The translations under genes were made by a program, and so were the position numbers. A stretch of 64,000 bases of DNA from Halorubrum halophilum (GTDB taxonomy: Archaea; Halobacteriota; Halobacteria; Halobacteriales; Haloferacaceae). Each line of letters begins with the position of its first letter. Positions within the stretch are counted from its first letter, which is position 1. Where the stretch lies: NCBI RefSeq assembly GCF_000739595.1, contig NZ_BBJP01000006.1, positions 1 to 64,000 on the forward strand, read 5' to 3'. Below are positions 1-64,000 of this stretch, piece by piece. The notes below the pieces were generated by a model. That model was given only the letters and a program-made list of their open reading frames with translations. It was not told where the DNA came from and searched no databases.

Positions 1-188
1 CACTCCTGCCCAACAACGTCGTCCTACCGGGGCGGCGGATTCGCCTCCATCGCCAGTAACTCTTTGAGCAACCGGTACAACCTCCCCGATGAAGCGGGAG
101 ATTTGCGTCATAGACAACCGCATTCTCCCGCTTCAACTCCTTTGATTTAGCGGCCTACCTCGCTGCTGTATGGCGATTCAACACAGCC
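1..188 (-). mobile_element. End of an IS5-like haloarchaeal insertion sequence, cut by the window edge
   Basis: On the minus strand an ATG at 111 opens a reading frame beginning MTQISRFIGEVVPVAQ that runs off the left edge. This resembles, from memory, the N-terminus of haloarchaeal IS5-family transposases; after about 30 residues the frame reads unlike the family, so a frameshift is possible. The sequence at 161-188, read on the minus strand as GGCTGTGTTGAATCGCC, resembles the terminal repeat of such elements, which would put the element's end near 188. Only about 190 bp are visible, so intactness cannot be judged. It borders the AT-rich glycan island that starts at 240. Confidence 0.5.
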
Positions 189-239
189 TCTCCACCCAAG
201 AGCGGAATCCTTTTTCATTTATCAATCTGTGTCCATCTC

Positions 240-1067
240 ATGGAACTACACAATACAGGAAAGTTTCTAGCACGTAAGGGAATCAATTTTGTTCGCCAGA
301 AAATATATTCAATAGGGGCAAATTACTATTGTCCTCTCTGTGAGTCAAACATTCGTAAGTTTATGCCCGCAGGATCTCCCCCAAGAATCCAATGTCAATG
401 CCCAGTCTGTGGTTCCAGAGAGCGCCATCGCCTACTATGGTTATATATAAAAGAAAAGTTCGATGCTTTTTCTAGTTGTACTGACATACTTTATACAAGC
501 CCAGCGTGGCCACTTGAGGGGAAGTTACGAGAAAATTCAAATGTGAACATGATAACTAGCGATATTAATTTAGATGTAATTAGTAATGGATTATCTGATA
601 AAAGTGTGGATGTATATTCAGATATAACCAGTCTCTCTTTCAGAGACGATACGTTTGACTTAATAATTTGCTCTCACGTTCTTGAGCATGTTCAAAACGA
701 TAAGAGAGCTATCGCAGAGATGAGCCGAGTGCTAAAAAAAGATGGGTATGCGCTAGTTATGGTACCACAAAGTGATGTTTTAAATAAAACACACGAAGAT
801 ATAGGCATTACCACTCCAAAAAATCGGTCTCAAGCCTTTGGAGCTCCTAACCATGTACGGCAATATGGCAAAGACTTCTATCAGAGACTTTCCGATAATG
901 GATTTTCAGTTTCTACGATGACTGTACCAGATTGGCTAAACCAGACTAAAATCAAACGGCATGGACTACGCCTTCATAGCCCTGGCCACACCAGCTTAGA
1001 ATCAGGTCAAGACTGGCAATATGAAAAGTTGTATATTTGTATACCAAGCAACAAAAATTATAAGTAA
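240..1067 (+). CDS. SAM-dependent methyltransferase with N-terminal Cys cluster
   Basis: A 275-residue class I methyltransferase. Residues 31-57 hold a zinc-ribbon-like cluster (CPLC, then C52, C54 and C57 in CQCPVCGSRERHR). The SAM-fold part follows, with the late-motif segment DLIICSHVLEHV at 140-151 and a VLKKDGY strand near 164-170, as in family-11-type methyltransferases. The acceptor is unknown; within a glycosyltransferase cluster a sugar or lipid-linked glycan is a reasonable inference. The gene is clearly AT-rich compared with DNA after 10 kb, suggesting transfer. Its 3' end overlaps the convergent gene by 10 bp. It starts at the first ATG after the IS end. Confidence 0.85.
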   Translation: MELHNTGKFLARKGINFVRQKIYSIGANYYCPLCESNIRKFMPAGSPPRIQCQCPVCGSRERHRLLWLYIKEKFDAFSSCTDILYTSPAWPLEGKLRENSNVNMITSDINLDVISNGLSDKSVDVYSDITSLSFRDDTFDLIICSHVLEHVQNDKRAIAEMSRVLKKDGYALVMVPQSDVLNKTHEDIGITTPKNRSQAFGAPNHVRQYGKDFYQRLSDNGFSVSTMTVPDWLNQTKIKRHGLRLHSPGHTSLESGQDWQYEKLYICIPSNKNYK

Positions 1068-2047
1068 CCTAGCTGCTGTAACCGACTTTTAACATTAGTG
1101 TCTGTATTTTTATCACTAGATAAATTAGAAACATCAATATCTACCTCTCTCGACATACGATCCTCTCCTTCGATCACCGTCCATGGAACCTTTCTTACAC
1201 TAGATAATAAAGATCCTGCAGGGTGACCCCATTGTCTCAGTTCTCCTAACGCATTTCCGTGGTCAGCGGTTATCGCTATATTAGCGTCCACATTTGTTCT
1301 TAACGTATCTATACACCCTAGTGCATATCGTAGATTATTCTGATATGCTTCAAGAATCTCCTGCCGTGTTACTGTCCCCTTGTATGCGCTATCCCACACA
1401 CCGAAGTTCTCTCGACCTTCATAATCATCTTCTCCTTCGATATCCATCTGGTGTATGAGGTCTGGATGGCCAATGAATGGCTGATGGGGCTGCATGTAGT
1501 GAACAATCATCTTATCAAATCCGTACTGTGTTCTATTTCTCCAAGCAGTAATAGCGAGATCAGTTAATAGATGTGGATTAACCGTTTCAACACCACCTAC
1601 TTCCTCCCAACAGAAGTCAGCTGCGGGAACAAAGAGCGGTAACTGCGAATCATCGATAGGGAGATTAGGTTCCCACGAAACCTCTCGCTGGGCCCAGTCA
1701 TTACCCGAGATATACGCCGTTGATTTTGCCTCTGGGTGATCGGTAACATCAAACGTATTAGCTACCCACGAACCTGAATACGAACCTACAGACCAATAGG
1801 ACGTAATAGCTTCTGTATCGATCCAGTCAAATTCTTGACTCACTTCACGGAATGTATCAACACGGGTCGCGTCGAGTACCACAAGAATATCCCAATCTTT
1901 CGACCAAACGGAGGTTCCAATCCTATCTGCGATAGTTCGATGAAGGATTCCGTTCACTAATTCCCAGCCAGATTGATAGACCGCAGAAGTAAATGGACGG
2001 GTTTGAGTTCGTCGGTGAAACTGTTTCGCCCAGTCAATAAGACCCAT
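1058..2047 (-). CDS. Alkaline-phosphatase superfamily (sulfatase-like) protein
   Basis: A 329-residue protein of the alkaline phosphatase/sulfatase/phosphoglycerate mutase fold. The N-terminal metal site is seen as ILVVLDATRVDTF (D59, T61 as candidate nucleophile) and the C-terminal metal site as ITADHGN at 259-265. No signal peptide or membrane segment is seen, so action on cytoplasmic or intermediate substrates is likely. Such proteins are common in haloarchaeal glycan clusters, where they may add or remove a phospho or sulfo group; the real substrate is unknown. It is 52 bp downstream of the GT4 gene ending at 2100 and is probably co-transcribed with it. Confidence 0.8.
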   Translation of the reverse strand: MGLIDWAKQFHRRTQTRPFTSAVYQSGWELVNGILHRTIADRIGTSVWSKDWDILVVLDATRVDTFREVSQEFDWIDTEAITSYWSVGSYSGSWVANTFDVTDHPEAKSTAYISGNDWAQREVSWEPNLPIDDSQLPLFVPAADFCWEEVGGVETVNPHLLTDLAITAWRNRTQYGFDKMIVHYMQPHQPFIGHPDLIHQMDIEGEDDYEGRENFGVWDSAYKGTVTRQEILEAYQNNLRYALGCIDTLRTNVDANIAITADHGNALGELRQWGHPAGSLLSSVRKVPWTVIEGEDRMSREVDIDVSNLSSDKNTDTNVKSRLQQLGYL

Positions 2048-2099
2048 GTTGACCTTGGAGGTTAGTCCTTGGCATTAAGATTTCGTCATTGGACGAAGA

Positions 2100-3272
2100 T
2101 CAGTCCCCACCGTCAATATCTTTTTTAGTAGGATACCAGTCCGGTCGGATATTCGGCTTATCCTGTACCTCACTAATGACCGCACGTATTCCCGACCGGA
2201 ATTCATCCACCGAGAAGCGCTCAGCAAACTGCTCGATCTCCGATTCAGACCATTTGATTCCCTTCTTTTCAAAATTCTGAACAGCATCGAATAATGATGG
2301 TTTTCCCTCTCGTTCGAATCGATACCCATTCTTACCGTCTACTATTTGGAATTGTGTCATACCTTCTTTTACGCCTAATACTGGGGTTCCAGATGCTAAG
2401 GCTTCAACGGGTGCAATCCCAAAATCTTCGTTCTCAGCATTGTATACGAACCCTTTTGCTTTGGCTAGGAGTGATTGTTTTTCTGATTCAGAAACGAATC
2501 CCAAAAAATCAATGTTAGAACTCGATTTCGCTTGTAGTGAGTGATCTTCTGGGCCATCACCTGCTATTTTAAGAGACTTATTTGGTAGTTGATTAAAAAC
2601 ATCAATGATTTCTCCAATTCGCTTATGGGGCTCTAGTCTTGAGATAGTGAGATAAAATTCGCCGGTGCTTTCTGTGTGTCGTGAAAATTCATGCGTAGGC
2701 ACTGGCGGGTATACAACTCGTATTTTATCTCGGTCAATATTCCAATATTTTTTCACCCGATGGGCAATAATCTCAGAGTTGCATACAAATATATCTGGTC
2801 GGTTCACAGCCTCATTTGTTAACAACCGAAGCAATACGCTGTACATACGCCCCGCCCTACCTCGAAAATTGTCTGGCCACTTGTACAGTAAATCCGTATA
2901 TCGTCGACCGGTGTGGTGGACATACTGGATTTGTGACTGTGAATCTGGCCCACAGTAAAGGAGGGTTTCTAATCCGGATCCAATTACGATATCGTATTTT
3001 CGTATATCCTTGATGGGTGAAAAACTTGTCATCCAATTATATAGATAAGCCAATTCTCTCAACGGACCTCCTTTTTTAATCGAAAATTGGCTTAATGGGC
3101 CACTAAAAAGTTCTGTTACATCAGTTATATCCGAGGGTTCTACATTTTCATTTCGAAATCCCACATAAAGAGGGGCGTTAACTGTCCGCTGTATTTCCCA
3201 AGCAACACGTTCGGCCCCGCCTTCGATGTCCTCTCCTTTATGTAAGATAGCAATATTATCAACGTTATTCAT
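2100..3272 (-). CDS. Glycosyltransferase family 4 (GT-B fold)
   Basis: A 390-residue GT-B retaining glycosyltransferase. The N-terminal acceptor domain is divergent. The C-terminal Rossmann domain shows FYLTISRLEPHKRI, then the donor-binding E-x7-E motif in EDFGIAPVEALASGTPV near residues 282-298. It should transfer a sugar from a nucleotide donor to a lipid-linked or polymeric acceptor at the inner face of the membrane. It overlaps the next upstream glycosyltransferase (3265-4476) by 8 bp, so the two form one transcription unit on the minus strand. Its base composition is AT-rich like its neighbours. Donor and linkage cannot be told from the sequence. Confidence 0.9.
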   Translation of the reverse strand: MNNVDNIAILHKGEDIEGGAERVAWEIQRTVNAPLYVGFRNENVEPSDITDVTELFSGPLSQFSIKKGGPLRELAYLYNWMTSFSPIKDIRKYDIVIGSGLETLLYCGPDSQSQIQYVHHTGRRYTDLLYKWPDNFRGRAGRMYSVLLRLLTNEAVNRPDIFVCNSEIIAHRVKKYWNIDRDKIRVVYPPVPTHEFSRHTESTGEFYLTISRLEPHKRIGEIIDVFNQLPNKSLKIAGDGPEDHSLQAKSSSNIDFLGFVSESEKQSLLAKAKGFVYNAENEDFGIAPVEALASGTPVLGVKEGMTQFQIVDGKNGYRFEREGKPSLFDAVQNFEKKGIKWSESEIEQFAERFSVDEFRSGIRAVISEVQDKPNIRPDWYPTKKDIDGGD

Positions 3273-4476
3273 ACTTTCTGTCCCACTGTGCTTCCCTAAG
3301 TATTTGTTCAGTCTGGTCAGCTACCACTTCAAGCGAATAATTTTCTAACAAAAACTTTCGGCCCTCTGCCCCCAACCGTTGTCGATGCTCTACATCGGAG
3401 TCAAGCTGCTGGATCGATTTGAGCAGCGTGTCGAAATCCCCCGCATAAATACCGATGTCCTCCTCACTGATCGTCCCGTGTAGGGAGTATTCCAGTGATA
3501 TCACGGGAGTTTCATATCTCCAAGCCTCCAAAAATACGTTACCAAATCCTTCGCTGTCTGATGTATTAACCAACGCTTTTGCGGATCGGTAGTACGAATC
3601 AATCTGATCTGGTTCGATAAACCCCTCAAATGAAATGTTAGGCACGCTTAAAGCACGATCCTTAATTTCCTGATAAAATTCTTCTTCACCTTCTATCGGA
3701 GGTCCAACCATCACAAAATTAATGTTCGGTAATTTCTCTGCCGCATCAACGAACTTTGCCGGATTTTTCTGGTCAGGATCGAATCTTCCAACCCAGAGGA
3801 AGTATTCGCGTTCTCTGTGGCTAAGTATATTTTTTTCAGGAGGTAGATCATATCCACAGGGGATGGTATTAGCATCAATTCCATATTCTTTCCTGAGAAT
3901 TTCTTTCTGATAGTCGGTTAACGTAACAACTTGATCAGCACCTCGTATTGACCAAATATACAGATACTTGAATATCTTCCCATGACTACCAATCTTATCT
4001 GGCTCTATATCACGATCATTTGCTACTACATATACAAAACCTGCTCCACGGATCCTACAGAATAATCCCACGACAAAGCAAAGATTGGGATGGCCACGAA
4101 CGTAATACACATCAGAGTTAATCCAAGTGAATACCATGGCGAGCCAGAGAAATTTAAATGGAAATAGAAGAATACTATTTGTATCTGGTATCAATTGATA
4201 CATAGTAACATCTCGTGAGTTGCTTTTTTCTATCGAATCAAAGATTCGGGTGATCGCAGATACATTATGACCCCGATCAACTAATTCTTGTGAGAGAAGG
4301 AACTGCTGTCGCTCAGCTCCACCCGCGCCTTGATCTCCACCGGGCTTGAGATAGTAATACAATCTTGGAGAGACAAATGTGATGTCCAATTTACTATTTT
4401 TCGGGGGGTCTCGGTTTTCAGGGGGCATACCAATTAGCTTCAGATTGTTTTCCTGCTCTTTTAGTCCTTCCTCCAT
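3265..4476 (-). CDS. Glycosyltransferase family 4 (GT-B fold)
   Basis: A 403-residue GT4 enzyme. Early residues give the usual GGAERQQFLLSQELVDRGHNV nucleotide-sugar fold signature in a slightly extended form (GGDQGAGGAERQ), and the C-terminal half has YFLWVGRFDPDQKNP and the E-x7-E motif SEGFGNVFLEAW. The first ATG at 4476 is used; a second in-frame ATG at 4428 (MPPENRDPP) is an alternative because the first 16 residues are not conserved-looking. It leads the minus-strand operon with the second GT4 and the phosphatase-like protein. Likely acts in stepwise assembly of a surface glycan; substrate unknown. Confidence 0.88.
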   Translation of the reverse strand: MEEGLKEQENNLKLIGMPPENRDPPKNSKLDITFVSPRLYYYLKPGGDQGAGGAERQQFLLSQELVDRGHNVSAITRIFDSIEKSNSRDVTMYQLIPDTNSILLFPFKFLWLAMVFTWINSDVYYVRGHPNLCFVVGLFCRIRGAGFVYVVANDRDIEPDKIGSHGKIFKYLYIWSIRGADQVVTLTDYQKEILRKEYGIDANTIPCGYDLPPEKNILSHREREYFLWVGRFDPDQKNPAKFVDAAEKLPNINFVMVGPPIEGEEEFYQEIKDRALSVPNISFEGFIEPDQIDSYYRSAKALVNTSDSEGFGNVFLEAWRYETPVISLEYSLHGTISEEDIGIYAGDFDTLLKSIQQLDSDVEHRQRLGAEGRKFLLENYSLEVVADQTEQILREAQWDRKYE

Positions 4477-4757
4477 CCTGATAGTGTCCAGATAAGCCAG
4501 ATTCCATGCGAAGGAGAGGGTTTGAGGCTGATTTCTGACGGCATCTGCCTCAACATGAGTGGAACAGCTCGAAACTACATAATTCGTTACATTGTTTCAC
4601 ATGAAAGGCGCGTTCTATGCTATTCCGATAATAATATAGACGTGTTGGAATCGATGCCTGTGGCGGTGAGGAGACATGATACTATAGTGCGTCGCTAAGG
4701 TTAAAATTCGGATCGTCTATCTGACTATTTTCTGTGTACTGAAGAGTAATATATGGG
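4477..4757. other. Gene-free AT-rich spacer
   Basis: About 280 bp between the GT4 operon and the relic IS. No reading frame with protein-like composition was found on either strand. It should hold the promoter of the minus-strand GT4 operon. Confidence 0.5.
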
Positions 4758-5749
4758 ACGCTCTTGTGTAGCACATCTGTTGATCTCAAAGAGTGGCGTG
4801 TTTGAGCGCTTCTCGTCCGGGTTTGCGGTAGAGCTCTCGTCTGAATTGGAACGCTCGGAAATACGGTGTGAGGCGATCTTTTGAGATACCCCGGTGAGGC
4901 GAGAGCCACCGTCGCGCCAGCGACGCGTGGCTCTCGCACGTGTTCACGTGGACCCTATCGTCGGCGTACTCACCGTCTCCGTGGACGACGTATTCGCGGT
5001 TGAATCTCTCATCTTCCTCAAGGATTGTACACGCAAAATTCGGCGGAATAGACGGTGAGAGGCTCCTGCTAGCGGTCAGCCAGCAGGAGCCGAATCGTCG
5101 ATTCATCTGCGGATTTTGCTGGCACGATGTATCGTTGTTCGGTGCCGCGATCTACGAGAACGAAAACAGGCGGTTTGTCCTGTTCATATGTCCCGCGCCC
5201 GCGTCTGGAGAGGCCGCGGGAGCTCGACCAGCGGTCGCGCTCGCGGCCTTTCAGGCCGGTAGAGATGTACAGTTCGTCAATTTCGACTGGCTCGACGAGA
5301 TCGAGTGGCGGCGCGTCGAGCGCTTCGCTGAAGCGCTTGACACGCCTGTGGATCGTTTTGTAGGTAACATCCATTTGCATTGTAGCTGCCTGAGGCTCGT
5401 GTTAAACCGGCGAAAGGCGTAGATCGAAAACAGCCACTTGCGGAGCGCGATCTTCGAATGAGCGAAGATCGTACCAGTCTTATCGTTGAATGTGCGGCCG
5501 CAATCCTTACAGAGATACCGCTGAAACTGCCCATAGCTGCCGTTTCTGACTGTTCGGTCAGAACGGCAGCGGGGACAAGTCACACCGTCACGCCAGCGAA
5601 TTTGTTGGAGTAGGTCCGCTGTGACCGATTCCAACCCAAACACATCTAGCGGAATCATCCGTGTCGGGTACCGCTGACGCGGTGCCATTGTCCTCTTCGA
5701 CTCCGCAGCGACAGCTCACCAGTATCAACAATCTCCTACAGAAGAGCGT
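4758..5749 (-). mobile_element. Degenerate IS1595-like insertion sequence with terminal repeats
   Basis: Both ends can be seen. The left end starts ACGCTCTTGTGTA at 4758, and the right end read inward from 5749 starts ACGCTCTTCTGTA; both continue to GTTGAT, so the imperfect inverted repeat is about 25 bp. The flanks carry a matching direct repeat, TATATGGG (4750-4757) and TATCTGGG (5749-5756), with one mismatch and a one-base ambiguity at the right boundary. IS1595 elements make 8-bp target duplications, which fits. The transposase inside is broken (see next entry), so the copy is immobile unless helped in trans. Confidence 0.75.
4786..5688 (-). pseudogene. IS1595-family transposase broken by two frameshifts
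   Basis: Three successive minus-strand frames rebuild one transposase. The first (from 5688) has the N-terminal zinc ribbon, CPRCRSDRTVRNG and YLCKDCGRTF, and the FAHSKIALRKWLFSIYAF helix. The second (about 5380-5069) carries VEIDELYISTGLKGRERDR, the first catalytic Asp/Glu region of the DDE domain, and VFVLVDRGT. The third (about 5106-4786) carries VNTCESHASLARRWLSPHRGISKDRLTPYFRAFQFRRE, the C-terminal IS1595 signature. Frame changes lie near 5350 and near 5090. The family call is confident; function is lost. Confidence 0.85.
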
Positions 5750-5793
5750 ATCTGGGATTTCTCAGGGTTTCTACTGATCAGAGATATGTCATT

Positions 5794-7209
5794 TTATTGA
5801 TTGGTTTTAAATGGAATATTATCACTTACTGTTGAACGGAATTCTTCGGACATATAAAGAAGAACCGAAAAGTACACTGACGCACCCAGTCCAATAAGTA
5901 AAATAATAACAGACAAGGATTCACCAAGAAGAGATCGCCCAATAAGAACGACAACAGCCATAACCCCACTTGAAATAATTTGTCTTCCAATTTCACGAAA
6001 GGGAATATTAATATCAACCACTTTGTCAGCATAATAATATCCAAGAATTAGCACGATACCACATGAGAATGTGGTTGCTACTGCTGCGCCATACCATCCA
6101 AATTGCCATGTGAGTAGAACGTTTAAACTCAAATTTACACCAACGAATACGGCATTTATATAGAATGTTAAATCTGGCCGATCTATCGCATCAATTGTGT
6201 TCACAAATTGACGACCATATCCATATAAAAGCCGAGCAAATGTGAGAAACAATAAAATATAGTAACCCATCTGAAATTCTGAGCCATAAATTGTCAACAC
6301 GACATCGCCAACCAATGCGGCACCTACAAATCCAGGAATGATGAACAGTCCAGAGTAAACGAGACTGACACGCAGTAAGCTAGCTATTTCGGCATTAGAC
6401 TGCTCTTCTGAGTGAATTTTACTCATTTCAGGGAAGAGAGTCCGAGAGATCGACGCTCCAAATATGGCAAACAGAGATGCGAGGTTCCACGCTATCTCAT
6501 AAACTGCAATGAGACCGTGTGGAATGAAAATAGCAAGGATAAGCGTGTCCATAGACTGGAATACTCTTCCTTTGATTGAATTGAGCCACGAGAACTGTGC
6601 GTATGATTTTAATTGTACAAAATCTTCCTTAGATGGTGGTTTCGATGGAACGGTGATGAAATGAATACCAATAACTGCGGCTACGAAAGCGCCGACGACG
6701 TATCCTGCAAGTGCTCCGACAATGCCGAAGCCAGAGACAACAAGTACTATCTGAATGAGACTTCTACTCACCCATTCAACCGGTGTAAGAATACTTGAGA
6801 CATGGACGAGATGCTGTCCTTCCAGGACTGTTTGAGTAAACATCAGCCCCAACCGAATAGCAAGCATAAGGATAATAATGAGAGTTACATCAATACCGAT
6901 AAACTCGTTTAGAGTAGATCTACTGATCCAGAGGATAATTGCAAGAAGGAGATACAGTACGAATTGAATGGTAGCTCCAGAAACTACGTAGTTTCCATCG
7001 TTAGACTCACTTACACGCTTCTTCACAGCTTGTAGTAGTCCAAGTTGTCCAATCATCCCTGCCCACGCAAGTACAGAGAGAATCACTACATAGGTGCCGT
7101 ATTGATCCTGTCCGAGGGTCCGAGTGAGAATGATTGTAGCAACGAACCCTGAGAGAGACATTATTAGACGGGATAAAAAATTCACAATCGATGTCTGGCC
7201 GTATTTCAT
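5794..7209 (-). CDS. Polysaccharide flippase (MOP superfamily, Wzx/AglR-type)
   Basis: A roughly 470-residue polytopic membrane protein with 12-14 predicted hydrophobic segments and the typical N-terminus KYGQTSIVNFLSRLIMSLSGFV followed by ILTRTLGQDQYGTYV. MOP flippases move lipid-linked glycans across the cytoplasmic membrane. I prefer ATG 7209; the frame stays open to a TTG at 7248, which would add 13 residues that look unlike the family. AT-rich like the rest of the island. Separated from the GT4 operon by the relic IS1595 element, which probably inserted into an originally continuous glycan cluster. Confidence 0.88.
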   Translation of the reverse strand: MKYGQTSIVNFLSRLIMSLSGFVATIILTRTLGQDQYGTYVVILSVLAWAGMIGQLGLLQAVKKRVSESNDGNYVVSGATIQFVLYLLLAIILWISRSTLNEFIGIDVTLIIILMLAIRLGLMFTQTVLEGQHLVHVSSILTPVEWVSRSLIQIVLVVSGFGIVGALAGYVVGAFVAAVIGIHFITVPSKPPSKEDFVQLKSYAQFSWLNSIKGRVFQSMDTLILAIFIPHGLIAVYEIAWNLASLFAIFGASISRTLFPEMSKIHSEEQSNAEIASLLRVSLVYSGLFIIPGFVGAALVGDVVLTIYGSEFQMGYYILLFLTFARLLYGYGRQFVNTIDAIDRPDLTFYINAVFVGVNLSLNVLLTWQFGWYGAAVATTFSCGIVLILGYYYADKVVDINIPFREIGRQIISSGVMAVVVLIGRSLLGESLSVIILLIGLGASVYFSVLLYMSEEFRSTVSDNIPFKTNQ

Positions 7210-7429
7210 AAGGGAACTCGCAGGTCCAATGGATATTCTAATTGCCAACGTATCAATATCGTGGTTATCAGGTAGTAACTAATCATAGTACGAAGGAATG
7301 GTTTCGTTAAAGCGGTAGCGAAGGGGGGAGCATTTACTTTGTTGAAGTTGATACCTGTCTCTAAGTTATTATTTGAGAAATGCGTCGATCAAAAGGTACC
7401 TATTAGTGGGGTAGCAGTCATGGTGACGT

Positions 7430-8296
7430 ATGGATGTGACGAAAGCAGTTATCCCGGCTGCAGGGTTTGGTACTCGCTTTCTTCCGGTGACGAAAGCCCA
7501 ACCGAAAGAAATGATGCCCGTCCTGGACAAGCCGACAATACAGTACGTCGTTGAGGAGGCGGTATCCGCGGGGATTGACGATATTTTGATCATTACCGGC
7601 CGTGGCAAGCAAGCTATTGAGCGACATTTCGATAAATCATACGAACTGGAGGAGGAACTCGAAGCCGACGGAAAACTCGATCGGCTCGATCGTGTTCAAG
7701 AGATTGCAGATTTGGCTGACATTCATTATGTCCGACAGAAAGAGCGAGACGGGTTGGGTGATGCAGTTCTATACGCGCGAAAACACGTCGGTGATGAACC
7801 ATTTGCGTTGCTCCTCGGTGACACGATCATCAAAAACGACACACCGTGTATTGAGACACTTATCAATGAGGCGAAGAACCACGGATCGTCGATACTCTCC
7901 TTAGAGCGTGTCCCTTGGGAACAGGTGTCTACTTATGGCGTTGCTGACACCGGTGACGTAGACCCGAGTGCTGGGAGTTTTCCTGTTGATGACTTCGTTG
8001 AAAAGCCACCACAGGATGAGGCACCTTCCAACCTCGCGATCACTGGACGTTATGTGCTCACCGCTGAGATCTTCGATCTGCTTGAGGCCACGAAGAAAGG
8101 AAAAGGTGGAGAACTCCAGTTAACCGACGCCATCCGGAAGTTAGACAATGTGCGTGGGATCGAACTTGACGGCGACCGCTACGACATCGGTAATATCCCG
8201 AGCTGGCTACGAGCGAATATCGAGATGGCACTCCATTATGACGATGGTGAAATCAATGAAGCTGTCGAAGCGCTCCTCGACGAACAGTCCTTATGA
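7430..8296 (+). CDS. aglF: UTP--glucose-1-phosphate uridylyltransferase (GalU/AglF-type)
   Basis: A 288-residue nucleotidyltransferase of usual GalU length. The signature PAAGFGTRFLPVTKAQPKE lies at residues 9-27, with ALLLGDTIIKN as the metal-binding strand and VEKPPQDEAPSNLAITGRYVL in the second half. It makes UDP-glucose (or a close UDP-sugar) from UTP and sugar-1-phosphate. In Haloferax volcanii AglF does this in N-glycosylation; calling this gene aglF rests on similarity to that family, not on context with aglB, which is absent here. Its stop overlaps the next start by 4 bp (ATGA), so the pair supplies UDP-Glc-derived sugars together. Confidence 0.85.
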   Translation: MDVTKAVIPAAGFGTRFLPVTKAQPKEMMPVLDKPTIQYVVEEAVSAGIDDILIITGRGKQAIERHFDKSYELEEELEADGKLDRLDRVQEIADLADIHYVRQKERDGLGDAVLYARKHVGDEPFALLLGDTIIKNDTPCIETLINEAKNHGSSILSLERVPWEQVSTYGVADTGDVDPSAGSFPVDDFVEKPPQDEAPSNLAITGRYVLTAEIFDLLEATKKGKGGELQLTDAIRKLDNVRGIELDGDRYDIGNIPSWLRANIEMALHYDDGEINEAVEALLDEQSL

Positions 8297-9225
8297 GCCG
8301 GATTCTCGTAACGGGAGCCGCCGGATTTCTCGGCTCGTTCCTCTGTGATCGGTTGCTTTCTGATGGCTATGAAGTGATCGGAATGGATAATCGCGTGAGC
8401 GGGCAGATCAAGAATCTCGATGACGCCTTCTATCAGGATCAGTTTTCGTTTTATGATCACGATGTCACGGAGTTCATTCACGTTGCTGGAGAGCTTGATG
8501 CGGTTCTCCATTTGGCGAGTCTCGCGTCTCCCGTCTTCTACCGAGATCATCCGATCAAAACTCTGAAGGTTGGAGCTCTCGGGACACATAAGACGCTCGG
8601 ACTCGCGAAAGAGAAAGACGCGACGTATCTGTTCACCTCGACAAGCGAAGTATACGGCGACCCGGAAGTAAATCCACAACCCGAGTCATACCGCGGTAAC
8701 GTAGACCCATATGGGCCGCGGTCGTGTTACGACGAGTCGAAGCGCTACGGCGAGTCGCTGGTGCGGGCCTACCGGGACAAACACGACCTAGATGTCCGGG
8801 TCGCGCGAATCTTCAACACATATGGGCCACGAATGCGTCTTGACGACGGTCGGGTGATCCCTAACTTCATGAAGCAAGCTCTCACCGGGAGAGATTTGAC
8901 GGTGTATGGAGACGGCGAACAGACTCGAAGCTTCTGTTATGTAGAGGATATGATCGACGGACTGGTAGCGCTATTAGAATCTAGCGTCCAAGACCCAGTC
9001 AATATTGGGAATCCCGACGAGCGAACGATCAATGAACTCGCAGACTTTATTTTGGATGTGACTGAGAGTGACAGCGGGATTACGCACGAGGAACTCCCGC
9101 CTCAAGACCCACAGGTACGGCGGCCAGATATCTCTAAAGCGCGGTCTGAACTCAATTGGACGCCTGAGGTCACACTCCGTGAAGGACTTGAAATGTCAAT
9201 CGAGTATTTTGTACAACAGATCTGA
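8293..9225 (+). CDS. NAD-dependent SDR, UDP-glucuronate decarboxylase-like
   Basis: A 310-residue extended short-chain dehydrogenase. The NAD-binding loop TGAAGFLGS is at 7-15, the catalytic Ser region TSTSEVYG at 115-122, and the Tyr-Lys pair at Y146/K150 (CYDESK). The segments HLASLASPVFYRDHPIKTLK, DPYGPRSCYDESKRYGE and NTYGPRMRLDDGRVIPNF are very like UDP-xylose synthases (UXS), which convert UDP-glucuronate to UDP-xylose. A dTDP-glucose dehydratase-type activity is less likely. The 4-bp overlap with the uridylyltransferase gene fits a UDP-glucose-derived route, although a UDP-glucose dehydrogenase specific for this is not seen next to it. Confidence 0.82.
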   Translation: MSRILVTGAAGFLGSFLCDRLLSDGYEVIGMDNRVSGQIKNLDDAFYQDQFSFYDHDVTEFIHVAGELDAVLHLASLASPVFYRDHPIKTLKVGALGTHKTLGLAKEKDATYLFTSTSEVYGDPEVNPQPESYRGNVDPYGPRSCYDESKRYGESLVRAYRDKHDLDVRVARIFNTYGPRMRLDDGRVIPNFMKQALTGRDLTVYGDGEQTRSFCYVEDMIDGLVALLESSVQDPVNIGNPDERTINELADFILDVTESDSGITHEELPPQDPQVRRPDISKARSELNWTPEVTLREGLEMSIEYFVQQI

Positions 9226-9702
9226 GTTAGTAATCACAGAATCGTAGTCTCTTTTGTTTGTTGAACCCACAGAAGAAGTGCATGCCAAGTCTCTGATTAG
9301 CTGTGTATGGATTCACTCAACCGAGATCTCAACACATTTCTGTATCGATCAAAAAGGATTCATTCTAACTAGCTTCCCTCCCTGTAGAACCATCACTCGT
9401 ACCTGATAACTCACCAAGTAAAACTTGTCTGTTCCGTCACTGTCAGTGGATTCAACAGACTAGACTACTGAGGAACAGATATAGCTGGATTTGGATTACG
9501 GTTTCACGGCTAAACGAGAGGTTCTTTTGGCTCAGAGCCAGCTTTGCTATTGCGACCAACAACCTGCTTCTCAAGAATACAGACTGGGAGAACGAGATCT
9601 TCTCTCCAGAACAATATCTATAATGATATATTAGCACAGATATTCACATACTCTGGAGTAAACCAAAGCCGTAATGTGTTCTCTGTGAGGATTCGCACCT
9701 AG
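9226..9702. other. Gene-free spacer, possible relic sequence
   Basis: About 475 bp of AT-rich sequence. On the plus strand the stretch from about 9455 to 9623 reads without stops as a protein-like run (RNRYSWIWITVSRL, then NLLLKNTDWENEIFSPEQYL) ending at TAA. It has no start and I do not recognise it; it could be the tail of a lost gene or transposase. Nothing else is seen. Confidence 0.35.
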
Positions 9703-10075
9703 CAGGGCAAACGCGTCCTCGTCATGGACGGCGCGGGCTTCATCGGCTCGAACCTCGCGAACCGCCTCGCGGCCGACAATGACGTGATCGCTCTCGATGA
9801 CACCTATCTCGGGACGCCCAAGAACCTCGTTCCCGAAATTGAGTTCGTCAAAGCGGATACCGTCGACGAAGATTTCTCCGTCGACATCGTGTTCCATCTC
9901 GCCACGCTCTTCTCGCAGAACATGCACGAGAGCGATCCCCAGTGCGACTGCCGCGTCAACGTCGAGGGATTCATACACGATGGACGACGCCTCGGCGTTC
10001 CGCGCCGCCACCGGGTGGGAGCCCGAGATCGGCTTCGAAGAAAGGCGTCGAGTTGGTGTGTGGGCCGTATGAGGG
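9703..10075 (+). pseudogene. Truncated NAD-dependent epimerase relic
   Basis: The frame from 9703 reads QGKRVLVMDGAGFIGSNLANRLAADNDV and continues to about HLATLFSQNMHESDP and VNVEGF, closely matching residues 2-93 of the intact epimerase at 14237. It then jumps directly to the C-terminal motif AATGWEPEIGFEE, followed by a frame change that restores GVELVCGPYEG. So about 190 internal residues, including the catalytic Tyr-Lys, are deleted, the start codon is replaced by TAG, and the tail is frameshifted. It is a non-functional paralogue, probably left by duplication or recombination. Confidence 0.82.
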
Positions 10076-10176
10076 TAAATACACTTTGTCACGATAATAA
10101 TAAATCATCATTACTAGGATTTGATTCGGTATAGAGACTGACAAAGTATTTACAACGGCACAGAAGAGTGTGATTC

Positions 10177-10950
10177 ATGCAAGCAGTGGTACTCGCGGCG
10201 GGCAAGGGCACGCGACTCCGGCCCCTAACAGACGACAAGCCGAAGGTGCTCGTCGAGGTGAACGGGACGCCGCTGATCGAGGACGTGTTCGACAACCTGA
10301 TCGACGCCGGGGCGACCGAACTCGTCGTGGTGGTCGGGTACAAGGCCGAGCAGATCATCGATCGGTACGGCGACGAGTACCGCGACGTGCCGATCACGTA
10401 CACGCACCAGCGCGAGCAGTTAGGCCTCGCACACGCCATCCTCCAGGCCGAACCCCACGTCGACGGCGACTTCATGCTGATGCTCGGCGACAACGTCTTT
10501 CGCGGCAACCTCGGCGATGTCACTAACCGCCAGCGGGAGGACCGCGCCGATGCCGCGTTCCTCGTCGAGGAGGTGCCCTACGAGGAGGCGTCTCGCTACG
10601 GCGTGCTCGACACCAACGAGTACGGCGAGGTCGTCGAGGTCGTCGAGAAGCCCGACGACCCGCCGTCGAATCTGGTGATGACCGGCTTCTACACGTTTAC
10701 CCCCGCAATCTTCCACGCGTGTCACCTCGTCCAACCCTCCGACCGCGGCGAGTACGAGCTCCCCGACGCGATCGATCTCCTCATCCAGTCCGGCCGCACC
10801 ATCGACGCGATCCGACTCGACGGCTGGCGGATCGACGTGGGCTACCCCGAAGACCGCGACCGCGCCGAGGACTGGTTGGACGAACTGGCCGACGAGGACG
10901 ACGACGCCGGCGAGGCCGACAATGCTGACGAAGTCGTCGTCGACGAATAG
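10177..10950 (+). CDS. Sugar-1-phosphate nucleotidyltransferase (RmlA/AglF-like)
   Basis: A 257-residue nucleotidyltransferase with LAAGKGTRLRPLTDDKPK at 6-23, MLMLGDNVFRGN as the Asp-containing catalytic strand, and VVEKPDDPPSNLVMTGFY. It lacks the C-terminal left-handed helix of GlmU and ends in an acidic tail. It should activate a hexose-1-phosphate with UTP or dTTP for glycan synthesis. An AT-rich box near 10145-10151, about 28 nt before the ATG, suggests a leaderless transcript. The gene is high-GC, so the change from the AT-rich island to typical host DNA is complete here. Exact sugar specificity is unclear. Confidence 0.85.
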   Translation: MQAVVLAAGKGTRLRPLTDDKPKVLVEVNGTPLIEDVFDNLIDAGATELVVVVGYKAEQIIDRYGDEYRDVPITYTHQREQLGLAHAILQAEPHVDGDFMLMLGDNVFRGNLGDVTNRQREDRADAAFLVEEVPYEEASRYGVLDTNEYGEVVEVVEKPDDPPSNLVMTGFYTFTPAIFHACHLVQPSDRGEYELPDAIDLLIQSGRTIDAIRLDGWRIDVGYPEDRDRAEDWLDELADEDDDAGEADNADEVVVDE

Positions 10951-10977
10951 CGAGCGAACCCACCGCGCCGAGCCTTT

Positions 10978-11166
10978 TCACTGAGTCCGGGCACGGATCG
11001 AACGAGCGACGGGCCGCGGGAGTACGAGCGTCTCGGACTCGCCGACCGCTGCGAACACCAGATCAAGGTCGACGCCGAGTTCGTACGCGTAGGACTGTCC
11101 GCCGGGGCGCCTCTCGCCGTTGGAAGCCGTTCGATAGCTACCGTCTTCCCGGGTTATCAATGGCAT
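10978..11166 (-). CDS. Small hypothetical protein
   Basis: A 62-residue frame from ATG 11166 (an in-frame upstream start at 11199 would give 73). It reads PLITREDGSYRTASNGERRPGGQ then YELGVDLDLVFAAVGESETLVLPRPVARSI. Codon use is GC3-rich and the composition is protein-like, with a hydrophobic strand pattern at the C-terminal half. I do not recognise the family. It is divergent from the small gene at 11202 and lies convergent to the nucleotidyltransferase, 27 bp from its stop. Confidence 0.5.
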   Translation of the reverse strand: MPLITREDGSYRTASNGERRPGGQSYAYELGVDLDLVFAAVGESETLVLPRPVARSIRARTQ

Positions 11167-11201
11167 TACGATGCCTATCCGAGTGCCAACTCCGGACACA
11201 G

Positions 11202-11381
11202 ATGATGCCGACTGGGGAACCCGACCACCACGAACCGCCGATCCGGGCGACGATCGTTCGGTACGACGATGACCCCGACGAGTGCACCCTCCACCCGGAG
11301 GACCCCGACGACGACAGGCGGATGACGGAGTGGATCACGGCCGAATCCGGGTACTACTTCGCGATCGCGTCCTGTCGCTGA
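11202..11381 (+). CDS. Small acidic haloarchaeal protein (DUF7511-like)
   Basis: About 59 residues from ATG 11202, strongly acidic, with a core TIVRYDDDPDECTLHPEDPDD then RMTEWITAESGYYFAI. This Asp-rich RYDDDPDECT…W(I)TA pattern matches small haloarchaeal proteins I associate with DUF7511; function is unknown. The frame is open back to an ATG at 11160, but those residues look unlike the family, so the downstream Met pair (11202/11205) is favoured. It sits alone between a divergent small gene and the YihY protein. Confidence 0.6.
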   Translation: MMPTGEPDHHEPPIRATIVRYDDDPDECTLHPEDPDDDRRMTEWITAESGYYFAIASCR

Positions 11382-11423
11382 TGGCGGCGGGCGCCTCTCG
11401 GTCAGCGGGTGACGCGGCGCCGA

Positions 11424-12197
11424 TCATCGTTCTGCGACGACGTTGACGACGGCACCGAACAGGACCGCGAGCGCGCCGAAGTAGAGCCACAGCAGGAACA
11501 GTAACACGATCCCGAGGAAGCCGTACGCCCGGTACTGTCCGGCGACCGTCGAGTACAGGTGGAACAGAGTCTCCAGAACGACCAGCCCGACGACGGCCGC
11601 GACGGTTCCGGGCAGGACCTCGCGAAGCGACACGCGGCGGGGCGGTAAGACGTAGTACACCGGCAGCAACGCGATCAGCAGCCCGACGAAAAGCACCGCG
11701 ACGCCGACCGGTCTCGACGGAACGACCCGTTCGACGGCCGGGAGTCCGAGGACCAACTGCGCGCCGACGAGCAGGGCGAGCCCGACTCCGATGGTCGTCA
11801 TCACTGCCGTCGCGTTGAGGAGCTGTCTGCCCAGCGGCGTCACCGTCTCCGAGCCGTATATCCGGTCGAAGGCGAGATCGATCGCCCGGAACACCCTGAG
11901 GGCGCTCCAGGCGAGCGCGAGCGTCCCGACCGCGGTGGCGCCCGCGATGCCCGACTGGTCGGTGAGCGCCGCGCTGACGACCGCCGTACCCTCCGCGGAG
12001 AGGTAGGATTCGAACAGCGCCAGCACGCCCGCCGCGAACCGCTCGCCCCCGACGGCGACCGCTAACACGAGGGCGGGCACGACGGAGAAGAACGCGAAGA
12101 AGGCGATGCTCCCGGCCAGAAACGACAGCTCGCTCTCTCGACCGAGCACGTAGATCGACCGAACGGTCTCGACGGCGCGTGTCGCGTCGCGTCGCAC
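11424..12197 (-). CDS. YihY/BrkB family inner-membrane protein
   Basis: A 257-residue membrane protein with about six hydrophobic segments. Family hallmarks are the N-terminal SFLAGSIAFFAFFSVVPALVLAVAV helix, LALAWSALRVFRAIDLAFDRIYG in the middle, and GFLGIVLLFLLWLYFGALAVLFGAVVNVV at the end. Start is a GTG at 12197. Bacterial relatives were once called ribonuclease BN, but that activity is not attributed to this family now; the transport or envelope role is unsettled. It is not obviously part of the glycan genes. Confidence 0.88.
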   Translation of the reverse strand: MRRDATRAVETVRSIYVLGRESELSFLAGSIAFFAFFSVVPALVLAVAVGGERFAAGVLALFESYLSAEGTAVVSAALTDQSGIAGATAVGTLALAWSALRVFRAIDLAFDRIYGSETVTPLGRQLLNATAVMTTIGVGLALLVGAQLVLGLPAVERVVPSRPVGVAVLFVGLLIALLPVYYVLPPRRVSLREVLPGTVAAVVGLVVLETLFHLYSTVAGQYRAYGFLGIVLLFLLWLYFGALAVLFGAVVNVVAER

Positions 12198-12411
12198 AGT
12201 CGCCGGAGGCGTGCGACGGGTATCGTTAGACGGGGCGTAGTCGAACGGACGCGGCTCCCGCCCCCGGATAACGAGAGGGACGGTCGATACCGAGTCTGGC
12301 GGGGAAACCGGTCGGACGCGCGTCTCGTCCCGCGTTCCCCGTCTGTCGTCCGATTCCCGGATCGGCGGGTGCTCCCTGCTGCGTCGACGCGCTCGCGTGT
12401 TCAGAAGGATG

Positions 12412-12672
12412 TCAAGCGGTGCCGACGCCGACGAACCCGTCGCTGCGAACGATCACGTCGTAGCCCGCGTGGACGAACGACACCGTGACCGGATCCTGTG
12501 TCGGCGCGCTCGCACAGAGGTCGTTGAGCGACTCCGGATCGACCGTCTCGGCGAGGGCCGGAATCGCGTCCGGCTCGCTGTCGTCGGCGTCGCTCAGCGC
12601 CTCGACGACCCCAACTACCGGAGAAACGTCGTTCCAGTCGTATCGTCTGTCGACGAGGTAGTCGTCAGTCAT
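12412..12672 (-). CDS. HalOD1-domain protein
   Basis: An 86-residue protein. The pattern VVGVVEALSDADDSEPDAIPALAETVDPESLNDL followed by a strand pair VTVSFVHAGYDVIVRSDGFVGV matches the Halobacterial output domain 1 (HalOD1), a small domain proposed to act in haloarchaeal signal transduction. No sensor domain is attached. A second HalOD1 protein lies at 38400. The gene is single, with ATG at 12672. Confidence 0.75.
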   Translation of the reverse strand: MTDDYLVDRRYDWNDVSPVVGVVEALSDADDSEPDAIPALAETVDPESLNDLCASAPTQDPVTVSFVHAGYDVIVRSDGFVGVGTA

Positions 12673-13104
12673 GTTGACAGCCGTTCGATCCAGTCGGCGG
12701 GTCTCCTGACTCGCTCGTGTACCGTCCCACAGTGATTACCGTTGAGTGTGAGAAAGAATAGCTCTGTTGGAATCTTCTCGAAGGAACATTCAGCAGGGAC
12801 GCTCTTCATATCGGTTTCGCCGGCTTCGAGAAGCAACCGGTTTCTCAGCGAATCGCCGGACGAAGAGCGGTTTCGGCGACCCCGGATCCTGTAGGGCTCT
12901 GAACCCGGTAACGGGGGCTTACGGACCGTACACACGGATACGATCTGCATAACAATTCGCTCTGGCCCCGTCCGGAGATCTGGATAGAGAGCGCGGAGAG
13001 ATCCGACGACGATGTTCGACTCGAGTGCTCACTGCCAGCCGCCGGCGGTATCGAGGTGGAAGCGCAGATGCAGAGCCGACGCCGTGCGAGACCGCTGAGA
13101 CATA
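12673..13104. other. Gene-free spacer
   Basis: About 430 bp with no convincing coding frame; open frames on both strands are arginine/serine-rich and look like GC-driven shadows. No tRNA or other known RNA was recognised. Confidence 0.4.
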
Positions 13105-13275
13105 ATGAACGCATCCGAAACGATCGACGAGACGGCCGAAGTACAGATCGAAGAATCGAACCCAGTGGGCTGTGAAACCCGGCGGGACGTCTGGGAGGCG
13201 AGCGGCGATCTCGGACTCGGACCGAGACGCTCCGGAAACGAACAGACGAACGCCGCGCCGTCCGACAGCTCATGA
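13105..13275 (+). CDS. Possible small acidic protein overlapping the aldolase gene
   Basis: An ATG frame of 56 residues starting MNASETIDETAEVQIEESN, whose stop TGA overlaps the aldolase ATG in an ATGA arrangement. The first half is acidic and shows codon use close to real genes; the second half is less convincing. The translationally coupled overlap is the main argument. I recognise no family, and it may be chance. Confidence 0.3.
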   Translation: MNASETIDETAEVQIEESNPVGCETRRDVWEASGDLGLGPRRSGNEQTNAAPSDSS

Positions 13276-14066
13276 CTGCTTCGCAACCCACCAACGACCT
13301 CGCCGCGGCGCTCGACGACGGAGCGGTCGCGCTCGGCGTCCTCGACAACACGTACAGTCCGACGCTCGTGGAGTTCTACGGCGAACTCGGCGTCGATTTC
13401 GTCTGGTTGGACTTCGAACACGGCGGCCCGGACCCGTGGGACGGGGGCCAGTTGGAAGACCTGCTCCGCGCGGGCGAACGGACGGACGTGGAGCTACTCG
13501 TCCGGCTCCCCGACACGGATCCGACGCTCGTCCGGAAAGCGCTGGACCTCGGCGCGAGAAACGTGTTCCTTCCCCGCGTGGAGACCGCCGAGGAGGTCCG
13601 AGCGGCGGTTCGATCCGCGCGGTTCCGCTACGACGGTGGCCCCGGCGATCGGGGACTGGCGTCGCCGCGCGCTCGTCGCTGGGGGCTCGCCGAGGACTAC
13701 GTCGCCACCGAGGACCGAGAGACGCTCGTCGGCGTGACCATCGAGACCGAGGCGTCCGTCGAGAACCTCGACGACATTCTGGCCGTCCCGGAGCTCGGAT
13801 TCGTCTTCATCGGTCCGTTCGACCTCTCAGTGGCGCTCGGCCATCCCGGTGAGGTCGACCACCCGGAGGTACAGGAGGCCGTCGAGACGGTTCGATCGAA
13901 GGCCGTCGACGCGAACGTCCCCGTCGCAGGTCTCGGGTTCGGGATGGACGACGTGAACGAGAAGGCGGGGAACGGCTACCAGATGCTGAACCTCGGGAGC
14001 ACGACCGGGGCGCTCAAAGGGGCCGTCACCGGCTGGCTCGACGCCTACGAAGGGCGCGACGACTGA
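13272..14066 (+). CDS. HpcH/HpaI-family aldolase
   Basis: A 264-residue class II, metal-dependent aldolase of the HpaI/citrate-lyase-beta-like family. Motifs: FVWLDFEHGGPDPWD near 46-60 (acid and His for catalysis), LVRLPDTDPTLVRKALDLGARNVFLPRVET with the metal-binding Glu, and GFVFIGPFDLSVALGHPGEVDHPEV. It cleaves 4-hydroxy-2-oxo acids to pyruvate (or a related oxo acid) and an aldehyde in catabolism; the physiological substrate is not evident. One insertion (RYDGGPGDRGLASPRARRWG) is typical of the 2-oxo-3-deoxysugar acid subgroup. Confidence 0.87.
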   Translation: MTASQPTNDLAAALDDGAVALGVLDNTYSPTLVEFYGELGVDFVWLDFEHGGPDPWDGGQLEDLLRAGERTDVELLVRLPDTDPTLVRKALDLGARNVFLPRVETAEEVRAAVRSARFRYDGGPGDRGLASPRARRWGLAEDYVATEDRETLVGVTIETEASVENLDDILAVPELGFVFIGPFDLSVALGHPGEVDHPEVQEAVETVRSKAVDANVPVAGLGFGMDDVNEKAGNGYQMLNLGSTTGALKGAVTGWLDAYEGRDD

Positions 14067-14236
14067 ATCGCCTCCGCCGCGTATCCGGTCGCGTCGCCTT
14101 CCGGGTGCGCATATATCGCACACCTGTCAGGGGAGAAATGTTTCGTGCGTTCTCGCCGACCGGGGTGGGTTCCGGAGTTCGGAGGCGCTCTGTTAAGCGC
14201 CGTATAGCATAGTGGCCGTCCGGAGAACGGCGATCC

Positions 14237-15160
14237 GTGCAGAACAAACGCGTGCTCGTCACGGGCGGCACCGGATTTATCGGCTCGAACCTCGCGAACC
14301 GGCTCGCGGCGGACAACGAGGTGACGGCGATCGACAACGGCTACCTCGGCACCGAGGAGAACGTCGACTCCGGGGTTCGCTGTCTCCAGCGCGACGTCTT
14401 GGAGGAGGACCTCCCGACCGACGTCGACGTGGTGTTCCACCTCGCCGCGCGCTCCTCCTACGCGATGCACGAGGAGAACCCGGTGGAGGGCGCCCGGGTC
14501 AACGTCGACGGGTTCGTGAACGCGGTCGAACAGGCGCGCAAGGGGGGCTGTGACACCGTCGTCTACGCCTCCACCTCCTCGATCTACGGGAGCCAGACGG
14601 AGCCATGCCCGGAAGACATGCCGGTCGAGGTGAACACGGGGTACGAGGCCTCCAAGCTCTCGCGGGAGCGCTACGCGGAGTACTTCTCGAACCACCACGA
14701 CATGGCGATGGCCGGCATGCGGTTCTTCTCGGTGTATCAGGGGTACGGCGGCGCCGAGGAGCACAAGGGCGAGTACGCCAACGTCATCGCGCAGTTCGCC
14801 GACGACGTGGCCGACGGGCGCAGTCCGAAGCTGTACGGCGACGGCACCCAGACCCGGGACTTCACGCACGTCGACGACATCGTCGACGCGATGGTCGCGG
14901 CGGCCGACCACGAACTCGACGGCGTCTACAACGTCGGGACCGGGGAGGCGCACTCCTTCAACACCGTCGTCGACCTGTTGAACCGCGCGCTCGACGCCGA
15001 CGTGGACCCGGCGTACGTGGAGAACCCGATTCCGGAGAGCGTCTACGTCTCGGACACCTGCGCCGACGCCTCCAAGCTGCACGAGGCGACGGGCTGGGAG
15101 GCCGACATCGACTTCGAGACGGGGATCGAACGGGTGTGCGAGCCGTATCTGGTCGCCTAA
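14237..15160 (+). CDS. NAD-dependent epimerase/dehydratase (UDP-sugar 4-epimerase-like)
   Basis: A 307-residue extended SDR starting at GTG. NAD loop TGGTGFIGS at 9-17, Ser region YASTSSIYGS at 110-119, Tyr-Lys pair Y136/K140 (GYEASK), then RFFSVYQGYGG and TRDFTHVDDIVDAMV. It should interconvert UDP-sugars at C4 (Glc/Gal or GlcNAc/GalNAc) for surface glycans. A TATA-like box (TATAGCATA, 14203-14211) is about 30 nt upstream, so the transcript is probably leaderless. A deleted paralogue lies at 9703-10075. Confidence 0.85.
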   Translation: MQNKRVLVTGGTGFIGSNLANRLAADNEVTAIDNGYLGTEENVDSGVRCLQRDVLEEDLPTDVDVVFHLAARSSYAMHEENPVEGARVNVDGFVNAVEQARKGGCDTVVYASTSSIYGSQTEPCPEDMPVEVNTGYEASKLSRERYAEYFSNHHDMAMAGMRFFSVYQGYGGAEEHKGEYANVIAQFADDVADGRSPKLYGDGTQTRDFTHVDDIVDAMVAAADHELDGVYNVGTGEAHSFNTVVDLLNRALDADVDPAYVENPIPESVYVSDTCADASKLHEATGWEADIDFETGIERVCEPYLVA

Positions 15161-15204
15161 ACGCACGTCGGCTGAGCGATCGCCGTCGTGGAAGAACGCC
15201 GGCG

Positions 15205-15671
15205 AGCGATTTCGGGAGTACGTGATGTAGACCGACTTGGGCGTTATTTATAAACCGGATCGACGTGTTGCTGTCAGCTGTTTATAAGCGACTGACGACG
15301 CTGCGGTGAACACCTTCAAAGCCCCAGCCGGGAGGCGGGCGCACGCTCGCTGCGGTCCTCGGTCGTTCGCTTCGCTCACTCCCTGTGGTCCTTGCGTCCC
15401 CTGCGCCCGCCTCCCGGCTGCCCCTTTGAGTCCCACCCGACCGCAACCGCACCGCCTCACGCCTCCCCAGCCTCGCGGCTCGTTCGGGGCTCCCTTCGGT
15501 CGCCCGCATCACTCGCCGCGTCCCTCGCGCGTGCCGCTCGCGGCCTAGCGGCCGCTCACGGGCACGCGCCACCGCCTCGTTTATTTATAAGCGATTGTCA
15601 CCCTCGCTCAAACGCGTTTAAATATCTCATCGCCGTCACCGAACCGCAACACCCACTCTCGCTGTCGATCG
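15205..15671 (-). repeat. Dispersed structured element, copy 1 (minus orientation)
   Basis: First of three related elements (others at 35514 and 55211). Read on the minus strand it has an end with GCGAGAGTGGGTGTTG, TTTAAA and TTATAAA boxes, GGTGGCGCG, a GC-rich stem, GGCTGGGGAGG, and a 27-nt stem (arms 15402-15428 and 15319-15345). The arms pair perfectly except that GGG faces GGG between CAAAG/CTTTG and CAG/CTG. The far end near 15205 (CGGGAGT) is a weak inverted copy of the first. It fills the gap between the epimerase and wecC. No protein is likely; it may be a structured RNA gene or MITE-like element. Confidence 0.75.
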
Positions 15672-15761
15672 AGGGTGGGCTCCGGTGAACGACTGTCATC
15701 TGTGAAACTCCGTTGCAAAAAACGAGTTCCCAGAGCCGGAACGGCGAACGCCGAACCCCGC

Positions 15762-17051
15762 TCACACGCGCCGGACCGAGAAGCCGGCGTCACGCCACCG
15801 GTCCAGGTCCAGCATGCCCGTCGCGTCCACCACGTTCGGCTCCGCCATCCGTTCGGCCAACTCGACGGGGTCGAGATCGGCGAACTCGTCGTGGTCGGTG
15901 GCGACGACGATCGCGTCGGCGTCCCGCGTCGCGTCGTCGAGGGACCGCAGGTCGAGGGTCGCGTCCGCGACGTGCGGGTCGTGAACGGCGACGCTCGTCG
16001 CGTCGGCCACGCCGCCGTCGGTGGCGGGCGCCACCGCCTCTGTTCCGTGCTGGAGCTCCCGCGCGAGTGCGAGCCCCGGGCTCATCCGGGTGTCGTCGAC
16101 GTTCCCCTTATACGCCGCGCCGAGGACCGCGATCCGCGTCCCGGCCAGATCGGGCACGAGCTCGCGGAGGAGCTCGACGACGAACCCGACCATCCCGTCG
16201 TTCACCCGCCTCGCGGCCTCGATCAGATCGAGCTCGTCGGATCCCTCGCCGAGGAACCACGGGTCGATCGGGAGGCAGTGGCCCCCGACGCCCGGCCCGG
16301 GCCGGAGGAGGTTCACCCGCGGGTGGCCGTTCGCCATCTCGATCGCCTCTCGTGAGTCGATCCCGTAGTCGTGGGCGAGCCGGGCGATCTCGTTCGCCAG
16401 CCCGATGTTCACGTCCCGGGCCGTGTTCTGGATGAGCTTGACGAACTCGGCGGTCGTCGGCCCGTCGGTCGTGCGGATCGCCCCGTCGACGAACGACTCG
16501 TACAGCGCCACCGACGCCGCCGTGGCCTCGGGCGTCAGCCCGCCGACGATCCGGTCGTTCGCCCGGAGCTCCGCGATGATGTTGCCGGGGAGGACCGTCT
16601 CCGGGCAGTGGGCCAGTCCGAAGTCCTCCGCCGCGCTCAGTCCCGATTCTTCCAGGATCGGTCGCATCTGCGAGGCGGTCGTCCCCGGCGGGACCGTCGA
16701 TTCGAGGATGACCGTGTCTCCCTCGCGGAGGACGGGGAGGACGGCCCTCGACGCGGCCCGGATGTACTCCAGATCCGCCCGTCGGTCTTCCTCGTCGAAC
16801 GGCGTCGGGACGCAGACGAGGTGGTACTCCGCGGGCCGCACCTCGTCGACGATCCGCAGGTCGCCGTTGTCGAGCGCTCGCCCGACGAACTCGGAGAGGC
16901 CCGGTTCGTTCAGGCCGACCTCGCCCTCCCGGAGGGCCGCGACGAGGTCGTCGTCGACGTCGAAGCCGCGCACGTCGTGGCCCGAGTTGGCGAGCATCGC
17001 GGCGGTCGGCAGCCCGATGTACCCCAGCCCGTGAACGCAGACGGTGCTCAT
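15762..17051 (-). CDS. wecC: UDP-N-acetyl-D-mannosaminuronate dehydrogenase
   Basis: A 429-residue nucleotide-sugar dehydrogenase of the WecC group. The NAD-binding loop HGLGYIGLP is at 7-15; STVPPGTT, VKLIQNTARDVNIGLANEIARLA and GPGVGGHCLPIDPWFL (with the catalytic Cys) follow, then the C-terminal domain with LGAAYKGNVDDTRMSP. It oxidises UDP-ManNAc to UDP-ManNAcA in two NAD-dependent steps. Its start overlaps the wecB stop by 4 bp, which supports the substrate assignment over UDP-glucose dehydrogenase. Confidence 0.9.
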   Translation of the reverse strand: MSTVCVHGLGYIGLPTAAMLANSGHDVRGFDVDDDLVAALREGEVGLNEPGLSEFVGRALDNGDLRIVDEVRPAEYHLVCVPTPFDEEDRRADLEYIRAASRAVLPVLREGDTVILESTVPPGTTASQMRPILEESGLSAAEDFGLAHCPETVLPGNIIAELRANDRIVGGLTPEATAASVALYESFVDGAIRTTDGPTTAEFVKLIQNTARDVNIGLANEIARLAHDYGIDSREAIEMANGHPRVNLLRPGPGVGGHCLPIDPWFLGEGSDELDLIEAARRVNDGMVGFVVELLRELVPDLAGTRIAVLGAAYKGNVDDTRMSPGLALARELQHGTEAVAPATDGGVADATSVAVHDPHVADATLDLRSLDDATRDADAIVVATDHDEFADLDPVELAERMAEPNVVDATGMLDLDRWRDAGFSVRRV

Positions 17052-18148
17052 TGCGGCACCTCCTTCGACCGGGTCTCGACCGGGAGCGCCCGCAGGATGC
17101 GCTCGGCGGCGTCGCCGTCGCCGAACGGGTTCTCCCAGTCGCTCGCGCCGAGCATCTCCCTGACGCTCCGCTCGATCCGCGCCGGGTCACAGGAGCTGAG
17201 CCGGTTCGCTCCCACGTCGACGGTCTCCGGGCGCTCGGTGTTGTCCCGCATCGTCACGCAGGGGACGCCGAGGATACAGGCCTCCTCTTGGACGCCGCCG
17301 GAGTCGGTCAGGATGAGGGCGGCCGACGACGCCGCCCGCAGGAAGTCGAGGTACTCCAGCGGTTCGACCGCCCTGACGCGCGGCGGGAAGTCGATATCGA
17401 ACTCCTCGACGCGGCTCTGAGACCGGGGGTGCATCGGGTAGATCACGTCGGCGTCGTGGGCCTCGGCGGCCCGGTGGGCACCCGCGAGGAGGCCCCTGAA
17501 CCGCTCCTCGTCGTCGACGTTCTCCGCCCTGTGAGCCGTCAGCAGGAAGTACCGTGAGCCGTCGAGGCCCAGATCTTCGAGGACCGTGCTCTTCTCGCGG
17601 GCGATGTCGAGGTTCCGGTGTATCGCGTCGACCACGGTGTTGCCCGTGACCGTGATCCGGAACGACGAGACCCCCTCGCGGAGGAGGTACCCCTTGCTGC
17701 GATCGGTCGGCGGGAAGTGGTAGTCCGCGGCGTGGTCGGCGAGCACCCGGTTCGTCTCCTCGGGCATCTCCCGGTCGAAGCTCCGGAGCCCCGCCTCGAC
17801 GTGACCCAGTTCCGTGTCCATCTTGCTGGCGGCGAGCGCGCCGGCGAGCACGCTGTTGGTGTCTCCCTGGACCAGCACGACTTCGGGCTCGGTCTCGTCG
17901 AGCGCGCGCTCGATCCCGACGAGCATCTCCGCGGTCTGCTCCCCGTGAGGCCCGGAGCCGACGGCTAGGTCGTAGTCCGGGTCCGGGAGGTCGAGCTGGT
18001 CGAAGAACACCGAGTCGAGGTTGTCCGAGTAGTGCTGTCCCGTGTGGACGATCACGTACTCGATGTCCTGCCGCTCGCACGCCTGAACGAGGGGAGCGAG
18101 CTTGATGATCTCGGGCCGCGTTCCGAGGACGAAGGCGATCTCGGTCAT
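17048..18148 (-). CDS. wecB: UDP-N-acetylglucosamine 2-epimerase (non-hydrolysing)
   Basis: A 366-residue enzyme converting UDP-GlcNAc to UDP-ManNAc. The signature GTRPEIIKLAPLVQA is at 9-23, HTGQHYSDNLD follows, then VQGDTNSVLAGALAA, HVEAGLRSFDREMPEE, LTAHRAENVD and DSGGVQEEACILGVP, which form the two-domain GT-B-like active site. It lies between a GT2 gene and wecC with 4-bp overlaps on both sides, so the three are one operon producing and probably using UDP-ManNAc/ManNAcA. Confidence 0.92.
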   Translation of the reverse strand: MTEIAFVLGTRPEIIKLAPLVQACERQDIEYVIVHTGQHYSDNLDSVFFDQLDLPDPDYDLAVGSGPHGEQTAEMLVGIERALDETEPEVVLVQGDTNSVLAGALAASKMDTELGHVEAGLRSFDREMPEETNRVLADHAADYHFPPTDRSKGYLLREGVSSFRITVTGNTVVDAIHRNLDIAREKSTVLEDLGLDGSRYFLLTAHRAENVDDEERFRGLLAGAHRAAEAHDADVIYPMHPRSQSRVEEFDIDFPPRVRAVEPLEYLDFLRAASSAALILTDSGGVQEEACILGVPCVTMRDNTERPETVDVGANRLSSCDPARIERSVREMLGASDWENPFGDGDAAERILRALPVETRSKEVPQ

Positions 18149-19263
18149 TCGGACTCGCCCTCCGTGGGCCGGGTCACTTCACCGCCGTCCTGGAACACCG
18201 GAAACCGCTGATCCCTCCCGATCTCGGGGTCGGCGTCTACCCCCGGTTCCGGCCTTACCGGCTCCCGGGGCTCGGGGACGGACCGAACGAGGTCGTCGTT
18301 CTCCGACACGTCGAACCACATGCCGAGGGTCAACAGCAGCCCGCCGATCGCGCCGACGGTGACCGACAGCATGCCGCCGAGGAACGCGTCGACGCTCGCC
18401 GACGCGAGGGTGTAGGCGCCCCCGAAGATCCCGGTGAGCGTCACCGCCGCCCCCAGCGCGTAACAGACGACCAGCGGGTGGAACTGCCGGAGGACGTACG
18501 ATCGGCCGATGCGCTCGACGAAGTTCCGCGCCAAGAGCGCCGAGAGCCGGGGAATGAACGTCGAGTACCGAATGGTGCTCGTCTCGTCGCCGTACACCGA
18601 CGGGTGCGAGACGTCGGCGATCTCTTCCCGACCGAGATTGAGGGCGAACAGGAGGTGGTTGAGGAAGCCGTACTCGTCGTAGAGCCGCTCGAACCGGACC
18701 CGCCGTAGCCCCTCGTTCGAGATCGCGGTGAAGCCGTTCTGCGGGTCGGAGACCTCCCAGTAACCGCTAGAGACGCGAGTTAAAAGGGTCAAAACGACGT
18801 TCCCGAACAGCCGCCAGCGCGACATCCGCTCGTAGTCTCGCCGGGAGCTGAGCCGGTTCCCCTTCGCGTACGTCACTTCCCCCGCGGCGACGGGAGCGAC
18901 GATCCGTTCGAGGTGGGCCGGGTCCATCTGCCCGTCGCCGTCCATCACGGCGATGACGTCGACCCCGTCGTCGAGCGCGCGCGAGTACCCGGTCTTGACT
19001 GCCGCCCCGGCGCCGCGGTTCCGCTCGTGTTGGATCGTGATGACGCGCGGCGGGCCGGCGCCGCGTTCGGGCGACGACTCGGCGGCCCGACCGTTGACTC
19101 GCTGAGCGCAGTCGCGGAGATCTGCCCACGTCTCGTCGGTCGACGCGTCGTCGACCGCGTATATCCGGTCGACGTATCCGGGCATCGTCTCGATCACCTC
19201 GTCGACGCGGCCCGCCTCGTTGTACGCGGGGACGACGACGCCGACGCTCCGTCCGTCGTACAT
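18145..19263 (-). CDS. Membrane-anchored glycosyltransferase family 2
   Basis: A 372-residue GT-A enzyme. Residues 8-16 give VGVVVPAYNEAG, then AVDDASTDETW, HERNRGAGAAVKTGYSRAL and the metal-binding DxD in IAVMDGDGQMD. C-terminal hydrophobic segments (YALGAAVTLTGIFGGAYTLA and LSVTVGAIGGLLLTLGMWF) anchor it, as in polyprenol-phosphate sugar synthases and AglD/AglE-like enzymes. The acidic, charged tail is cytoplasmic. It leads the wecB-wecC operon, so a ManNAc-type donor or a lipid carrier charge step is a reasonable inference. Confidence 0.86.
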   Translation of the reverse strand: MYDGRSVGVVVPAYNEAGRVDEVIETMPGYVDRIYAVDDASTDETWADLRDCAQRVNGRAAESSPERGAGPPRVITIQHERNRGAGAAVKTGYSRALDDGVDVIAVMDGDGQMDPAHLERIVAPVAAGEVTYAKGNRLSSRRDYERMSRWRLFGNVVLTLLTRVSSGYWEVSDPQNGFTAISNEGLRRVRFERLYDEYGFLNHLLFALNLGREEIADVSHPSVYGDETSTIRYSTFIPRLSALLARNFVERIGRSYVLRQFHPLVVCYALGAAVTLTGIFGGAYTLASASVDAFLGGMLSVTVGAIGGLLLTLGMWFDVSENDDLVRSVPEPREPVRPEPGVDADPEIGRDQRFPVFQDGGEVTRPTEGESE

Positions 19264-19486
19264 CGTCAGATCCTCCCCCCGCGTCGGGTCGCGGCCGTCC
19301 CGGCCTGTCGGGTTCGGAGCTGTCGTCGGCGTCCGTCCGCGGCTCTGACGTTGGATGCGATCATGGGTTTGGTGTAGGCACCCCCGCGTGCGGGGCCCGA
19401 CGCGACGCGGGGTGGCTGACTGAACACCCGTCGGAAGCGGGCTTCGTTATACACCGCATCACCAGATCGCCCGGTGGACCGAGCGG

Positions 19487-19771
19487 TCACAGGTCCACCA
19501 ATCGGTCCTCCCAGTTCCGCCGCGCCTGAAGCGCCTCGAACCCCGTCTCGGTCACCTGATAGAAGTTGGTTCGACGGTTGATCTCCCCCTTCTCGACGTA
19601 GCCCTTCTTCACCAGCGTGTCGAGGTTCGGATACAGCCGCCCGTGGGTAATCTCGCCCATCACCGTCTCGAGTTCGGTTTTGATCTCCTGACCTGACGGG
19701 TCCGACTCCGACACGATCACGTAGAGGAGGTCTCGCTGAAAGCTGGTCAGTTCGAAAAGCGGGTCAGTCAT
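19487..19771 (-). CDS. PadR-family transcriptional regulator
   Basis: A 94-residue winged-helix protein beginning MTDPLFELTSFQRDLLYVI, with SGQEIKTELE, GEITHGRLYPNLDTLVKKGYVEKGE (recognition helix and wing) and RTNFYQVTETG. These are PadR hallmarks. The frame is open upstream to 19891, but the ATG at 19771 precedes the conserved start. It may control the divergent or adjacent glycan genes; the site is not identified. Confidence 0.85.
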   Translation of the reverse strand: MTDPLFELTSFQRDLLYVIVSESDPSGQEIKTELETVMGEITHGRLYPNLDTLVKKGYVEKGEINRRTNFYQVTETGFEALQARRNWEDRLVDL

Positions 19772-19977
19772 GACGGGACGATGGGTCCCCGGGAGTTTCG
19801 TTATGTACGGGGAAACGAGAGTATCGAGAATATCACTCCATTTCGCTTCGACTAGCGGTTCGCGGAGTCCCCGATATGGACGTGATAACAAATTGAATGA
19901 GGCGTGACGTGTCTGTCATCCGCCCGTCCCCGTCGAGAGAGGGGGCGAAAGCCGCCGACCGATCACGAGACTACCCC

Positions 19978-20499
19978 ATGAACTCGACGGAGGAACTCAC
20001 GAAAGACGAAGTGTTCGAGGTATTGAGCAGTTCACGACGCCGGCAGATCCTGTACCACCTGCACCGACGCGGCGGGCGCGCAGACCTCCGATCTCTGGCC
20101 CGCGACACGGCGACAGACGAGACGGACGAACCGGTCGACAACGACGTCGTGAAACGGTTCTACATCTCGCTGTACCAGACGCACGTCCCGAAGCTAGAAC
20201 AGGTCGGGCTGGTGGAGTACGACGGCGACGAGAAGACGGTCACGCTCACCGACCGAGTCGCGGACGTCGCCCACGTCCTGAACGAGGACGTCGAGCCTGA
20301 CCGCCAGTGGGCCGTCTACTACGGCGCGCTCGCGGTGGTCGGCGTCGCGATCGGGATCGCCCAGCTCCTGAGCGCGGTCTCGGCGCTTCCGAGCCTCGCG
20401 TTCGCCGTGTCCGTCATGTCGCTGGCGGCGTTCCAGTACTACGAGACGGCGATCAAACGCGCCGAGTACACGTTTCTCGAACAGTTGGTGACGGAGTAA
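19978..20499 (+). CDS. Membrane-anchored winged-helix protein (DUF7344-type)
   Basis: A 173-residue protein from ATG 19978. An N-terminal winged helix (EELTKDEVFEVLSSSRRRQILYHLHRRGG, then FYISLYQTHVPKLEQVGLVEYDGDEKTVTLT) is followed by two membrane segments (WAVYYGALAVVGVAIGIAQLL and LPSLAFAVSVMSLAAFQYY). This arrangement is the haloarchaeal DUF7344 family: presumed membrane-tethered regulators. It faces a related gene convergently at 20554. Confidence 0.8.
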   Translation: MNSTEELTKDEVFEVLSSSRRRQILYHLHRRGGRADLRSLARDTATDETDEPVDNDVVKRFYISLYQTHVPKLEQVGLVEYDGDEKTVTLTDRVADVAHVLNEDVEPDRQWAVYYGALAVVGVAIGIAQLLSAVSALPSLAFAVSVMSLAAFQYYETAIKRAEYTFLEQLVTE

Positions 20500-20553
20500 C
20501 CGGTCGGCCGACGAGAGAAAGCGGACAGCAAAGCGACGAGGCGGGGCCCCCGG

Positions 20554-21171
20554 TCAGTCGAGGTACTGGACCCCGAGGATTGCGGCGATTCCGATGACGC
20601 ACAGCAGCGTCCAGCCGACCGCCGGCACGGCCGAGGGCGCTCCGATTCCAAGCGTCCCGAGTCCGACGACGGCGACGACGGACGTGGCGATCGCGGGGAC
20701 GAGCCAGGTTCGTTCGGAGCCCGTCTCGTCGTTCTCGTTCTCGTCGATAGGGTCCATGTAAACCAACAGCTGTGACACCGAATCCTGCAGTTCGATCGTC
20801 CCGCGATTCTTGTCGTACTCGACGACTCCGATGTTGTCCATCTTCGGGAGGTGACACTGGTAGAGGCCGATGTACACCCGCTTCCGCTGGTCCGACGAGA
20901 GCTCTCGGACCGTGATGTCGTTCTCGTCCGCCGCGATGTGTTCGGCGACCTCGTTGAGTTCCGCGTAGCCGTCGTGGGCGCGGAGGTACTGAATGATGCT
21001 GCGCCGGCGGCTGTTCTTCAGGAGATCGAAGATCTCGCCCTTTTCGAGCGTCGATCCGTTCGATCGGGACTCCTTCCCGATCTCCTCCAGGTTCGATACG
21101 TCGTCGGTCGACGTCTCGGGATCCGACCCGAGCTGATCCCCGCTAAGTGACCCCGAATTTCCCGCACTCAT
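20554..21171 (-). CDS. Membrane-anchored winged-helix protein (DUF7344-type)
   Basis: A 205-residue paralogue of the neighbouring gene, from ATG 21171 (a longer frame to 21249 looks unlike the family). An acidic N-terminal linker precedes LEKGEIFDLLKNSRRRSIIQYLRAHDGYAELNEVAEHIA, the block RKRVYIGLYQCHLPKMDNIGVVEYDKNRGTIEL, and two membrane helices (TWLVPAIATSVVAVVGLGTLG and VGWTLLCVIGIAAILGVQYL). It probably binds DNA from the membrane; targets are unknown. Confidence 0.8.
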   Translation of the reverse strand: MSAGNSGSLSGDQLGSDPETSTDDVSNLEEIGKESRSNGSTLEKGEIFDLLKNSRRRSIIQYLRAHDGYAELNEVAEHIAADENDITVRELSSDQRKRVYIGLYQCHLPKMDNIGVVEYDKNRGTIELQDSVSQLLVYMDPIDENENDETGSERTWLVPAIATSVVAVVGLGTLGIGAPSAVPAVGWTLLCVIGIAAILGVQYLD

Positions 21172-21419
21172 GGAACCACCCAGACGGTACACTTCCTTAG
21201 ATATACTGAAGGTAACTAATTCTAACAATTCGGGAACGCCTCGAATCAACGGATGGAAGCGTCGTGGAAAACCGGCGGCTCGATCGGCGTCGATACCTCC
21301 GTTTTCCGACGCGTTCGCTCCGGGCGCCGGGGAGTCGACTCGGGGTTTTCGCCGTGTCGCCGACCGACGGATCTGTTAGCAGACGCATACTATTCCCTCG
21401 CTCTCGTGTGAAGCTTATA

Positions 21420-22568
21420 ATGACATACCGTGTCGCTATAATCGGGACCGGAGAGGACCCCGAAACGCGTGATAGAGACGGGTTCGCGATGGCGTACCGC
21501 CACGCGTCCGGGTATCAGCGCCTCGACTCGTGTTCGCTCGTCGCCTGCGCGGACATCGTCCCGGAGAACGCGGAGGCGTTCGCCGAACACCACGGGCTCG
21601 ACGCCGTCTACGAGGACCACGAGGTCATGCTGGAGGAGGCCGAACCCGACATCGTGAGCGTCTGCGTGCCCCCGGCGATCCACGCCGGTCTCGTCGTCGA
21701 CAGCGCGTCCGCGCCGTCGGTCGACGCGGTCCACTGCGAGAAGCCCATGGCGACGGCGTGGGAGGACTGCAAGCGCATGGTGGACGTCTGCGACCGCGAG
21801 GGCGTCCAGCTGACGATCGACCACCAGCGGCGACTGGCCGAGCCGGTCCTGCGGGCGAAAGAGCTGCTCGACGAGGGAGAGATCGGCGAGCTGAAACGCG
21901 TGGAGTGGTCCGAGGTGAACCTCTTCGACGCCGGCTCTCACCTCTTCGACCTCTGCGACCTCTTCGTGGACGGCGCGCGCGCGGAGTGGGCGCTCGCGGC
22001 GATCGACTGCTCGCACGAGAACCGGTGGTTCGGCGCCCTCAACGAGACTCGGTCGATCGCCCAGTGGCGGTACGCGGACGGCACTATCGGGGTCGCGTCG
22101 ACGGCGGAAGACGGCGTGACGAGCGTCGACCCCTACCTCCGACTCGTCGGCGAGGACGGCGTCATCGAGATCCAAACCGACGACGGGACGGCGCTCCGGG
22201 TTCGGACCGACGGGAAGTGGCGGACCGTCGACACCGGCGAGAACGTGTACGGGCCGACGCCCGGAATCGCCCACGCGGCCGTCAGCAAGGCCACCGGGTT
22301 CCTGCCGGGCGTGACGTGGCCCGCGGACCCGCCGACCCACTACGAGAAGGCGATCGAACACCTCGTCGACGCGCTGGCGACCGACGCGGAGCCCGCCTTC
22401 TCTGGCCGGTGCGCCCTCCGCGGCACCGAACTGGTGTTCGCGAGCTGGGAGTCCGCGCGGCGCCGCGGTCGCGTCCACCTCCCGTTGGACGTGGAAGGGA
22501 ATCCCCTCGAAGAGATGTATGACGCCGGACAGCTCGGCGGAATGGACGACTGGCCCGACGACGCGTAA
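21420..22568 (+). CDS. Gfo/Idh/MocA-family oxidoreductase
   Basis: A 382-residue NAD(P)-dependent sugar oxidoreductase. The dinucleotide-binding strand VAIIGTGEDPE starts at residue 5; CADIVPENAEAFAEHHGL and HCEKPMATAWEDCKRMVDVC carry the family EKP motif, and DAGSHLFDLCDLF gives the catalytic His region. It likely oxidises or reduces a nucleotide sugar or an inositol/sugar acid. A TATA-like box at 21387-21394, about 29 nt before the ATG, points to a leaderless transcript. The frame extends upstream to 21264, but the ATG at 21420 fits the family start. Confidence 0.87.
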   Translation: MTYRVAIIGTGEDPETRDRDGFAMAYRHASGYQRLDSCSLVACADIVPENAEAFAEHHGLDAVYEDHEVMLEEAEPDIVSVCVPPAIHAGLVVDSASAPSVDAVHCEKPMATAWEDCKRMVDVCDREGVQLTIDHQRRLAEPVLRAKELLDEGEIGELKRVEWSEVNLFDAGSHLFDLCDLFVDGARAEWALAAIDCSHENRWFGALNETRSIAQWRYADGTIGVASTAEDGVTSVDPYLRLVGEDGVIEIQTDDGTALRVRTDGKWRTVDTGENVYGPTPGIAHAAVSKATGFLPGVTWPADPPTHYEKAIEHLVDALATDAEPAFSGRCALRGTELVFASWESARRRGRVHLPLDVEGNPLEEMYDAGQLGGMDDWPDDA

Positions 22569-22700
22569 CCGGACGCAGTCTTCCGGTTCGGATCGCTTGG
22601 TTCCCGGTTTGGAATCCATCACTTATTCGAACGTTCATCGCGGATCGAACATATAATAAACCAAACACTTATTGCGGGTAACGGGAGATTAACGGCTGCA

Positions 22701-23135
22701 ATGGCACACAAGCTGGCACACAAGTTACAATCGATGGGAGACGAACCTCCCGACGACGGTCGCGACGAGTCCGCGTCCGGCGGCGTCACGCGTCGGGGAT
22801 ACGTTCGGCTCGGCGGGGCGGCGCTCGCGGCGCTCACGGCGCTCACCGGGAAGACGGCCGCGGTCGCCGCGGCGTCGGCGGACGACGCGAGGGGTTTCGA
22901 ACACCGGATCCGAATCCGCGGGTCGGGCGCTCCGTCCACGTACGAGGTGACGGTCGGCGGAGCGCTCGTCGCGGACGCGGCGACGGGTCGAACCGCCGGC
23001 CACGTCTCCGGCTCCACCGCGGAGGGCGCGATCACGAGCGGCGACCGGAGCTACCGGTTCCGCGGCGAGCTCCACGATGTCACCGTCGACGGCGACGCCG
23101 AGGTCTCACTCGACGGAAAGGCGGTCGAACCGTAG
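22701..23135 (+). CDS. Tat-exported hypothetical protein
   Basis: A 144-residue protein with a twin-arginine signal: TRRGYVRLGGAALAALTALTG at about 33-53, with an Ala-rich cleavage region after it. The mature part reads FEHRIRIRGSGAPSTYEVTVGGALV and ends with HDVTVDGDAEVSLDGKAVEP, a short beta-rich domain seen in many haloarchaeal exported proteins. Function is unknown. It has its own upstream AT-rich region (about 22640-22680). Confidence 0.75.
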   Translation: MAHKLAHKLQSMGDEPPDDGRDESASGGVTRRGYVRLGGAALAALTALTGKTAAVAAASADDARGFEHRIRIRGSGAPSTYEVTVGGALVADAATGRTAGHVSGSTAEGAITSGDRSYRFRGELHDVTVDGDAEVSLDGKAVEP

Positions 23136-23272
23136 CCGGTTCGGCGGTCGACCCGTAGTCGGGTTCGGCGGTCGGGTCCCGACACCGATGTCGCCCCCGC
23201 CGGCGCGCCGGCGGGGGCGGATCCCTCGATACTCCATCTATAACTACCCACGACCGACGGGTCCGTCATCAC

Positions 23273-23863
23273 ATGTGGCCCTGGGAGCACGCGCTGTTCG
23301 CATACGTGTGTTACTCGACGTACGTTCACGGCAGGTATCGGTCGCGACCCCGAGACGCCCCCGCGGTCGCGCTCGCGTTCGGCGCCGTGCTCCCGGACCT
23401 GATCGACAAGCCGCTCGCGTGGGAGTTCAACGTGTTCTCGACGGGGTACGCGGCGGCCCACTCGCTGTTTCTGGGCGTCCCGGCGGCGCTCGCCGTGTAC
23501 GCGCTCGCCGAGCGCCGGCGCGCGGGAGCGGTCGGCGGCGCCTTCCTGATCGGGTACCTGCTCCACCTCGTCGGCGACGTGCTCCCGGCGTCGCTGTCGC
23601 GGGGGCGAGTCGACCTCTCTCCGGTTCTGTGGCCGATCGCCGGGCGCGTGTCGCCGCCCGATCGCGGCTCCTTCGTCGACGGCGTCTACGGGCTGTTGAC
23701 CGAGTACGTCGCGCGGCTCCTCACCTTCGATCTCACTCCGGTCATCGCGCTCCAGCTCGGCTCGGTCGCGTTCGGCGTCACGCTGTGGCTGGCCGACGGA
23801 CGCCCCGGCCTCTCGCTGGTTACCGGGGCGTTTCGGCGGGCGATGAAGCGGATTCGAGCCTGA
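23273..23863 (+). CDS. Membrane-bound metal-dependent hydrolase (YdjM/DUF457-like)
   Basis: A 196-residue membrane protein with the N-terminal WPWEHALFAYVCYS, AVLPDLIDKPLAW, AAHSLFLGVPAALAVYAL and LIGYLLHLVGDVLPASL blocks. The conserved His and Asp residues in these blocks are the presumed metal ligands of the YdjM family of membrane hydrolases. The substrate is unknown. It ends 3 bp before the convergent isomerase gene. Confidence 0.8.
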   Translation: MWPWEHALFAYVCYSTYVHGRYRSRPRDAPAVALAFGAVLPDLIDKPLAWEFNVFSTGYAAAHSLFLGVPAALAVYALAERRRAGAVGGAFLIGYLLHLVGDVLPASLSRGRVDLSPVLWPIAGRVSPPDRGSFVDGVYGLLTEYVARLLTFDLTPVIALQLGSVAFGVTLWLADGRPGLSLVTGAFRRAMKRIRA

Positions 23864-23866
23864 AGC

Positions 23867-24763
23867 TCAGTCGAGCCGATCGAGCGTCGCCCGACCGCGA
23901 TAGATCGCCGCCTCGGGATCCGACGGGTGGTCGTCTTCGAACACGAGCCAGTCGACGCCTGTCTCCCGCGAGGCCCGGAGGACCCGTTCGAGGTCTAAGA
24001 TTCCCTCGCCGGGCGTGACCGACCGGAACGCCGGCGGGAAGCGACGCGTTCGCGCGACGTCGGCGATGTGGATCAGCGACAGGCGATCACCGAGCAGGTC
24101 GAACACGTCGACCGGGTCATACCCCCCCGCGGTGACCCATCCCACGTCGACCTCGAAGGTGAGGTCGTCGGTGCGGGACACGAGCCGACCGAGCCCCGTC
24201 GTCCGGACGGTCCGGTCCGTCCCCCGTACCGTCAGGTCGATCGCTTCGGCCACCCGCTCCCAGACGAAGCCCGGTGACGGGAGGTTCGCGGGAACGCCGA
24301 GCCCGAATCGGTCGAGAAGCGGGAGAAGCGGCCCCTTAGAGATGTGATACGAGAGCCGGAGCCCGTGGCTGTCGAGCCGGTTCGCGAGGCCGTCGAGCCG
24401 CCTCGCGAGGGCGTCGGCGTGCGTCGTCGTCCGGAAGTAGCCGGCACCGAGGTGCGGGATGACGAGGTGATCACAGCCGACGCGGTGACAGCGGTCGGCG
24501 AGCGACTCCAGGTCTCCCTCCATCTCGCGCAGGTCGGCGTGGACGGCCACGGGCTCAACGCCGGTCTCGTCGAGGGCCTCCCGGACCGCGTAGGGGTCCG
24601 CTTCCAGGAACCTGCCGGCGAACTCGACCCCCTCGAAGCCGGCGTTGGCCACTCGCCGGATCGTTTCAGGCAAGGGCTCGTCGATGTCTCGGAGCGTGTG
24701 CAACTGTATCGCCGAGCGCGGGCGCGACTCCGTCGCCCGTTCGGCTGGTTGTGACCGGCTCAT
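23867..24763 (-). CDS. Xylose isomerase-like TIM-barrel sugar isomerase/epimerase
   Basis: A 298-residue protein of the AP endonuclease 2/xylose isomerase-like fold. IQLHTLRDI opens the barrel, then VANAGFEGVEFAGRF, VAVHADLREMEGD, LVIPHLGAGYF, FEVDVGWVTAGGYDPV and LIHIADVARTRRFPPA, with acidic and His metal ligands in the last two blocks. It probably isomerises or epimerises a sugar or inositol derivative; the Gfo/Idh/MocA gene nearby fits such a pathway. The precise substrate cannot be read. Confidence 0.83.
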   Translation of the reverse strand: MSRSQPAERATESRPRSAIQLHTLRDIDEPLPETIRRVANAGFEGVEFAGRFLEADPYAVREALDETGVEPVAVHADLREMEGDLESLADRCHRVGCDHLVIPHLGAGYFRTTTHADALARRLDGLANRLDSHGLRLSYHISKGPLLPLLDRFGLGVPANLPSPGFVWERVAEAIDLTVRGTDRTVRTTGLGRLVSRTDDLTFEVDVGWVTAGGYDPVDVFDLLGDRLSLIHIADVARTRRFPPAFRSVTPGEGILDLERVLRASRETGVDWLVFEDDHPSDPEAAIYRGRATLDRLD

Positions 24764-24832
24764 CGTCTGATCGCCGGCCCGTCGACAGAAAGTAATTGAC
24801 CGCGAAGCCCCGCTCCGGGGACAATCCCGACC

Positions 24833-25075
24833 CTAACTCCCGGCCGATCCGGACTCGATCGTCCCCCTGTCCGGATCAACGGTCAGCACGCCGATCGACC
24901 AGTGGTCGTTCGTGAAATCAGCCTCGGAGCCCCGTGGTTGACGACCGTGCCGGCCCACCGGGCCGTCCGACCAACGAAGCTCCCAGAAACGCCAGCGGTC
25001 GTGGCCGGTCGGAGGCGCCTCTCCAAGGTCGTCTACGAGTCGCTCGCGCGTCTCAAACGTCCGAGTCGCCGGCGA
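24833..25075 (-). pseudogene. Possible gene fragment without start
   Basis: A minus-strand frame ending at 24833 reads as convincing protein for about 80 residues (ATRTFETRERLVDDL, GHDRWRFWELRWSDGPVGR, ADFTNDHWSIGVLTVDPDRG). Upstream it runs out of frame under the tail of the GT4 gene, with no start codon at the point where similarity to real protein begins. It may be the C-terminus of a gene cut off by recombination. I do not recognise the family. Confidence 0.4.
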
Positions 25076-26184
25076 CCGCCGGTCGGCTCTCGATAGAGGC
25101 CGGTCAGCGTCTCTGCGGCGTGCTCCCAGCTCTGCGATCTCGCGTGCCGGTGGTTCGCACTCCCGATCGACTCGAGGTCCGGATGGTGGTACGCCCGCCG
25201 CAGGGCCTCCGCGAGCCCGTCGTCGTCGCTTGGGTCGTAGAGGAACTCGTTTTCCGGCGGCACCGTCTCCGGGAGGCAACCGATCGCTGGTGAGATCACC
25301 GGGCGCCCGTACGAGAGCCCGAGGTGCGCCGTCCCCGAGTTGAGTATCCTCCGGTACGGTAAGGCGAGGGCGTCGGCGGCGTTCATGAAGTACTGGATCC
25401 GCTCGTCCGGGACGAACTCGAGGCGGGTCTCGATCCGCGGATCGCTCCGGGCGAGCGCCGCGACTTGCGCCTCGGTCCGGTCGTCGTGCGGGTTCCCGAC
25501 CAGCCACAGCTCCGCGTCCGGCGCGTCGAGGTCGGCGAACGCCTCAACGAGGTCAGGGACGCCCTTGTACTCGCGTATCAGTCCGAAAAAGAGGAGCACG
25601 AAGGCGTCGTCGTCGATCCCCAGGTCGCGTCTGGCCGCCTCGCGGGACACGTCGTTCTCGTAGGCCACGACGAAGTTCCCGTCCGGGACCACCGCCATCC
25701 CGTCGGCCGTCGGGACGCGGTACGTCGCGGCGATCGCGTCGGCCGCGGCGCCGCACTTGACCGTGACCGCGTCGGCGACGGCGAACACGCACTCGTTGAC
25801 GAGCCGTTCCGTGCGGGGGTACAACCCCTCGTGGTGGCGCTCGTTGTGAACCGTCCGGACGATACGGACGCCGAGCAGCGAGACGAGCGCCACGTCGACG
25901 AGGAACGCCGCCGCTCGCAGAACCGAGATCAGCGCGTTCGCGGGACCGAACCCCGTCCCGGTCGTCACGTAGTAGTCGTAGATCCAGTCGAGCTGCATCG
26001 CGTCGGCGTCGGGATTCGCGAGGACCGCGCGCGTGAGCGGGAAGAACAGGGGGAGCGGCGGCGTTCGGACGTCGACGCCGGTCTCGCGGAGCGCGTCCCC
26101 GAGCAGCGTCATGTACGCGTTCTCCGGGTACCAGCTCCCGCTCATCAACAGCAGCGCGATGTCGTCGCCGTCGGTCATCGGCAT
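25033..26184 (-). CDS. Glycosyltransferase family 4-like
   Basis: A 383-residue GT-B glycosyltransferase. The N-terminal part (LLLMSGSWYPENAYMTLLGDALRETGVDV) is followed by a hydrophobic stretch AFLVDVALVSLLGVRIVRTVHNERHHEG. The donor domain has VLLFFGLIREYKGVPDLVEAF, AELWLVGNPHDD, IQYFMNAADALALPYRRILNSGTAHLGLSYGRPVI. The E-x7-E motif is replaced by a less canonical sequence, as in GT4 outliers. In-frame ATGs at 26184 and 26178 are equivalent starts. It is divergent from the flippase at 26665 and probably builds the glycan that the flippase exports. Confidence 0.83.
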   Translation of the reverse strand: MPMTDGDDIALLLMSGSWYPENAYMTLLGDALRETGVDVRTPPLPLFFPLTRAVLANPDADAMQLDWIYDYYVTTGTGFGPANALISVLRAAAFLVDVALVSLLGVRIVRTVHNERHHEGLYPRTERLVNECVFAVADAVTVKCGAAADAIAATYRVPTADGMAVVPDGNFVVAYENDVSREAARRDLGIDDDAFVLLFFGLIREYKGVPDLVEAFADLDAPDAELWLVGNPHDDRTEAQVAALARSDPRIETRLEFVPDERIQYFMNAADALALPYRRILNSGTAHLGLSYGRPVISPAIGCLPETVPPENEFLYDPSDDDGLAEALRRAYHHPDLESIGSANHRHARSQSWEHAAETLTGLYREPTGGRRRLGRLRRASDS

Positions 26185-26664
26185 CGGGACCGGTCGAGTG
26201 GCTCTCCGACCGGCGGCCCGTCGGGAGTGAACTGCACCGCGCGCGAATCGATTCGGAGGTGTGTCACGATGTATCGATGCAAGCCACCGATCCCAATAAG
26301 TATAATTTGCTTTACTAGATATGATTCAATTAACCTAGTTAAAAATGACTAGTATTCCAATTCAACCATCTTTTCTAAGCTACTGACTGCTCGCTGTGTC
26401 GTTAGCGGCGGCGAACAGTGGCCGTTGGAAGCGGCCGACGACACCCCGATCGCGTAACGAAGCGGAAGATCGGGTGAGTCGCATTCGACTCTTCCGATTC
26501 CCGCCTTCATGCGAGATCGACTCGCGACCCGAGGGAGAACGTCTCGATCCGTTCGCACCCGGGTAGTAGATACGGCATAACAATGCCCTTGTCACCCAGA
26601 ACTCGCGTATGAACCGTTCCAGCAAAGCCGCCGTGCGCCTCGGGACGACCGGGCACGGCAGTCC
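26185..26664. promoter_or_regulatory. Divergent intergenic region, partly AT-rich
   Basis: About 480 bp without a gene. Positions 26295-26395 are markedly AT-rich and carry a small inverted repeat (TTAAC 26331-26335 and GTTAA 26339-26343). It must hold promoters for the divergent GT4 and flippase genes; no single TATA box is clear. Confidence 0.4.
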
Positions 26665-28167
26665 ATGAAGGACCGCCTCCGAGAACTCGTCGAGCGCGCC
26701 GTTCCGTCAGGCTCGGTCATCCAGCGAACCGTCAAAAGCGGGATCTGGGTGACGGCGACGAAGATGGCGGTCCGGCTGTCGCAGATCCTGATGCTGATCG
26801 TTCTCGCCCGGCTGCTCGATCCGCGCGCCTTCGGGCTGATGGGGATCGCCCTGCTCGTCCTCTCCGCGATCAGGCGGTTCACCAACATCGGGATCAACGC
26901 GGCCCTCATTCAGGACGAACAGGAGAACGTCGACGAGTACCTCAACACGACGTGGTGTCTCGAGGCCGCGCGGGGCTTCCTCATCTTCGGCGTGCTCGCC
27001 GTCGCGGCGCCGTTCATCGCCGGGGTCTTCGACGAACCGAGCGCGACACCGCTGATCCGCGTGCTCGCCCTGAGCCCGCTGCTGTACGGGCTGCGGAACC
27101 CCGCTGTCGTCTACTTCCAAAAAGACCTCTCCTTCCACAAGGACTTCGTCTTCAAGTCGAGCGGGTCGGTCGTGCAGTTCGTCGTGGGCGTCGGCTACGC
27201 GCTGTACTCTCCGACCGTCTGGGCGCTCGTGTTCGCGACCGTCAGCAAGTCCTTTTTCAAGCTCTTCCTCTCGTACGTCCTCCACGACTACCGCCCGTGG
27301 CCGACCTTCGAGGTCGCCGCCGCGCGACGGCTCATCGATTACGGCAAGTGGATCACCGGCGCGTCGATCATCGGGTTCATCTACAGCGAGGGCGACGACG
27401 CGTTCGTCGGGTGGTTCCTCACCGCGACGTCGCTCGGGTTCTACCAGTACGCGTACCGGATCGCGGACATGCCCGCGTCCGAGGCCGCCGGAATCATCTC
27501 GGAGATCACGTTCCCGGCGTACTCCCGGCTGCAGGGCGACCTCGACGAGCTCCGCGGCGCGCTGCTCCAGACGACCCGCCTGACCGCGTTCATCGCGTTC
27601 CCGCTCTCGTTCGGCATCGCCGCCGTGGCGCCGAGCTTCGTCCCCGCGATCCTCGGCGACGAGTGGCGCCCGATGATCACGGCGATGCAGATCCTCGCGA
27701 TGTACGGCCTCTTACACGCGATCACACGGAACTTCGGCGCCGTCTGGAAGGCGCTTGACCGCCCGGACTTCATCGTCAAGACCGGACTGATCCGCGTGGC
27801 GTGTATCGCCGCGCTCATCTGGCCGGCGACGGCGAGGTGGGGGATCGAGGGGACCGCGCTGGTCGTCGTCGGGGTGTACGTCTTCCCGATGCTTCCGCTG
27901 GACGTCTACCTCTCGGCGCGGATGGTCGAGGCCCGACAGAGACGGCTGTACGCCGAGTACCTCTACCCGTTCGTCGCCGCCTCGGTCATGCTCGGCACCC
28001 TGTGGTACGTGGCGTCCGCGACGACCCTGACCCCGCTCGTCGAGTTCCTCGTGTTGGTCCCGTCGGGTGCGGTCGTGTACTTCGCAGTCGCCTTCCTGCT
28101 CGAACGGCAGTTCGACTGGGGGATCGAGCGCAACCTGCGGATGATCAGCGACGGGATCAGGGGGTGA
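26665..28167 (+). CDS. Polysaccharide flippase (MOP superfamily, Wzx-like)
   Basis: A 500-residue polytopic membrane protein. The opening VKSGIWVTATKMAVRLSQILMLIVLARLLDPRAFGLMGIA is the classic polysaccharide-export start, and VGWFLTATSLGFYQYAYRIADMPASEAAGIISEITFPAYSRLQ marks the middle helices. It should translocate lipid-linked oligosaccharide. Unlike the flippase at 5794 it is high-GC, so the window carries two flippases of different origin. The next gene starts 110 bp downstream. Confidence 0.9.
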   Translation: MKDRLRELVERAVPSGSVIQRTVKSGIWVTATKMAVRLSQILMLIVLARLLDPRAFGLMGIALLVLSAIRRFTNIGINAALIQDEQENVDEYLNTTWCLEAARGFLIFGVLAVAAPFIAGVFDEPSATPLIRVLALSPLLYGLRNPAVVYFQKDLSFHKDFVFKSSGSVVQFVVGVGYALYSPTVWALVFATVSKSFFKLFLSYVLHDYRPWPTFEVAAARRLIDYGKWITGASIIGFIYSEGDDAFVGWFLTATSLGFYQYAYRIADMPASEAAGIISEITFPAYSRLQGDLDELRGALLQTTRLTAFIAFPLSFGIAAVAPSFVPAILGDEWRPMITAMQILAMYGLLHAITRNFGAVWKALDRPDFIVKTGLIRVACIAALIWPATARWGIEGTALVVVGVYVFPMLPLDVYLSARMVEARQRRLYAEYLYPFVAASVMLGTLWYVASATTLTPLVEFLVLVPSGAVVYFAVAFLLERQFDWGIERNLRMISDGIRG

Positions 28168-28276
28168 CGACGCGCTCGATGGCCACCTCGACAGCTACCT
28201 CAACCGCAGTACGGGAACGGTCTCACTTCGATTATCATCCGTATACTAATGACTTATCCAGTGGTAATTAGTTCAA

Positions 28277-29266
28277 ATGAATTACAAGACCGTGGCGGAC
28301 ATGAACGCGGACGCGCATCGGCTCGCGAAGCGCCTCCCACAGGATATCGATCTGGTCGTTGGAATCCCCAGAAGCGGTCTCTTGGCCGCGAATCTCCTGT
28401 GTCTCCACCTCGATGTCCCGATGACTGACGTCGATGGGCTCTGCGAAGGACGGCTGTTCGACACCGGGTCCAGGTTCGAAAACCGCGACTCCTTCGACGA
28501 CTTCGATTCGGTGCTCGTCGTCGACGATTCAGTGTTAACCGGCGGGCAGATGACGGAAACCCGGGAACGACTCGCGACGCACGAGTTCCCGTTTGACGTC
28601 TCGTTCGGCGCCGTGTATATCTCTTCACCGGGGCACCGGTACGTCGACTACTGGAGCGAGGTCGTCCGCTCACCGCGCATATTCGAGTGGAACATTCTCC
28701 ACCACACGAGACTGGAGGACTTCTGCGTGGACATCGACGGGGTCCTCTGTCGCGATCCGACGCCGGAAGAGAACGACGACGGGGACAGCTACCGCGAGTT
28801 TCTCAGAACCGTCGAACCGAACGTCGTCCCGAAACAGCGTATCGGCTGGCTCGTGACGTCGAGACTGGAGAAGTACCGCCCCGAGACCGAGGAGTGGTTG
28901 GCCGATAAGGGGATCACCTACGACAGGCTCGTGATGATGGACCTGCCGGACATGGAGACTCGGCAGGAACGGGGGAATTACGGCCAGTACAAAGCGTCGG
29001 TGTACGACTCGGCCGACGCCGATCTCTTCATCGAAAGCAGTCCGAAGCAGGCTGCGGAGATCCGCCGGAGGACGAACCGACCGGTGTTCTGCTACGAGAC
29101 GAACGAGATGCTGAACCCGTCGATGGTCGGACGGTCACGCCGAAGCGTCACCGAGGGCGTGTCCAAACTGAAACGGGAACCGGTACTGTTCCCGGCGAGA
29201 ACGGTCTATCAGCTCTCCTCCCGATGTTACCACCGGATTCTGCGATCGTGGAAATATAACGAGTGA
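28277..29266 (+). CDS. Phosphoribosyltransferase-HAD fusion protein
   Basis: A 329-residue two-domain protein. Residues 25-40 give DLVVGIPRSGLLAANLL, and the PRPP-binding loop is VLVVDDSVLTGGQM near 78-91, so the N-terminus is a type I phosphoribosyltransferase fold. From about residue 150 a HAD-like phosphatase begins with FCVDIDGVLCRD, then GWLVTSRLEKYRPETEEWL and ADLFIESSPKQAAEI, matching HAD motifs I-III. Similar proteins occur in bacterial capsule clusters; the reaction is not established. A TATA-like box near 28241-28248 precedes the ATG. Confidence 0.8.
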   Translation: MNYKTVADMNADAHRLAKRLPQDIDLVVGIPRSGLLAANLLCLHLDVPMTDVDGLCEGRLFDTGSRFENRDSFDDFDSVLVVDDSVLTGGQMTETRERLATHEFPFDVSFGAVYISSPGHRYVDYWSEVVRSPRIFEWNILHHTRLEDFCVDIDGVLCRDPTPEENDDGDSYREFLRTVEPNVVPKQRIGWLVTSRLEKYRPETEEWLADKGITYDRLVMMDLPDMETRQERGNYGQYKASVYDSADADLFIESSPKQAAEIRRRTNRPVFCYETNEMLNPSMVGRSRRSVTEGVSKLKREPVLFPARTVYQLSSRCYHRILRSWKYNE

Positions 29267-29397
29267 GAAAACGGATTAACATCGTTAGTGCGTCTTTCCT
29301 GTCCTCTGCAACCGTCTCCGTAGTCGAACGGTGCACACACAGACTCCGGCAGACACCGGGAACGCGGACGCCCTCGACGGTGATCGATCTCCGGTCG

Positions 29398-30579
29398 TCA
29401 CCGGTCTCGCAGCACGGTCTCGCCCGGATCGACGGTCGCCCCGGTCGACAGCGTCACGCCGGCGTTGAGGGTGCTGTTGATCCCCGTCTTCACGTCGTCG
29501 CCGCAGACGATACCGAACTTGCGGCGCTCGGTGCTCACGCGATTCCCCTTGACGGTCAGTCGGACCGGTTCGCCGTCGTGTCGGAGGTTCGCGACGGTCG
29601 TCCCAGCGCCGAGGTTGACGCCGCGGCCGAGGACGCTGTCCCCGAGGTAGGTGAGGTGGGGGACGTGCGAGTCGGCCATCACGACGCTGTTTTTCACCTC
29701 GACGGCGTGTCCGACCTTCGCGTCCGGCCCGAGGTACGTCGCCCCGCGAACGTACGCGTTCGGCCCGACGTGAGCCCCGGAACTCACGTAGACGGGCCCT
29801 TCGATCACGGCTCCCGGTTCGATGGTCGCTCCCTGCTCGACGGTGACGTGCCCGCGGAGATCGGCGTCGGGCGAGACGTCGCCGGCGAGTCTCCCGTCCG
29901 CCTCCGGGAGCTTCCACTCGTTCGCCGCGAGCAGCTCCCACGGACGGCCCACGTCGAGCCAGCGGTCGAACGGGACCGCGGTCACGTCGAACGACTCGCA
30001 GGTCCGCTGAAGCACGTCCGTCAGTTCCAGCTCTCCGCGGTCGCTCTCCTCGACGTCGAGCCACGGGAGGGCGGCCTCCGGGAAGACGTAGGCGCCGGCG
30101 TTCACGAGCTCAGACGGCGGGTCGTCGGGCTTCTCGACGACGCCGTGCACGCGGTCGCCCTCGATATCCAACACGCCGTACGCGGTGGGGTCGTCCACGC
30201 GGAAGGAGCCGACCGCCGGCCCCGACTCGAACAGCTCTCGCAGCGAGTCGTCGTAGAGCACGTCGCCGTTCAGCACCGCGAACGGTCCGTCCCGCAACGC
30301 GTCCGTGGCCGCGCGGACGGCGTCGGCGGTCCCGCGCTGTTCGGGCTGCTCTGCGAACTCGACGGGCACGGGCCACTCCCGCTCCGAGAGCGCCTCACGG
30401 ACCGTCTCGGCTTCGTACCCGACGACGACGACGACACGCGAAGCGCCGGCGGCTATCGCCCCCTCGATGCAGTGCCCGACGAGCGGCTCCCCGGCGACGG
30501 GGAGCATCGGTTTCGGGAGCCTGTCCGTCAGCGGGCGCATCCGAGTCCCCTCGCCGGCCGCGAGTACGACGGTTTGCAC
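29398..30579 (-). CDS. glmU: Bifunctional sugar-1-phosphate uridylyltransferase/acetyltransferase
   Basis: A 393-residue archaeal GlmU. The N-terminal nucleotidyltransferase has VVLAAGEGTRMRPLTDRLPKPML at 4-26, FAVLNGDVLYDD and GVVEKPDDPPSELVNAGAYVF. From about residue 250 a left-handed beta-helix acyltransferase domain runs through VEVKNSVVMADSHVPHLTYLGDSVLG and NLGAGTTVANLRHDGEPV. It acetylates GlcN-1-P and makes UDP-GlcNAc. GTG start at 30579. The neighbouring phosphoglucosamine mutase gene supplies its substrate. A second GlmU is at 38944. Confidence 0.9.
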   Translation of the reverse strand: MQTVVLAAGEGTRMRPLTDRLPKPMLPVAGEPLVGHCIEGAIAAGASRVVVVVGYEAETVREALSEREWPVPVEFAEQPEQRGTADAVRAATDALRDGPFAVLNGDVLYDDSLRELFESGPAVGSFRVDDPTAYGVLDIEGDRVHGVVEKPDDPPSELVNAGAYVFPEAALPWLDVEESDRGELELTDVLQRTCESFDVTAVPFDRWLDVGRPWELLAANEWKLPEADGRLAGDVSPDADLRGHVTVEQGATIEPGAVIEGPVYVSSGAHVGPNAYVRGATYLGPDAKVGHAVEVKNSVVMADSHVPHLTYLGDSVLGRGVNLGAGTTVANLRHDGEPVRLTVKGNRVSTERRKFGIVCGDDVKTGINSTLNAGVTLSTGATVDPGETVLRDR

Positions 30580-30647
30580 AGCCGGACCACTCCCGAGAGA
30601 GACAAAGGTATTCTCCGACTATACCCCTCGATCGCGGGGGGACGGCC

Positions 30648-31994
30648 TCACGCCGACGCCGACTCGACCGCCGTTTCGACGATCGACCTCGCCGTCGACA
30701 GCAGCTCCGCCGCGGCCTCCGGGTCGCGAGCTTCGGCGGTCAGTCGGATCAGCGGCTGCGTCCCCGACGGCCGGATCAGGAACCACCCGTCCGCGGTCTC
30801 GACCCGAACGCCGTCGAGCGCGGTGACGTCGTCGTACCGCTCGCGGACGACTCCGTCGACCGTCTCCATCGCGGCGTCTTTGGCGTCCGTCTCGACCGTC
30901 GCGCGACGGATGGGGTACCGATCGATCCGCGCGAGTTGGTCCGAAATCGGCTCTGCCGCGGCGAGGACGGCGAGCTTCACGGCGGCGAGCGGTCCGTCGG
31001 GACAGAGCGTCTCGTCGGGAAATATCCAGGCGCCGGAGGGCTCTCCGCCGAACGCGACGGCGGGGTCGCGGGCCCGCTCGGCCACGGACACGTCGCCGAC
31101 GCGCGTGTGAACGACCTCCGCCCCGACGGTCGCCAGCGCGTCGGCGACCGCGAGGCTCGTGTTGACCGGGGCGGCGACCCGGTCCCCGGATCCGGCCTCC
31201 TCGCGCCCGAAGAGCGCGAGCAGCAGGTCGCCCGGAACGAACTCCCCGTCGTCCGTCACCGCCATCATCCGGTCCGCGTCGCCGTCGTGGGCGATCCCGA
31301 GGTCGGCGCCAACGGCGGGGACGGTCGCCGCGAGCGTCGTACACGTCTCGGCCGTCGGCTCGCTCGGACGGGCGGGGAATCTGCCGTCCGGCTGGGCGTT
31401 GAGCGTCTCCACGTCGACGCCGAGTTCGTACAGCGCGTCGGCCGTGACGCCGCCCATGCCGTTCCCCACGTCGACGACGACCGACAGCGACGAGAGGTCG
31501 GCGTCGCTCGCTGCCGCGTCACGTCGCCCCGTCTCGACGAGCGCCTCGCGGTGGCGAGCGGTCGCGTCGTCCCAGCTCCGGTGTGTCCCCTGCTCGTCCC
31601 ACTCCGCGAGGTCGAAGTCGGCCTCGCGTATCCGTTCGGTGACCTCGTCCTGCTGTGCCGTCGAGAACGCCTGTCCCGAGGGCGTCCAGAGCTTGAGCCC
31701 GTTGTCTTCCGGGGGGTTGTGCGAGGCGGTCACGACGACGCCGGCGTCCGCCTCTCGGGGGGCGATCCCGCGGGCGACCGTCGGCGTCGCCGCCAGCCCG
31801 ACATCGACGACATCGGTCCCCGTTTCCTGTAACCCGGCGACGAGCGCGTCTCGGAGGGTCCGTCCGGAATCGCGCGCGTCCCGTCCGACGAGGACACTGT
31901 CGGCGTCGGTCCCGACGGCCCGTCCGACGTCCAGCGCGACTGACGCGGTGATGGACTCCCCGACTCGACCCCTGATCCCGCTCGTTCCGAACAT
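30648..31994 (-). CDS. glmM: Phosphoglucosamine mutase
   Basis: A 448-residue alpha-phosphohexomutase. FGTSGIRGRVG at 2-12 binds substrate; the phosphoserine loop is VVVTASHNPPEDNGLK, the metal loop DGDADR in GIAHDGDADRMM, the sugar loop GGEPSGAW and the phosphate loop RPSGTQPLIR near the C-terminus. It converts GlcN-6-P to GlcN-1-P. Phosphomannomutase activity cannot be excluded, but the adjacent glmU makes GlmM the best call. The two genes are 68 bp apart on the same strand. Confidence 0.9.
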   Translation of the reverse strand: MFGTSGIRGRVGESITASVALDVGRAVGTDADSVLVGRDARDSGRTLRDALVAGLQETGTDVVDVGLAATPTVARGIAPREADAGVVVTASHNPPEDNGLKLWTPSGQAFSTAQQDEVTERIREADFDLAEWDEQGTHRSWDDATARHREALVETGRRDAAASDADLSSLSVVVDVGNGMGGVTADALYELGVDVETLNAQPDGRFPARPSEPTAETCTTLAATVPAVGADLGIAHDGDADRMMAVTDDGEFVPGDLLLALFGREEAGSGDRVAAPVNTSLAVADALATVGAEVVHTRVGDVSVAERARDPAVAFGGEPSGAWIFPDETLCPDGPLAAVKLAVLAAAEPISDQLARIDRYPIRRATVETDAKDAAMETVDGVVRERYDDVTALDGVRVETADGWFLIRPSGTQPLIRLTAEARDPEAAAELLSTARSIVETAVESASA

Positions 31995-32152
31995 GGAGTG
32001 ACAACCGTCCGAACGAATATGTAGCCATCGACCGTTTTCGCCGGTTTCCGGCCGATAGCCCGGGAGTAACGCGGCGATCGCCGATCGAGCGTCCTGACGG
32101 GACCTGTTAGTCTCCGTATAGTAAGGCGTCGCGGGCCGGTCTCTCCGACGAG

Positions 32153-33370
32153 ATGCAATTCGACCATCAAACGATCGACGATTCTCCGCCGTGCGGGCGC
32201 CTCTTCGTCTGTGAGCCCGTCGACCTCGTCGGCGACGGCCTCCCCGACCTCATCGTCGGCGGGATGGGCTCCGAGGACCTCCCGGTGTTGGGAGACCGGA
32301 CGGTCCCGCTCGTGGGGCGGCTGTTTCGGCGGCTCGAAAACGACCTCTTCTGGTACGAGAATCCCGGACACGGGAACCACGACGGCGACGACTCGTGGAC
32401 CCGCCACACGCTCTCGTCGGCGTCGGATCTCCACGCGCTGGGCGCGACGCTCGGCGACGTGAACGGGAACGGCCGGCTCGACCTCCTCGTCGGTCAGGGG
32501 TTCGGCGGGAGCGACATATACTGGTTCGAACAGCCGGACGATCCCCGAGAGAAGTGGCCGAAACACCTGATTGCGGACGACTTCTCCAAGTACCACGACC
32601 TCGCGTTCGGCGACGTGGACAACGACGGGGAGCCCGAGGTCGTCGGCGCGTCACAGGAGAGCGAGACGGTCTTCTACTACGACGTTCCGGACGACCCGAC
32701 GCGCTCACCGTGGCCGAGCGACTGTCTCACGGTGATCAGCCGGAACACCAACGTCGAGGGGCTCGCGGTCGCCGACCTCGACGGCGACGGCGACAACGAG
32801 CTCGTCGCGGGGACGGCTATCTATCGGCAGGTCGACGGCGATCCCCCCGATAGCGGCGCAGCCGGTGGGGGCGCGACCCTCGGGGACGCCTCCGACGTGT
32901 CGGCCGAGTGGACGCGGGAGCACGTCGTCACCGGCTGGGACTGGACCCGGGTCGCCGTCGGCGACGTGGACGACGACGGCGAGGCGGAGCTGGTGTTCGC
33001 GGAGGGCGACTCGCCGCTACTCGGCGAACACATGGGACGCGTCGGGTGGTTCGATCCGCCGGACTGGGAGGCGCATATCTTCCGCGAGGACCTGTACTGC
33101 CCGCACACGGTCCAGCTCGCCGACTTCGACGGAAACGGCTCGCTCGACGTCTACGTCGCGGAGATGGGGGCCGGAGAGAACAACGACACCGCCCAGCACA
33201 TTCTGTTCCGGAATCAGGGCGACGGGGAGTTCAGAGAGACCGTCGTCGAGAGCGGGGTGCCGACTCACGAGGGGAAGACCGTCGACGTCGACGGGAACGG
33301 TCGGCCCGATCTCCTCGGGAAGTCGTACGAACCGCACGCGCACGTCGACGCCTGGTACAATCACCCGTAA
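32153..33370 (+). CDS. FG-GAP/VCBS-repeat beta-propeller protein
   Basis: A 405-residue protein made of at least six repeats with calcium-loop-like cores: DVNGNGRLDLLVGQG, DVDNDGEPEVVGA, DLDGDGDNELVAGTA, DVDDDGEAELVFAEG, DFDGNGSLDVYVAEMG and DVDGNGRPDLL. Such repeats fold into a beta-propeller, usually for binding at the cell surface, but no signal peptide is seen at the ATG. A glycosyltransferase starts 1 bp after its stop, so it is co-transcribed with glycan genes. The role is unknown; a ligand-binding or scaffold role is an inference. Confidence 0.83.
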   Translation: MQFDHQTIDDSPPCGRLFVCEPVDLVGDGLPDLIVGGMGSEDLPVLGDRTVPLVGRLFRRLENDLFWYENPGHGNHDGDDSWTRHTLSSASDLHALGATLGDVNGNGRLDLLVGQGFGGSDIYWFEQPDDPREKWPKHLIADDFSKYHDLAFGDVDNDGEPEVVGASQESETVFYYDVPDDPTRSPWPSDCLTVISRNTNVEGLAVADLDGDGDNELVAGTAIYRQVDGDPPDSGAAGGGATLGDASDVSAEWTREHVVTGWDWTRVAVGDVDDDGEAELVFAEGDSPLLGEHMGRVGWFDPPDWEAHIFREDLYCPHTVQLADFDGNGSLDVYVAEMGAGENNDTAQHILFRNQGDGEFRETVVESGVPTHEGKTVDVDGNGRPDLLGKSYEPHAHVDAWYNHP

Positions 33371-33371
33371 C

Positions 33372-34385
33372 ATGCTCGGACACACGACTCTCCGCGACCG
33401 ACTGCCGGGCTTCTTGGGCGGGTCGACCGACGCTGGAACAGCGGAAGACACCGGCAGCGACACAGAACCGCTCGTCACCGTGGTCATCACGACGTACAAC
33501 CGGCCCTCGTACCTGCGCGACTGCGTCGAGAGCGTGCTCGCACAGACGTACGGGCCGATCGAGCTCGTCGTCGTCGACGACTGCTCCGACACCCCCGCGA
33601 GCGAGACGCTGGCGGACATCGACACCGACTCGCTGGCCGGGTATCGGTGCGTCCGACATCAGACGAACCGGGGCGTCAACGCCGCGCGGAACACGGGCGT
33701 CGAGGCCGGAACCGGGAGGTACGTCGCCTTCCTCGACGACGATGACCGATGGGTGCCGGAGAAGGTCGAGCGACACGTTGAGGCGTTCGAGGCGGCGGAC
33801 GAGGACGTCGGCGTCGTGTACTCGGGGATGAAGGCGATCCACGAGGACGGCGCCCGTGAGGAGCTCCCGCCGCGGATCGACGGCGACCTGACGAAGGCGC
33901 TGCTGTGCCGGAACGTGGTCGGGTCGATGTCCGTCGTGATGGTCCGGGCCGACGTGGCGCGGGAGGTCCAGTTCGACGAGGAGTTCGAGGCGTGGGCCGA
34001 TCTGGAGTGGTTCGTCCGGGTCTCCCAGCGGGCCGCGTTCGTCCGGCTCCCCGAGGCGCTCGTCGTCTACGAGTACACCTCGCACGGTCGGCTGAGCGAC
34101 GACTTCGAGAAGAAGCGCCGCGGCTACGACAGCTTCCTCAACCGGTTCGACGGCGTCGCGGCCTCGTACGGCCACCTCTTCCGCCGGAAGATGCGGGCGT
34201 GGGCCGCGTTCCGAGCCGGATCGTCGGCCCTGTACACCGGCAACTACGGCGAGGCCCGTCGGCTCCTGTTCACCGCGGTCGCACGATACCCGTTGGAGCC
34301 GCGGTTCCTCGCGTACCTGCTCGCGTCGCTCGGGGGCCGGTACACGCATCTCCTCGCGCGCGGACTCTCGCGGTCGCTCGGGTGA
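33372..34385 (+). CDS. Glycosyltransferase family 2
   Basis: A 337-residue GT-A enzyme from ATG 33372. VTVVITTYNRPSYLRDCVESVLAQTY begins the nucleotide-binding fold near residue 36, with VVDDCSDT, HQTNRGVNAARNTGVEAGTGRYVAFLDDDDRW (the DDD metal motif) and EFEAWADLEWFVRVSQRA as the acceptor base region. No membrane helix is obvious; the C-terminal third may be an amphipathic repeat. The ATG follows the propeller stop by 1 bp, which decides the start although the frame is open much further upstream. Confidence 0.9.
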   Translation: MLGHTTLRDRLPGFLGGSTDAGTAEDTGSDTEPLVTVVITTYNRPSYLRDCVESVLAQTYGPIELVVVDDCSDTPASETLADIDTDSLAGYRCVRHQTNRGVNAARNTGVEAGTGRYVAFLDDDDRWVPEKVERHVEAFEAADEDVGVVYSGMKAIHEDGAREELPPRIDGDLTKALLCRNVVGSMSVVMVRADVAREVQFDEEFEAWADLEWFVRVSQRAAFVRLPEALVVYEYTSHGRLSDDFEKKRRGYDSFLNRFDGVAASYGHLFRRKMRAWAAFRAGSSALYTGNYGEARRLLFTAVARYPLEPRFLAYLLASLGGRYTHLLARGLSRSLG

Positions 34386-34478
34386 CCGGCCGCGGCTCGT
34401 CTCGGTCCCCGAGCGCCGATCGGCGCTTCGGGCGTTAGCCGACGCCTACCTTTGGCTCCCTGCGCGAAAGGGGCTCGC

Positions 34479-35513
34479 ATGTCGTTCGATGACCGGGGGA
34501 CCACGCCGCTCGCCGGCCGGCTTCCCCTGGACCTTCTGGTCGTCTCGCTCGTCTCGGTCGGGGTCGCCGCGCTCGCCGCCGCGGGAGACGGAGGCGGAGT
34601 CGCTCGGATGGCGCTCGGCGTCGCGTTCGTGGCCTTCTGTCCGGGATACGCGCTGGTCTCCGCGCTGTTGCCGCAGCAGACCTCGCGGATTCCCGAGCGG
34701 CTCTCCACGCTCGGGTTCAACCGCGACGAGCCGGTCGCCCTCTCCGAACTCGAACGGGTCGTGTCGTCGATCGGGGTCAGCGTCGTTCTCGTCCCCTTCG
34801 TGGGGTTCATCCTGCACTACACCGAGCGGGGAATCCGCCCGGAGACGATGGTTCCCGGTATCGCCGCCGCGACGGTCGGACTCTCCGTGCTCGCGGCGGT
34901 TCGACGGTTTCGGCTTCCGCCCGACGAGCGGTTCGCGGTCGCCTCGCTCGCGCCGGTGCGACGACTGAACGACTGGGTGCGTGAGCCGGACCGCCCCGTC
35001 ATCACCGCGCTCAACGTCTTCCTCGTCATCGGACTCGTCGTCGCCGTCGCCGGTATCGGGATCGCCGCGGCGACGTCGACGAACGGCGAGCAGTACACGG
35101 AGCTGTCGGTTCTCGGCACCGATCCGGACACCGGGGCGGCGGTCGCGGACGAGTACCCGCAAGCGCTCGCTCCCGGCGAGGAGGCGACGGTTCGCATCGG
35201 GATCGAGAACCAGGAGGCGGGCGAACAGACGTACACCGCGGTGGCGCAGCTACAGCGGTTGGACGACGGCGGCGGGGGAGACCGCGTCGTCGAGCGGTCG
35301 GAGCTTGACCGGTTCGACGCGCGGTTGGGACCGGGCGAGTCGGCGGAGCGGACGCGGACGATCGAGCCGGCGATGGAGGGCGACGAACTCCGTATCGCCT
35401 ACCTGTTGTACGTCGACGAACCGCCGACGTCCCCGACGACCGAGAACGCGTACCGATCGGTACACGTCTGGGTCGACGTGGGCGGATCGAGCGCGACGGG
35501 ACCGAGCGCGTGA
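34479..35513 (+). CDS. DUF1616-domain membrane protein
   Basis: A 344-residue membrane protein from ATG 34479. Four hydrophobic segments (LDLLVVSLVSVGVAALAAAG, ALGVAFVAFCPGYALVSALLP, SSIGVSVVLVPFVGFILHY, VPGIAAATVGLSVLAAV) are followed by a fifth near VFLVIGLVVAVAGIGIAAA and an exported, acidic domain with YTELSVLG and EEATVRIGIENQEAGEQTYT. This is the DUF1616 architecture, common beside haloarchaeal surface-glycan genes; function unknown. A dispersed repeat begins right after its stop. Confidence 0.82.
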   Translation: MSFDDRGTTPLAGRLPLDLLVVSLVSVGVAALAAAGDGGGVARMALGVAFVAFCPGYALVSALLPQQTSRIPERLSTLGFNRDEPVALSELERVVSSIGVSVVLVPFVGFILHYTERGIRPETMVPGIAAATVGLSVLAAVRRFRLPPDERFAVASLAPVRRLNDWVREPDRPVITALNVFLVIGLVVAVAGIGIAAATSTNGEQYTELSVLGTDPDTGAAVADEYPQALAPGEEATVRIGIENQEAGEQTYTAVAQLQRLDDGGGGDRVVERSELDRFDARLGPGESAERTRTIEPAMEGDELRIAYLLYVDEPPTSPTTENAYRSVHVWVDVGGSSATGPSA

Positions 35514-36017
35514 ATGACGGGCGAGAGTGAATGAATCAGATCGGTGGCGTCGATACAATATTTAAATAACCGTGAGCGACGGCGAGGTCTGCTTATAAAT
35601 ACGGTGCGGTGGCGCGCCCCGGTGAGCGGCCCAGCGGGCCGCTCACCGACGGTGCGAGGTCGCCGGCGCTGTGCGCCGGCTGCCAGAGGGACCTTCGGTC
35701 CCTCGCTGGAGTCGGTCGGCCGGAGCGAAGCGACGGGCGACCGACGAGGCTGGGGAGGTGAGAGGTGCGGTTGCTGTGCGGGGCGGGTGGGACTCAAAGG
35801 GGCAGCCGCGAGGACGACGCAGGCGACGGAAGCACCGCAGGAACGAGCGATGCGAGTGACGAGGAGCGCAACGAGCGTGCGTCGTCCTCGCGGCTGGGGC
35901 TTTGGAAGTGTTCGCCGCAGAGCTATCGATCACGGATACACAGCCGACAGCAACACCCTCGATCACTGATAAACAACCTCACTGACAAAGTACGATACCC
36001 ACTCCCGCTATCGATCG
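35514..36017 (+). repeat. Dispersed structured element, copy 2
   Basis: Directly follows the DUF1616 gene. In order it shows GCGAGAGTGA at the left end, a TTTAAA box (35561-35566), a TTATAAAT box (35593-35600), a perfect 13-bp-arm palindrome (35620-35648) and GGCTGGGGAGG (35751-35761). A 27-nt stem follows (arms 35795-35821 and 35878-35904) with GGG facing GGG between CAAAG/CTTTG and CAG/CTG. It then has GACAGCAACAC, and the right end ACTCCCGCTATCGATC (to 36017) inverts the left-end motif. The boxes lie where an archaeal promoter would start RNA at the palindrome. No real protein frame is present. Confidence 0.78.
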
Positions 36018-36122
36018 TCGCTGTCCCTACACCGACCGCACACGGGACAGAATATCTCTCTCACTGAGGAGTTCAACAGATCCGGACGAAGGAGGTGAAA
36101 CCGACAAAGAGGGATCGACGCC

Positions 36123-36442
36123 TCACTCCAACCGGTCGGCGACGAACTCGAGAAGTGCTTCGATCTCGTCGTCACCGTGGTAGGCGACGACCTCGCTCCC
36201 ACGGTCGTACGTTATCGCGTTCGCGTCCGCCAGCATCGGTAGGTGTGTGTGACGCAGTTCGATGGCGATCTGTGGGGCCTCGGAGTCGATCGCTCGGGCG
36301 AGTCGAGCGTCGTGGCGATGTCGTCGACATCGACTCTGCGGCTATCGGTCGCGATCAGGTGGCGGAGTATCGCCCGACGTGCGGGGTCGGCGGCGATTCG
36401 AAGCTGTGTTTCGGTCGAGACGGCTTGGGTTTCTGAATACAT
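36123..36442 (-). pseudogene. Frameshifted winged-helix regulator gene
   Basis: From ATG 36442 (or 36457) the frame reads MYSETQAVSTETQLRIAADPARRAILRHLIATDSRRVDVDDIATTL. Near 36300 the coding sense moves to another frame: RAIDSEAPQIAIELRHTHLPMLADANAITYDRGSEVVAYHGDDEIEALLEF, ending at TGA 36123-36125. Together this makes a short ArsR-like winged-helix protein of about 106 residues typical of haloarchaea. The single frameshift breaks it unless it is a sequence error. Confidence 0.75.
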
Positions 36443-36653
36443 TAGTTGTCCCACCATGTTCGGACGGGACAGTCGCTCGAAGGAACATGGATATGAAATA
36501 AGTCACTTGTCAGATGCATAAAGTGAGACGTTCACTCCGATACTCACACTCTTCGTTCAGCGACGATAGGCCGCGCCTACTCGGTTCGCCCGTCGCCGAC
36601 GGCGTTCGATTGTCACCGCTTAACAAAGATTCGGCTCCGCTAACGGTGGCACC

Positions 36654-36758
36654 ATGCACTGCCCTTCCACCGACGCGGCCGCGACGACGGGTCCGCCGAA
36701 CGCGCCACCCAGGTCGACTGAGGCTTACGCGGTGGCCAACGCGGTGACTCGGCGATGA
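36654..36758 (+). CDS. Possible 34-residue leader ORF of phnM
   Basis: An ATG at 36654 opens a frame of 34 residues (MHCPSTDAAATTG at the start, AYAVANAVTRR at the end) whose stop TGA overlaps the phnM ATG in an ATGA arrangement. No family is recognised. The overlap could mean translational coupling, or it may be chance. Confidence 0.25.
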   Translation: MHCPSTDAAATTGPPNAPPRSTEAYAVANAVTRR

Positions 36759-37933
36759 CCGGCATCACGGAGGTTCGAAACGGCCGAGTCGTCACTCCCT
36801 CGGGAGTCGTAGAGGGCGGGCGCGTCGTGGTCTCCGGCGACCGGATCGCTCGCGTCGACCGGGCATCGGCGAACGGCTCGTCCGGGCCGACGACCGTCGA
36901 CGCCGACGGTCGGGTCGTGATGCCCGGGATAATCGATCTCCACGGCGACGACATCGAGCACCACCGCTCCCCGCGAGCGGGCGCCAGCGTCGACGCTCGA
37001 ACGGCGCTCACGGCGGCCGATCGAGCGAACCTGCTCAACGGGGTCACGACCAAGTACCACGCGGTCGCGTTCGAGGAATCGCCGGACGACGGCCGAACGC
37101 TCCGGACCGCCGAGACGATCGCCGCCGAGATACGCCGCGAGGAGTACACCCTCGGCGACAACCGACTGCACGCTCGGTGCGAGCTGGCCGACGCGAGCGC
37201 CGAGGCGGTCGAGGGCGTCGTCGATCGGTTCGGCGTCGACCTCCTCTCGGTGATGCACCACGCCCCCGGCGACGGACAGTACGACGACGAGGAGTTCGAG
37301 CGCCACTACGTCGAGGACCGGAACTGGCCGGCGGCGTCCGTCGACGACGCGATGGAAACGCGGCGGTCGCTGGACGACGCCGACCGGGCCGACCGCATCC
37401 GGCGGATCGCCGACCTCGCCCGCCGCGCCGGCGTGCCGCTGGCGTCTCACGACGACGAGTCCGCGCGCGACGTGGAGCGGATGGCCGACCACGGCACCGA
37501 CATCAGCGAGTACCCGCTCACTCGCGAGGCCGCGCGGCGCGCGACCGACCTCGGTCTCGCCGTCGTGATGGGCGCCCCGAACCTGGTCCGCGGCGGGAGC
37601 CTCTGGGACAACCTCGGCGCGCGCGACGCGATCGACGACGGGCTCGTCGACGTGCTGTGCGCCGACTACCACCCGCCGTCGCTGCTCGCGGCCCCGTTCG
37701 TCGACACCGGCGAGTCGCTGTCGACGCGCGTGAACCGCGTCACGCGCAACCCCGCGGAAGCCGCCGGACTCGACGACAGGGGTCGGATCGAGGCCGGCGC
37801 ACGCGCGGACCTGATCGTGGTCGACCCGAACGGGGCGCCGACGGTCGACCGCGTGTTCGTCGCTGGGACAGAAGCCATCCGGACCGACCGCACCGCGACC
37901 GCCGAGCGCCGAACGCCGCCGGCCGGGTCGTGA
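36755..37933 (+). CDS. phnM: PhnM-like alpha-D-ribose 1-methylphosphonate 5-triphosphate diphosphatase
   Basis: A 392-residue amidohydrolase-fold enzyme. VMPGIIDLHGDDIEHHRSPR (metal-binding residues, residues about 50-69), NGVTTKYHAVAFEESPDDGRT, VDLLSVMHHAPGDGQY, LASHDDESARDVERMADHG and VLCADYHPPSLLAAPF are all PhnM hallmarks. PhnM removes diphosphate from the ribose-phosphonate triphosphate in C-P lyase phosphonate use. No other phn gene lies in the window, so it is an orphan here; a related amidohydrolase role is possible. Confidence 0.85.
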   Translation: MTGITEVRNGRVVTPSGVVEGGRVVVSGDRIARVDRASANGSSGPTTVDADGRVVMPGIIDLHGDDIEHHRSPRAGASVDARTALTAADRANLLNGVTTKYHAVAFEESPDDGRTLRTAETIAAEIRREEYTLGDNRLHARCELADASAEAVEGVVDRFGVDLLSVMHHAPGDGQYDDEEFERHYVEDRNWPAASVDDAMETRRSLDDADRADRIRRIADLARRAGVPLASHDDESARDVERMADHGTDISEYPLTREAARRATDLGLAVVMGAPNLVRGGSLWDNLGARDAIDDGLVDVLCADYHPPSLLAAPFVDTGESLSTRVNRVTRNPAEAAGLDDRGRIEAGARADLIVVDPNGAPTVDRVFVAGTEAIRTDRTATAERRTPPAGS

Positions 37934-38356
37934 GCGCTCGATCGTGGCGATGCGATCGGTCCAGTAACGGCCGACGTGGTCACCGGCGCGGACGCTCGCG
38001 ATCAGGGAACTGAAGCGAGGAAACCGGGCGTCGAGTCGGAAACCGAAACAGAAGTAGAAGCAGAAGCACCAAAACGCGAGGACCGGTACCACAGCGGAGG
38101 CGGGTCGTCCGGGGTCATAGGACGTTCACGTCCGATTGTGGTACGGCTTCTACTTGGCGTCGGGGTGACTTTGCTATATAACATCTAAAACCAATATGGT
38201 ATACTTATCACACAGCGGGTGATGATCACCCGACCTGACTCGTCGCGGGGCGACTCGATCGCGCCCACATTCACAGACACTAATATATTCGAAATTCAAC
38301 GGTTAGAGGGCTCGAATCGGTGATATACTATTCGTTCAACGGAGCAGATCGATACT
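37934..38356. other. Gene-free spacer
   Basis: About 420 bp between phnM and the HalOD1 promoter. The second half is AT-rich (for example 38165-38215 and 38279-38340). No convincing reading frame or RNA gene was seen. Confidence 0.4.
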
Positions 38357-38366
38357 GTTTATATAA
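38357..38366 (+). promoter_or_regulatory. TATA box of the HalOD1 gene
   Basis: The sequence TGTTTATATAAAC lies about 34-43 nt before the ATG at 38400, a strong archaeal TATA element, giving a very short leader or near-leaderless transcript. Confidence 0.6.
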
Positions 38367-38399
38367 ACGAGCCACTGGTTCTGGTAAGGCACACGTTTC

Positions 38400-38699
38400 A
38401 TGACTTCTTCCAATACAACATGCCAGCGCACGTCGCCCGCGACCGCCGGGTCGCCGGTTGCTCAAATTCCGATGGAGGACGAAACCTCTGCGACCGTCGC
38501 GGTTGTGCGAGCTGTTGCCGAAGCAGAGGACGCGTCTCCTGGCGATCTCCCCCTGTTGAGCGACGTGATCGACCCCGAGGCGTTCGACGCCATATTCGAC
38601 GACGACCGCGCTGGTCGGTCCGGCGTCTGCTTCTCGTTCGACTACTGCGGCTACGTCGTCACGGTCACCGACGACGCGGTCACGCTAGACGTTCGGTGA
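38400..38699 (+). CDS. HalOD1-domain protein
   Basis: A 99-residue protein. VAVVRAVAEAEDASPGDLPLLSDVIDPEAFDAIFDDD then VCFSFDYCGYVVTVTDDAVTLDVR is the full HalOD1 pattern, a proposed haloarchaeal signalling output domain. It has a clear TATA box just upstream (38357-38366) and is transcribed alone. A relative with the same layout is encoded at 12412 on the other strand. Confidence 0.8.
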   Translation: MTSSNTTCQRTSPATAGSPVAQIPMEDETSATVAVVRAVAEAEDASPGDLPLLSDVIDPEAFDAIFDDDRAGRSGVCFSFDYCGYVVTVTDDAVTLDVR

Positions 38700-38943
38700 C
38701 GGACCTGCGATTCGTCCGTCACTCGACACCCGATCGGTAGGACGATCTTAACAGATCCGGTCGGATCTCAGATGAACTCGTGCCGGTGCGCGTTGACCGA
38801 AAGGTTCCGCATTACAATCAGTACCGGCGGCACACGCAGGGTATGGTCCGACCTTATTTCGGAGCCCGTCACCGTAGCCGGGTAGCCGTTCGCATCGCAG
38901 CCGCCGATCGCTCGCGGACGATCCGGGGGATCGCGTCGCGCCA

Positions 38944-40122
38944 ATGAGCTCGTTCGAGCAGGCGGTCGTCCTCGCGGCGGGCGAGGGAAGCCGCATCCGC
39001 CCCTTGACCCGGTACCAACCGAAGCCGATGCTCCGCGTCGCGGGCCGGCCGATACTGGAGTACCCGCTCGACGCCCTCGCGGCGTTCGGCGTCGAGGAGA
39101 TCGCGATGGTCGTCGGCCACGCGAAGACGCGGATTCAGAACCACTTCGGCGACGACTATCGCGGCCTCGATATCACGTATCTCACCCAACAGAGTCAGCT
39201 GGGGAGCGGCCACGCCCTGCAGGTCGCTTCGGGTCGCGTCGGCGGCGACTTCCTCGTCGTGAACGGGGACAACGTCATCGACGAGGCGATGGTGCGCGGG
39301 ACCGCGGAGCGGTTCGCGGAGACAGGCGCGACCGCCGCGCTGGCCGTGACCTCGGCGACCGACGCGACGGAGTACGGCACGGTCGACGTCCGCGACGGGC
39401 TCGTCCACCGGATCGACGAGGGCGGTACCAACGAGTCCGGGCGGGTCAACACAGGCGTGTACGCGTTCGACGAGTCGATCTTCGGCGCGCTCGACCGGAC
39501 CGGGTTCGAGAACGGCGAGCGGCCCCTCACCGGGGCGATCGCCGAGCTGGAGGGGCCTGTGGTCGCCGCCGCCCCGAACGGCGTCTGGTTCGACTCCTCG
39601 TACCCGTGGGACCTGCTGGAGACCAACGAGACGCTGCTGTACTCGCACCCGGAGCTCGTCGCCGCGGACCGGCCCGTGGACGACTCCGCGCGGGTCCACG
39701 AGTCGGCGGTGATCGGCGACGGCGTCCTCGTCGGTCCCGACTGCAAGGTCTCGGCCGGCGCCGTTATTCGGAGCGGGACGTGCCTCCACGCGAGCACGAC
39801 GGTCGGCGAGAACGCCGTCTTGGAGGGCTCCATCGTCGGGCCGGACGCCCGGATCGGCGCAGGCGCGGTCCTGCGAGACACGATCGTCGGCGGCGGCGCG
39901 GCGATCGGCGACGGGACGGTCTCGCCCGGTCGCTCCGCGACGCTCGTGTTGGACGGCGTCGAGTACACCGACCGCCGGCTCGGCGGCATCGTCGCGGACC
40001 GCGCGGCGGTCGGGTCGAACGTCACGGTCACGCCCGGCTGTCGGGTCGGGCCGCGCGCGACGGTCGGCTCCGGGGTCGCGCTCAGGCAAGACGTTCCGGA
40101 GGGCGCGGAGGTGATGGGCTGA
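38944..40122 (+). CDS. glmU: Bifunctional sugar-1-phosphate uridylyltransferase/acetyltransferase
   Basis: A 392-residue second GlmU-like enzyme. VVLAAGEGSRIRPLTRYQPKPML opens the nucleotidyltransferase, with FLVVNGDNVIDEAMV as the catalytic strand. From about residue 245 hexapeptide repeats (SAVIGDGVLVGPDCKVSAGAVI, VLEGSIVGPDARIGAGAVLRDTIVGGG) form a left-handed beta-helix. The stop shares its last base with the glmS start (TGATG), so the two enzymes are coupled: GlmS makes GlcN-6-P and GlmU ends the UDP-GlcNAc route. It may differ in sugar specificity from the copy at 29398. Confidence 0.86.
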   Translation: MSSFEQAVVLAAGEGSRIRPLTRYQPKPMLRVAGRPILEYPLDALAAFGVEEIAMVVGHAKTRIQNHFGDDYRGLDITYLTQQSQLGSGHALQVASGRVGGDFLVVNGDNVIDEAMVRGTAERFAETGATAALAVTSATDATEYGTVDVRDGLVHRIDEGGTNESGRVNTGVYAFDESIFGALDRTGFENGERPLTGAIAELEGPVVAAAPNGVWFDSSYPWDLLETNETLLYSHPELVAADRPVDDSARVHESAVIGDGVLVGPDCKVSAGAVIRSGTCLHASTTVGENAVLEGSIVGPDARIGAGAVLRDTIVGGGAAIGDGTVSPGRSATLVLDGVEYTDRRLGGIVADRAAVGSNVTVTPGCRVGPRATVGSGVALRQDVPEGAEVMG

Positions 40123-41933
40123 TGTGCGGGATCACCGCCCGCGTCGGGACGGGCGACGCGGTCGACGAGCTCCTCGCGGGGCTCCGCAACCTCGAGTACC
40201 GCGGCTACGACTCCGCCGGCATCGCCACGGTCACGGCGGACGGGCTCGACGTGATCAAGCGCTCCGGCGAGATCGACGAGCTGTGCGAGGCCGTCGAGGC
40301 GAGCCCGGTGCGCGGCGCGACTGGAGTCGGTCACACCCGCTGGTCGACCCACGGCCCGCCGACCGACGCGAACGCCCATCCCCACACCGACTGTCTGGGG
40401 AAGGTCGCGGTCGTCCACAACGGGATCATCGACAACTACACCGAGCTCAGAGACGAGCTCTCGACCCACGAGTTCACGAGCGAGACGGACACCGAGGTCG
40501 TGCCGCACCTGATCGAGGAGCTGCTCTCGGCCGGCTACTCGCCCGAGCAGGCGTTCCGGCGCGCGGTCGACAGGATCTCCGGGAGCTACGCGATCGCCGC
40601 GGTCTTCGAGGGGAGCGACGCCGTGTACGGGACCCGGTCCGGCTCCCCGCTGGTCCTCGGTCGCTCCGACGACTGCTGTTACCTCGCGAGCGACGTGCCG
40701 GCCTTCCTGGAGTACACCGACGAGGTGGTCTACCTCCAAGACGGCGACGTGGTCATCATGGACGCGGACGGCTACGAGGTTACCGACACCGACGGCGTCG
40801 CCGTCGAGCGCGAGGTGGAGACGGTCGACTGGGACCCCGCCGACGCGGGGAAGGGCGGCTACGACCACTACATGCTCAAGGAGATCTACGAGCAGCCGAC
40901 CGCGCTCCGGCAGTCGATCCGGGGCCGGAGCAACCCGCTCGAAGGGCGCGCAGACTTAGAGGAACTCCCGGAGGGCGCGTTCGACGGGATCGAGTCGGTC
41001 CACCTCGTCGCGATGGGCACCTCGTACCACGCGGCGCTGTACGCGAGCACCCTGCTCGCCGACCGGGGAATCCCGGCGCAGGCGTTCCTGTCGGGCGAGT
41101 ACGGGTCGAGCCCGCCGCCGACCGACGACCGGACGCTCGTGATCGCGGTGACCCAGAGCGGGGAGACCGCCGACACGCTGTCTGCCGTCCGGAGCATCCA
41201 GGGGACGGGCGCGCAGACGCTGGCGGTGACGAACGTCGTCGGCTCGACGATCACCCGCGAGTGTGAAGACACCGTGTACATCCGCGCCGGTCCGGAGATC
41301 GGCGTGGCGGCGACCAAGTCGTTCTCCTCGCAGGTGGCGACGCTGACCCTGTTGAGCGAGCGGCTGAGCCACGACATCACCGGCGGGACCCCGCGGGCGA
41401 CCACGGAGATTCTGGAGGCGCTCTCGGTGCTGCCGGACGACGTCCAGCGCATCCTCGACGAGTCGACGGCGGCGGACGTCGCCGCCGAGTACCACGACAG
41501 CGACTCGTACTTCTTCATCGGCCGGGGGGTCGGGCACCCGGTGTCGCTGGAGGGAGCACTGAAGTTCAAGGAGATCACTTACGACCACGCGGAGGGGTTC
41601 TCGGCGGCGGAACTCAAACACGGACCCCTCGCGCTCGTCACCGAGAACACGCCGGTGTTCGCCGTGTTCACCGGGCGGGACGACACCAAGACGCTCCACA
41701 ACGTCAAGGAGATCCGCGCCCGCGGCGCGCCCGTGGTCGCGGTGGCCGCCGAGGGGACCGACCGGATCGAGGAGTACGCCGACCACGTCCTCGAGATCCC
41801 GGACACCCATCCCGACGTGGCGGGCGTCCTCGCGAACGTCCAGCTCCAGCTCGTCTCGTACCTCGCCGCAGACGAGCTCTCCCGGCCGATCGACAAGCCG
41901 CGGAACCTCGCGAAGAGCGTCACCGTCGAGTGA
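40122..41933 (+). CDS. glmS: Glutamine--fructose-6-phosphate aminotransferase
   Basis: A 603-residue isomerising aminotransferase of normal length. Cys2 is the N-terminal glutaminase nucleophile (MCGITARVGTG), followed by LRNLEYRGYDSAGIA and GHTRWSTHGPPTDANAHPH. The two SIS domains carry VAMGTSYHAALYASTLL, VTQSGETADTL and FIGRGVGHPVSLEGALKFKEITYDHAEGF. It makes GlcN-6-P from fructose-6-P and glutamine, the first step to UDP-GlcNAc. The ATG overlaps the glmU stop by one base, which decides the start although the frame is open upstream. Confidence 0.94.
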   Translation: MCGITARVGTGDAVDELLAGLRNLEYRGYDSAGIATVTADGLDVIKRSGEIDELCEAVEASPVRGATGVGHTRWSTHGPPTDANAHPHTDCLGKVAVVHNGIIDNYTELRDELSTHEFTSETDTEVVPHLIEELLSAGYSPEQAFRRAVDRISGSYAIAAVFEGSDAVYGTRSGSPLVLGRSDDCCYLASDVPAFLEYTDEVVYLQDGDVVIMDADGYEVTDTDGVAVEREVETVDWDPADAGKGGYDHYMLKEIYEQPTALRQSIRGRSNPLEGRADLEELPEGAFDGIESVHLVAMGTSYHAALYASTLLADRGIPAQAFLSGEYGSSPPPTDDRTLVIAVTQSGETADTLSAVRSIQGTGAQTLAVTNVVGSTITRECEDTVYIRAGPEIGVAATKSFSSQVATLTLLSERLSHDITGGTPRATTEILEALSVLPDDVQRILDESTAADVAAEYHDSDSYFFIGRGVGHPVSLEGALKFKEITYDHAEGFSAAELKHGPLALVTENTPVFAVFTGRDDTKTLHNVKEIRARGAPVVAVAAEGTDRIEEYADHVLEIPDTHPDVAGVLANVQLQLVSYLAADELSRPIDKPRNLAKSVTVE

Positions 41934-42111
41934 CGCCGCCCGGACCGCGGCGTCCGGACGCGGACCGAACATCGAGGCGCCCCGTGTTCAGAATCGACGC
42001 CGACGTCCGTACTACTCAATAGCGCTCATACCAGCGGCTATCTATGTGGCGCGTCTTGACTGAGCCGTGATCAACGGCCATCCTCACACGCGTTCGGTAG
42101 ACGGGTCATCG

Positions 42112-43176
42112 ATGTCAGTTCGGGTTCCCGCACCATCCGGCGACACCCGAATATCCGGGGCCGTCGTGACCGGTACTTCGCCCCTCTCGGTCGGGCGAAT
42201 CTCGACGGGGCAACTCCGCGCGGCCCTTGGCTCTCGGCGGCGCGCCGTCTTGCTGGGGACTGCGACCGCAGCCGCGGGAGCCGTCGGGATCGGATCCGTC
42301 TCACCCCCTCGAACAGACGGCGGGACCGACGCACCGAGCGACCGGGGCGCTCCCGAACCCACGACCGACCCGACGCTGATCGCCCATCGAGGGTTTGCGG
42401 GCGAAAACCCTGAAAACACGCGTGCAGCCGCGCGAGCGGCGACCCGCGAGAACGGTCCCGGTCGGCGGGCCGACTGCATCGAGATAGACGTCGTCCCGAC
42501 GGCCGACGGCGATGTCGCGGTGTTTCACGACGACGACCTCGCGGGTCGCGGCGGAGAGGGAACGGGGCTCACCGACACGGCGGGGCTCGTCTGGGAGACG
42601 GAGACGGAGACCGTCACGAGCGCGGAGGTGCTACGGAGCGGAGAGACGGTCCCGTTACTCGGAGAGCTGCTCGCGTCGATCCCACCGGATGTCGGCGTCA
42701 ATATCGAACTGAAGAACCCCGGGAGCACCTCGCTCCGGTTCGGCGAGAAGCTGACCGGTGAGGCGCTCGGCACGCAGAAAGCGGTCTGGCGTCCGTTCGT
42801 CGATCGCGTCGTCAATATCGTGGACGGACACGACCACGAGATCCTCTTCTCGTCGTTTTACGAGGCGGCGCTCGCCGTCGTCTCCGAACGGTCGACGGCG
42901 TCCGTCGCGCCGATTCTGGGGGAGTCGATCGATGCGGGGATCGCGATCGCCGAGGCGTACGACGCCGACGCGGTCCATCCGCCCGCGGAGATGATCCGCG
43001 GGACTCCGTTTTTCGACGACGCGCGCTTCGGCGAGAGCGATCTGGTCCGAACGGCACAGACGCACGGGTGGGACGTCAACGTCTGGACCGTGGACTCGTG
43101 GTACCAAGCGGATCGGCTCCTCGACGCCGGCGTCGACGGGCTTATCGCGGACTACTCCACCGTCATTCGCGAGTAA
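42112..43176 (+). CDS. Glycerophosphodiester phosphodiesterase
   Basis: A GDPD-family enzyme. After an N-terminal twin-arginine hydrophobic segment (SRRRAVLLGTATAAAGAVGI) the catalytic part starts with LIAHRGFAGENPENT, then CIEIDVVPTADGDVAVFHDDDLAGRG, VGVNIELKNPG and WDVNVWTVDSWYQADRLLDAGVDGLIADY, all canonical. It splits glycerophosphodiesters to glycerol-3-phosphate and an alcohol, probably outside the membrane. I use ATG 42112; an upstream GTG (42067) adds 15 residues. It precedes a ugp-like ABC operon, so it likely feeds glycerol-3-phosphate to it. Confidence 0.88.
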   Translation: MSVRVPAPSGDTRISGAVVTGTSPLSVGRISTGQLRAALGSRRRAVLLGTATAAAGAVGIGSVSPPRTDGGTDAPSDRGAPEPTTDPTLIAHRGFAGENPENTRAAARAATRENGPGRRADCIEIDVVPTADGDVAVFHDDDLAGRGGEGTGLTDTAGLVWETETETVTSAEVLRSGETVPLLGELLASIPPDVGVNIELKNPGSTSLRFGEKLTGEALGTQKAVWRPFVDRVVNIVDGHDHEILFSSFYEAALAVVSERSTASVAPILGESIDAGIAIAEAYDADAVHPPAEMIRGTPFFDDARFGESDLVRTAQTHGWDVNVWTVDSWYQADRLLDAGVDGLIADYSTVIRE

Positions 43177-43230
43177 CTGTTGGCCGACGCCGCGGCCGAC
43201 CGCCCGTAGTTGCCATTGGGTCACACGTAT

Positions 43231-43291
43231 CGCTATATAGGCTCATTGAGCGGTCTATGCCGACACATACCACTATTAGCAGCGGTTATAT
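43231..43291 (+). promoter_or_regulatory. Candidate promoter and operator of the ugp-like operon
   Basis: A TATA-like box TTATAT at 43286-43291 lies about 28 nt before the ATG at 43317, consistent with a leaderless transcript. A second AT-rich box (CTATATAG, 43233-43240) is directly followed by an 11-base inverted repeat GCTCATTGAGC (43241-43251), which could be a regulator site. Function is inferred from position only. Confidence 0.4.
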
Positions 43292-43316
43292 CCGATGTTT
43301 GGATAGCCAGACACGT

Positions 43317-44675
43317 ATGGCACCAGATGCCGAGGAGCCGACTGGAATCTCACGTCGAAACACACTCACGACAACCGGCGCCGCGCTCGCGGCGGCGACT
43401 GGCCTCGCAGGATGTCTGGGCGGTAACAGCGGCGACGGCAGCGCGCAGTTTTCACCGATCAGCGAGGAACTCACCGTGTGGCACGCGATGGGGGGGACGA
43501 ACGGCGAGACCCTCAACCAGATCGCGACGGACTTCGAAGAGCAGTCCGGGACCGGCGTGAACATGGAGTTCCAAGACTCCTACGAGAACGTCCTGACGAA
43601 CACCCTCTCGGCGTTCGACTCCGGGAACGTCTCGGACATGCTGCAGGTCGACTCCCTGTTCGCTCAACAAGTGCTCGACACGGATCAGGTGCGCCCGGTC
43701 GAGGAGATCCTCCCCGACGACTTCGACGCCGACGTCTTCCTCGACAACGTCGCGGAGTTCTTCACCGTCGACGGGGAACTCGCCTCGCTCCCCTTCAACA
43801 ACTCGAACGCGATCATGTACATCAATCGGGACGCGTTCGAGGAGGCGGGACTCGACCCCGACGACCCGCCGCAGACGCTAGCAGAAGTCCGCAGCGCGTC
43901 GGAGCAGCTCGTCGAGCAGGACGTGACGCAGTACGGGATCACCTGGCCGAACCACGTGTGGTTCGTCGAGACGTGGTACGGCTTCGAGGGCGAACTGCTG
44001 ACGGACGCCGAAAACGGCCACGCCGGCGAGCCATCCGAGTTCCGGACGCCGGACGCGACGTACGACCTCTACGAGTGGTGGAAGGGGATGGCCGACGACG
44101 GCCTCTACACGAATCCGGGGATCGAGGCGTGGGGCGAGGCGACCTCGCTGTTCATCGAGCAGGAGGCCGCGATGGTGCTCACCAGCACCGCCTCGGTCGC
44201 CGGTCTCATCGCCGACTCCGAGGACTTCACCGTCGACGCCGCGCCGTATCCGAGCATCAGCGAGACCCGCGTCGGCCCGGTGATCGGCGGCGCCTCCTTC
44301 TACGTCCCGGACGGGCTGCCCGAGGAGCGGTACGAGGAGATCGGACAGCTGCTCGAGTACATGTCCCAGCCGGAGGTCCAGACGGAGTGGCACAAGGGGT
44401 CGGGCTACTACCCGATCACGCAGCCGTCGGTCGACGCGCTCCGCGAGGAGGGGTGGTTCGAAGACAACCCGATGTACGGGGTAGCGCTCGATCAGCTCCA
44501 GAACGGCGACGCGAGCGACCCGGCGACGAAGCGGGCGCTCCTCGGTCCGGCGCGGAACGTCCAGACGGTCATCCAGAACAAGTCGGTCGACATCCTGAAT
44601 GCCGACGATATCGACGCCGAGATTGAGGCGCTCAAGACGGAAGTCGACGACGTGCTGACCGAGTACTACAACTGA
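43317..44675 (+). CDS. ABC transporter substrate-binding lipoprotein (sugar/glycerol-3-phosphate type)
   Basis: A 452-residue binding protein with a Tat signal SRRNTLTTTGAALAAATGLAG ending at the lipobox Cys (about residue 37). The mature part has ELTVWHAMGGTNGETLNQIATDF, SLPFNNSNAIMYINRDAFEEAGLDP, MVLTSTASVAGLI and GSGYYPITQPSVDALREEGWF. These are family 1 (UgpB/MalE-like) patterns; the YYPITQPSV stretch is very UgpB-like. It delivers substrate to the two following permeases and the ATPase at 46465. Confidence 0.86.
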   Translation: MAPDAEEPTGISRRNTLTTTGAALAAATGLAGCLGGNSGDGSAQFSPISEELTVWHAMGGTNGETLNQIATDFEEQSGTGVNMEFQDSYENVLTNTLSAFDSGNVSDMLQVDSLFAQQVLDTDQVRPVEEILPDDFDADVFLDNVAEFFTVDGELASLPFNNSNAIMYINRDAFEEAGLDPDDPPQTLAEVRSASEQLVEQDVTQYGITWPNHVWFVETWYGFEGELLTDAENGHAGEPSEFRTPDATYDLYEWWKGMADDGLYTNPGIEAWGEATSLFIEQEAAMVLTSTASVAGLIADSEDFTVDAAPYPSISETRVGPVIGGASFYVPDGLPEERYEEIGQLLEYMSQPEVQTEWHKGSGYYPITQPSVDALREEGWFEDNPMYGVALDQLQNGDASDPATKRALLGPARNVQTVIQNKSVDILNADDIDAEIEALKTEVDDVLTEYYN

Positions 44676-44691
44676 CCGCAAAGCCACACGC

Positions 44692-45576
44692 ATGTCCACA
44701 CGCGAGATTTTCGACAGCCGGATCGAGTCCGGGCTGCTGTTGTTGCCGACGCTGCTCGTCTCGGTCGTCTTCCTGTACTACCCGACGGCGCTCGCCGTGC
44801 GAACCAGCTTCTTCGACTCGAGTTTCGGGCAGGCGGACGAGTTCGTGGGCCTGAAAAACTACGTCACGCTGCTGACCGACTCGGGCTATCATTCGAGCCT
44901 CCTCCTCTCCGTGGTGTTCGCCCTCGTCGTCGTGGTCGGCGTCATCGCCGTCTCGCTGTACCTCACCTTTCTCATCCACGAGGTCGACACCGGACAGGGG
45001 GTGTACCTGATCTCCGTGATCTGGCCGTACGCCCTCCCGCCCGCGGTCGGAGCGCTCGTGTTCCTGTTCATCGCGCATCCGACGCTGGGCGTGTTGACCG
45101 GCCCGATCGAGGCGCTCGGCGTCGACGTCGACTGGTTCAACGACGGCCCGCAGGCGTTCGTCGTCGTCGCGCTCGCGGCGATCTGGAAACAGATCGGCTA
45201 CAACGTGATCTTCATGATCGCCGCGATGAACAACATCCCCGACACCCTCACCGAGACGGCGGAACTCGACGGCGTGGGCGGTATCAGGCGGCTCGTGTCG
45301 GTGTACGTGCCGATCATGACGCCGACGCTGTTTTTCCTCGTCATCATCAACACCATCTACGCGTTCTTCAGCACGTTCGCGTTCGTGGACCTCCTCACGA
45401 GCGGGGGGCCGTCGAACGCGACGAACATCCTGATCTTCGACCTGTATCAGGAGGGATTCTCCTTCTTCAATTTCGGCGTCGCCTCGGCGAAGTCGGTCGT
45501 CCTGTTCCTCGTCGTCGGCGTGCTGATGTTCGTGCAGTTCCGGGTAACGGACGAATACTCCTACTACGGTGCCTGA
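44692..45576 (+). CDS. ABC transporter permease (UgpA/MalF-like)
   Basis: A 294-residue permease with six hydrophobic segments. LLLLPTLLVSVVFLYYPTALAVRTSFF begins it, and the ATPase-coupling EAA loop is ETAELDGVGGIRRLVSVYVPIMTPT, near residues 183-207. It forms a heterodimer with the next gene product in the membrane. The gene starts 17 bp after the binding-protein gene; the next permease starts 2 bp after its stop. Confidence 0.9.
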   Translation: MSTREIFDSRIESGLLLLPTLLVSVVFLYYPTALAVRTSFFDSSFGQADEFVGLKNYVTLLTDSGYHSSLLLSVVFALVVVVGVIAVSLYLTFLIHEVDTGQGVYLISVIWPYALPPAVGALVFLFIAHPTLGVLTGPIEALGVDVDWFNDGPQAFVVVALAAIWKQIGYNVIFMIAAMNNIPDTLTETAELDGVGGIRRLVSVYVPIMTPTLFFLVIINTIYAFFSTFAFVDLLTSGGPSNATNILIFDLYQEGFSFFNFGVASAKSVVLFLVVGVLMFVQFRVTDEYSYYGA

Positions 45577-45577
45577 A

Positions 45578-46462
45578 ATGGTCGAACTACTCCAATACGC
45601 GAAGCGACGGGCGGGGGCGCTCCGAGGGGATCACGCGACCGAAACCACCCACGGCGCAAGCGCGGGGACGCATCTCCAGCTGTGGCTGCTCGTGTTCGCG
45701 GTGGTGTTCCCGATCGCCGTCGCGCTGATCGTCAGCACCAAAGAGACGGGCGTGGTGACCAGTCTCGGCGATCTAGTACCCGGCAGTTACGCCGTCGAGA
45801 ACTATCGCGAGGCGTTGGTCGACTACCGGTTCGGTCGATTCATGTGGAACTCGCTGGCGATGTCGCTCGTGATCGTCGTCGGCAAGCTCATCGTCTCCGT
45901 GTTCGCGGCGATGGCGATCGTCTACTACCGGGTCCCGTACAAGGACCTCGTGTTCCTGTTCATCCTGTTTACGCTGTTGTTGCCCGTCCCCGTTCGGTTC
46001 ATCCCCCTGTTCCAGCTGATGAACGACCTCGGATGGAGCAACACCATCCTCGCGATCACCGTTCCATACATCGCGAGCGCCACGACCGTGTTCATTCTGC
46101 GCCAGCACTTTCTGTCGATTCCGACCTCGATCGTCGAGACCGCGAAAATCGACGGCGTCGGCCCGCTCCGATTCATGCTGTTCGTGCTGTTGCCGATGTC
46201 CAAGGGCGTCCTCGTCGGCGTCTCGATCATCATGTTCGTCTACGCGTGGAACCAGTACCTCTGGCCGCTGATCATCATCGATTCCGAGGCCAATCAGGTC
46301 GCACAGGTCGGCCTCCAGCTGCTCCAAGGCGATGTCCAAGGCGGACAGCTCTCGTGGTCGCTCGTGATGGCCGGATCGACGCTGACCCTGTTGCCGCCGC
46401 TGCTGTTGATGATCGTGTTCCGCAAACCGCTGTTAGAGACGTTCAGCATCCAACAGAAGTGA
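45578..46462 (+). CDS. ABC transporter permease (UgpE/MalG-like)
   Basis: A 294-residue permease from ATG 45578 (a GTG at 45569 would add three residues and overlap the previous stop). Hydrophobic segments start with LQLWLLVFAVVFPIAVALIVST; the EAA loop is ETAKIDGVGPLRFMLFVLLPMSKGVL. The C-terminus VIMFVYAWNQYLWPLIII is conserved in the UgpE/MalG group. It pairs with the preceding permease. Confidence 0.9.
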   Translation: MVELLQYAKRRAGALRGDHATETTHGASAGTHLQLWLLVFAVVFPIAVALIVSTKETGVVTSLGDLVPGSYAVENYREALVDYRFGRFMWNSLAMSLVIVVGKLIVSVFAAMAIVYYRVPYKDLVFLFILFTLLLPVPVRFIPLFQLMNDLGWSNTILAITVPYIASATTVFILRQHFLSIPTSIVETAKIDGVGPLRFMLFVLLPMSKGVLVGVSIIMFVYAWNQYLWPLIIIDSEANQVAQVGLQLLQGDVQGGQLSWSLVMAGSTLTLLPPLLLMIVFRKPLLETFSIQQK

Positions 46463-46464
46463 CA

Positions 46465-47634
<1,170 letters not shown>

Positions 47635-47672
47635 CGCTCAACGCGGGAGCATCATCTCCCGCGAGAGGGGGA

Positions 47673-48143
47673 TCAGTTGACGTCGACGATCTCGACGTCG
47701 AACGTCAGCGTTTCGCCGGCGAGGCGGGGGTTGAAGTCCACTCGAACGGTCTCGTCGTCGACGTGAATGACCTCGCCTTGACTGCCGTTCTGGGCCTCGA
47801 GGTAGGAGCCCTCTTCGGGGGTCTGGCCGCCGAGCATCTCTCGGAGCTCCTCGGTCTCGAACTCCTGAATGTTCTCGTCGGTGGGCTCGCCGTAGGCCTT
47901 CTCCGGCGGGATCGTCAGCGTTTCGGTCGCTCCGGCCTCCAGCCCGATCAGGCCTTCTTCCATCCCCTCGATGACCTGTTCGTCGCCGATTTCGACCGTC
48001 AGCGGCGCGTACTCTCGTTCGGGCTGGGCCTCGGCGAGGCCCGTCTCCTCGGCGACGGATTTCCGGGAGGTGTCGAACACGGTCTCGTCGTCAAGTCGCC
48101 CAGTGTACTCCAGCGTCACAGAGTCGCCGGTTTCTATCGTCAT
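47673..48143 (-). CDS. FKBP-type peptidyl-prolyl isomerase (SlyD-like)
   Basis: A 156-residue protein from ATG 48143. SVTLEYTGRLDDETVFDTS, PLTVEIGDEQVIEGMEEGLIGLEAG, ETLTIPPEKAYGE and VDFNPRLAGETLTFDVEIV are the FKBP core with the inserted-in-flap domain in between, so it is a SlyD-type archaeal FKBP acting as cytoplasmic peptidyl-prolyl isomerase and chaperone. Highly acidic, as expected in a halophile. Confidence 0.93.
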   Translation of the reverse strand: MTIETGDSVTLEYTGRLDDETVFDTSRKSVAEETGLAEAQPEREYAPLTVEIGDEQVIEGMEEGLIGLEAGATETLTIPPEKAYGEPTDENIQEFETEELREMLGGQTPEEGSYLEAQNGSQGEVIHVDDETVRVDFNPRLAGETLTFDVEIVDVN

Positions 48144-48239
48144 ACGAACACGAGCGGAGCCACACGGAAAGTCCATTGCATCGAGCGGTGGCCGTCGCCG
48201 CCGCGTCAGATATTTGATCGTTCGGGTCGACGATCCGAT

Positions 48240-49214
48240 ATCTCACCGGACACCGCTGCGGACGGATCGGACGACTCGGGTAGACCGGACGACCCGGATA
48301 GGCCGGACGACTCCGCGGGAGGGAGCGACGCGGACCGCCCGAGCGACGCCCCCGCGCTCGTTACCCGCCGGCAGCTCCTCCTCGGAGTTGCGGGCGGGAT
48401 CGGCCTCCTCGGGGGCGGCGGGCTCTACGTCGCGCGGTCGCTGGACGGCGACTTCGGCGGGTACGAGGCGCCGGAGACGCAGCCGATGGTGACGACCCGA
48501 GGGCGCCTCGACGCGGCGGACCCCACAGAGCGATCGGGCTCGTGGGACTTCGACGAGGCCGACGCGGTGGTCCTGTTCGTCCACGGGCTCGGCGCGGACG
48601 CCGAGTCGGCCCGCGATCAGGCGTACACCGCCCGACTGGGGCTCGCGGCGGCGACGGGCGACGCGGCGGAGCCGGACCCCGACGCCCCGCCGGTGGTCGG
48701 CTACTCGTGGGCGTCGAACGTCGACTGGGGGCCGGCGAAGCGGACCGCGGACGCCAACGCCGCCCCGCTCGCCGACTGGCTGACGGCGTGGGCGGACGAC
48801 GACGGGCGGCCGGTCCACCTGTTCGCCCACTCGCTCGGCGCTCGGGTGACGGGGGCGACCCTCCGGGAACTCGCCGATCGCGGGCGGACCGACGCCCTCG
48901 CCTCGGTCTCGCTGTTCGGCGGGGCGATTCCGAATGACAGCGTCGCAGTCGAGGGACGATACGGGTCGGCCGTCGCGGCGGTCGACGCCCCTGTCTTCAA
49001 CTTCCACAGCCGGAACGACCGCGTCCTCGGCTGGGTGTACCGCGCCTCGGATCGGACCCGCGCGGTCGGTCACGGCGGGCTCCCGGCGTCGGCGAGCCCG
49101 CCGGCCGGGTACGAGGACATCGACGTCACGGACTCGGTAGGAGACCACTACTCGTACTTCCAGCCGGAGGAGGGGTGTCTTCCACGGGCGATCGACCGGA
49201 TCGGGATCGAGTGA
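48240..49214 (+). CDS. Tat-exported alpha/beta hydrolase lacking a canonical start codon
   Basis: The frame contains VTRRQLLLGVAGGIGLLGGGG (a Tat signal) after an acidic linker, then the hydrolase core VVLFVHGLGADAESARDQAY, PVVGYSWASNVDWG, VHLFAHSLGARVTGATL with the nucleophile Ser in HSLGA, and FNFHSRNDRVLGWVY with the acid residue (DUF900/lipase-like). No ATG, GTG or TTG lies in frame between 48123 and the Met at 48489, which would remove the signal. A TATA-like box near 48210 lies about 29 nt before an ATC codon at 48240, so a start at ATC (or a mutated ATG) is possible; the start is uncertain. Confidence 0.65.
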   Translation: MSPDTAADGSDDSGRPDDPDRPDDSAGGSDADRPSDAPALVTRRQLLLGVAGGIGLLGGGGLYVARSLDGDFGGYEAPETQPMVTTRGRLDAADPTERSGSWDFDEADAVVLFVHGLGADAESARDQAYTARLGLAAATGDAAEPDPDAPPVVGYSWASNVDWGPAKRTADANAAPLADWLTAWADDDGRPVHLFAHSLGARVTGATLRELADRGRTDALASVSLFGGAIPNDSVAVEGRYGSAVAAVDAPVFNFHSRNDRVLGWVYRASDRTRAVGHGGLPASASPPAGYEDIDVTDSVGDHYSYFQPEEGCLPRAIDRIGIE

Positions 49215-49279
49215 GTCGGCCGCGAGCCGACCTTCGGGCGCCTCTCTCTCACGCTGGACCCTGTTCTCACACCGCGCGA

Positions 49280-50221
49280 TCAAAACGAACGATTCGTCTC
49301 GCCGGCGGCGTCGGCGTCGAACGGGCCGACCGTCGAAACCGCGGCCGCGCCGGCCGCGTTCCCGATCGCCGCCAACGCTTCGAGATCCGAGACACCGTCG
49401 TGCCGCGCGGCGAGGACCGCACCGGTGAACGCGTCGCCGGCGCCGGCCGCGGTCGCGACTGTGGCCGCCGGCGGCGTCGCAGTCGCGTGCGCAGTGATCG
49501 CACCGTCGTCCACGGTTATCGCGGTCGTCTCCGCCGCGCCGTCGGTGATGAACGCCGTCGCCGAGTGATCCGACGGAAGCAGTTCGAGCAGTCCCGCAGG
49601 CGTGGGATCGAGGCCTGCCACCGCGAGGTCGTCCGCCCCGGCGAAGATCAGGTCACAGTGCTGCAGCACGTCTCGGAGCGCCTGTTGATAGGCGTCGGGA
49701 GCGGACCACTGGTTCGTGCGCCCATTTAAATCGAAGGAGACACGGGTGCCGTTCTCCGCGGCCGCCTCCGCGAGCCGTCGAACCGCCGTCTGGTTCACTT
49801 CGGCCGGGAGTGTCACACCCTCCAAGTGGACCCACTGGTAGGGCGCCACGAGCGCCGCCGGATCGGCGGGCGGGGTGAAGCCGTAGCAGCTCCCGGCTAT
49901 CCAGGCGGTCCAGCCCTCGTCGTCTTCCGTCGCGACGAACAGCGTGAGCGGTGATGTCGCGTCGACCCGCGTCACGTGTGTCGTGTCGACTGGCCCATCT
50001 GTGAGGTGTTGGGCGGCCATCTCGCCCATCACGTCGGTCCCAATATTCGTGACGAGGCCGGTCTCACTGCCCAGCGAGGCCGCCCATCGCGCGACGTTCG
50101 TCGCCGTCCCGCCGACGTGCCACTCGAAGCTGCTCCCGGGTGCGATCGACGTCGCGTCCGTCGGGTAGAGATCGATCGTCGCGTCGCCGACGACCAACAC
50201 GCCCCGTTTGCCGTTGCTCAT
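49280..50221 (-). CDS. PfkB-family carbohydrate kinase
   Basis: A 313-residue ribokinase-like kinase. GVLVVGDATIDLYPTDATS and the GGTATNVARWAASLGSETGLVTNIGTD block form the substrate site, and ATAAGAGDAFTGAVLAARHDG near residues 265-285 carries the catalytic Asp and the anion hole. It phosphorylates a sugar, nucleoside or related alcohol with ATP; the exact substrate is not evident. Minus strand, alone, with 65 bp to the convergent hydrolase gene. Confidence 0.88.
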   Translation of the reverse strand: MSNGKRGVLVVGDATIDLYPTDATSIAPGSSFEWHVGGTATNVARWAASLGSETGLVTNIGTDVMGEMAAQHLTDGPVDTTHVTRVDATSPLTLFVATEDDEGWTAWIAGSCYGFTPPADPAALVAPYQWVHLEGVTLPAEVNQTAVRRLAEAAAENGTRVSFDLNGRTNQWSAPDAYQQALRDVLQHCDLIFAGADDLAVAGLDPTPAGLLELLPSDHSATAFITDGAAETTAITVDDGAITAHATATPPAATVATAAGAGDAFTGAVLAARHDGVSDLEALAAIGNAAGAAAVSTVGPFDADAAGETNRSF

Positions 50222-50735
50222 CGCCTCGGTCCCGTTCGTTTGTCGGGTTCGCGTGCCGGACGAGCGTTACCCTTCGAGCCCTTCGTGCCGATCATCGGCT
50301 CAAACTGACCCGCTTCACCCATGTCGTCTGAGAGATATCCACGACACGCACCTGTGTCTTCCTCTTCGACAGAGCCGCAACACCGGAATCACTGCTAAAG
50401 CGCTCAAAAGAGATTCATAACTGTCGGTGCCTCGGAGAATCGCCGGACGAAAGCCACTGACTACAGCCGTAGTGTGTGTCACGAGAATACCCCTCACGAA
50501 TTTCCAGCAGCTTAATACCGCTAGACTGCGAAGATGGATTGGGACACCGGTCGCAAACCAGCTTGTGTGCCAGCACCTGTGTTTTGCAACGTCCGGGTCC
50601 CCCTTTTGAACACTGAGCGACCGCCACGCGACTCGCCGCGGCCGACGATCTCGCCGCGGGTCCCGGCGATCACCCTACTGAACCCCCGAAAGGCACCGCC
50701 TACTAAACCCGGCACCGGGCCAACCGGGAGCCATC
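50222..50735. other. Gene-free spacer
   Basis: About 510 bp between the divergent kinase and epimerase genes, of lower GC at 50290-50560. No convincing reading frame was found on either strand, and no RNA gene was recognised. It should hold both promoters. Confidence 0.4.
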
Positions 50736-51635
50736 ATGGACGCACAGCGTGTGCTCGTTACGGGAGGCGGCGGATTCATCGGCGGCGCGCTCGTCGACTC
50801 GCTCCGCGGTGACGTCGAGGTCCGCGTCCTCGACGTGGATCCGGGAACCGATTTGCCGGACGACGTTCGAGCGATCGAAGGCGACATCCGGGACCGAGAG
50901 ATCCTCGACGAGGCGGTCGCCGGGGTCGACGTGGTGTTCCACCAAGCCGCCCTCGTGAGCGTCGCCGACTCGGTGGAGCGCCCCGTGGAGAGCCACTCCG
51001 TCAACGCGACCGGCACGCTGCGCGTGCTCGAAGCCGCCCGGACCCACGACGCGCGCGTCGTCTTGGCGTCGAGCGCCGCGATCTACGGCGACCCCGACGG
51101 TGTCCCCGTCTCGGAGACAGCGACGCTCGCGCCCGGCTCGCCGTACGGGCTCCAGAAGCTCGCGTCCGACCACTACGCCCGGCTGTACCACGAGCTGTAC
51201 GACGTGGAGACGGTCGCGCTCAGGTACTTCAACGTGTACGGCCCCGGCCAGACCGGCGGCGACTACGCCGGCGTCATCGAGGCGTTCCTCGAACAGGCGC
51301 GAAGCGGCGACCCCATGACGGTCCACGGAGACGGCCAACAGACCCGCGACTTCGTCCACGTCGACGACGTGGTCCGGGCGAACCGCCTCGCGGCCGAGAC
51401 CGACGCGGTGGGAGTCGGGTACAACGTCGGGACGGGCGAGTCGGTGACGATCACCGAGCTCGCCGAGCGCGTGCGGGAAGCCGTCGGAAGCGACTCGGCG
51501 ATCGTCCACACCGACGCCCGCGAGGGGGACGTTCGACACAGCAAAGCCGACATTTCTCGCGCGAGAGAGCGACTCGGATACGAGCCGACCGTCGACCTCG
51601 CGACGGGGCTCGACACGCTCGTCCGCGGGGAGTAA
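50736..51635 (+). CDS. NAD-dependent epimerase/dehydratase (UDP-glucose 4-epimerase-like)
   Basis: A 299-residue extended SDR. The NAD-binding loop is VTGGGGFIGG at 7-16; FHQAALVSVADSVERP, LASSAAIYGDPDGVPVSE with the catalytic Ser, and the Tyr/Lys pair in GSPYGLQKLASDHY follow, then RYFNVYGPGQ and TRDFVHVDDVVRAN. It interconverts UDP-hexoses at C4 for glycan assembly. It is a third epimerase in the window, related to but distinct from the gene at 14237. Confidence 0.87.
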   Translation: MDAQRVLVTGGGGFIGGALVDSLRGDVEVRVLDVDPGTDLPDDVRAIEGDIRDREILDEAVAGVDVVFHQAALVSVADSVERPVESHSVNATGTLRVLEAARTHDARVVLASSAAIYGDPDGVPVSETATLAPGSPYGLQKLASDHYARLYHELYDVETVALRYFNVYGPGQTGGDYAGVIEAFLEQARSGDPMTVHGDGQQTRDFVHVDDVVRANRLAAETDAVGVGYNVGTGESVTITELAERVREAVGSDSAIVHTDAREGDVRHSKADISRARERLGYEPTVDLATGLDTLVRGE

Positions 51636-51739
51636 AAGGACCCCTCAGCGGCTTAGCGACTCCGTAACAATAGCCCCGAGAGCGGTACGCCGGGACAGTG
51701 ACACGGCGCGTCCGATCGGGACGCGCCATCGCTCCGACC

Positions 51740-51877
51740 ATGAACTCACAGCTCGCTTCGCTCAGCAGACGGTCGACCGATCAGCCGACCGATCAGTCGA
51801 TCGGTCGAGGACAGCCCACCGAACGACACCCGACCCGGCGGCCCTCACCGACCCGACCGGCTCCGCCGACGCGATAA
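51740..51877 (+). CDS. Possible small ORF with repeat and hairpin before the GT4 gene
   Basis: A 45-residue frame starting MNSQLASLSRRSTDQPTDQ and ending 3 bp before the GT4 ATG. It contains two direct copies of the decamer GACCGATCAG and an inverted copy, giving a 9-bp hairpin with a 4-nt loop at 51786-51807. The rest is Pro/Arg/Thr-rich, so it may not encode protein; the repeat could be an operator or leader structure for the downstream operon. Confidence 0.3.
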   Translation: MNSQLASLSRRSTDQPTDQSIGRGQPTERHPTRRPSPTRPAPPTR

Positions 51878-51880
51878 CGG

Positions 51881-53095
51881 ATGGCGGACGATTCCCCACG
51901 CGTCGTCGTCGTCTCCCAGCACTACCCGCCCGACCGATCCGGCAACGCTTCCCGAGTGAGCGACACCTGTTCGCACCTCGCCGAGGGCGACTGGGACGCC
52001 ACGGTGCTCGCCCCGCCGCCGGCGTTTCCCCACGGACAGTTCGATCGCTCCTGGAAGCGCAAGACGACGGAGACGGTCGACGGCGTCACCGCTCACCGGC
52101 TCTGGGCGTGGCAGCCGACGTCGGAAGATCCCGGATTCCTCGCGCGGATGGCCTACTACGTCCTGTTCCCGCTGCACGCGTTCCTCTGGCTGCTGATCCA
52201 TCGCCGCGAGTACGACGCGATCGTCACCTCCTCCCCGCCGATCTTCACCGGGCTGGCGGGACTCCCGTTCGGCCTGCTGACGAATACGCCGTGGATCGTC
52301 GACGTCCGCGACCTCTGGATCGACGCCGCCGTCGGTCTCGGGTTCATCGACGAAGGAGGCGCGATCGAACGCGCGAGCCGGTGGTACGAGGGGCTCGTCC
52401 TGCGGACCGCCGACCGCGTCACCGTCACGACGCGGGTGCTCGGCGAGGACCTCGTCGACCGGTACGGCCTCGACGAGGAGACCGTCCGACACCTGCCGAA
52501 CGGAGTCGACACCGAGGCGTTCCGACCCGCGGACGCGGACCGCGAGCCGACGATCGTCTACACGGGGAACGTCGGCCACGCCCAGGACCTGGCCGCCTGT
52601 ATCCGCGCTATGTCGTCGGTCGAGTCCGACGACGCGACCCTCCGGATTATCGGCGACGGGGACACGAGGGACCGGCTGGAGCGACTGGTCGCCGAGGAAG
52701 AACTGGGCGACCGCGTCGAATTCACCGGGCTCGTGCCGCGTGAGACGATCCCGGGGATCCTCGACGGCGCGATGATCGGCGTCGCCCCCCTGAAACGCGA
52801 CGACACGCTGGAGTACGCGGTGCCGACGAAGGCGTACGAGTATATGGCCTGCGAACTCCCGGTCGTCGCCACCGGCGTGGGGGAGATCGAGGCGCTGATC
52901 GACGAGTCCGGCGGCGGCCTGTTCGTCGACAACGACGCGGAGAGGCTCGCGGCCGCCTTCGACGATCTGCTGTCAGACGCCGAGCGCCGAGACAAGTTCG
53001 GCGCCAGCGGCCGGGCACACATGGCCGAGCGGTACGATCGCGGGGTCGTCGCTCAGGAACTCGGCCGGATCCTCGACGAGGTGGCCGGGCGATGA
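51881..53095 (+). CDS. Glycosyltransferase family 4 (WcaI/WbuB-like)
   Basis: A 404-residue GT-B enzyme. VVVVSQHYPPDRSGNASRVSDTCSHLAEGDW opens the acceptor domain. FGLLTNTPWIVDVRDLWIDAAVGLG is the WbuB/WcaI-like membrane-proximal block. The donor domain has IVYTGNVGHAQDL, EFTGLVPRETIPGIL, YAVPTKAYEYMACELPVVATGVGE, with the E-x7-E glutamates replaced by Y-E-Y. It probably adds a GlcNAc-type sugar to a lipid-linked glycan. The next gene starts inside its stop (ATGA). Confidence 0.9.
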   Translation: MADDSPRVVVVSQHYPPDRSGNASRVSDTCSHLAEGDWDATVLAPPPAFPHGQFDRSWKRKTTETVDGVTAHRLWAWQPTSEDPGFLARMAYYVLFPLHAFLWLLIHRREYDAIVTSSPPIFTGLAGLPFGLLTNTPWIVDVRDLWIDAAVGLGFIDEGGAIERASRWYEGLVLRTADRVTVTTRVLGEDLVDRYGLDEETVRHLPNGVDTEAFRPADADREPTIVYTGNVGHAQDLAACIRAMSSVESDDATLRIIGDGDTRDRLERLVAEEELGDRVEFTGLVPRETIPGILDGAMIGVAPLKRDDTLEYAVPTKAYEYMACELPVVATGVGEIEALIDESGGGLFVDNDAERLAAAFDDLLSDAERRDKFGASGRAHMAERYDRGVVAQELGRILDEVAGR

Positions 53096-55122
53096 GCGAC
53101 TCGTTCCGAACCCCGGCAGAGCGGCGCGAAAACGGCGCTGACGCGCCGGTCGGAGGGGACGTACCGGCTACACCGAAGTGGGGACGCGGCGGTTCGAGCC
53201 GAGATCACGGCGGCTCGGACGACGGCCGGGGCCTGCTCCGACGCCCCGAAGATTGGTCGATCGCGTCCCACACGATTTACAACATGAAGCCGGTCCAACT
53301 CGCCGGGATCGTCGAGCGTCGGCTCCGGCACGCCGTCGTTCCGCGGCTCCCGATCGACTTCGACGAGCGGTACGACCGACGGGTCCCCGACGACCTCTCG
53401 ATCACGCCCGGCCCGATCCGCGCCAACCTCGATCGGCTCCGGGAGAGCCTCTCGGAGACCGAGCGCGCGGACTACCGCGCGGCGGCCGACGAGGCGGCCG
53501 ACGGCCGGTACACGTTCCTTGATCACACGATCGACTTCGGCGACCGCATCGACTGGGACCGCGAGGCGATCGACGAGCGGCCGATCTTCTGGCGGCTCAA
53601 ACTCGCCTCGTTCGAGGGGTTCGAGTGGCTCGCCCTCGGTCACGGGTCGCCGTCCGGGCTCGACGACCGCCGGTCGCGGCTCGAAGCGCAGGCGTTCGAC
53701 TTCGACGCCTCGAATCCGATCGGCGAGGCGGCGTACCTCCGACGCTCGTGGACTCCGCACTCGGTGTCGCTCCGGATACTCGCCTGGTCGCGCTACGTCG
53801 CCTGGTGTGCCGGCGACGAGGAGATCGAGGTCCCCGACCGTCTGATCCGGATGATCTACCGGAACGCGCTGTTCCTCGCGAACCACGTCGAACACGAGAT
53901 CGGCGGCAACCACCTGATCGAGAACGCCGCGGCGCTGAGCGCGGCGGGCGTGCTCTTCCGCGACCACGACACCGGATGGGTGCGAGCGGGCCGGAAGCTG
54001 CTCAAGCGCGCCGGAAACCGGCAGTTCCTCGCCGACGGCGGGCACTTCGAACGCAGCCCGATGTATCACGCCACAGTCCTCCGGCGGTACGCGACCGCGA
54101 CCGACCTCCTGTCGGCGGTCGGGCGCCCGACGACCGCGGTCGGAACCGTCGCCGAGCACGCGATGGGATTCCTCTCGTCGCTCGTCGAGCCCTCGGGAGA
54201 GATCCCCCTGTTGAACGACTCGGTCCACGGGGAGGCGATCCGCGCGGCCACCTGTCTGGCGTACTGTCGGGCGTGCTCGCTGACGCCGGCGATACGCTCG
54301 CGGCACCACCCGGCGGGCTCCGGCTACCGGACGCTCTCGACGGGCGACGGGACCCTCCTCTTCGACGTGGGCGACGTGGGGCCGCCGCACCTCCCGGCAC
54401 ACTCGCACAACGACCAACTCGGCGTCCTGCTGTGGGTCGACGGCCGACAGGTGCTCGCGGACACGGGCGTGTACGACTACGGGGCGAACGCGCGCCGGCA
54501 GTACGCCCGCAGCGTGGCGGCCCACAACACCGCGCAGTACGACGGGATCGAGCCGATTCCGACCGCCGGCAGCTACATGCTGGGCAAGCGCACGAACGTC
54601 GCGGTCGAGGCCGACGAACACGACCGGATCGCCGCTAGCCACGCCCGGGACTCGTTCGCCGGCCCCTCGTACGAACACCGTCGATCGGTGGCGACGAGGG
54701 GGGAGGAATCGGGAGCGGCGCCGAAGTCGGCGTCGGACTCGGCCCCGGGAGCGGAGACGGCCCCGGGTTGGCGGATCATCGACCGAGTCACCGGAGACCC
54801 GGACGCGACGTACACCGTCCGCTACCACTTTCACCCGAGCGTCGATGTGCACGGAGCGCCCGTGGCGCCTCACGATGCGGCGCCGGACGCCGACCCCGAT
54901 CCAGAGAGCGAACTCCGGTCGGGGACTGAGGGGTTCGCGATCCGCGCCGACGGCGACCGGATCGCGTCGCTCCGGTTCCCCGGAACGGAGCGCGTGCGAC
55001 TCACGGAATCGCCCTACTTCCCGGAGTATGGCCAAGAGCGACTCCGGCCGATGATCGCGGTCACGAAGCCGACGGGCGAGGAGGTACGGACCCTCCTGAC
55101 GGTCGACTCGGAGGCCGGGTAG
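53092..55122 (+). CDS. Heparinase II/III family protein
   Basis: A 676-residue protein. After a basic N-terminus it has the alpha/alpha-barrel part with HTIYNMKPVQL, YRRAAD-like helices, WTPHSVSLRILAW and NHLIENAAALSAAGVLF (residues about 250-300, candidate catalytic His region), then the C-terminal beta domain HLPAHSHNDQLGVLLWVDGRQVLADTGVYDYGANARRQY, the hallmark of heparinase II/III-like polysaccharide lyases, and a final acidic beta part. No signal peptide is seen. It overlaps the GT4 gene by 4 bp and probably edits or degrades glycan produced there. Confidence 0.86.
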   Translation: MSDSFRTPAERRENGADAPVGGDVPATPKWGRGGSSRDHGGSDDGRGLLRRPEDWSIASHTIYNMKPVQLAGIVERRLRHAVVPRLPIDFDERYDRRVPDDLSITPGPIRANLDRLRESLSETERADYRAAADEAADGRYTFLDHTIDFGDRIDWDREAIDERPIFWRLKLASFEGFEWLALGHGSPSGLDDRRSRLEAQAFDFDASNPIGEAAYLRRSWTPHSVSLRILAWSRYVAWCAGDEEIEVPDRLIRMIYRNALFLANHVEHEIGGNHLIENAAALSAAGVLFRDHDTGWVRAGRKLLKRAGNRQFLADGGHFERSPMYHATVLRRYATATDLLSAVGRPTTAVGTVAEHAMGFLSSLVEPSGEIPLLNDSVHGEAIRAATCLAYCRACSLTPAIRSRHHPAGSGYRTLSTGDGTLLFDVGDVGPPHLPAHSHNDQLGVLLWVDGRQVLADTGVYDYGANARRQYARSVAAHNTAQYDGIEPIPTAGSYMLGKRTNVAVEADEHDRIAASHARDSFAGPSYEHRRSVATRGEESGAAPKSASDSAPGAETAPGWRIIDRVTGDPDATYTVRYHFHPSVDVHGAPVAPHDAAPDADPDPESELRSGTEGFAIRADGDRIASLRFPGTERVRLTESPYFPEYGQERLRPMIAVTKPTGEEVRTLLTVDSEAG

Positions 55123-55210
55123 GCGGGCACTAAGGAGGGAGAGGTCCCGTTAAACCCCTTAGCGGGCGGTTAACTCGAACTAATTGCGATCGGTGACGAT
55201 ACATCGACGG

Positions 55211-55705
55211 TCGATTCCGGGAGTGAGTGTTGCAGATCGGTGGTGGCAAGAGCGTATTTAAAAAGACATGAGCGATCGTGAGATAGCTTATAAAGAACGA
55301 TGCGGTGGCGCGCCCCGGTGAGCGGCCCAGCGGGCCGCTCACCGACGGTGCGAGGGAGTCGCTGGCGCCGACGGCGCCAGCGACGAGGCTGGGGAGGTGT
55401 GAGGTGCTGTGCGGTGCGGGGCGGGACTCAAAGGGGCAGTCGCCGGCGGCTTCGCCGCCGGCTGCCAGAGGCGCGAAGCGCCTCGCTGCCGCGAGGACGG
55501 TGCAGGCGACGTAAGCACCGCAGCGAAGGAGCGGTAGCGACTGAGTGAGGAGCGCAGCGAGCGTGCACCGTCCTCAGCGACTGGGGCTTTGGCAGTGTTC
55601 ACCGCAGCACTATCGATCGCTTATAAACAGCCGACAGCAACACCACTCGATCACTTATAAACCACCACTCACCCAACTCGCTATACTCACTCCCGCTATC
55701 GATCA
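55211..55705 (+). repeat. Dispersed structured element, copy 3
   Basis: The clearest copy for terminal repeats: TCGATTCCGGGAGTGAGTG at the left end and, inverted at the right end, TGATCGATAGCGGGAGTGAGT. Inside are TTTAAA (55257-55262) and TTATAAA (55288-55294) boxes, the same perfect palindrome (55316-55344), GGCTGGGGAGG, and CAAAGGGGCAGTCGC (55429-55443) pairing with GCGACTGGGGCTTTG (55577-55591). GAGGACGGTGCA (55493-55504) pairs with 55564-55575. Two extra hairpins are inserted between these stem parts (55443-55461 and about 55466-55484). GACAGCAACAC follows. Confidence 0.8.
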
Positions 55706-55813
55706 AGAGGCGCTCTTCAGCGAATGGCCGATCCGGAATCGAACATCTCCGAAGAATCGGATTTCGACAGCCGCTGATCCCCGACCCCTAATCGCTGGTC
55801 CCCGACCAACCGC

Positions 55814-56686
55814 TCAGCGTCCGACGACCGCCCGCAGCGCGAACAGCGCGTTCGACTTCCGCTCTCTGATCCGCCGGTAGAAGTACGAGAACCACTTGGA
55901 GCCGTACGGGATGTACTGGTACACGTCGGCGTCGACGTCGGGGTCGGCAGCGAGGTCGAACTGCTCCGTCTCGCGGACGCCCATCAGCATCTGGACCTCG
56001 TAGGGGGTCCCGTGTTCCGCGTGGAGCTCCTTCGCGTACTCGATCATCGCGGGGTCGTGGCTCCCGACGGCGACCCCGTCGTCGAACGCCTCGAACATGT
56101 ACGCGAGGCAGTCGCGGTACGACTCGTCGACGCGGGCCTTCTTCTTGTAGGATATCTCGGCGGGCTCGTCGTACGCGCCCTTCACGAGCCGGACCTTCCC
56201 GGGGAGGTCCGCGAGCCGTTCGAGGTCCTCGCGCGTGCGCTTCAGGTTCGCCTGCACGCAGACGCCGACGTTCCCGTCGGTCGCGGTCGCGTGGCGCTCG
56301 AACGCGTCGAGCGTCACGTCCGTGGTCTCGTGGTCCTCCATGTCGATCCAGACGAAGGTCCCGGTGTCGTCCGAGCCGGCTGCAGGGGAGCCGTTGGCCG
56401 CCTCGACGATCCGCGCGAGGTTCTCCCGGAAGGCGTCGTCGCCGATGTCGAGGCCGATCTGGCTCGACTTCACGGAGACGCAGGCGTCGAGGTTCCGGTC
56501 GGCGATCGCCTCGACGAGGTCGATGTACGCGTCGGCGTCGGCGGCGGCGGCGGACCGCTCCTCGTAGTGTTCGCCGAGGAGGTTCAGGATGCCGGCCACG
56601 CCGCGCTCGTTGAGGGATTCGACGTGCGCGAGCGCCGCCTCCGGCGTCTCCCCGGCGACGAAATTGCTCGCGATGGGCGGTATCAT
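55814..56686 (-). CDS. Proline dehydrogenase
   Basis: A 290-residue FAD-dependent enzyme from ATG 56686. FVAGETPEAALAHVESLNERGVAGILNLLGEHYEE starts the barrel; VSVKSSQIGLDIGDDAF, GTFVWIDMEDHETTDVTLDAF, GVCVQANLKRTREDLERLADLPGKVRLVKGAYDEPAE and YFYRRIRERKSNALFALRAVVGR are PRODH motifs, with the RRxxER proline carboxylate site in the last. It oxidises proline to pyrroline-5-carboxylate at the membrane. The next gene upstream, divergent, begins an amino-acid ABC operon, which suggests linked amino-acid use. Confidence 0.9.
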   Translation of the reverse strand: MIPPIASNFVAGETPEAALAHVESLNERGVAGILNLLGEHYEERSAAAADADAYIDLVEAIADRNLDACVSVKSSQIGLDIGDDAFRENLARIVEAANGSPAAGSDDTGTFVWIDMEDHETTDVTLDAFERHATATDGNVGVCVQANLKRTREDLERLADLPGKVRLVKGAYDEPAEISYKKKARVDESYRDCLAYMFEAFDDGVAVGSHDPAMIEYAKELHAEHGTPYEVQMLMGVRETEQFDLAADPDVDADVYQYIPYGSKWFSYFYRRIRERKSNALFALRAVVGR

Positions 56687-56868
56687 ACGATCACCGGAGT
56701 TCCCGACGGGGATATAAGGGCACCCGACCAATTATTTCTTGATATATTCGCGGATGAAAACCCGTTACAGCAAATATTGTGCCACGTAAAGGGTGATATC
56801 CGTCTGCACCGACCATGGGCGGGTAGGGTTTCAGATACCCGTACGTCCACGGACCCTACAGGTAACAT
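56687..56868. promoter_or_regulatory. Divergent promoter region of the proline dehydrogenase and liv-type genes
   Basis: A 180-bp AT-rich region. Around 56730-56780 are TTATTTCTTGATATATTC and AAATATTGTG stretches that could serve as TATA elements for either gene. No single box is placed at the leaderless distance with certainty. Confidence 0.4.
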
Positions 56869-58200
56869 ATGTCACGAGATATCATGGACCAGACTGACCG
56901 GAGAACGCTACTGAAACTGACGGGCGGAGCGGGTCTCGTCGGCCTCGCGGGCTGTCTCAGTACGACCGACGACGGGGGAGACGGATCCGACGGCAGCGAT
57001 GGCGACGACGGCGCGGACGGCAGCGACGGAAGCGACGGCGAGAACGGCAGCGATACCGACGACGGAAGCGACGGCGGGGACACCGACGCGTACGAGATCG
57101 GGATGGTCGACTCGCTGACCGGGTCGCTGTCGGCGTTCGGGGAGCGCAACCAGCGTGGCGTCGATCTCGCCTTACAGCGGGTCAACGAGGTCGGAATCGA
57201 CGGGCGCGAACTCGACCTGATCGTCGAGGACTCCGAGAGCGAGAACCAGGGCGGCATCGCGGCCGCCCAGAAGCTTGTCAACCAAGACGGAGTCCCGTTC
57301 CTCATCGGCGCGGTCGGCTCCGGCGTCTCGCTCGCGATCTACGAGAGCGTCGTCGAGGACACCGACGTGGTCCAACTGAGCCAGAACTCCACGGGGCTCA
57401 ACCTCACGGACTTCCCCGGGCTGCTCCGGATGTCGCCGTCGGGCCGCAGTCAGTCGCTCGCGCTCTCGAACCTCATCGCCGACGACGGCTACGACGAGGT
57501 GGCGATCACCTACGTCAACAACGACTACGGACAGAGCCTCACCGACGCGTTCGTGGAGGCGTGGGACGGCGACATCGCGTACAACAATCCGCACGACCAA
57601 GAGCAGCAGTCCTACTCGGGGGTCATCTCCGAGATGAACAGCTCCGGCGCGGACGCGTGGCTGTTCATCACCTACCAGGCGGAGTTCACGACGATGGTCA
57701 ACGAGGTGTTCTCGTCGGGCTACGAGGCGCAGTTTTACGGCGCCGACTCCGTCCAGGGCGACGGCGTTCTCGAGAACGTTCCCGAAGGGAGCATCGAGGG
57801 CATGAAAGTCGTGGTCCCCTCCGCGCCCGTCGAGGAGGAGAACTACCAGACGTTCGCCGCCGACTTCGAGTCGGAGTACGGCCAGCAGCCGACCTCGTGG
57901 GCGGCGTACGCGTACGACTGCGTGATCAACGCGGCACTCTCGATCCAGGCCGCCGACGAGTTCACCGGCGCAGCGCTACAGGAGACCGTCCGGCGCGTCT
58001 CGGGCCCAGAGGGGGAAGAGGCGACCTCCTTCGAGGCCGCCAGCCAGATCCTCGCGGACGGCGGTGGTCCCGACGACGTCGATTACCAAGGGGTCAGCGG
58101 CCCCATCGACTTCGATGAGAACGGAGACCCAGTCGGTTTCCTTCAGGTCTTAGAGGTTCAAGACCACGCGTACGAGGGAATCGACTTCATCGAAGGCTAA
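56869..58200 (+). CDS. livK: Branched-chain amino-acid ABC transporter substrate-binding lipoprotein
   Basis: A 443-residue binding protein. The start is ATG 56869 or 56884 (MDQTDRRTLLKLTGG); RRTLLKLTGGAGLVGLAG ends at the lipobox Cys, so it is a Tat lipoprotein. An acidic linker rich in DGS/DGGDGSD precedes the domain: IGMVDSLTGSLSAFGERNQRGVDLALQRVNEVG, then VIGAVGSGVSLAIYESVVEDTDV and VAITYVNNDYGQSLTDAFVEAW, typical LivK/LivJ periplasmic-binding folds. It leads the complete liv-type operon. Confidence 0.9.
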   Translation: MSRDIMDQTDRRTLLKLTGGAGLVGLAGCLSTTDDGGDGSDGSDGDDGADGSDGSDGENGSDTDDGSDGGDTDAYEIGMVDSLTGSLSAFGERNQRGVDLALQRVNEVGIDGRELDLIVEDSESENQGGIAAAQKLVNQDGVPFLIGAVGSGVSLAIYESVVEDTDVVQLSQNSTGLNLTDFPGLLRMSPSGRSQSLALSNLIADDGYDEVAITYVNNDYGQSLTDAFVEAWDGDIAYNNPHDQEQQSYSGVISEMNSSGADAWLFITYQAEFTTMVNEVFSSGYEAQFYGADSVQGDGVLENVPEGSIEGMKVVVPSAPVEEENYQTFAADFESEYGQQPTSWAAYAYDCVINAALSIQAADEFTGAALQETVRRVSGPEGEEATSFEAASQILADGGGPDDVDYQGVSGPIDFDENGDPVGFLQVLEVQDHAYEGIDFIEG

Positions 58201-58209
58201 TCCCGATCG

Positions 58210-59178
58210 ATGACCGTCCTCGGATATCTGGCTAACGGGCTGGTCTACAGTAGCATCATCGTCCTCGGCAGCATCGGGCTGTCGCTGGTGTACAGCATCG
58301 CCGACTTCGCGAACTTCGCGCACGGCGACACGATGACCATCGGCGCGTACTCGGCGTTCGTGACGCTTTCCGCCATCAGCGCCGTCGGCGGCCTCGGCGG
58401 CACGGTGTTGGGGCTCCCGTACGGTTTCTTCCCGGCCTTAGTCGTCGGGATCGCGGTCGCGGCGGTCGTCGCGATCGGCACCGAGAAGCTCATCTACGAA
58501 CCGCTCGACGTCGACTCGATCGGCCTGCTGATCACGTCGATCGGGATCGCGTTCATCTACCGCGCAGCGGTCCAGATCCGGTTCGGATCAGATGTCACCC
58601 GATTCGACATCCCGGCGTTACGGCCGATCGAGGCGCTGGTGCCGTACGGCGTCCGGGTGACGCTCCACGACGTGGCGATCGTCGGCTCGGCGGCGGTGCT
58701 CGTCGTCGGACTCCACGTTCTGCTCCAGTACACCGACCTCGGTCGGAAGATGCGGGCGATGGCGGACAACCCCGATCTCGCTCGGGTCAGCGGTATCCGG
58801 ACGAAGCGGGTCAAGCTGTGGACGTGGGTCATCGGCGCCGGGCTCGCCGGCGCGGGCGGAGTGTTCCTCGGGCTGTTCAACCAGCTCTCGCCGCGGATGG
58901 GATTCAACCTCCTGTTGGTCATCTTCGCAGCGGTGATCCTCGGGGGAATCGGCTCCGTCTACGGCGCGATGGCAGGCGGCTTACTCATCGGCATGATCAC
59001 CCAGTTAACACCGGTGTTCTCCAACGTGATCGAGGCGCTACCGATATGGCCGGGATGGCTTGCGACCCTGCTTGAGAACTTGATCAGCATCGAGTACGCG
59101 AACGCGATTGCGTTCGTGATCATGGTCGTGGTGCTGTTGGTCCGGCCAAACGGAATCGCCGGGGAGGGAGCGACATGA
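58210..59178 (+). CDS. livH: Branched-chain amino-acid ABC transporter permease LivH
   Basis: A 322-residue permease with about eight hydrophobic segments. NGLVYSSIIVLGSIGLSLVYSIADFANFAHGDTMTIGAYSAF is the family start, with GIRTKRVKLWTWVIGAGLAGAGGVFLG and IFAAVILGGIGSVYGAMAGGLLIGMI as the LivH signature. Its TGA overlaps the livM start, so the pair is translated together. Confidence 0.92.
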   Translation: MTVLGYLANGLVYSSIIVLGSIGLSLVYSIADFANFAHGDTMTIGAYSAFVTLSAISAVGGLGGTVLGLPYGFFPALVVGIAVAAVVAIGTEKLIYEPLDVDSIGLLITSIGIAFIYRAAVQIRFGSDVTRFDIPALRPIEALVPYGVRVTLHDVAIVGSAAVLVVGLHVLLQYTDLGRKMRAMADNPDLARVSGIRTKRVKLWTWVIGAGLAGAGGVFLGLFNQLSPRMGFNLLLVIFAAVILGGIGSVYGAMAGGLLIGMITQLTPVFSNVIEALPIWPGWLATLLENLISIEYANAIAFVIMVVVLLVRPNGIAGEGAT

Positions 59179-60359
59179 GCCTCGTCGACGATCCGAGAGG
59201 AGCGCTGGCGGATCTGACACGCCCCGAGGCGTGGGTGCTCGGCGTCAGCGCCGCGTTCGCGCTGTTCCTGTTCGTCTCGCTGCTCACCGGCGCGCTCGGC
59301 CCGAGTTACTTCCTGTTCCTGGTCGGGCTCGCCGGGATGTACGCGCTGTTGTCCTTCGGGCTGAACGCCCAGTGGGGGTTCACCGGACTGATCAACTTCA
59401 GCGTCGCCGCATTCTTCGGGATCGGCGCGTACGGTTCCGCGCTGATGACCGCGAGTAGCTCGCCGATCGCGGGCGGGTTCAACCCGCTCGTCGGGCTCGC
59501 CGTCGCGCTCGTCGTCGCGTTCGTGCTGGCGCTGTTGATCGGTATCCCGACGCTCCGGCTCCGGGCCGACTACCTCGCGATCGCGTCGCTCGGGCTGGCG
59601 GAGGTCGTCCGGCTGATCGTTCTCAACGAGCGCTGGCTGACGAACGGGAGCGGAGGGGTGCGAGGAATCCCGGGATTCTTCCAAGGATGGCCGGTCCTCT
59701 CGACGTTCCCGGAGGCGATGCCCGGGCTCCGCCTCGAGGTGATCCCCGGATCTCCGGTCCTTCTAGAGACGGCGTTCTGGCAGGCGTCGCTGAACGTCCT
59801 GTTGGTGCTCATGTTCGCGGGGGCGGTGTACTTCGTCTTGCACCGCGCGCACCAGTCGCCGTGGGGGCGGGTGTTGCGGACGATCCGCTCGGACGAGGAC
59901 CTCGCGCGAGCGCTCGGGAAGAACACCTACTCCTTTAAGATGCAGTCGTTCATCCTCGGCAGCCTGATCATGGCGCTGGCGGGCGTGTTCTACACCCACC
60001 TGAACCTCTACGTCGGGCCGGGCGATCTGGACCCGATCACGACGTTCTACGCGTGGGTCGCGGTGATATTGGGCGGCAGCGGCTCCAACCGCGGAGCGCT
60101 GTTCGGCGGTATCGTCATCGTCACCATCCGCGAGGGGACGCGCTTCCTCAACGACGCGGCTGCGCTGCCGATCGACCCCGCGCCGCTGCGGCTGCTGTTG
60201 ATCGGGGTCGTGATCGTCGCGGTCATGCGCTACCGGCCGCAGGGGGTCCTCCCGCCGCAGCGGGAGCTGATCTGGCCGAGCGCCGTAGACGGGGGCGGGA
60301 CGCCAGACACGCCGGAGAGCGGCGTCCGCGAGCAGAAGGGAGGTGGTGGCGATGAGTGA
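59175..60359 (+). CDS. livM: Branched-chain amino-acid ABC transporter permease LivM
   Basis: A 394-residue permease. YALLSFGLNAQWGFTGLINFSVAAFFGIGAYG, DYLAIASLGLAEVVRLIV, ALGKNTYSFKMQSFILGSLIMALAGVFY and TTFYAWVAVILGGSGSNRGALFGGIVI are LivM signatures. It pairs with LivH in the membrane. The 3' end overlaps the first ATPase gene by 8 bp. Confidence 0.92.
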   Translation: MSLVDDPRGALADLTRPEAWVLGVSAAFALFLFVSLLTGALGPSYFLFLVGLAGMYALLSFGLNAQWGFTGLINFSVAAFFGIGAYGSALMTASSSPIAGGFNPLVGLAVALVVAFVLALLIGIPTLRLRADYLAIASLGLAEVVRLIVLNERWLTNGSGGVRGIPGFFQGWPVLSTFPEAMPGLRLEVIPGSPVLLETAFWQASLNVLLVLMFAGAVYFVLHRAHQSPWGRVLRTIRSDEDLARALGKNTYSFKMQSFILGSLIMALAGVFYTHLNLYVGPGDLDPITTFYAWVAVILGGSGSNRGALFGGIVIVTIREGTRFLNDAAALPIDPAPLRLLLIGVVIVAVMRYRPQGVLPPQRELIWPSAVDGGGTPDTPESGVREQKGGGGDE

Positions 60360-61140
60360 GGGCGCGCTCCCGAAGGAGGACGCGGTCCTCCGCGTCGACG
60401 ACCTCCAGAAGTCGTTCGGCGGCCTCGCCGCCACTGACCACGCCACGTTCGCGGTCGAGCGCGGCACGATCACCGGGCTCATCGGCCCGAACGGCGCCGG
60501 GAAGTCGACGCTGTTCAACCTCATCTCCGGCTTCTACGAGCCGGACGGTGGGACCGTCGAGGTGAACGGGACCGACGTGACGGGGATGGAGCCGTACGAG
60601 GTGGCCGAGCACGGGCTCATCCGGACGTTCCAGACCCCCCGCAAGCTGGAGGGGATGACCGTCCGGGAGGCGATGTTAATCGGTCCCCGGAACCAGCCCG
60701 GCGAGTCCTTCGTCAACCTGTTCGCTCGGCCCGGAACGGTTGCGGAGAGCGAGTCCGCGAACCTCGCCGAGGCGGAGCGGATACTGGAGGAGTTCGAGAT
60801 CGACCACCTCGCGACCCAGCCGGCGACCGACATCTCCGGCGGGCAGATGAAGCTCGTCGAGCTCGCGCGGGCGATGCTCGCCGAGCCGGAGGTGCTGCTG
60901 CTCGACGAGCCGGTCGCGGGGGTGAACCCGACGCTGGCGAAGAAGCTCAAAGAACAGGTCCGGCGGCTCAATGAGCAGGGGACGACGTTCCTGCTCATCG
61001 AGCACGACATGGAGTTCGTGATGGACTTGGCGGACCCGATCGTCGTCTTAGACCAGGGACACGTCCTGACCGAGGGGACGCCGGAGGAGGTCCGGAACGA
61101 CGACCGCGTCATCGACGCGTACCTCGGAGGCGGCACATGA
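60352..61140 (+). CDS. livG: Branched-chain amino-acid ABC transporter ATPase LivG
   Basis: A 262-residue ATPase from ATG 60352 (a GTG at 60343 is also possible). LIGPNGAGKSTLFNLISGFYEPDGG is Walker A, HGLIRTFQTPRKLEGMTVREAML the Q-loop region, ISGGQMKLVELARAMLAEPEVLLLDEPVAGVNPT the signature and Walker B, and LLIEHDMEFVMDLADPIVVLDQG the H-loop. It overlaps livM and livF by 4-8 bp. Confidence 0.93.
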   Translation: MSEGALPKEDAVLRVDDLQKSFGGLAATDHATFAVERGTITGLIGPNGAGKSTLFNLISGFYEPDGGTVEVNGTDVTGMEPYEVAEHGLIRTFQTPRKLEGMTVREAMLIGPRNQPGESFVNLFARPGTVAESESANLAEAERILEEFEIDHLATQPATDISGGQMKLVELARAMLAEPEVLLLDEPVAGVNPTLAKKLKEQVRRLNEQGTTFLLIEHDMEFVMDLADPIVVLDQGHVLTEGTPEEVRNDDRVIDAYLGGGT

Positions 61141-61886
61141 TCGACGACACCACCCGGCCCGCAGGGGCCACCGACGGAGCCGATCCCGTGCTCTCGTTGT
61201 CGAACGTCGACAGCGGGTACGGCGAGGTGCAGGTGCTCGACGACTGCTCGGTCCGGCTCGACCCGGGCGAGATCGTCTGTCTCGTCGGCCCGAACGGGGC
61301 CGGGAAGTCGACGGTCCTCAAGACGGCGTTCGGGATGTTGACGCCGTGGACGGGGACGGTCGAGTACCACGGCCGCGACATCGGGGGGATGGCGCCCGAG
61401 GAGATCGTCCGCGAGGGTATCGGCTACGTCCCCCAGACCGACAACGTGTTCGGCTCGTTAACGATCGACGAGAACCTCCGGATGGGCGGCGTCGCCCGCG
61501 ACGGCGGGCTCGAAGACGTGATAGAGACGCTGTACGACCGATTCCCGATCATCGACCGGAAGCGGACCGCCAAGGCGAAGACGCTCTCGGGCGGCCAGCG
61601 CCAGGTGTTGGCGTTCGCCCGCGCGCTCGTGATGGAGCCCGACGTGCTGCTCATCGACGAGCCGTCGGCGGGGCTCGCGCCGAACACCGCCGACGACGTG
61701 TTCGAGGATGTCCAAGAGGTCAACGACATGGACACCGCGATCCTGATGGTCGAACAGAACGTGACGAAGGGGCTCGGCATCTCCGACCGGGGGTACGTCC
61801 TCGATCAGGGGACCGTCCGGTTCGAGGGCACGCCGGAGGAACTGCTCAACGACGAGGAGGTTTCTCAGCTGTACCTCGGCGGCTGA
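61137..61886 (+). CDS. livF: Branched-chain amino-acid ABC transporter ATPase LivF
   Basis: A 249-residue ATPase. VLSLSNVDSGYGEVQVLDDCSVRLDPGE starts it; LVGPNGAGKSTVLKTAFGMLTPWTG is Walker A, YVPQTDNVFGSLTIDENLRMG the Q-loop, LSGGQRQVLAFARALVMEPDVLLIDEPSAGLAPN the signature and Walker B, and LMVEQNVTKGLGISDRGYVLDQG the H-loop. It ends the operon. The next gene begins 43 bp later. Confidence 0.93.
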   Translation: MIDDTTRPAGATDGADPVLSLSNVDSGYGEVQVLDDCSVRLDPGEIVCLVGPNGAGKSTVLKTAFGMLTPWTGTVEYHGRDIGGMAPEEIVREGIGYVPQTDNVFGSLTIDENLRMGGVARDGGLEDVIETLYDRFPIIDRKRTAKAKTLSGGQRQVLAFARALVMEPDVLLIDEPSAGLAPNTADDVFEDVQEVNDMDTAILMVEQNVTKGLGISDRGYVLDQGTVRFEGTPEELLNDEEVSQLYLGG

Positions 61887-61929
61887 GTCCCCGCCGTCTC
61901 TCTGTCACCCGAACCCCGATCAAAATAGC

Positions 61930-62865
61930 ATGTCATCCGGTATCGGTCGATACGCGTTCGCGCTCGCTCCCCTCCTAGCGGCGGCGCTGTGGGGCGGAAT
62001 GTACGTCGTCAGCAAGTGGGGGTTCGAGCTGATCCCGCCGGTGACGCTCGGCTTCCTCCGGGTCGCGGTCGGCGGCGGCGCGCTCTGGATCGTCGTCGCC
62101 GGCCGGGGCGGTTCCACGCCGTCCCGCGACGAGTGGCCGACGTTCGTCGCGCTGGGCGGGTGGGTGACCCTGACGATTGTCACCCAGTTCGTCGGCACGG
62201 AACTGACCAACGCCAGTCAGGGCTCGCTGCTGACGGTTCTCACACCCGTCTTTACCGTTCTGCTCGGCGCGGCGGTGCTCGGCGAGCGCGTCACGACGGC
62301 GAAGGCGGGCGGGATGACCGTCGCCGGGGTCGGGACCGGAGTCGTGATCGCCGGCCAGTACGACCTCGGATCGATGGCCGCCGGCAACGCCGCCGGCGTG
62401 GCGCTGCTCCTGGTCGCCAGCGCGACGTGGGCCGGCTACACCGTCTGGGGGCTGCCCGTGGTGAGGCGCCACGGCGCGCTGCGCGCGGCGACGTACTCCT
62501 CGCTGGCGAGCCTCCCGATACTCGGCGTCCTCGCAGTCGGCGAGCTGTGGTACCTCGGCCTCTCCCCGACCGACATCCCGGTGACCGCGGAGTCGACCGC
62601 CGCCGTCCTGTACCTCGGGCTGGCGTCGACGGCGGCGGCGTGGTTCCTCTGGTACAAGGGCTTAGAGTACGTGCCCGCGGGGACGGTCGCCGTCTTCTTC
62701 TTCGCACAGCCCGCCGTCGGGGCGGCGCTCGGCGCGGCGCTGCTCGGCGAGGCGCTCGGACCGGGATACCTCGTCGGCGGCGCGCTGATGACCGCCGGGA
62801 TCTGGGCCGTGAGCCGGGAGCGCGCGGGAACCACGGAAGAGACGCCGGACGTGGCCGCGGAGTGA
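61930..62865 (+). CDS. EamA-family DMT transporter
   Basis: A 311-residue membrane protein with ten hydrophobic segments in two EamA repeats. AALWGGMYVVSKWGFELIPPVTLGFLRVAVGG and TNASQGSLLTVLTPVFTVLLGAAVLGERVT end the first; AAWFLWYKGLEYVPAGTVAVFFFAQPAVGAALGAALLGEALG ends the second. Such proteins export or import small metabolites; the substrate is unknown. It follows the liv operon on the same strand. Confidence 0.9.
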   Translation: MSSGIGRYAFALAPLLAAALWGGMYVVSKWGFELIPPVTLGFLRVAVGGGALWIVVAGRGGSTPSRDEWPTFVALGGWVTLTIVTQFVGTELTNASQGSLLTVLTPVFTVLLGAAVLGERVTTAKAGGMTVAGVGTGVVIAGQYDLGSMAAGNAAGVALLLVASATWAGYTVWGLPVVRRHGALRAATYSSLASLPILGVLAVGELWYLGLSPTDIPVTAESTAAVLYLGLASTAAAWFLWYKGLEYVPAGTVAVFFFAQPAVGAALGAALLGEALGPGYLVGGALMTAGIWAVSRERAGTTEETPDVAAE

Positions 62866-62898
62866 TCCGCGGGCGACCGCACGGCGACCATCCCCCCC

Positions 62899-63696
62899 CT
62901 ACGTCGCCCGCTTCTCCAGTTCGCCCGTGAGCCCGGCGGCGTCGAACTCGTGGTCGGGCCGGATCGCGACGAAGTCGAGGAACCGCCGGGCGGCCAGAAT
63001 CTCGTCGGTCGAGTAGCTGTCGAGCGCGGCGTCGACGGCGTCGGCCGCGCCGATCAGGGGCTCCAGCGCGGCGAGGGCGCTCGCGAGGTCGTACGACCGC
63101 GCCGACTCGCGGCCCTCCTCGCTCACGCTCGTCGCGTCGATGACGTAGAGGTCGCCGTCGCGAACGAGGACGTTCTCCGCGCGGAGGTCGCCGTGGGCGA
63201 GCCCGGCGTCGTGAATGGTTCGGAGGGTCCCGAACAGCGCCGGGGCGAGCGCGGCCACGTCTCCGGTGTCGAGCTCGTCGAGCGTCCGGAACTCGGGGAG
63301 GTACTCCAGCACGACGACGCCGAGGTCGCCGACCTCCAGGGCCTCGATCGGTTCCGGGGCGTTGACGCCGATCTCGCGGACCTTCCGGGTCGCCTCCAGC
63401 TCGTGGCGCGCCATCTCGTAGGGGGTCTCGTAGCGCTCGAAGAAGCCCTCGGTGCCCGCGGAGAAGGCGCCGAGGTTGCGTCCGGTGGTGAACAGCGCGT
63501 GGACGAGCGTGTTCTGGCGGGTGATCACCTTCACGAACAGGTCGTCGTCGATCACCATCGGCGTCGACAACCAGTTGTCGGCGTCGAGGAACCGCACCCG
63601 CATCTCGTCGCGGTCGTACCGGTCTGCCAGCTCGCGGACGACCCGCTCGATGTCGGGCCAATCCACGCGACCGCGTACGATCCGACGAAGCTCCAT
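62899..63696 (-). CDS. RIO/Bud32-like kinase
   Basis: A 265-residue protein kinase-like fold. VKVITRQNTLVHALFTTGRNLGAF has the nucleotide-binding Lys region, LVHALFTTGR the helix, and the catalytic loop is IHDAGLAHGDLRAENVLVRDGDLYVIDATSV (HGD and IDA replacing HRD and DFG, as in RIO/Bud32 kinases). It should phosphorylate a protein or small molecule. It is on the minus strand, convergent with the transporter gene and divergent from the partial acyl-CoA dehydrogenase. Confidence 0.75.
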   Translation of the reverse strand: MELRRIVRGRVDWPDIERVVRELADRYDRDEMRVRFLDADNWLSTPMVIDDDLFVKVITRQNTLVHALFTTGRNLGAFSAGTEGFFERYETPYEMARHELEATRKVREIGVNAPEPIEALEVGDLGVVVLEYLPEFRTLDELDTGDVAALAPALFGTLRTIHDAGLAHGDLRAENVLVRDGDLYVIDATSVSEEGRESARSYDLASALAALEPLIGAADAVDAALDSYSTDEILAARRFLDFVAIRPDHEFDAAGLTGELEKRAT

Positions 63697-63800
63697 GGAC
63701 CGACCGAGGCGACCGCGACTGATAAATGGTCACGTCAGACTCACCAGAATCGATCACGGTCGTTCGTACTGTTTATGCCGTCGCGTCGCAATTCTTGCGC

Positions 63801-64000
63801 ATGGACTTCGAGCTGCCCGCGGAACACCGGATGATCCGCGACACCGTGCGGGAGTTTTGCGAGGAGGAGATCCGGCCGATCGCCCAGGAGATCGAGGACG
63901 AACACCGGTTCCCCGACGAGGTGTTCGCCGATCTCAACGACCTAGATATGATGGGCGTCCCGATCTCGGAAGAGTACGGCGGGCTCGGCGGCGACCAGCT
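63801..64000 (+). CDS. Acyl-CoA dehydrogenase, N-terminal part (cut by window edge)
   Basis: The first 66 residues of a frame from ATG 63801: FELPAEHRMIRDTVREFCEEEIRPIAQEIEDEHRFPDEVFADLN and MMGVPISEEYGGLGGDQL. These are the N-terminal acyl-CoA dehydrogenase helices and the EYGGLGGD turn. The rest lies beyond the window. It should oxidise a fatty acyl-CoA with FAD. Start by ATG and family alignment. Confidence 0.88.
   Translation, partial: MDFELPAEHRMIRDTVREFCEEEIRPIAQEIEDEHRFPDEVFADLNDLDMMGVPISEEYGGLGGDQ

What the first reader, a model, noticed from the sequence alone, without database searches (positions are those of the whole stretch)
28277..29266. Phosphoribosyltransferase fused to a HAD-like phosphatase in a glycan cluster
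The protein joins a PRPP-binding type I fold (VLVVDDSVLTGGQM) to a HAD domain (DIDGVL, later TSR and ES motifs). Classic PRTases act in nucleotide synthesis, yet this gene sits next to a flippase and glycosyltransferases. It may make an unusual ribosyl- or phosphoribosyl-glycan donor: transfer of phosphoribose followed by dephosphorylation would be a natural two-step route, as in decaprenyl-phosphoribose chemistry.
Basis: partly seen in the sequence, partly recalled or inferred. Interest (0 to 1): 0.55.

Follow-up and report, generated by a model that had tools for sequence, protein, structure and literature searches.

The report
Fused ribose-phosphate transferase and phosphatase
A salt-loving archaeon carries one protein that joins an enzyme using the activated sugar PRPP to a phosphatase; the best guess is that it puts ribose on surface sugar chains in two steps, with parts unlike those of the known enzymes that do this.

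Summary
Window 28277-29266 (+) encodes 329 aa: a type I phosphoribosyltransferase (PRT) domain (PF00156 above cut-off; predicted fold closest to E. coli XGPRT) joined by a conserved linker to a capless HAD phosphatase closest to polynucleotide 3'-phosphatases. Of 74 distinct relatives, 64 keep all nine catalytic residues checked. Purine-recognition positions are not kept, and the genome has a separate HPT gene, so nucleobase salvage is unlikely. Bacterial relatives lie near glycosyltransferases or flippases (10 of 15 genes versus 1 of 18 controls). Haloarchaeal relatives as a group do not (5 of 25 versus 3 of 20), although the window's copy follows a flippase in a glycan cluster. In six genomes with several copies, 10 of 15 copies have lost a consensus residue of one domain, never of both; in single-copy genomes 1 of 36. 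This fits two consecutive steps shared between paralogues. Best explanation: PRPP-dependent transfer of ribose-5-phosphate to a glycan, then dephosphorylation. The chemistry is known (gPRT-PRP, Hib Bcs3, Cj1432), but this protein fails two architectural features of Bcs3. It looks like a separate build of the same idea. The acceptor is unproven.

The parts
28277..29266 (+). PRT-HAD fusion gene, 329 aa
28277..28696 (+). N-terminal type I phosphoribosyltransferase domain (residues 1-140), XGPRT-like fold
   Evidence: PF00156; VIA Z 15.6 to 4jls_E, rmsd 1.9, 112 residues
28367..28378 (+). PPi-loop motif P31-R-S-G34
   Evidence: R32 and S33 in 71 of 74 relatives each; role recalled from type I PRTases
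28511..28549 (+). PRPP motif VLVVDDSVLTGGQ (residues 79-91)
   Evidence: D84 and G89 in 73 of 74, D or E at 83 in 72 of 74
28673..28705 (+). Conserved linker P133-RIFEWNILH-H143 between the domains
   Evidence: W138 71 of 74, N139 69, F or Y at 136 in 72; FEWN aligns with IEQPWD of E. coli XGPRT
28706..29122 (+). HAD phosphatase domain (residues 144-282), capless, Pnkp 3'-phosphatase-like
28730..28744 (+). HAD motif I D152-I-D154-G-V
   Evidence: D152 70 of 74, D154 69 of 74
28856..28864 (+). HAD motif II T194-S-R196
   Evidence: T or S at 194 in 71 of 74, R196 70 of 74
28991..28993 (+). HAD motif III K239
   Evidence: 71 of 74, the other three gapped
29033..29038 (+). HAD motif IV E253-S254
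   Evidence: E253 70 of 74
29123..29263 (+). C-terminal tail (residues 283-329), mostly low model confidence, helix 308-328; the complete viral ORFs mostly end at about residue 280
26665..28167 (+). Flippase (Wzx/MOP type), directly upstream on the same strand, gap about 110 bp; same order in L001, L102, L079 and L082
   Evidence: PF13440 264.6 bits
25033..26184 (-). GT4-like glycosyltransferase
   Evidence: best NCBIfam match 54.8 bits, below that model's cut-off
29398..30579 (-). Archaeal GlmU-type sugar nucleotidyltransferase/acetyltransferase
   Evidence: TIGR03992 507.5 bits, cut-off 292.1
30648..31994 (-). Archaeal GlmM phosphoglucosamine mutase
   Evidence: TIGR03990 465.4 bits, cut-off 439
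33462..34385 (+). GT2-like glycosyltransferase (true start uncertain; the open frame begins at 32865)
   Evidence: NCBIfam matches begin at about residue 200 of the frame, all below cut-off

Best explanation
The protein is probably a two-step ribofuranosyltransferase for a surface glycan. Step 1: the N-terminal PRT domain binds PRPP-Mg and transfers 5-phosphoribose from it to a hydroxyl of a growing, lipid-linked glycan on the cytoplasmic face, releasing PPi; as type I PRTases invert (recalled), a beta-linked Ribf-5-P is expected. Step 2: the C-terminal HAD domain removes the 5-phosphate through an aspartyl-phosphate on D152, leaving ribofuranose. In the window the flippase encoded just upstream could then move the finished lipid-linked glycan across the membrane. 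Shown by computation: both folds and catalytic residues, loss of the purine positions, the glycan context of bacterial relatives, and one-sided decay of paralogues. Inferred: the donor, the acceptor, the linkage, the order of steps, and the flippase link. The claim for the archaeal protein rests on homology and on its own local cluster.
For: Catalytic residues of both domains kept in 64 of 74 relatives. Positions aligned with E. coli XGPRT D92, K115 and W134 are L87, S116 and I135 here; D occurs at 87 in 5 of 74, K at 116 in 1, W at 135 in 0, while PRPP residues are kept (roles of the three XGPRT residues recalled). The genome has 9 PF00156 matches; two of the others match archaeal HPT and GfcR above cut-off. 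Bacteria: GT2, GT4 or flippase within 8 kb of 13 of 18 family genes, or 10 of 15 without the seed loci and a near copy of one, against 1 of 18 control stretches, Fisher p 0.0003; by locus, 9 of 13 against 1 of 18, p 0.0003. Pfam counts agree: Glycos_transf_1 in 11 of 93 neighbours, Glycos_transf_2 7, Polysacc_synt_3 4, Acyl_transf_3 4; none of these is among the 25 commonest families of 107 control proteins. Viral loci, without control: Stealth_CR2 5, Methyltransf_11 5, Glyco_tranf_2_4 4 of 72 neighbours. Flippase directly upstream on the same strand in window, L001, L102, L079, L082. A bacterial relative (L012) is fused to an FkbM methyltransferase, 43.9 bits, cut-off 22.7. Multi-copy genomes: 10 of 15 copies lost a residue of one site only, single-copy 1 of 36. 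Chemical precedent: passages in PMC11127046, PMC10299916, PMC12096443, PMC12887879.
Against: Haloarchaeal relatives are not enriched near glycan genes: 6 of 26 (5 of 25 without the window) against 3 of 20 controls, p 0.49; Pfam gives Glycos_transf_1 in 2 of 103 neighbours against 2 of 80 control proteins; some sit beside housekeeping genes. Of the five named Halorubrum relatives (L001-L005) only L001 has the flippase directly upstream. The HAD domain's nearest solved relatives act on polynucleotides. Two paper searches on ribose in haloarchaeal glycans listed 2 and 3 papers, none opened, none with such a finding in its title. No glycan structure was found for an organism carrying the gene. Five of 18 bacterial family genes have no glycan neighbour by this measure: three loci of one Pseudomonas genome (L130, L132, L133) and a tandem pair (L134). 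The paralogue test is post hoc, not corrected for phylogeny, and counts D-to-E and T-to-A changes as losses; with D154E and T194A allowed it is 7 of 15 against 1 of 36, p 0.0004.
Confidence: 0.55

Rival explanations
1. Lipid-phosphate acceptor: the PRT domain transfers Rib-5-P from PRPP to dolichyl (or undecaprenyl) phosphate, the HAD domain dephosphorylates it, and the neighbouring flippase carries lipid-P-ribose outwards as a donor.
For: Flippase directly upstream in archaea and bacteria; chemical precedent ORF15 of Citrobacter youngae, a DPPRS-like membrane transferase fused to a HAD phosphatase; distant HAD fold rows include lipin phosphatidate phosphatases, Z 8.6 or less.
Against: The PRT domain is of XGPRT type; no UbiA match in any of the 37 proteins scanned. 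The flippases match Polysacc_synt models. Apart from Wzy_C (O-antigen ligase, 3 of 93), no membrane glycosyltransferase family is among the 25 commonest of bacterial neighbours; rarer families are not listed.
Confidence: 0.15
2. Nucleoside-like metabolite: the PRT domain couples PRPP to an unusual base or small molecule and the HAD domain dephosphorylates the product, making a signal or secondary metabolite, as proposed for Ter systems.
For: PRTase plus HAD enzymes are proposed to make nucleoside-like signals in Ter systems (passage in PMC7824862); many haloarchaeal copies lie outside glycan clusters; VWA_2, a domain type that also occurs in TerF, is found in 4 of 103 archaeal neighbours.
Against: Bacterial context is polysaccharide; the purine positions are not kept; no family named Ter is among the 25 commonest Pfam families of neighbours in archaea, bacteria or viruses.
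Confidence: 0.13
3. Nucleic-acid end processing: a Pnkp-like phosphatase with an inactive or regulatory PRTase-like domain acts on RNA or DNA ends.
For: Closest HAD folds are Pnkp1 and T4 Pnkp, Z about 12; Pnkp1 is the only plausible row of the HAD profile in the PDB.
Against: PRPP-binding residues are strongly conserved and decay separately in paralogues; Pfam finds no kinase domain in the 37 proteins scanned, and no ligase of nucleic acids is among the 25 commonest neighbour families.
Confidence: 0.07
4. Ordinary purine salvage enzyme with an attached phosphatase.
For: Closest PRT folds are XGPRT and archaeal HGXPRT.
Against: Base-recognition positions not kept; HPT is a separate gene.
Confidence: 0.04

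Closest known systems
gPRT-PRP dual-domain ribofuranosyltransferases (Klebsiella O4/O7; E. coli KrkA)
   Same: PRPP-using transferase joined to a HAD phosphatase, in polysaccharide clusters; two-step transfer of ribose (passages)
   Different: KrkA's module is reported as closely similar to Bcs3; here the transferase is a small XGPRT-like domain placed N-terminal of a capless HAD domain
H. influenzae b Bcs3 (CriT and CrpP domains); C. jejuni Cj1432
   Same: Ribose-5-P transfer from PRPP, then HAD dephosphorylation, on a capsule chain
   Different: CriT spans residues 599-1036 with three helical bundles and key residues D680 and E818 on different loops; CrpP has a cap at residues 393-490. Neither feature is present here
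E. coli XGPRT (gpt) and archaeal HGXPRT
   Same: PRT fold, PPi loop and PRPP motif
   Different: Positions of D92, K115 and W134 not kept; HAD domain added
T4 Pnkp and Pnkp1 3'-phosphatase domains
   Same: Capless HAD fold, DxDG, (S/T)xR, K and acidic motif IV (Pnkp motifs recalled)
   Different: No kinase domain; fused to a PRTase; motif IV is E-S; bacterial context is glycan
Polyprenyl phosphoribose synthases (DPPRS, C. youngae ORF15)
   Same: PRPP donor, HAD domain in ORF15, flippase nearby
   Different: Integral membrane transferase there; no UbiA match here

Membership tests
gPRT-PRP / CriT-CrpP ribofuranosyltransferases | PRPP-binding transferase joined to a HAD phosphatase | tested here: met
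   By fold and catalytic residues:
gPRT-PRP / CriT-CrpP ribofuranosyltransferases | HAD domain with an alpha-helical cap (CrpP cap residues 393-490) | tested here: not met
   D152 to T194 are 42 positions apart and T194 to K239 45; the model has one helix of nine residues between the first two; CrpP description
gPRT-PRP / CriT-CrpP ribofuranosyltransferases | Large transferase of CriT type, helical bundles and D/E pair on separate loops | tested here: not met
   The transferase domain is about 140 residues, XGPRT-like, with adjacent D83-D84 in one PRPP loop; CriT description
gPRT-PRP / CriT-CrpP ribofuranosyltransferases | Sequence or fold kinship with Bcs3 or the T. composti structure | tested here: inconclusive
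   Only lists of best rows were seen; no direct comparison could be made
gPRT-PRP / CriT-CrpP ribofuranosyltransferases | Ribofuranose transfer to a glycan | not testable with these tools
   needs an enzyme assay
Type I PRTase, XGPRT kind | Fold, PPi loop and PRPP motif | tested here: met
Type I PRTase, XGPRT kind | Purine-recognition residues (D92, K115, W134 of E. coli gpt; roles recalled) | tested here: not met
   L87, S116, I135 in the window; D 5, K 1, W 0 of 74 relatives
Pnkp 3'-phosphatase HAD | Capless HAD fold and catalytic motifs I to IV | tested here: met
Pnkp 3'-phosphatase HAD | Fusion to a polynucleotide kinase domain | tested here: not met
   Pfam finds no kinase domain in the window protein or its 36 aligned relatives
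Polyprenyl phosphoribose synthase (UbiA type) | UbiA-type transferase domain | tested here: not met
   No UbiA match in the 37 proteins scanned
Ter-type PRTase-HAD signal system | Ter genes nearby | tested here: inconclusive
   No family named Ter in the 25 commonest families of three neighbour sets; rarer families are not listed

The most novel reading that the evidence does not exclude
A separately assembled class of two-step ribofuranosyltransferases, built from a purine-type PRTase that has lost its purine pocket and a Pnkp-type phosphatase, works in bacteria, phages and haloarchaea; paralogues divide the two steps, so that several transferases share one phosphatase. As far as searches show, it would be the first PRPP-dependent glycan ribosylation described for Archaea.
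Probability: 0.45. Interest if true: 0.75.

Novelty: new variant of a known kind. Interest (0 to 1): 0.58.

Why it matters
If true, ribose enters surface glycans by at least two differently built proteins that use the same two-step chemistry, and haloarchaea could make ribosylated glycans. It would give function to a family now annotated as 'phosphoribosyltransferase family protein' with a nucleoside-metabolism term, provide a marker for ribose in glycans of rhizobia, Paracoccus and phages, and make a clean test: one apparently soluble protein, a commercial donor, two separable active sites.

Tried and rejected
Nucleobase salvage was set aside because base-recognition positions are not kept and HPT is a separate gene. 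No NCBIfam cut-off is reached by the window protein; one search gives only E-values and member counts for the other relatives. PHROGs give only weak hits. INPHARED phages hold no match, although IMG/VR does. A first neighbour-gene caller based on codon GC missed annotated Paracoccus genes and was replaced by one based on residue make-up (then 55, 56). Clustering neighbours by BLAST grouped few of them. The archaeal neighbourhood was expected to support the glycan role and did not. tRNA or integrase neighbours of archaeal copies were looked at; a few exist, no consistent pattern. L077 looked like a natural split of the two domains, but the break is an amber codon at conserved W138, not changed by table 4, so it may be a mutation or an error. 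The profile contained E. coli gpt itself, so its XGPRT rows are not independent; searches are cited instead.

Rows dropped before counts: neighbour lists were cut by hand before scanning: archaea 104 to 103 and bacteria 95 to 93 (one family member each, and one short ORF in L008), viruses 86 to 72 (15 rows left out, mainly all of L061 and L065 as near repeats of L064 and most of L077; one L064 row added). Eight single-copy genomes for which no locus was held were not read.

Paper searches for this fusion listed no description of it in titles or abstract starts; I opened passages of seven papers only (of PMC11127046 also a section). Kelly 2022 is not held.

Bcs3 and the T. composti structure are absent from the rows shown; told only as absence from lists.

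Full report
The gene. Window 28277-29266 (+) is an open reading frame of 329 codons from ATG. The organism is a haloarchaeon close to Halorubrum: the five named relatives of the protein at 75-85% identity are all Halorubrum, and the window is part of contig C98 of a 3.68 Mb genome. The N-terminal half matches PF00156 at 27.8 bits (cut-off 26.3). It is the weakest of nine PF00156 matches in the genome. The C-terminal half has no Pfam match of its own in the window protein.

Folds. A model from 37 aligned proteins has mean pLDDT 87.3 and pTM 0.78. Its first 140 residues align with E. coli XGPRT at Z 15.6, rmsd 1.9, 112 residues. The second domain, predicted alone from 36 rows (pLDDT 95.1), aligns with T4 Pnkp 3'-phosphatase at Z 12.4, rmsd 3.0, 119 residues, and Pnkp1 at Z 12.3, rmsd 3.5, 122 residues; the first entries that are not Pnkp stand at Z 9.3. 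The profile of this domain finds Pnkp1 at E 8.5e-6. Motifs I and II are 42 positions apart and II and III 45, so there is no room for a cap domain of the CrpP kind.

Active sites. In 74 distinct relatives (from 86 ORFs above 90 bits), R32 occurs in 71, D or E at 83 in 72, D84 in 73, G89 in 73, D152 in 70, D154 in 69, T or S at 194 in 71, K239 in 71, E253 in 70. All nine are kept in 64 of 74. Of the ten that miss, four are truncated or split ORFs; one (L082, second copy) lies in an extended frame, and its degenerate PRPP motif was seen again by profile alignment. The linker PRxFEWN-HH is as conserved as the active sites (W138 in 71). E. coli gpt, fetched for comparison, aligns so that its D92, K115 and W134 fall on L87, S116 and I135. 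From recall, these residues serve as base, 6-oxo contact and stacking residue in XGPRT. None is conserved in the family. PRPP binding thus appears kept and purine binding lost. Purine salvage has its own gene: one paralogue matches archaeal HPT at 249 bits (cut-off 200) and another GfcR at 378 bits (cut-off 300).

Distribution. In the window's class 41 of 391 genomes, its own included, carry the gene; around the Stakelama genome 5 of 289 do, two of which were already known carriers. Forty-one plasmid records hold it: Rhizobium 26, Sinorhizobium 7, Paracoccus 4, four others; 31 IMG/VR loci; no INPHARED phage. In a tree of 70 relatives the 28 haloarchaeal rows form one clade (support 99/98).

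Neighbourhood. In bacteria the link with polysaccharides is strong. Profiles for GT2, GT4 and flippase, seeded from four loci, ring within 8 kb of 13 of 18 family genes, or 10 of 15 when the seed loci and a near copy of one are left out, against 1 of 18 control stretches that I placed by hand elsewhere in seven of the genomes (Fisher p 0.0003). Two loci hold two family genes each; counted by locus it is 9 of 13 (p 0.0003). Pfam counts of the nearest neighbours agree (93 proteins; 107 control proteins). Viral neighbours include Stealth_CR2, methyltransferases and several glycosyltransferase families (72 proteins, no control). A bacterial relative, L012, is fused to an FkbM-type methyltransferase. 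In haloarchaea the same measure gives 6 of 26, or 5 of 25 without the window, against 3 of 20 controls (p 0.49): no enrichment. The window is one of the six: flippase 110 bp upstream on the same strand, GT4-like and GT2-like genes, and archaeal GlmU and GlmM on the other strand. Flippase followed directly by this gene recurs in H. amylolyticum L001, in L102, in Paracoccus pMARC4 and in Rhodobacter CZR27, but not in the other four named Halorubrum relatives L002-L005.

Division of labour. Six genomes carry two to four copies. Ten of their 15 copies have lost a consensus residue: four in the PRT site (L125, L126, L132, L133), six in the HAD site (L122 second copy, L124, L128 first copy, L129, L130, L134 first copy), none in both. 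Five of the six genomes keep a fully intact copy. In the sixth, G156, L124 has an intact PRPP motif but D154E, and L125 an intact HAD site but a lost PRPP motif; L124's PPi loop cannot be read (undetermined bases), so that pair is only suggestive. In 36 single-copy genomes one protein is affected (L113, D152E). Fisher p is 2.3e-6; after removing rows over 80% identical among the single copies 1.5e-5; when D154E and T194A are allowed, 7 of 15 against 1 of 36, p 0.0004; without L124, 9 of 14, p 7e-6. The test is post hoc and ignores phylogeny, but it is what two separable steps of one pathway would give. A plasmid outside this count, L082, also holds one copy with a lost PRPP motif and one intact copy.

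Mechanism and precedent. [quoted passage not shown] Kelly 2022, the founding paper, is not held. The present protein has the same two activities by residue content but a different build: the Hib transferase covers residues 599-1036 with helical bundles and its phosphatase has a cap at 393-490, neither of which is found here. I therefore file it as working like, but not shown to be a member of, that family. Whether the two are distantly related could not be tested directly.

Verdict. Observation confirmed. Interpretation partly supported. Best reading: two-step ribofuranosyltransferase of a glycan, 0.55; lipid-phosphate acceptor 0.15; nucleoside-like product 0.13. The largest gap is the acceptor, and the largest contrary fact is the mixed context of haloarchaeal copies.

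Noticed in passing
window 36755-37933 (+): PhnM-like gene (NF011990, 407.4 bits, cut-off 233), named after a ribose-phosphonate hydrolase of C-P lyase pathways, 7.5 kb from the finding.
   Followed up: no
L125, L126, L132, L133 (PRT); L122, L124, L128, L129, L130, L134 (HAD); L082: Paralogues of the family have lost consensus residues of one of the two active sites, not of both.
   Followed up: yes
L012:7962-9734: A relative in a record titled Saccharibacteria is a triple fusion PRT-HAD-FkbM methyltransferase.
   Followed up: partly
L077:6427-6429: Conserved W138 of a viral relative is replaced by an amber codon, splitting the two domains into two frames.
   Followed up: partly
L061, L064, L065, L078: Family gene in viral contigs with a similar small gene just upstream (methyltransferase-like by eye); a gp32-like ORF in L064 and a recA/uvsX-like ORF in L065, also by eye.
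   Followed up: no
L081, L083 (rhizobial plasmids): Family gene lies between a caspase-family gene and a glycosyltransferase beside a type VI secretion locus.
   Followed up: no
L004:7107-7823 and 11233-12303: In H. kocurii the gene is next to a VTT-domain membrane protein and about 2 kb from an integrase gene.
   Followed up: no

Follow-up and report, generated by a model that had tools for sequence, protein, structure and literature searches.

A conserved mismatch at the base of a hairpin in a modular palindromic repeat widespread among haloarchaea

The 64,000-nucleotide stretch of the Halorubrum halophilum genome that we analysed (the window; contig NZ_BBJP01000006.1, positions 1 to 64,000) carries three copies of an intergenic element, at 15204-15670 on the forward strand and at 35518-36016 and 55209-55704 on the reverse strand. 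Each copy lies downstream of a gene that points towards it. Two of them sit between convergent genes, in one case an epimerase and a UDP-glucose dehydrogenase-type gene and in the other a heparinase-type and a proline dehydrogenase-type gene. In the orientation of the element, its first hairpin (hairpin A) reads CAAAG-CCC-CAG, then a stem, then CTG-CCC-CTTTG followed by AGTCCCACCC. The paired CAAAG/CTTTG, three facing mismatches and the paired CAG/CTG occur in all three copies. In the 35.8 kb copy the 3' arm occupies 35795-35805 and the 5' arm 35894-35904 on the reverse strand. On the forward strand these arms read CAAAG (35795-35799), GGG (35800-35802) and CAG (35803-35805), and CTG (35894-35896), GGG (35897-35899) and CTTTG (35900-35904). 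The arm pattern is identical in the 55.4 kb copy (3' arm 55429-55439, 5' arm 55581-55591). In the 15.3 kb copy, which has the opposite orientation, CAAAG CCC CAG stands at 15317-15327 (CAAAGCCCCAG) and CTG CCC CTTTG at 15418-15428 (CTGCCCCTTTG), so any single strand of the element has CCC on both sides or GGG on both. The initial annotation had described GGG opposite GGG between these two helices in every copy; the framework holds in all three, with GGG facing GGG on one strand and CCC facing CCC on the other. The arm positions that it gave also stand, except that the 15.3 kb arm begins two bases earlier, at 15317 rather than 15319.

Hairpin A is one module of a three-hairpin element with conserved linkers and imperfect inverted ends, full copies of which are mostly about 440-515 bp long. 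The modules follow in the order TATA-like box and GGTGAACACCTC, hairpin A, AGTCCCRCCC, the linker CCTCAC[GA]CCTCCCCAGCCTCG, hairpin B, CTCCCTCG, hairpin C, GCGCGCCACCGC and a second TATA-like box. The 35.8 kb copy, whose limits were set by its 5' terminal inverted repeat and all-against-all depth, with the 3' end placed by eye, runs from the 5' inverted end (GATCGATAGCGGGAGTGGGTATC, 35994-36016) to a diverged 3' inverted end. Between these, on the reverse strand, lie the conserved block AGTCCCACCC (GGGTGGGACT on the forward strand) adjoining the 3' arm at 35785-35794, the conserved linker CCTCCCCAGCC (GGCTGGGGAGG on the forward strand) at 35748-35758, hairpin B, an exchangeable palindromic module, at 35712-35744, and hairpin C at 35620-35648. 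An optional inserted double hairpin, GCCGGCG..CGCCGGC-TGCCAGAGGGACC..GGTCCCTCGC when read on the forward strand, occupies 35661-35711, also on the reverse strand. The linker lies at 15455-15475 in the 15.3 kb copy and, as CCTCCCCAGCC, at 55387-55397 in the 55.4 kb copy, which has its terminal inverted repeat at 55682-55704.

Hairpin A keeps its shape with inserts ranging between about 10 and 240 nt in length. Its interior runs in one direction relative to the arms in 206 copies and in reverse in 7, and an inversion switch was rejected with just these 7 of 233 copies inverted. Shortened forms include a 130-bp copy that lacks the core, its two sides meeting at a TTTATAAGCGATCG direct repeat, and another copy without hairpin A; the 130-bp copy keeps both inverted ends (L106, about 270-400). 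The double hairpin (GCCGGCG..CGCCGGC-TGCCAGAGG..CCTCGC) is found at 35661-35711 and 55440-55493, within hairpin A of one copy and beside hairpin B of another. The same insert turns up in many further copies, in the manner of a small repeat sitting inside a larger one. Tandem arrays of two to four 5' units, each running from the TATA-like box to CAAAGCCCCAGCCGCTCG, occur at L274 (G004), L003 and L352. A further optional module, GGAAGACG..CGACTTCCGTGCTCCCGCTCGCT.., stands between AGTCCCACCC and the linker at L309, L310, L019 and L050.

The hairpin is widespread in haloarchaea of many genera, far beyond what the window alone showed. The core motif CTGCCCCTTTGAGTC was found, at no more than one mismatch, at 138 places in the 3.68 Mb genome (0 for the reversed control) and at 5-186 places in 47 of the 51 other Halorubrum genomes, with 0 in four. 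These four congeners (G034, G042, G045 and G046) lack any full motif; upstream of its hemC gene, G042 nonetheless retains hairpins B and C together with the linker. When genome contigs were scanned with a 20-mer, all of the matches listed (80 loci) came from Halorubrum. A homologous hairpin in Halobaculum, Halorussus and Natrinema plasmids led to a sister motif, GGCCCCTTTCAGTCCC, of the form GAAAG CCC..CCC CTTTC-AGTCCCRCCC. Of the 243 genomes of the order, 143 carry this sister motif, as do 49 of its 77 genera, with as many as 186 copies against control counts of 0-1 per strand; Haloarcula and Haladaptatus, as well as Halobaculum, Halorussus and Natrinema, are among the carriers. A looser search allowing three mismatches reached up to 305 places, with high-copy genomes prominent, and was noisier (controls, 0-12 per strand).

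Conservation of the loop was assessed in 262 distinct copies, 233 from Halorubrum and 29 from other genera. The CCC is intact in 230 of 233 Halorubrum copies on the left and in 230 of 233 on the right, and in 28/29 and 29/29 of the copies from other genera, respectively. A normally pairing CAAAGGGGCAG arm occurs in just 2 of 101 copies from the H. halophilum genome. Thus in the further copies the runs neither vary freely nor pair, the two outcomes that the initial annotation had named as telling against its reading. In Halorubrum and in the other genera, respectively, the lower helix is paired in 98% and 99% of cases and the upper stem in 92% and 90%, compared with 0% for the facing CCC and 1-59% in the helices when partners were slid as a control. 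When 38 diverse copies are aligned without gaps, 96.3% of cells are paired, both sides are changed in 188 cells against a mean of 69 in shuffles (which ignore kinship), and covariation is 0.700 against at most 0.120 when slid. Most copies were retrieved by patterns that include one CCC run, so some bias remains in these counts; searches baited instead with the linker or with the other arm agree with them.

The facing CCC/CCC stays constant while bordering pairs swap, as had been claimed for a constrained mismatch beside covarying neighbours. Every one of the 29 copies from other genera closes the lower helix at its outer end with G-C, where nearly all Halorubrum copies have C-G. At the second position above the loop, other genera carry mostly C-G, against A-T in Halorubrum, and some Halorubrum species have CGAAG/CTTCG in the lower helix. 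Within Halorubrum, CAAAG/CTTTG and CAG/CTG approach the invariance of the loop itself, and covariation at the bordering pairs is confined to comparisons across genera and to a few species. The runs in the neighbourhood to which attention had been drawn are conserved too: the linker GGCTGGGGAGG is found in 155 copies at no more than three mismatches, and two GGG runs one base apart lie beside the arm in 217 of 233 Halorubrum copies, the second of them being lost in 6 of 29 copies from other genera. However, singling out the G-runs is not warranted. AAAG, CTTT and AGTCCC are almost as invariant as the loop, so that what is marked is a composite motif, with the consensus [GC]AAAG-CCC...CCC-CTTT[GC]-AGTCCCRCCC. 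A mismatch that is almost fixed in a stem that varies yet still pairs suggests that something recognises it, and the mismatch base is a plausible binding site.

Based on gene calls by a simple script, about 95% of 186 copies are intergenic, and the flanking genes are convergent at 69 of 176 sites and divergent at 28. Between tandem genes the element shows no orientation bias (40 versus 39). Species differ in whether they carry the element at the orthologous hisG and hemC sites. Copies common to several species at orthologous sites indicate that much of the family is old. At the same orthologous site, hairpin B may belong to different palindrome families in different species while the linkers are unchanged. 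Whole hairpins have been exchanged between copies, likely by recombination. Thus, much of the covariation comes from exchange of whole modules and not only from stepwise compensatory mutation. This weakens the usual inference of a functional RNA from covariation, but pairing is still clearly kept.

We favour, by a narrow preference, the reading that the conserved motif is the base of hairpin A in a pan-haloarchaeal family of non-autonomous, intergenic modular palindromic repeats and that this base is recognised in trans when folded. From the comparison of copies we infer that a trans-acting factor recognises the folded form, either as an extruded DNA hairpin or as a transcript. A trans-acting protein could read the base motif, in which two short helices enclose the CCC/CCC or GGG/GGG loop. 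Nothing beyond the helix and the base would be required, so the stem could drift in sequence and length, and recombination among the many copies would exchange modules. The same factor may be what once spread the copies; no target duplication is visible in 27 end pairs and the comparisons revealed no precise empty site, so that transposition stays an inference.

The main alternative, which we consider unlikely though it deserves weight, is that each copy is a structured small RNA gene transcribed from the upstream TATA box, in which the CCC/CCC loop and the single-stranded AGTCCCRCCC and CCTCCCCAGCC bind protein or other RNAs. The strong covariation and the fixed orientation of the hairpin interior would fit a transcribed RNA, as would a TATA-like box upstream of CAAAG in 157 of 231 Halorubrum copies, nearly always at 33-42 nt; the transcript would start near GGTGAACACC. 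However, the box is missing from all 29 copies of other genera, copy number ranges from 0 to 186 inside one genus, the stems change chiefly by swaps of whole modules, and Rfam 15 gave no match to the element at gathering or relaxed thresholds. Mismatches give a split strand signal: G-T exceeds A-C in the lower helix (15 versus 1), which would fit an RNA made from the C strand sequence, whereas the upper stem, with duplicates removed, favours the other strand (A-C 69 versus G-T 27). Because the two helices disagree, the use of these counts to assign an RNA strand was dropped. A tRNA scan of the window found none. The box stands almost only 33, 36, 39 or 42 nt before CAAAG. This 3-nt spacing probably reflects subfamilies; a small open reading frame was rejected since codon-phase entropy is flat in the 5' part and the hairpin breaks the frame, arm-to-arm lengths of 99-104 all being common.

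A fuller version of recognition in trans, which we likewise consider unlikely, is that a new protein reads the folded strand, DNA or RNA, through the three-by-three C-C or G-G mismatch between two short helices, at as many as hundreds of sites in a genome and throughout the Halobacteria. The element would then be a site of recombination or transposition or an organiser of convergent gene ends, and the hairpin interiors would serve as a shuffling pool.

It is improbable that the copies are functionless MITE or PATE remnants whose motif appears invariant owing to the recent origin and close similarity of the copies. Their variable number and the imperfect inverted ends with GATCGATAGCGGGAGT, reached in about one third of copies, are what such remnants would leave. 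However, the motif and its mismatch are common to families of the order while the stems differ, the ends are not those of IS605, and the ends show no target duplication. All copies of the end motif inspected in the H. halophilum genome flank elements or their remnants.

More improbable again is that the conserved runs form a G-quadruplex or i-motif at molar KCl, with hairpin A as one of its loops, that blocks or marks the end of convergent transcription. Quadruplexes have been reported for Haloferax volcanii, both in vitro and within cells (PMC12873603). Every conserved block of the element holds G-runs, including the two beside the arm, and a G4Hunter-type score reaches 1.88 at 35778, where the 99.9th percentile of the window is 1.48 (top 0.1%). 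Against this, the helix that a quadruplex must open covaries and stays paired in 98-99% of cases, and the proposal of the initial annotation that the runs seed such a structure is not borne out. Moreover, AAAG/CTTT is nearly as conserved as the runs, and the second run is not always retained outside Halorubrum. A G4-aware folding program, which cannot place a long hairpin in a quadruplex loop, preferred the quadruplex for one window copy out of three and folded all four short copies without one. Three other candidates were rejected: an IS605/TnpB end (the full element lies near 2 of 30 TnpB loci, within density expectation), a viral origin (phage records and IMG/VR lack the element, and three viral contigs match an 18-mer without the hairpin) and a CRISPR repeat (GTGGGACTGAAAG resembles the 3' end of archaeal CRISPR repeats, but no array was seen).

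We regard the element as a variant of the modular palindromic repeat kind. No paper naming it, or any of four core-motif strings, was found in the open-licence literature searched, and the repeat is absent from the Rfam and gene annotation that we looked at. If it is recognised when folded, it would point to a new archaeal nucleic-acid binding or mobilising protein. At minimum, the repeat accounts for many hairpins between Halorubrum genes and cautions against taking such hairpins for single-locus regulators.

Among known systems, the small mobile repeats (SMR) of Haloquadratum walsbyi are likewise haloarchaeal, non-coding and present in many copies, with no target duplication (PMC3119063; 27 end pairs here). 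Inverted ends are seen here as well; those of SMR are unassigned to a known transposon. Judged against the published description of SMR, the element differs in having several large palindromic modules, a conserved mismatch base and a distribution across many genera. PATE and IS200-IS605 ends are similarly palindromes without coding sequence; unlike them, the element has inverted ends and is not associated with TnpB loci of the same genome. It differs from MITEs in that neither a target duplication nor a clean empty site was found. The BOX elements of Streptococcus pneumoniae are modular repeats (A, B and C) with stem-loops, a likeness that the element shares, but sequence and host are unrelated and its inner modules are distinct palindromes rather than tandem copies of one. 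Integron attC sites, which a tyrosine integrase recombines in gene cassettes, combine a conserved arm, an unpaired spacer, a second helix and a variable stem, and are recognised as a folded single strand. Hairpin A resembles them in shape alone, as we recognised no cassette array and no attC box sequences. Like REP, BIME and REPIN sequences, the repeats are intergenic imperfect palindromes present in hundreds of copies; in contrast to these, they are archaeal and have no known RAYT (Y1 transposase) partner, and the hairpin of about 110-250 nt lies inside an element of 440-510 bp. Several elements in genome G194 are arranged tail to tail with about 50 bp between them, an arrangement that recalls REP doublets.
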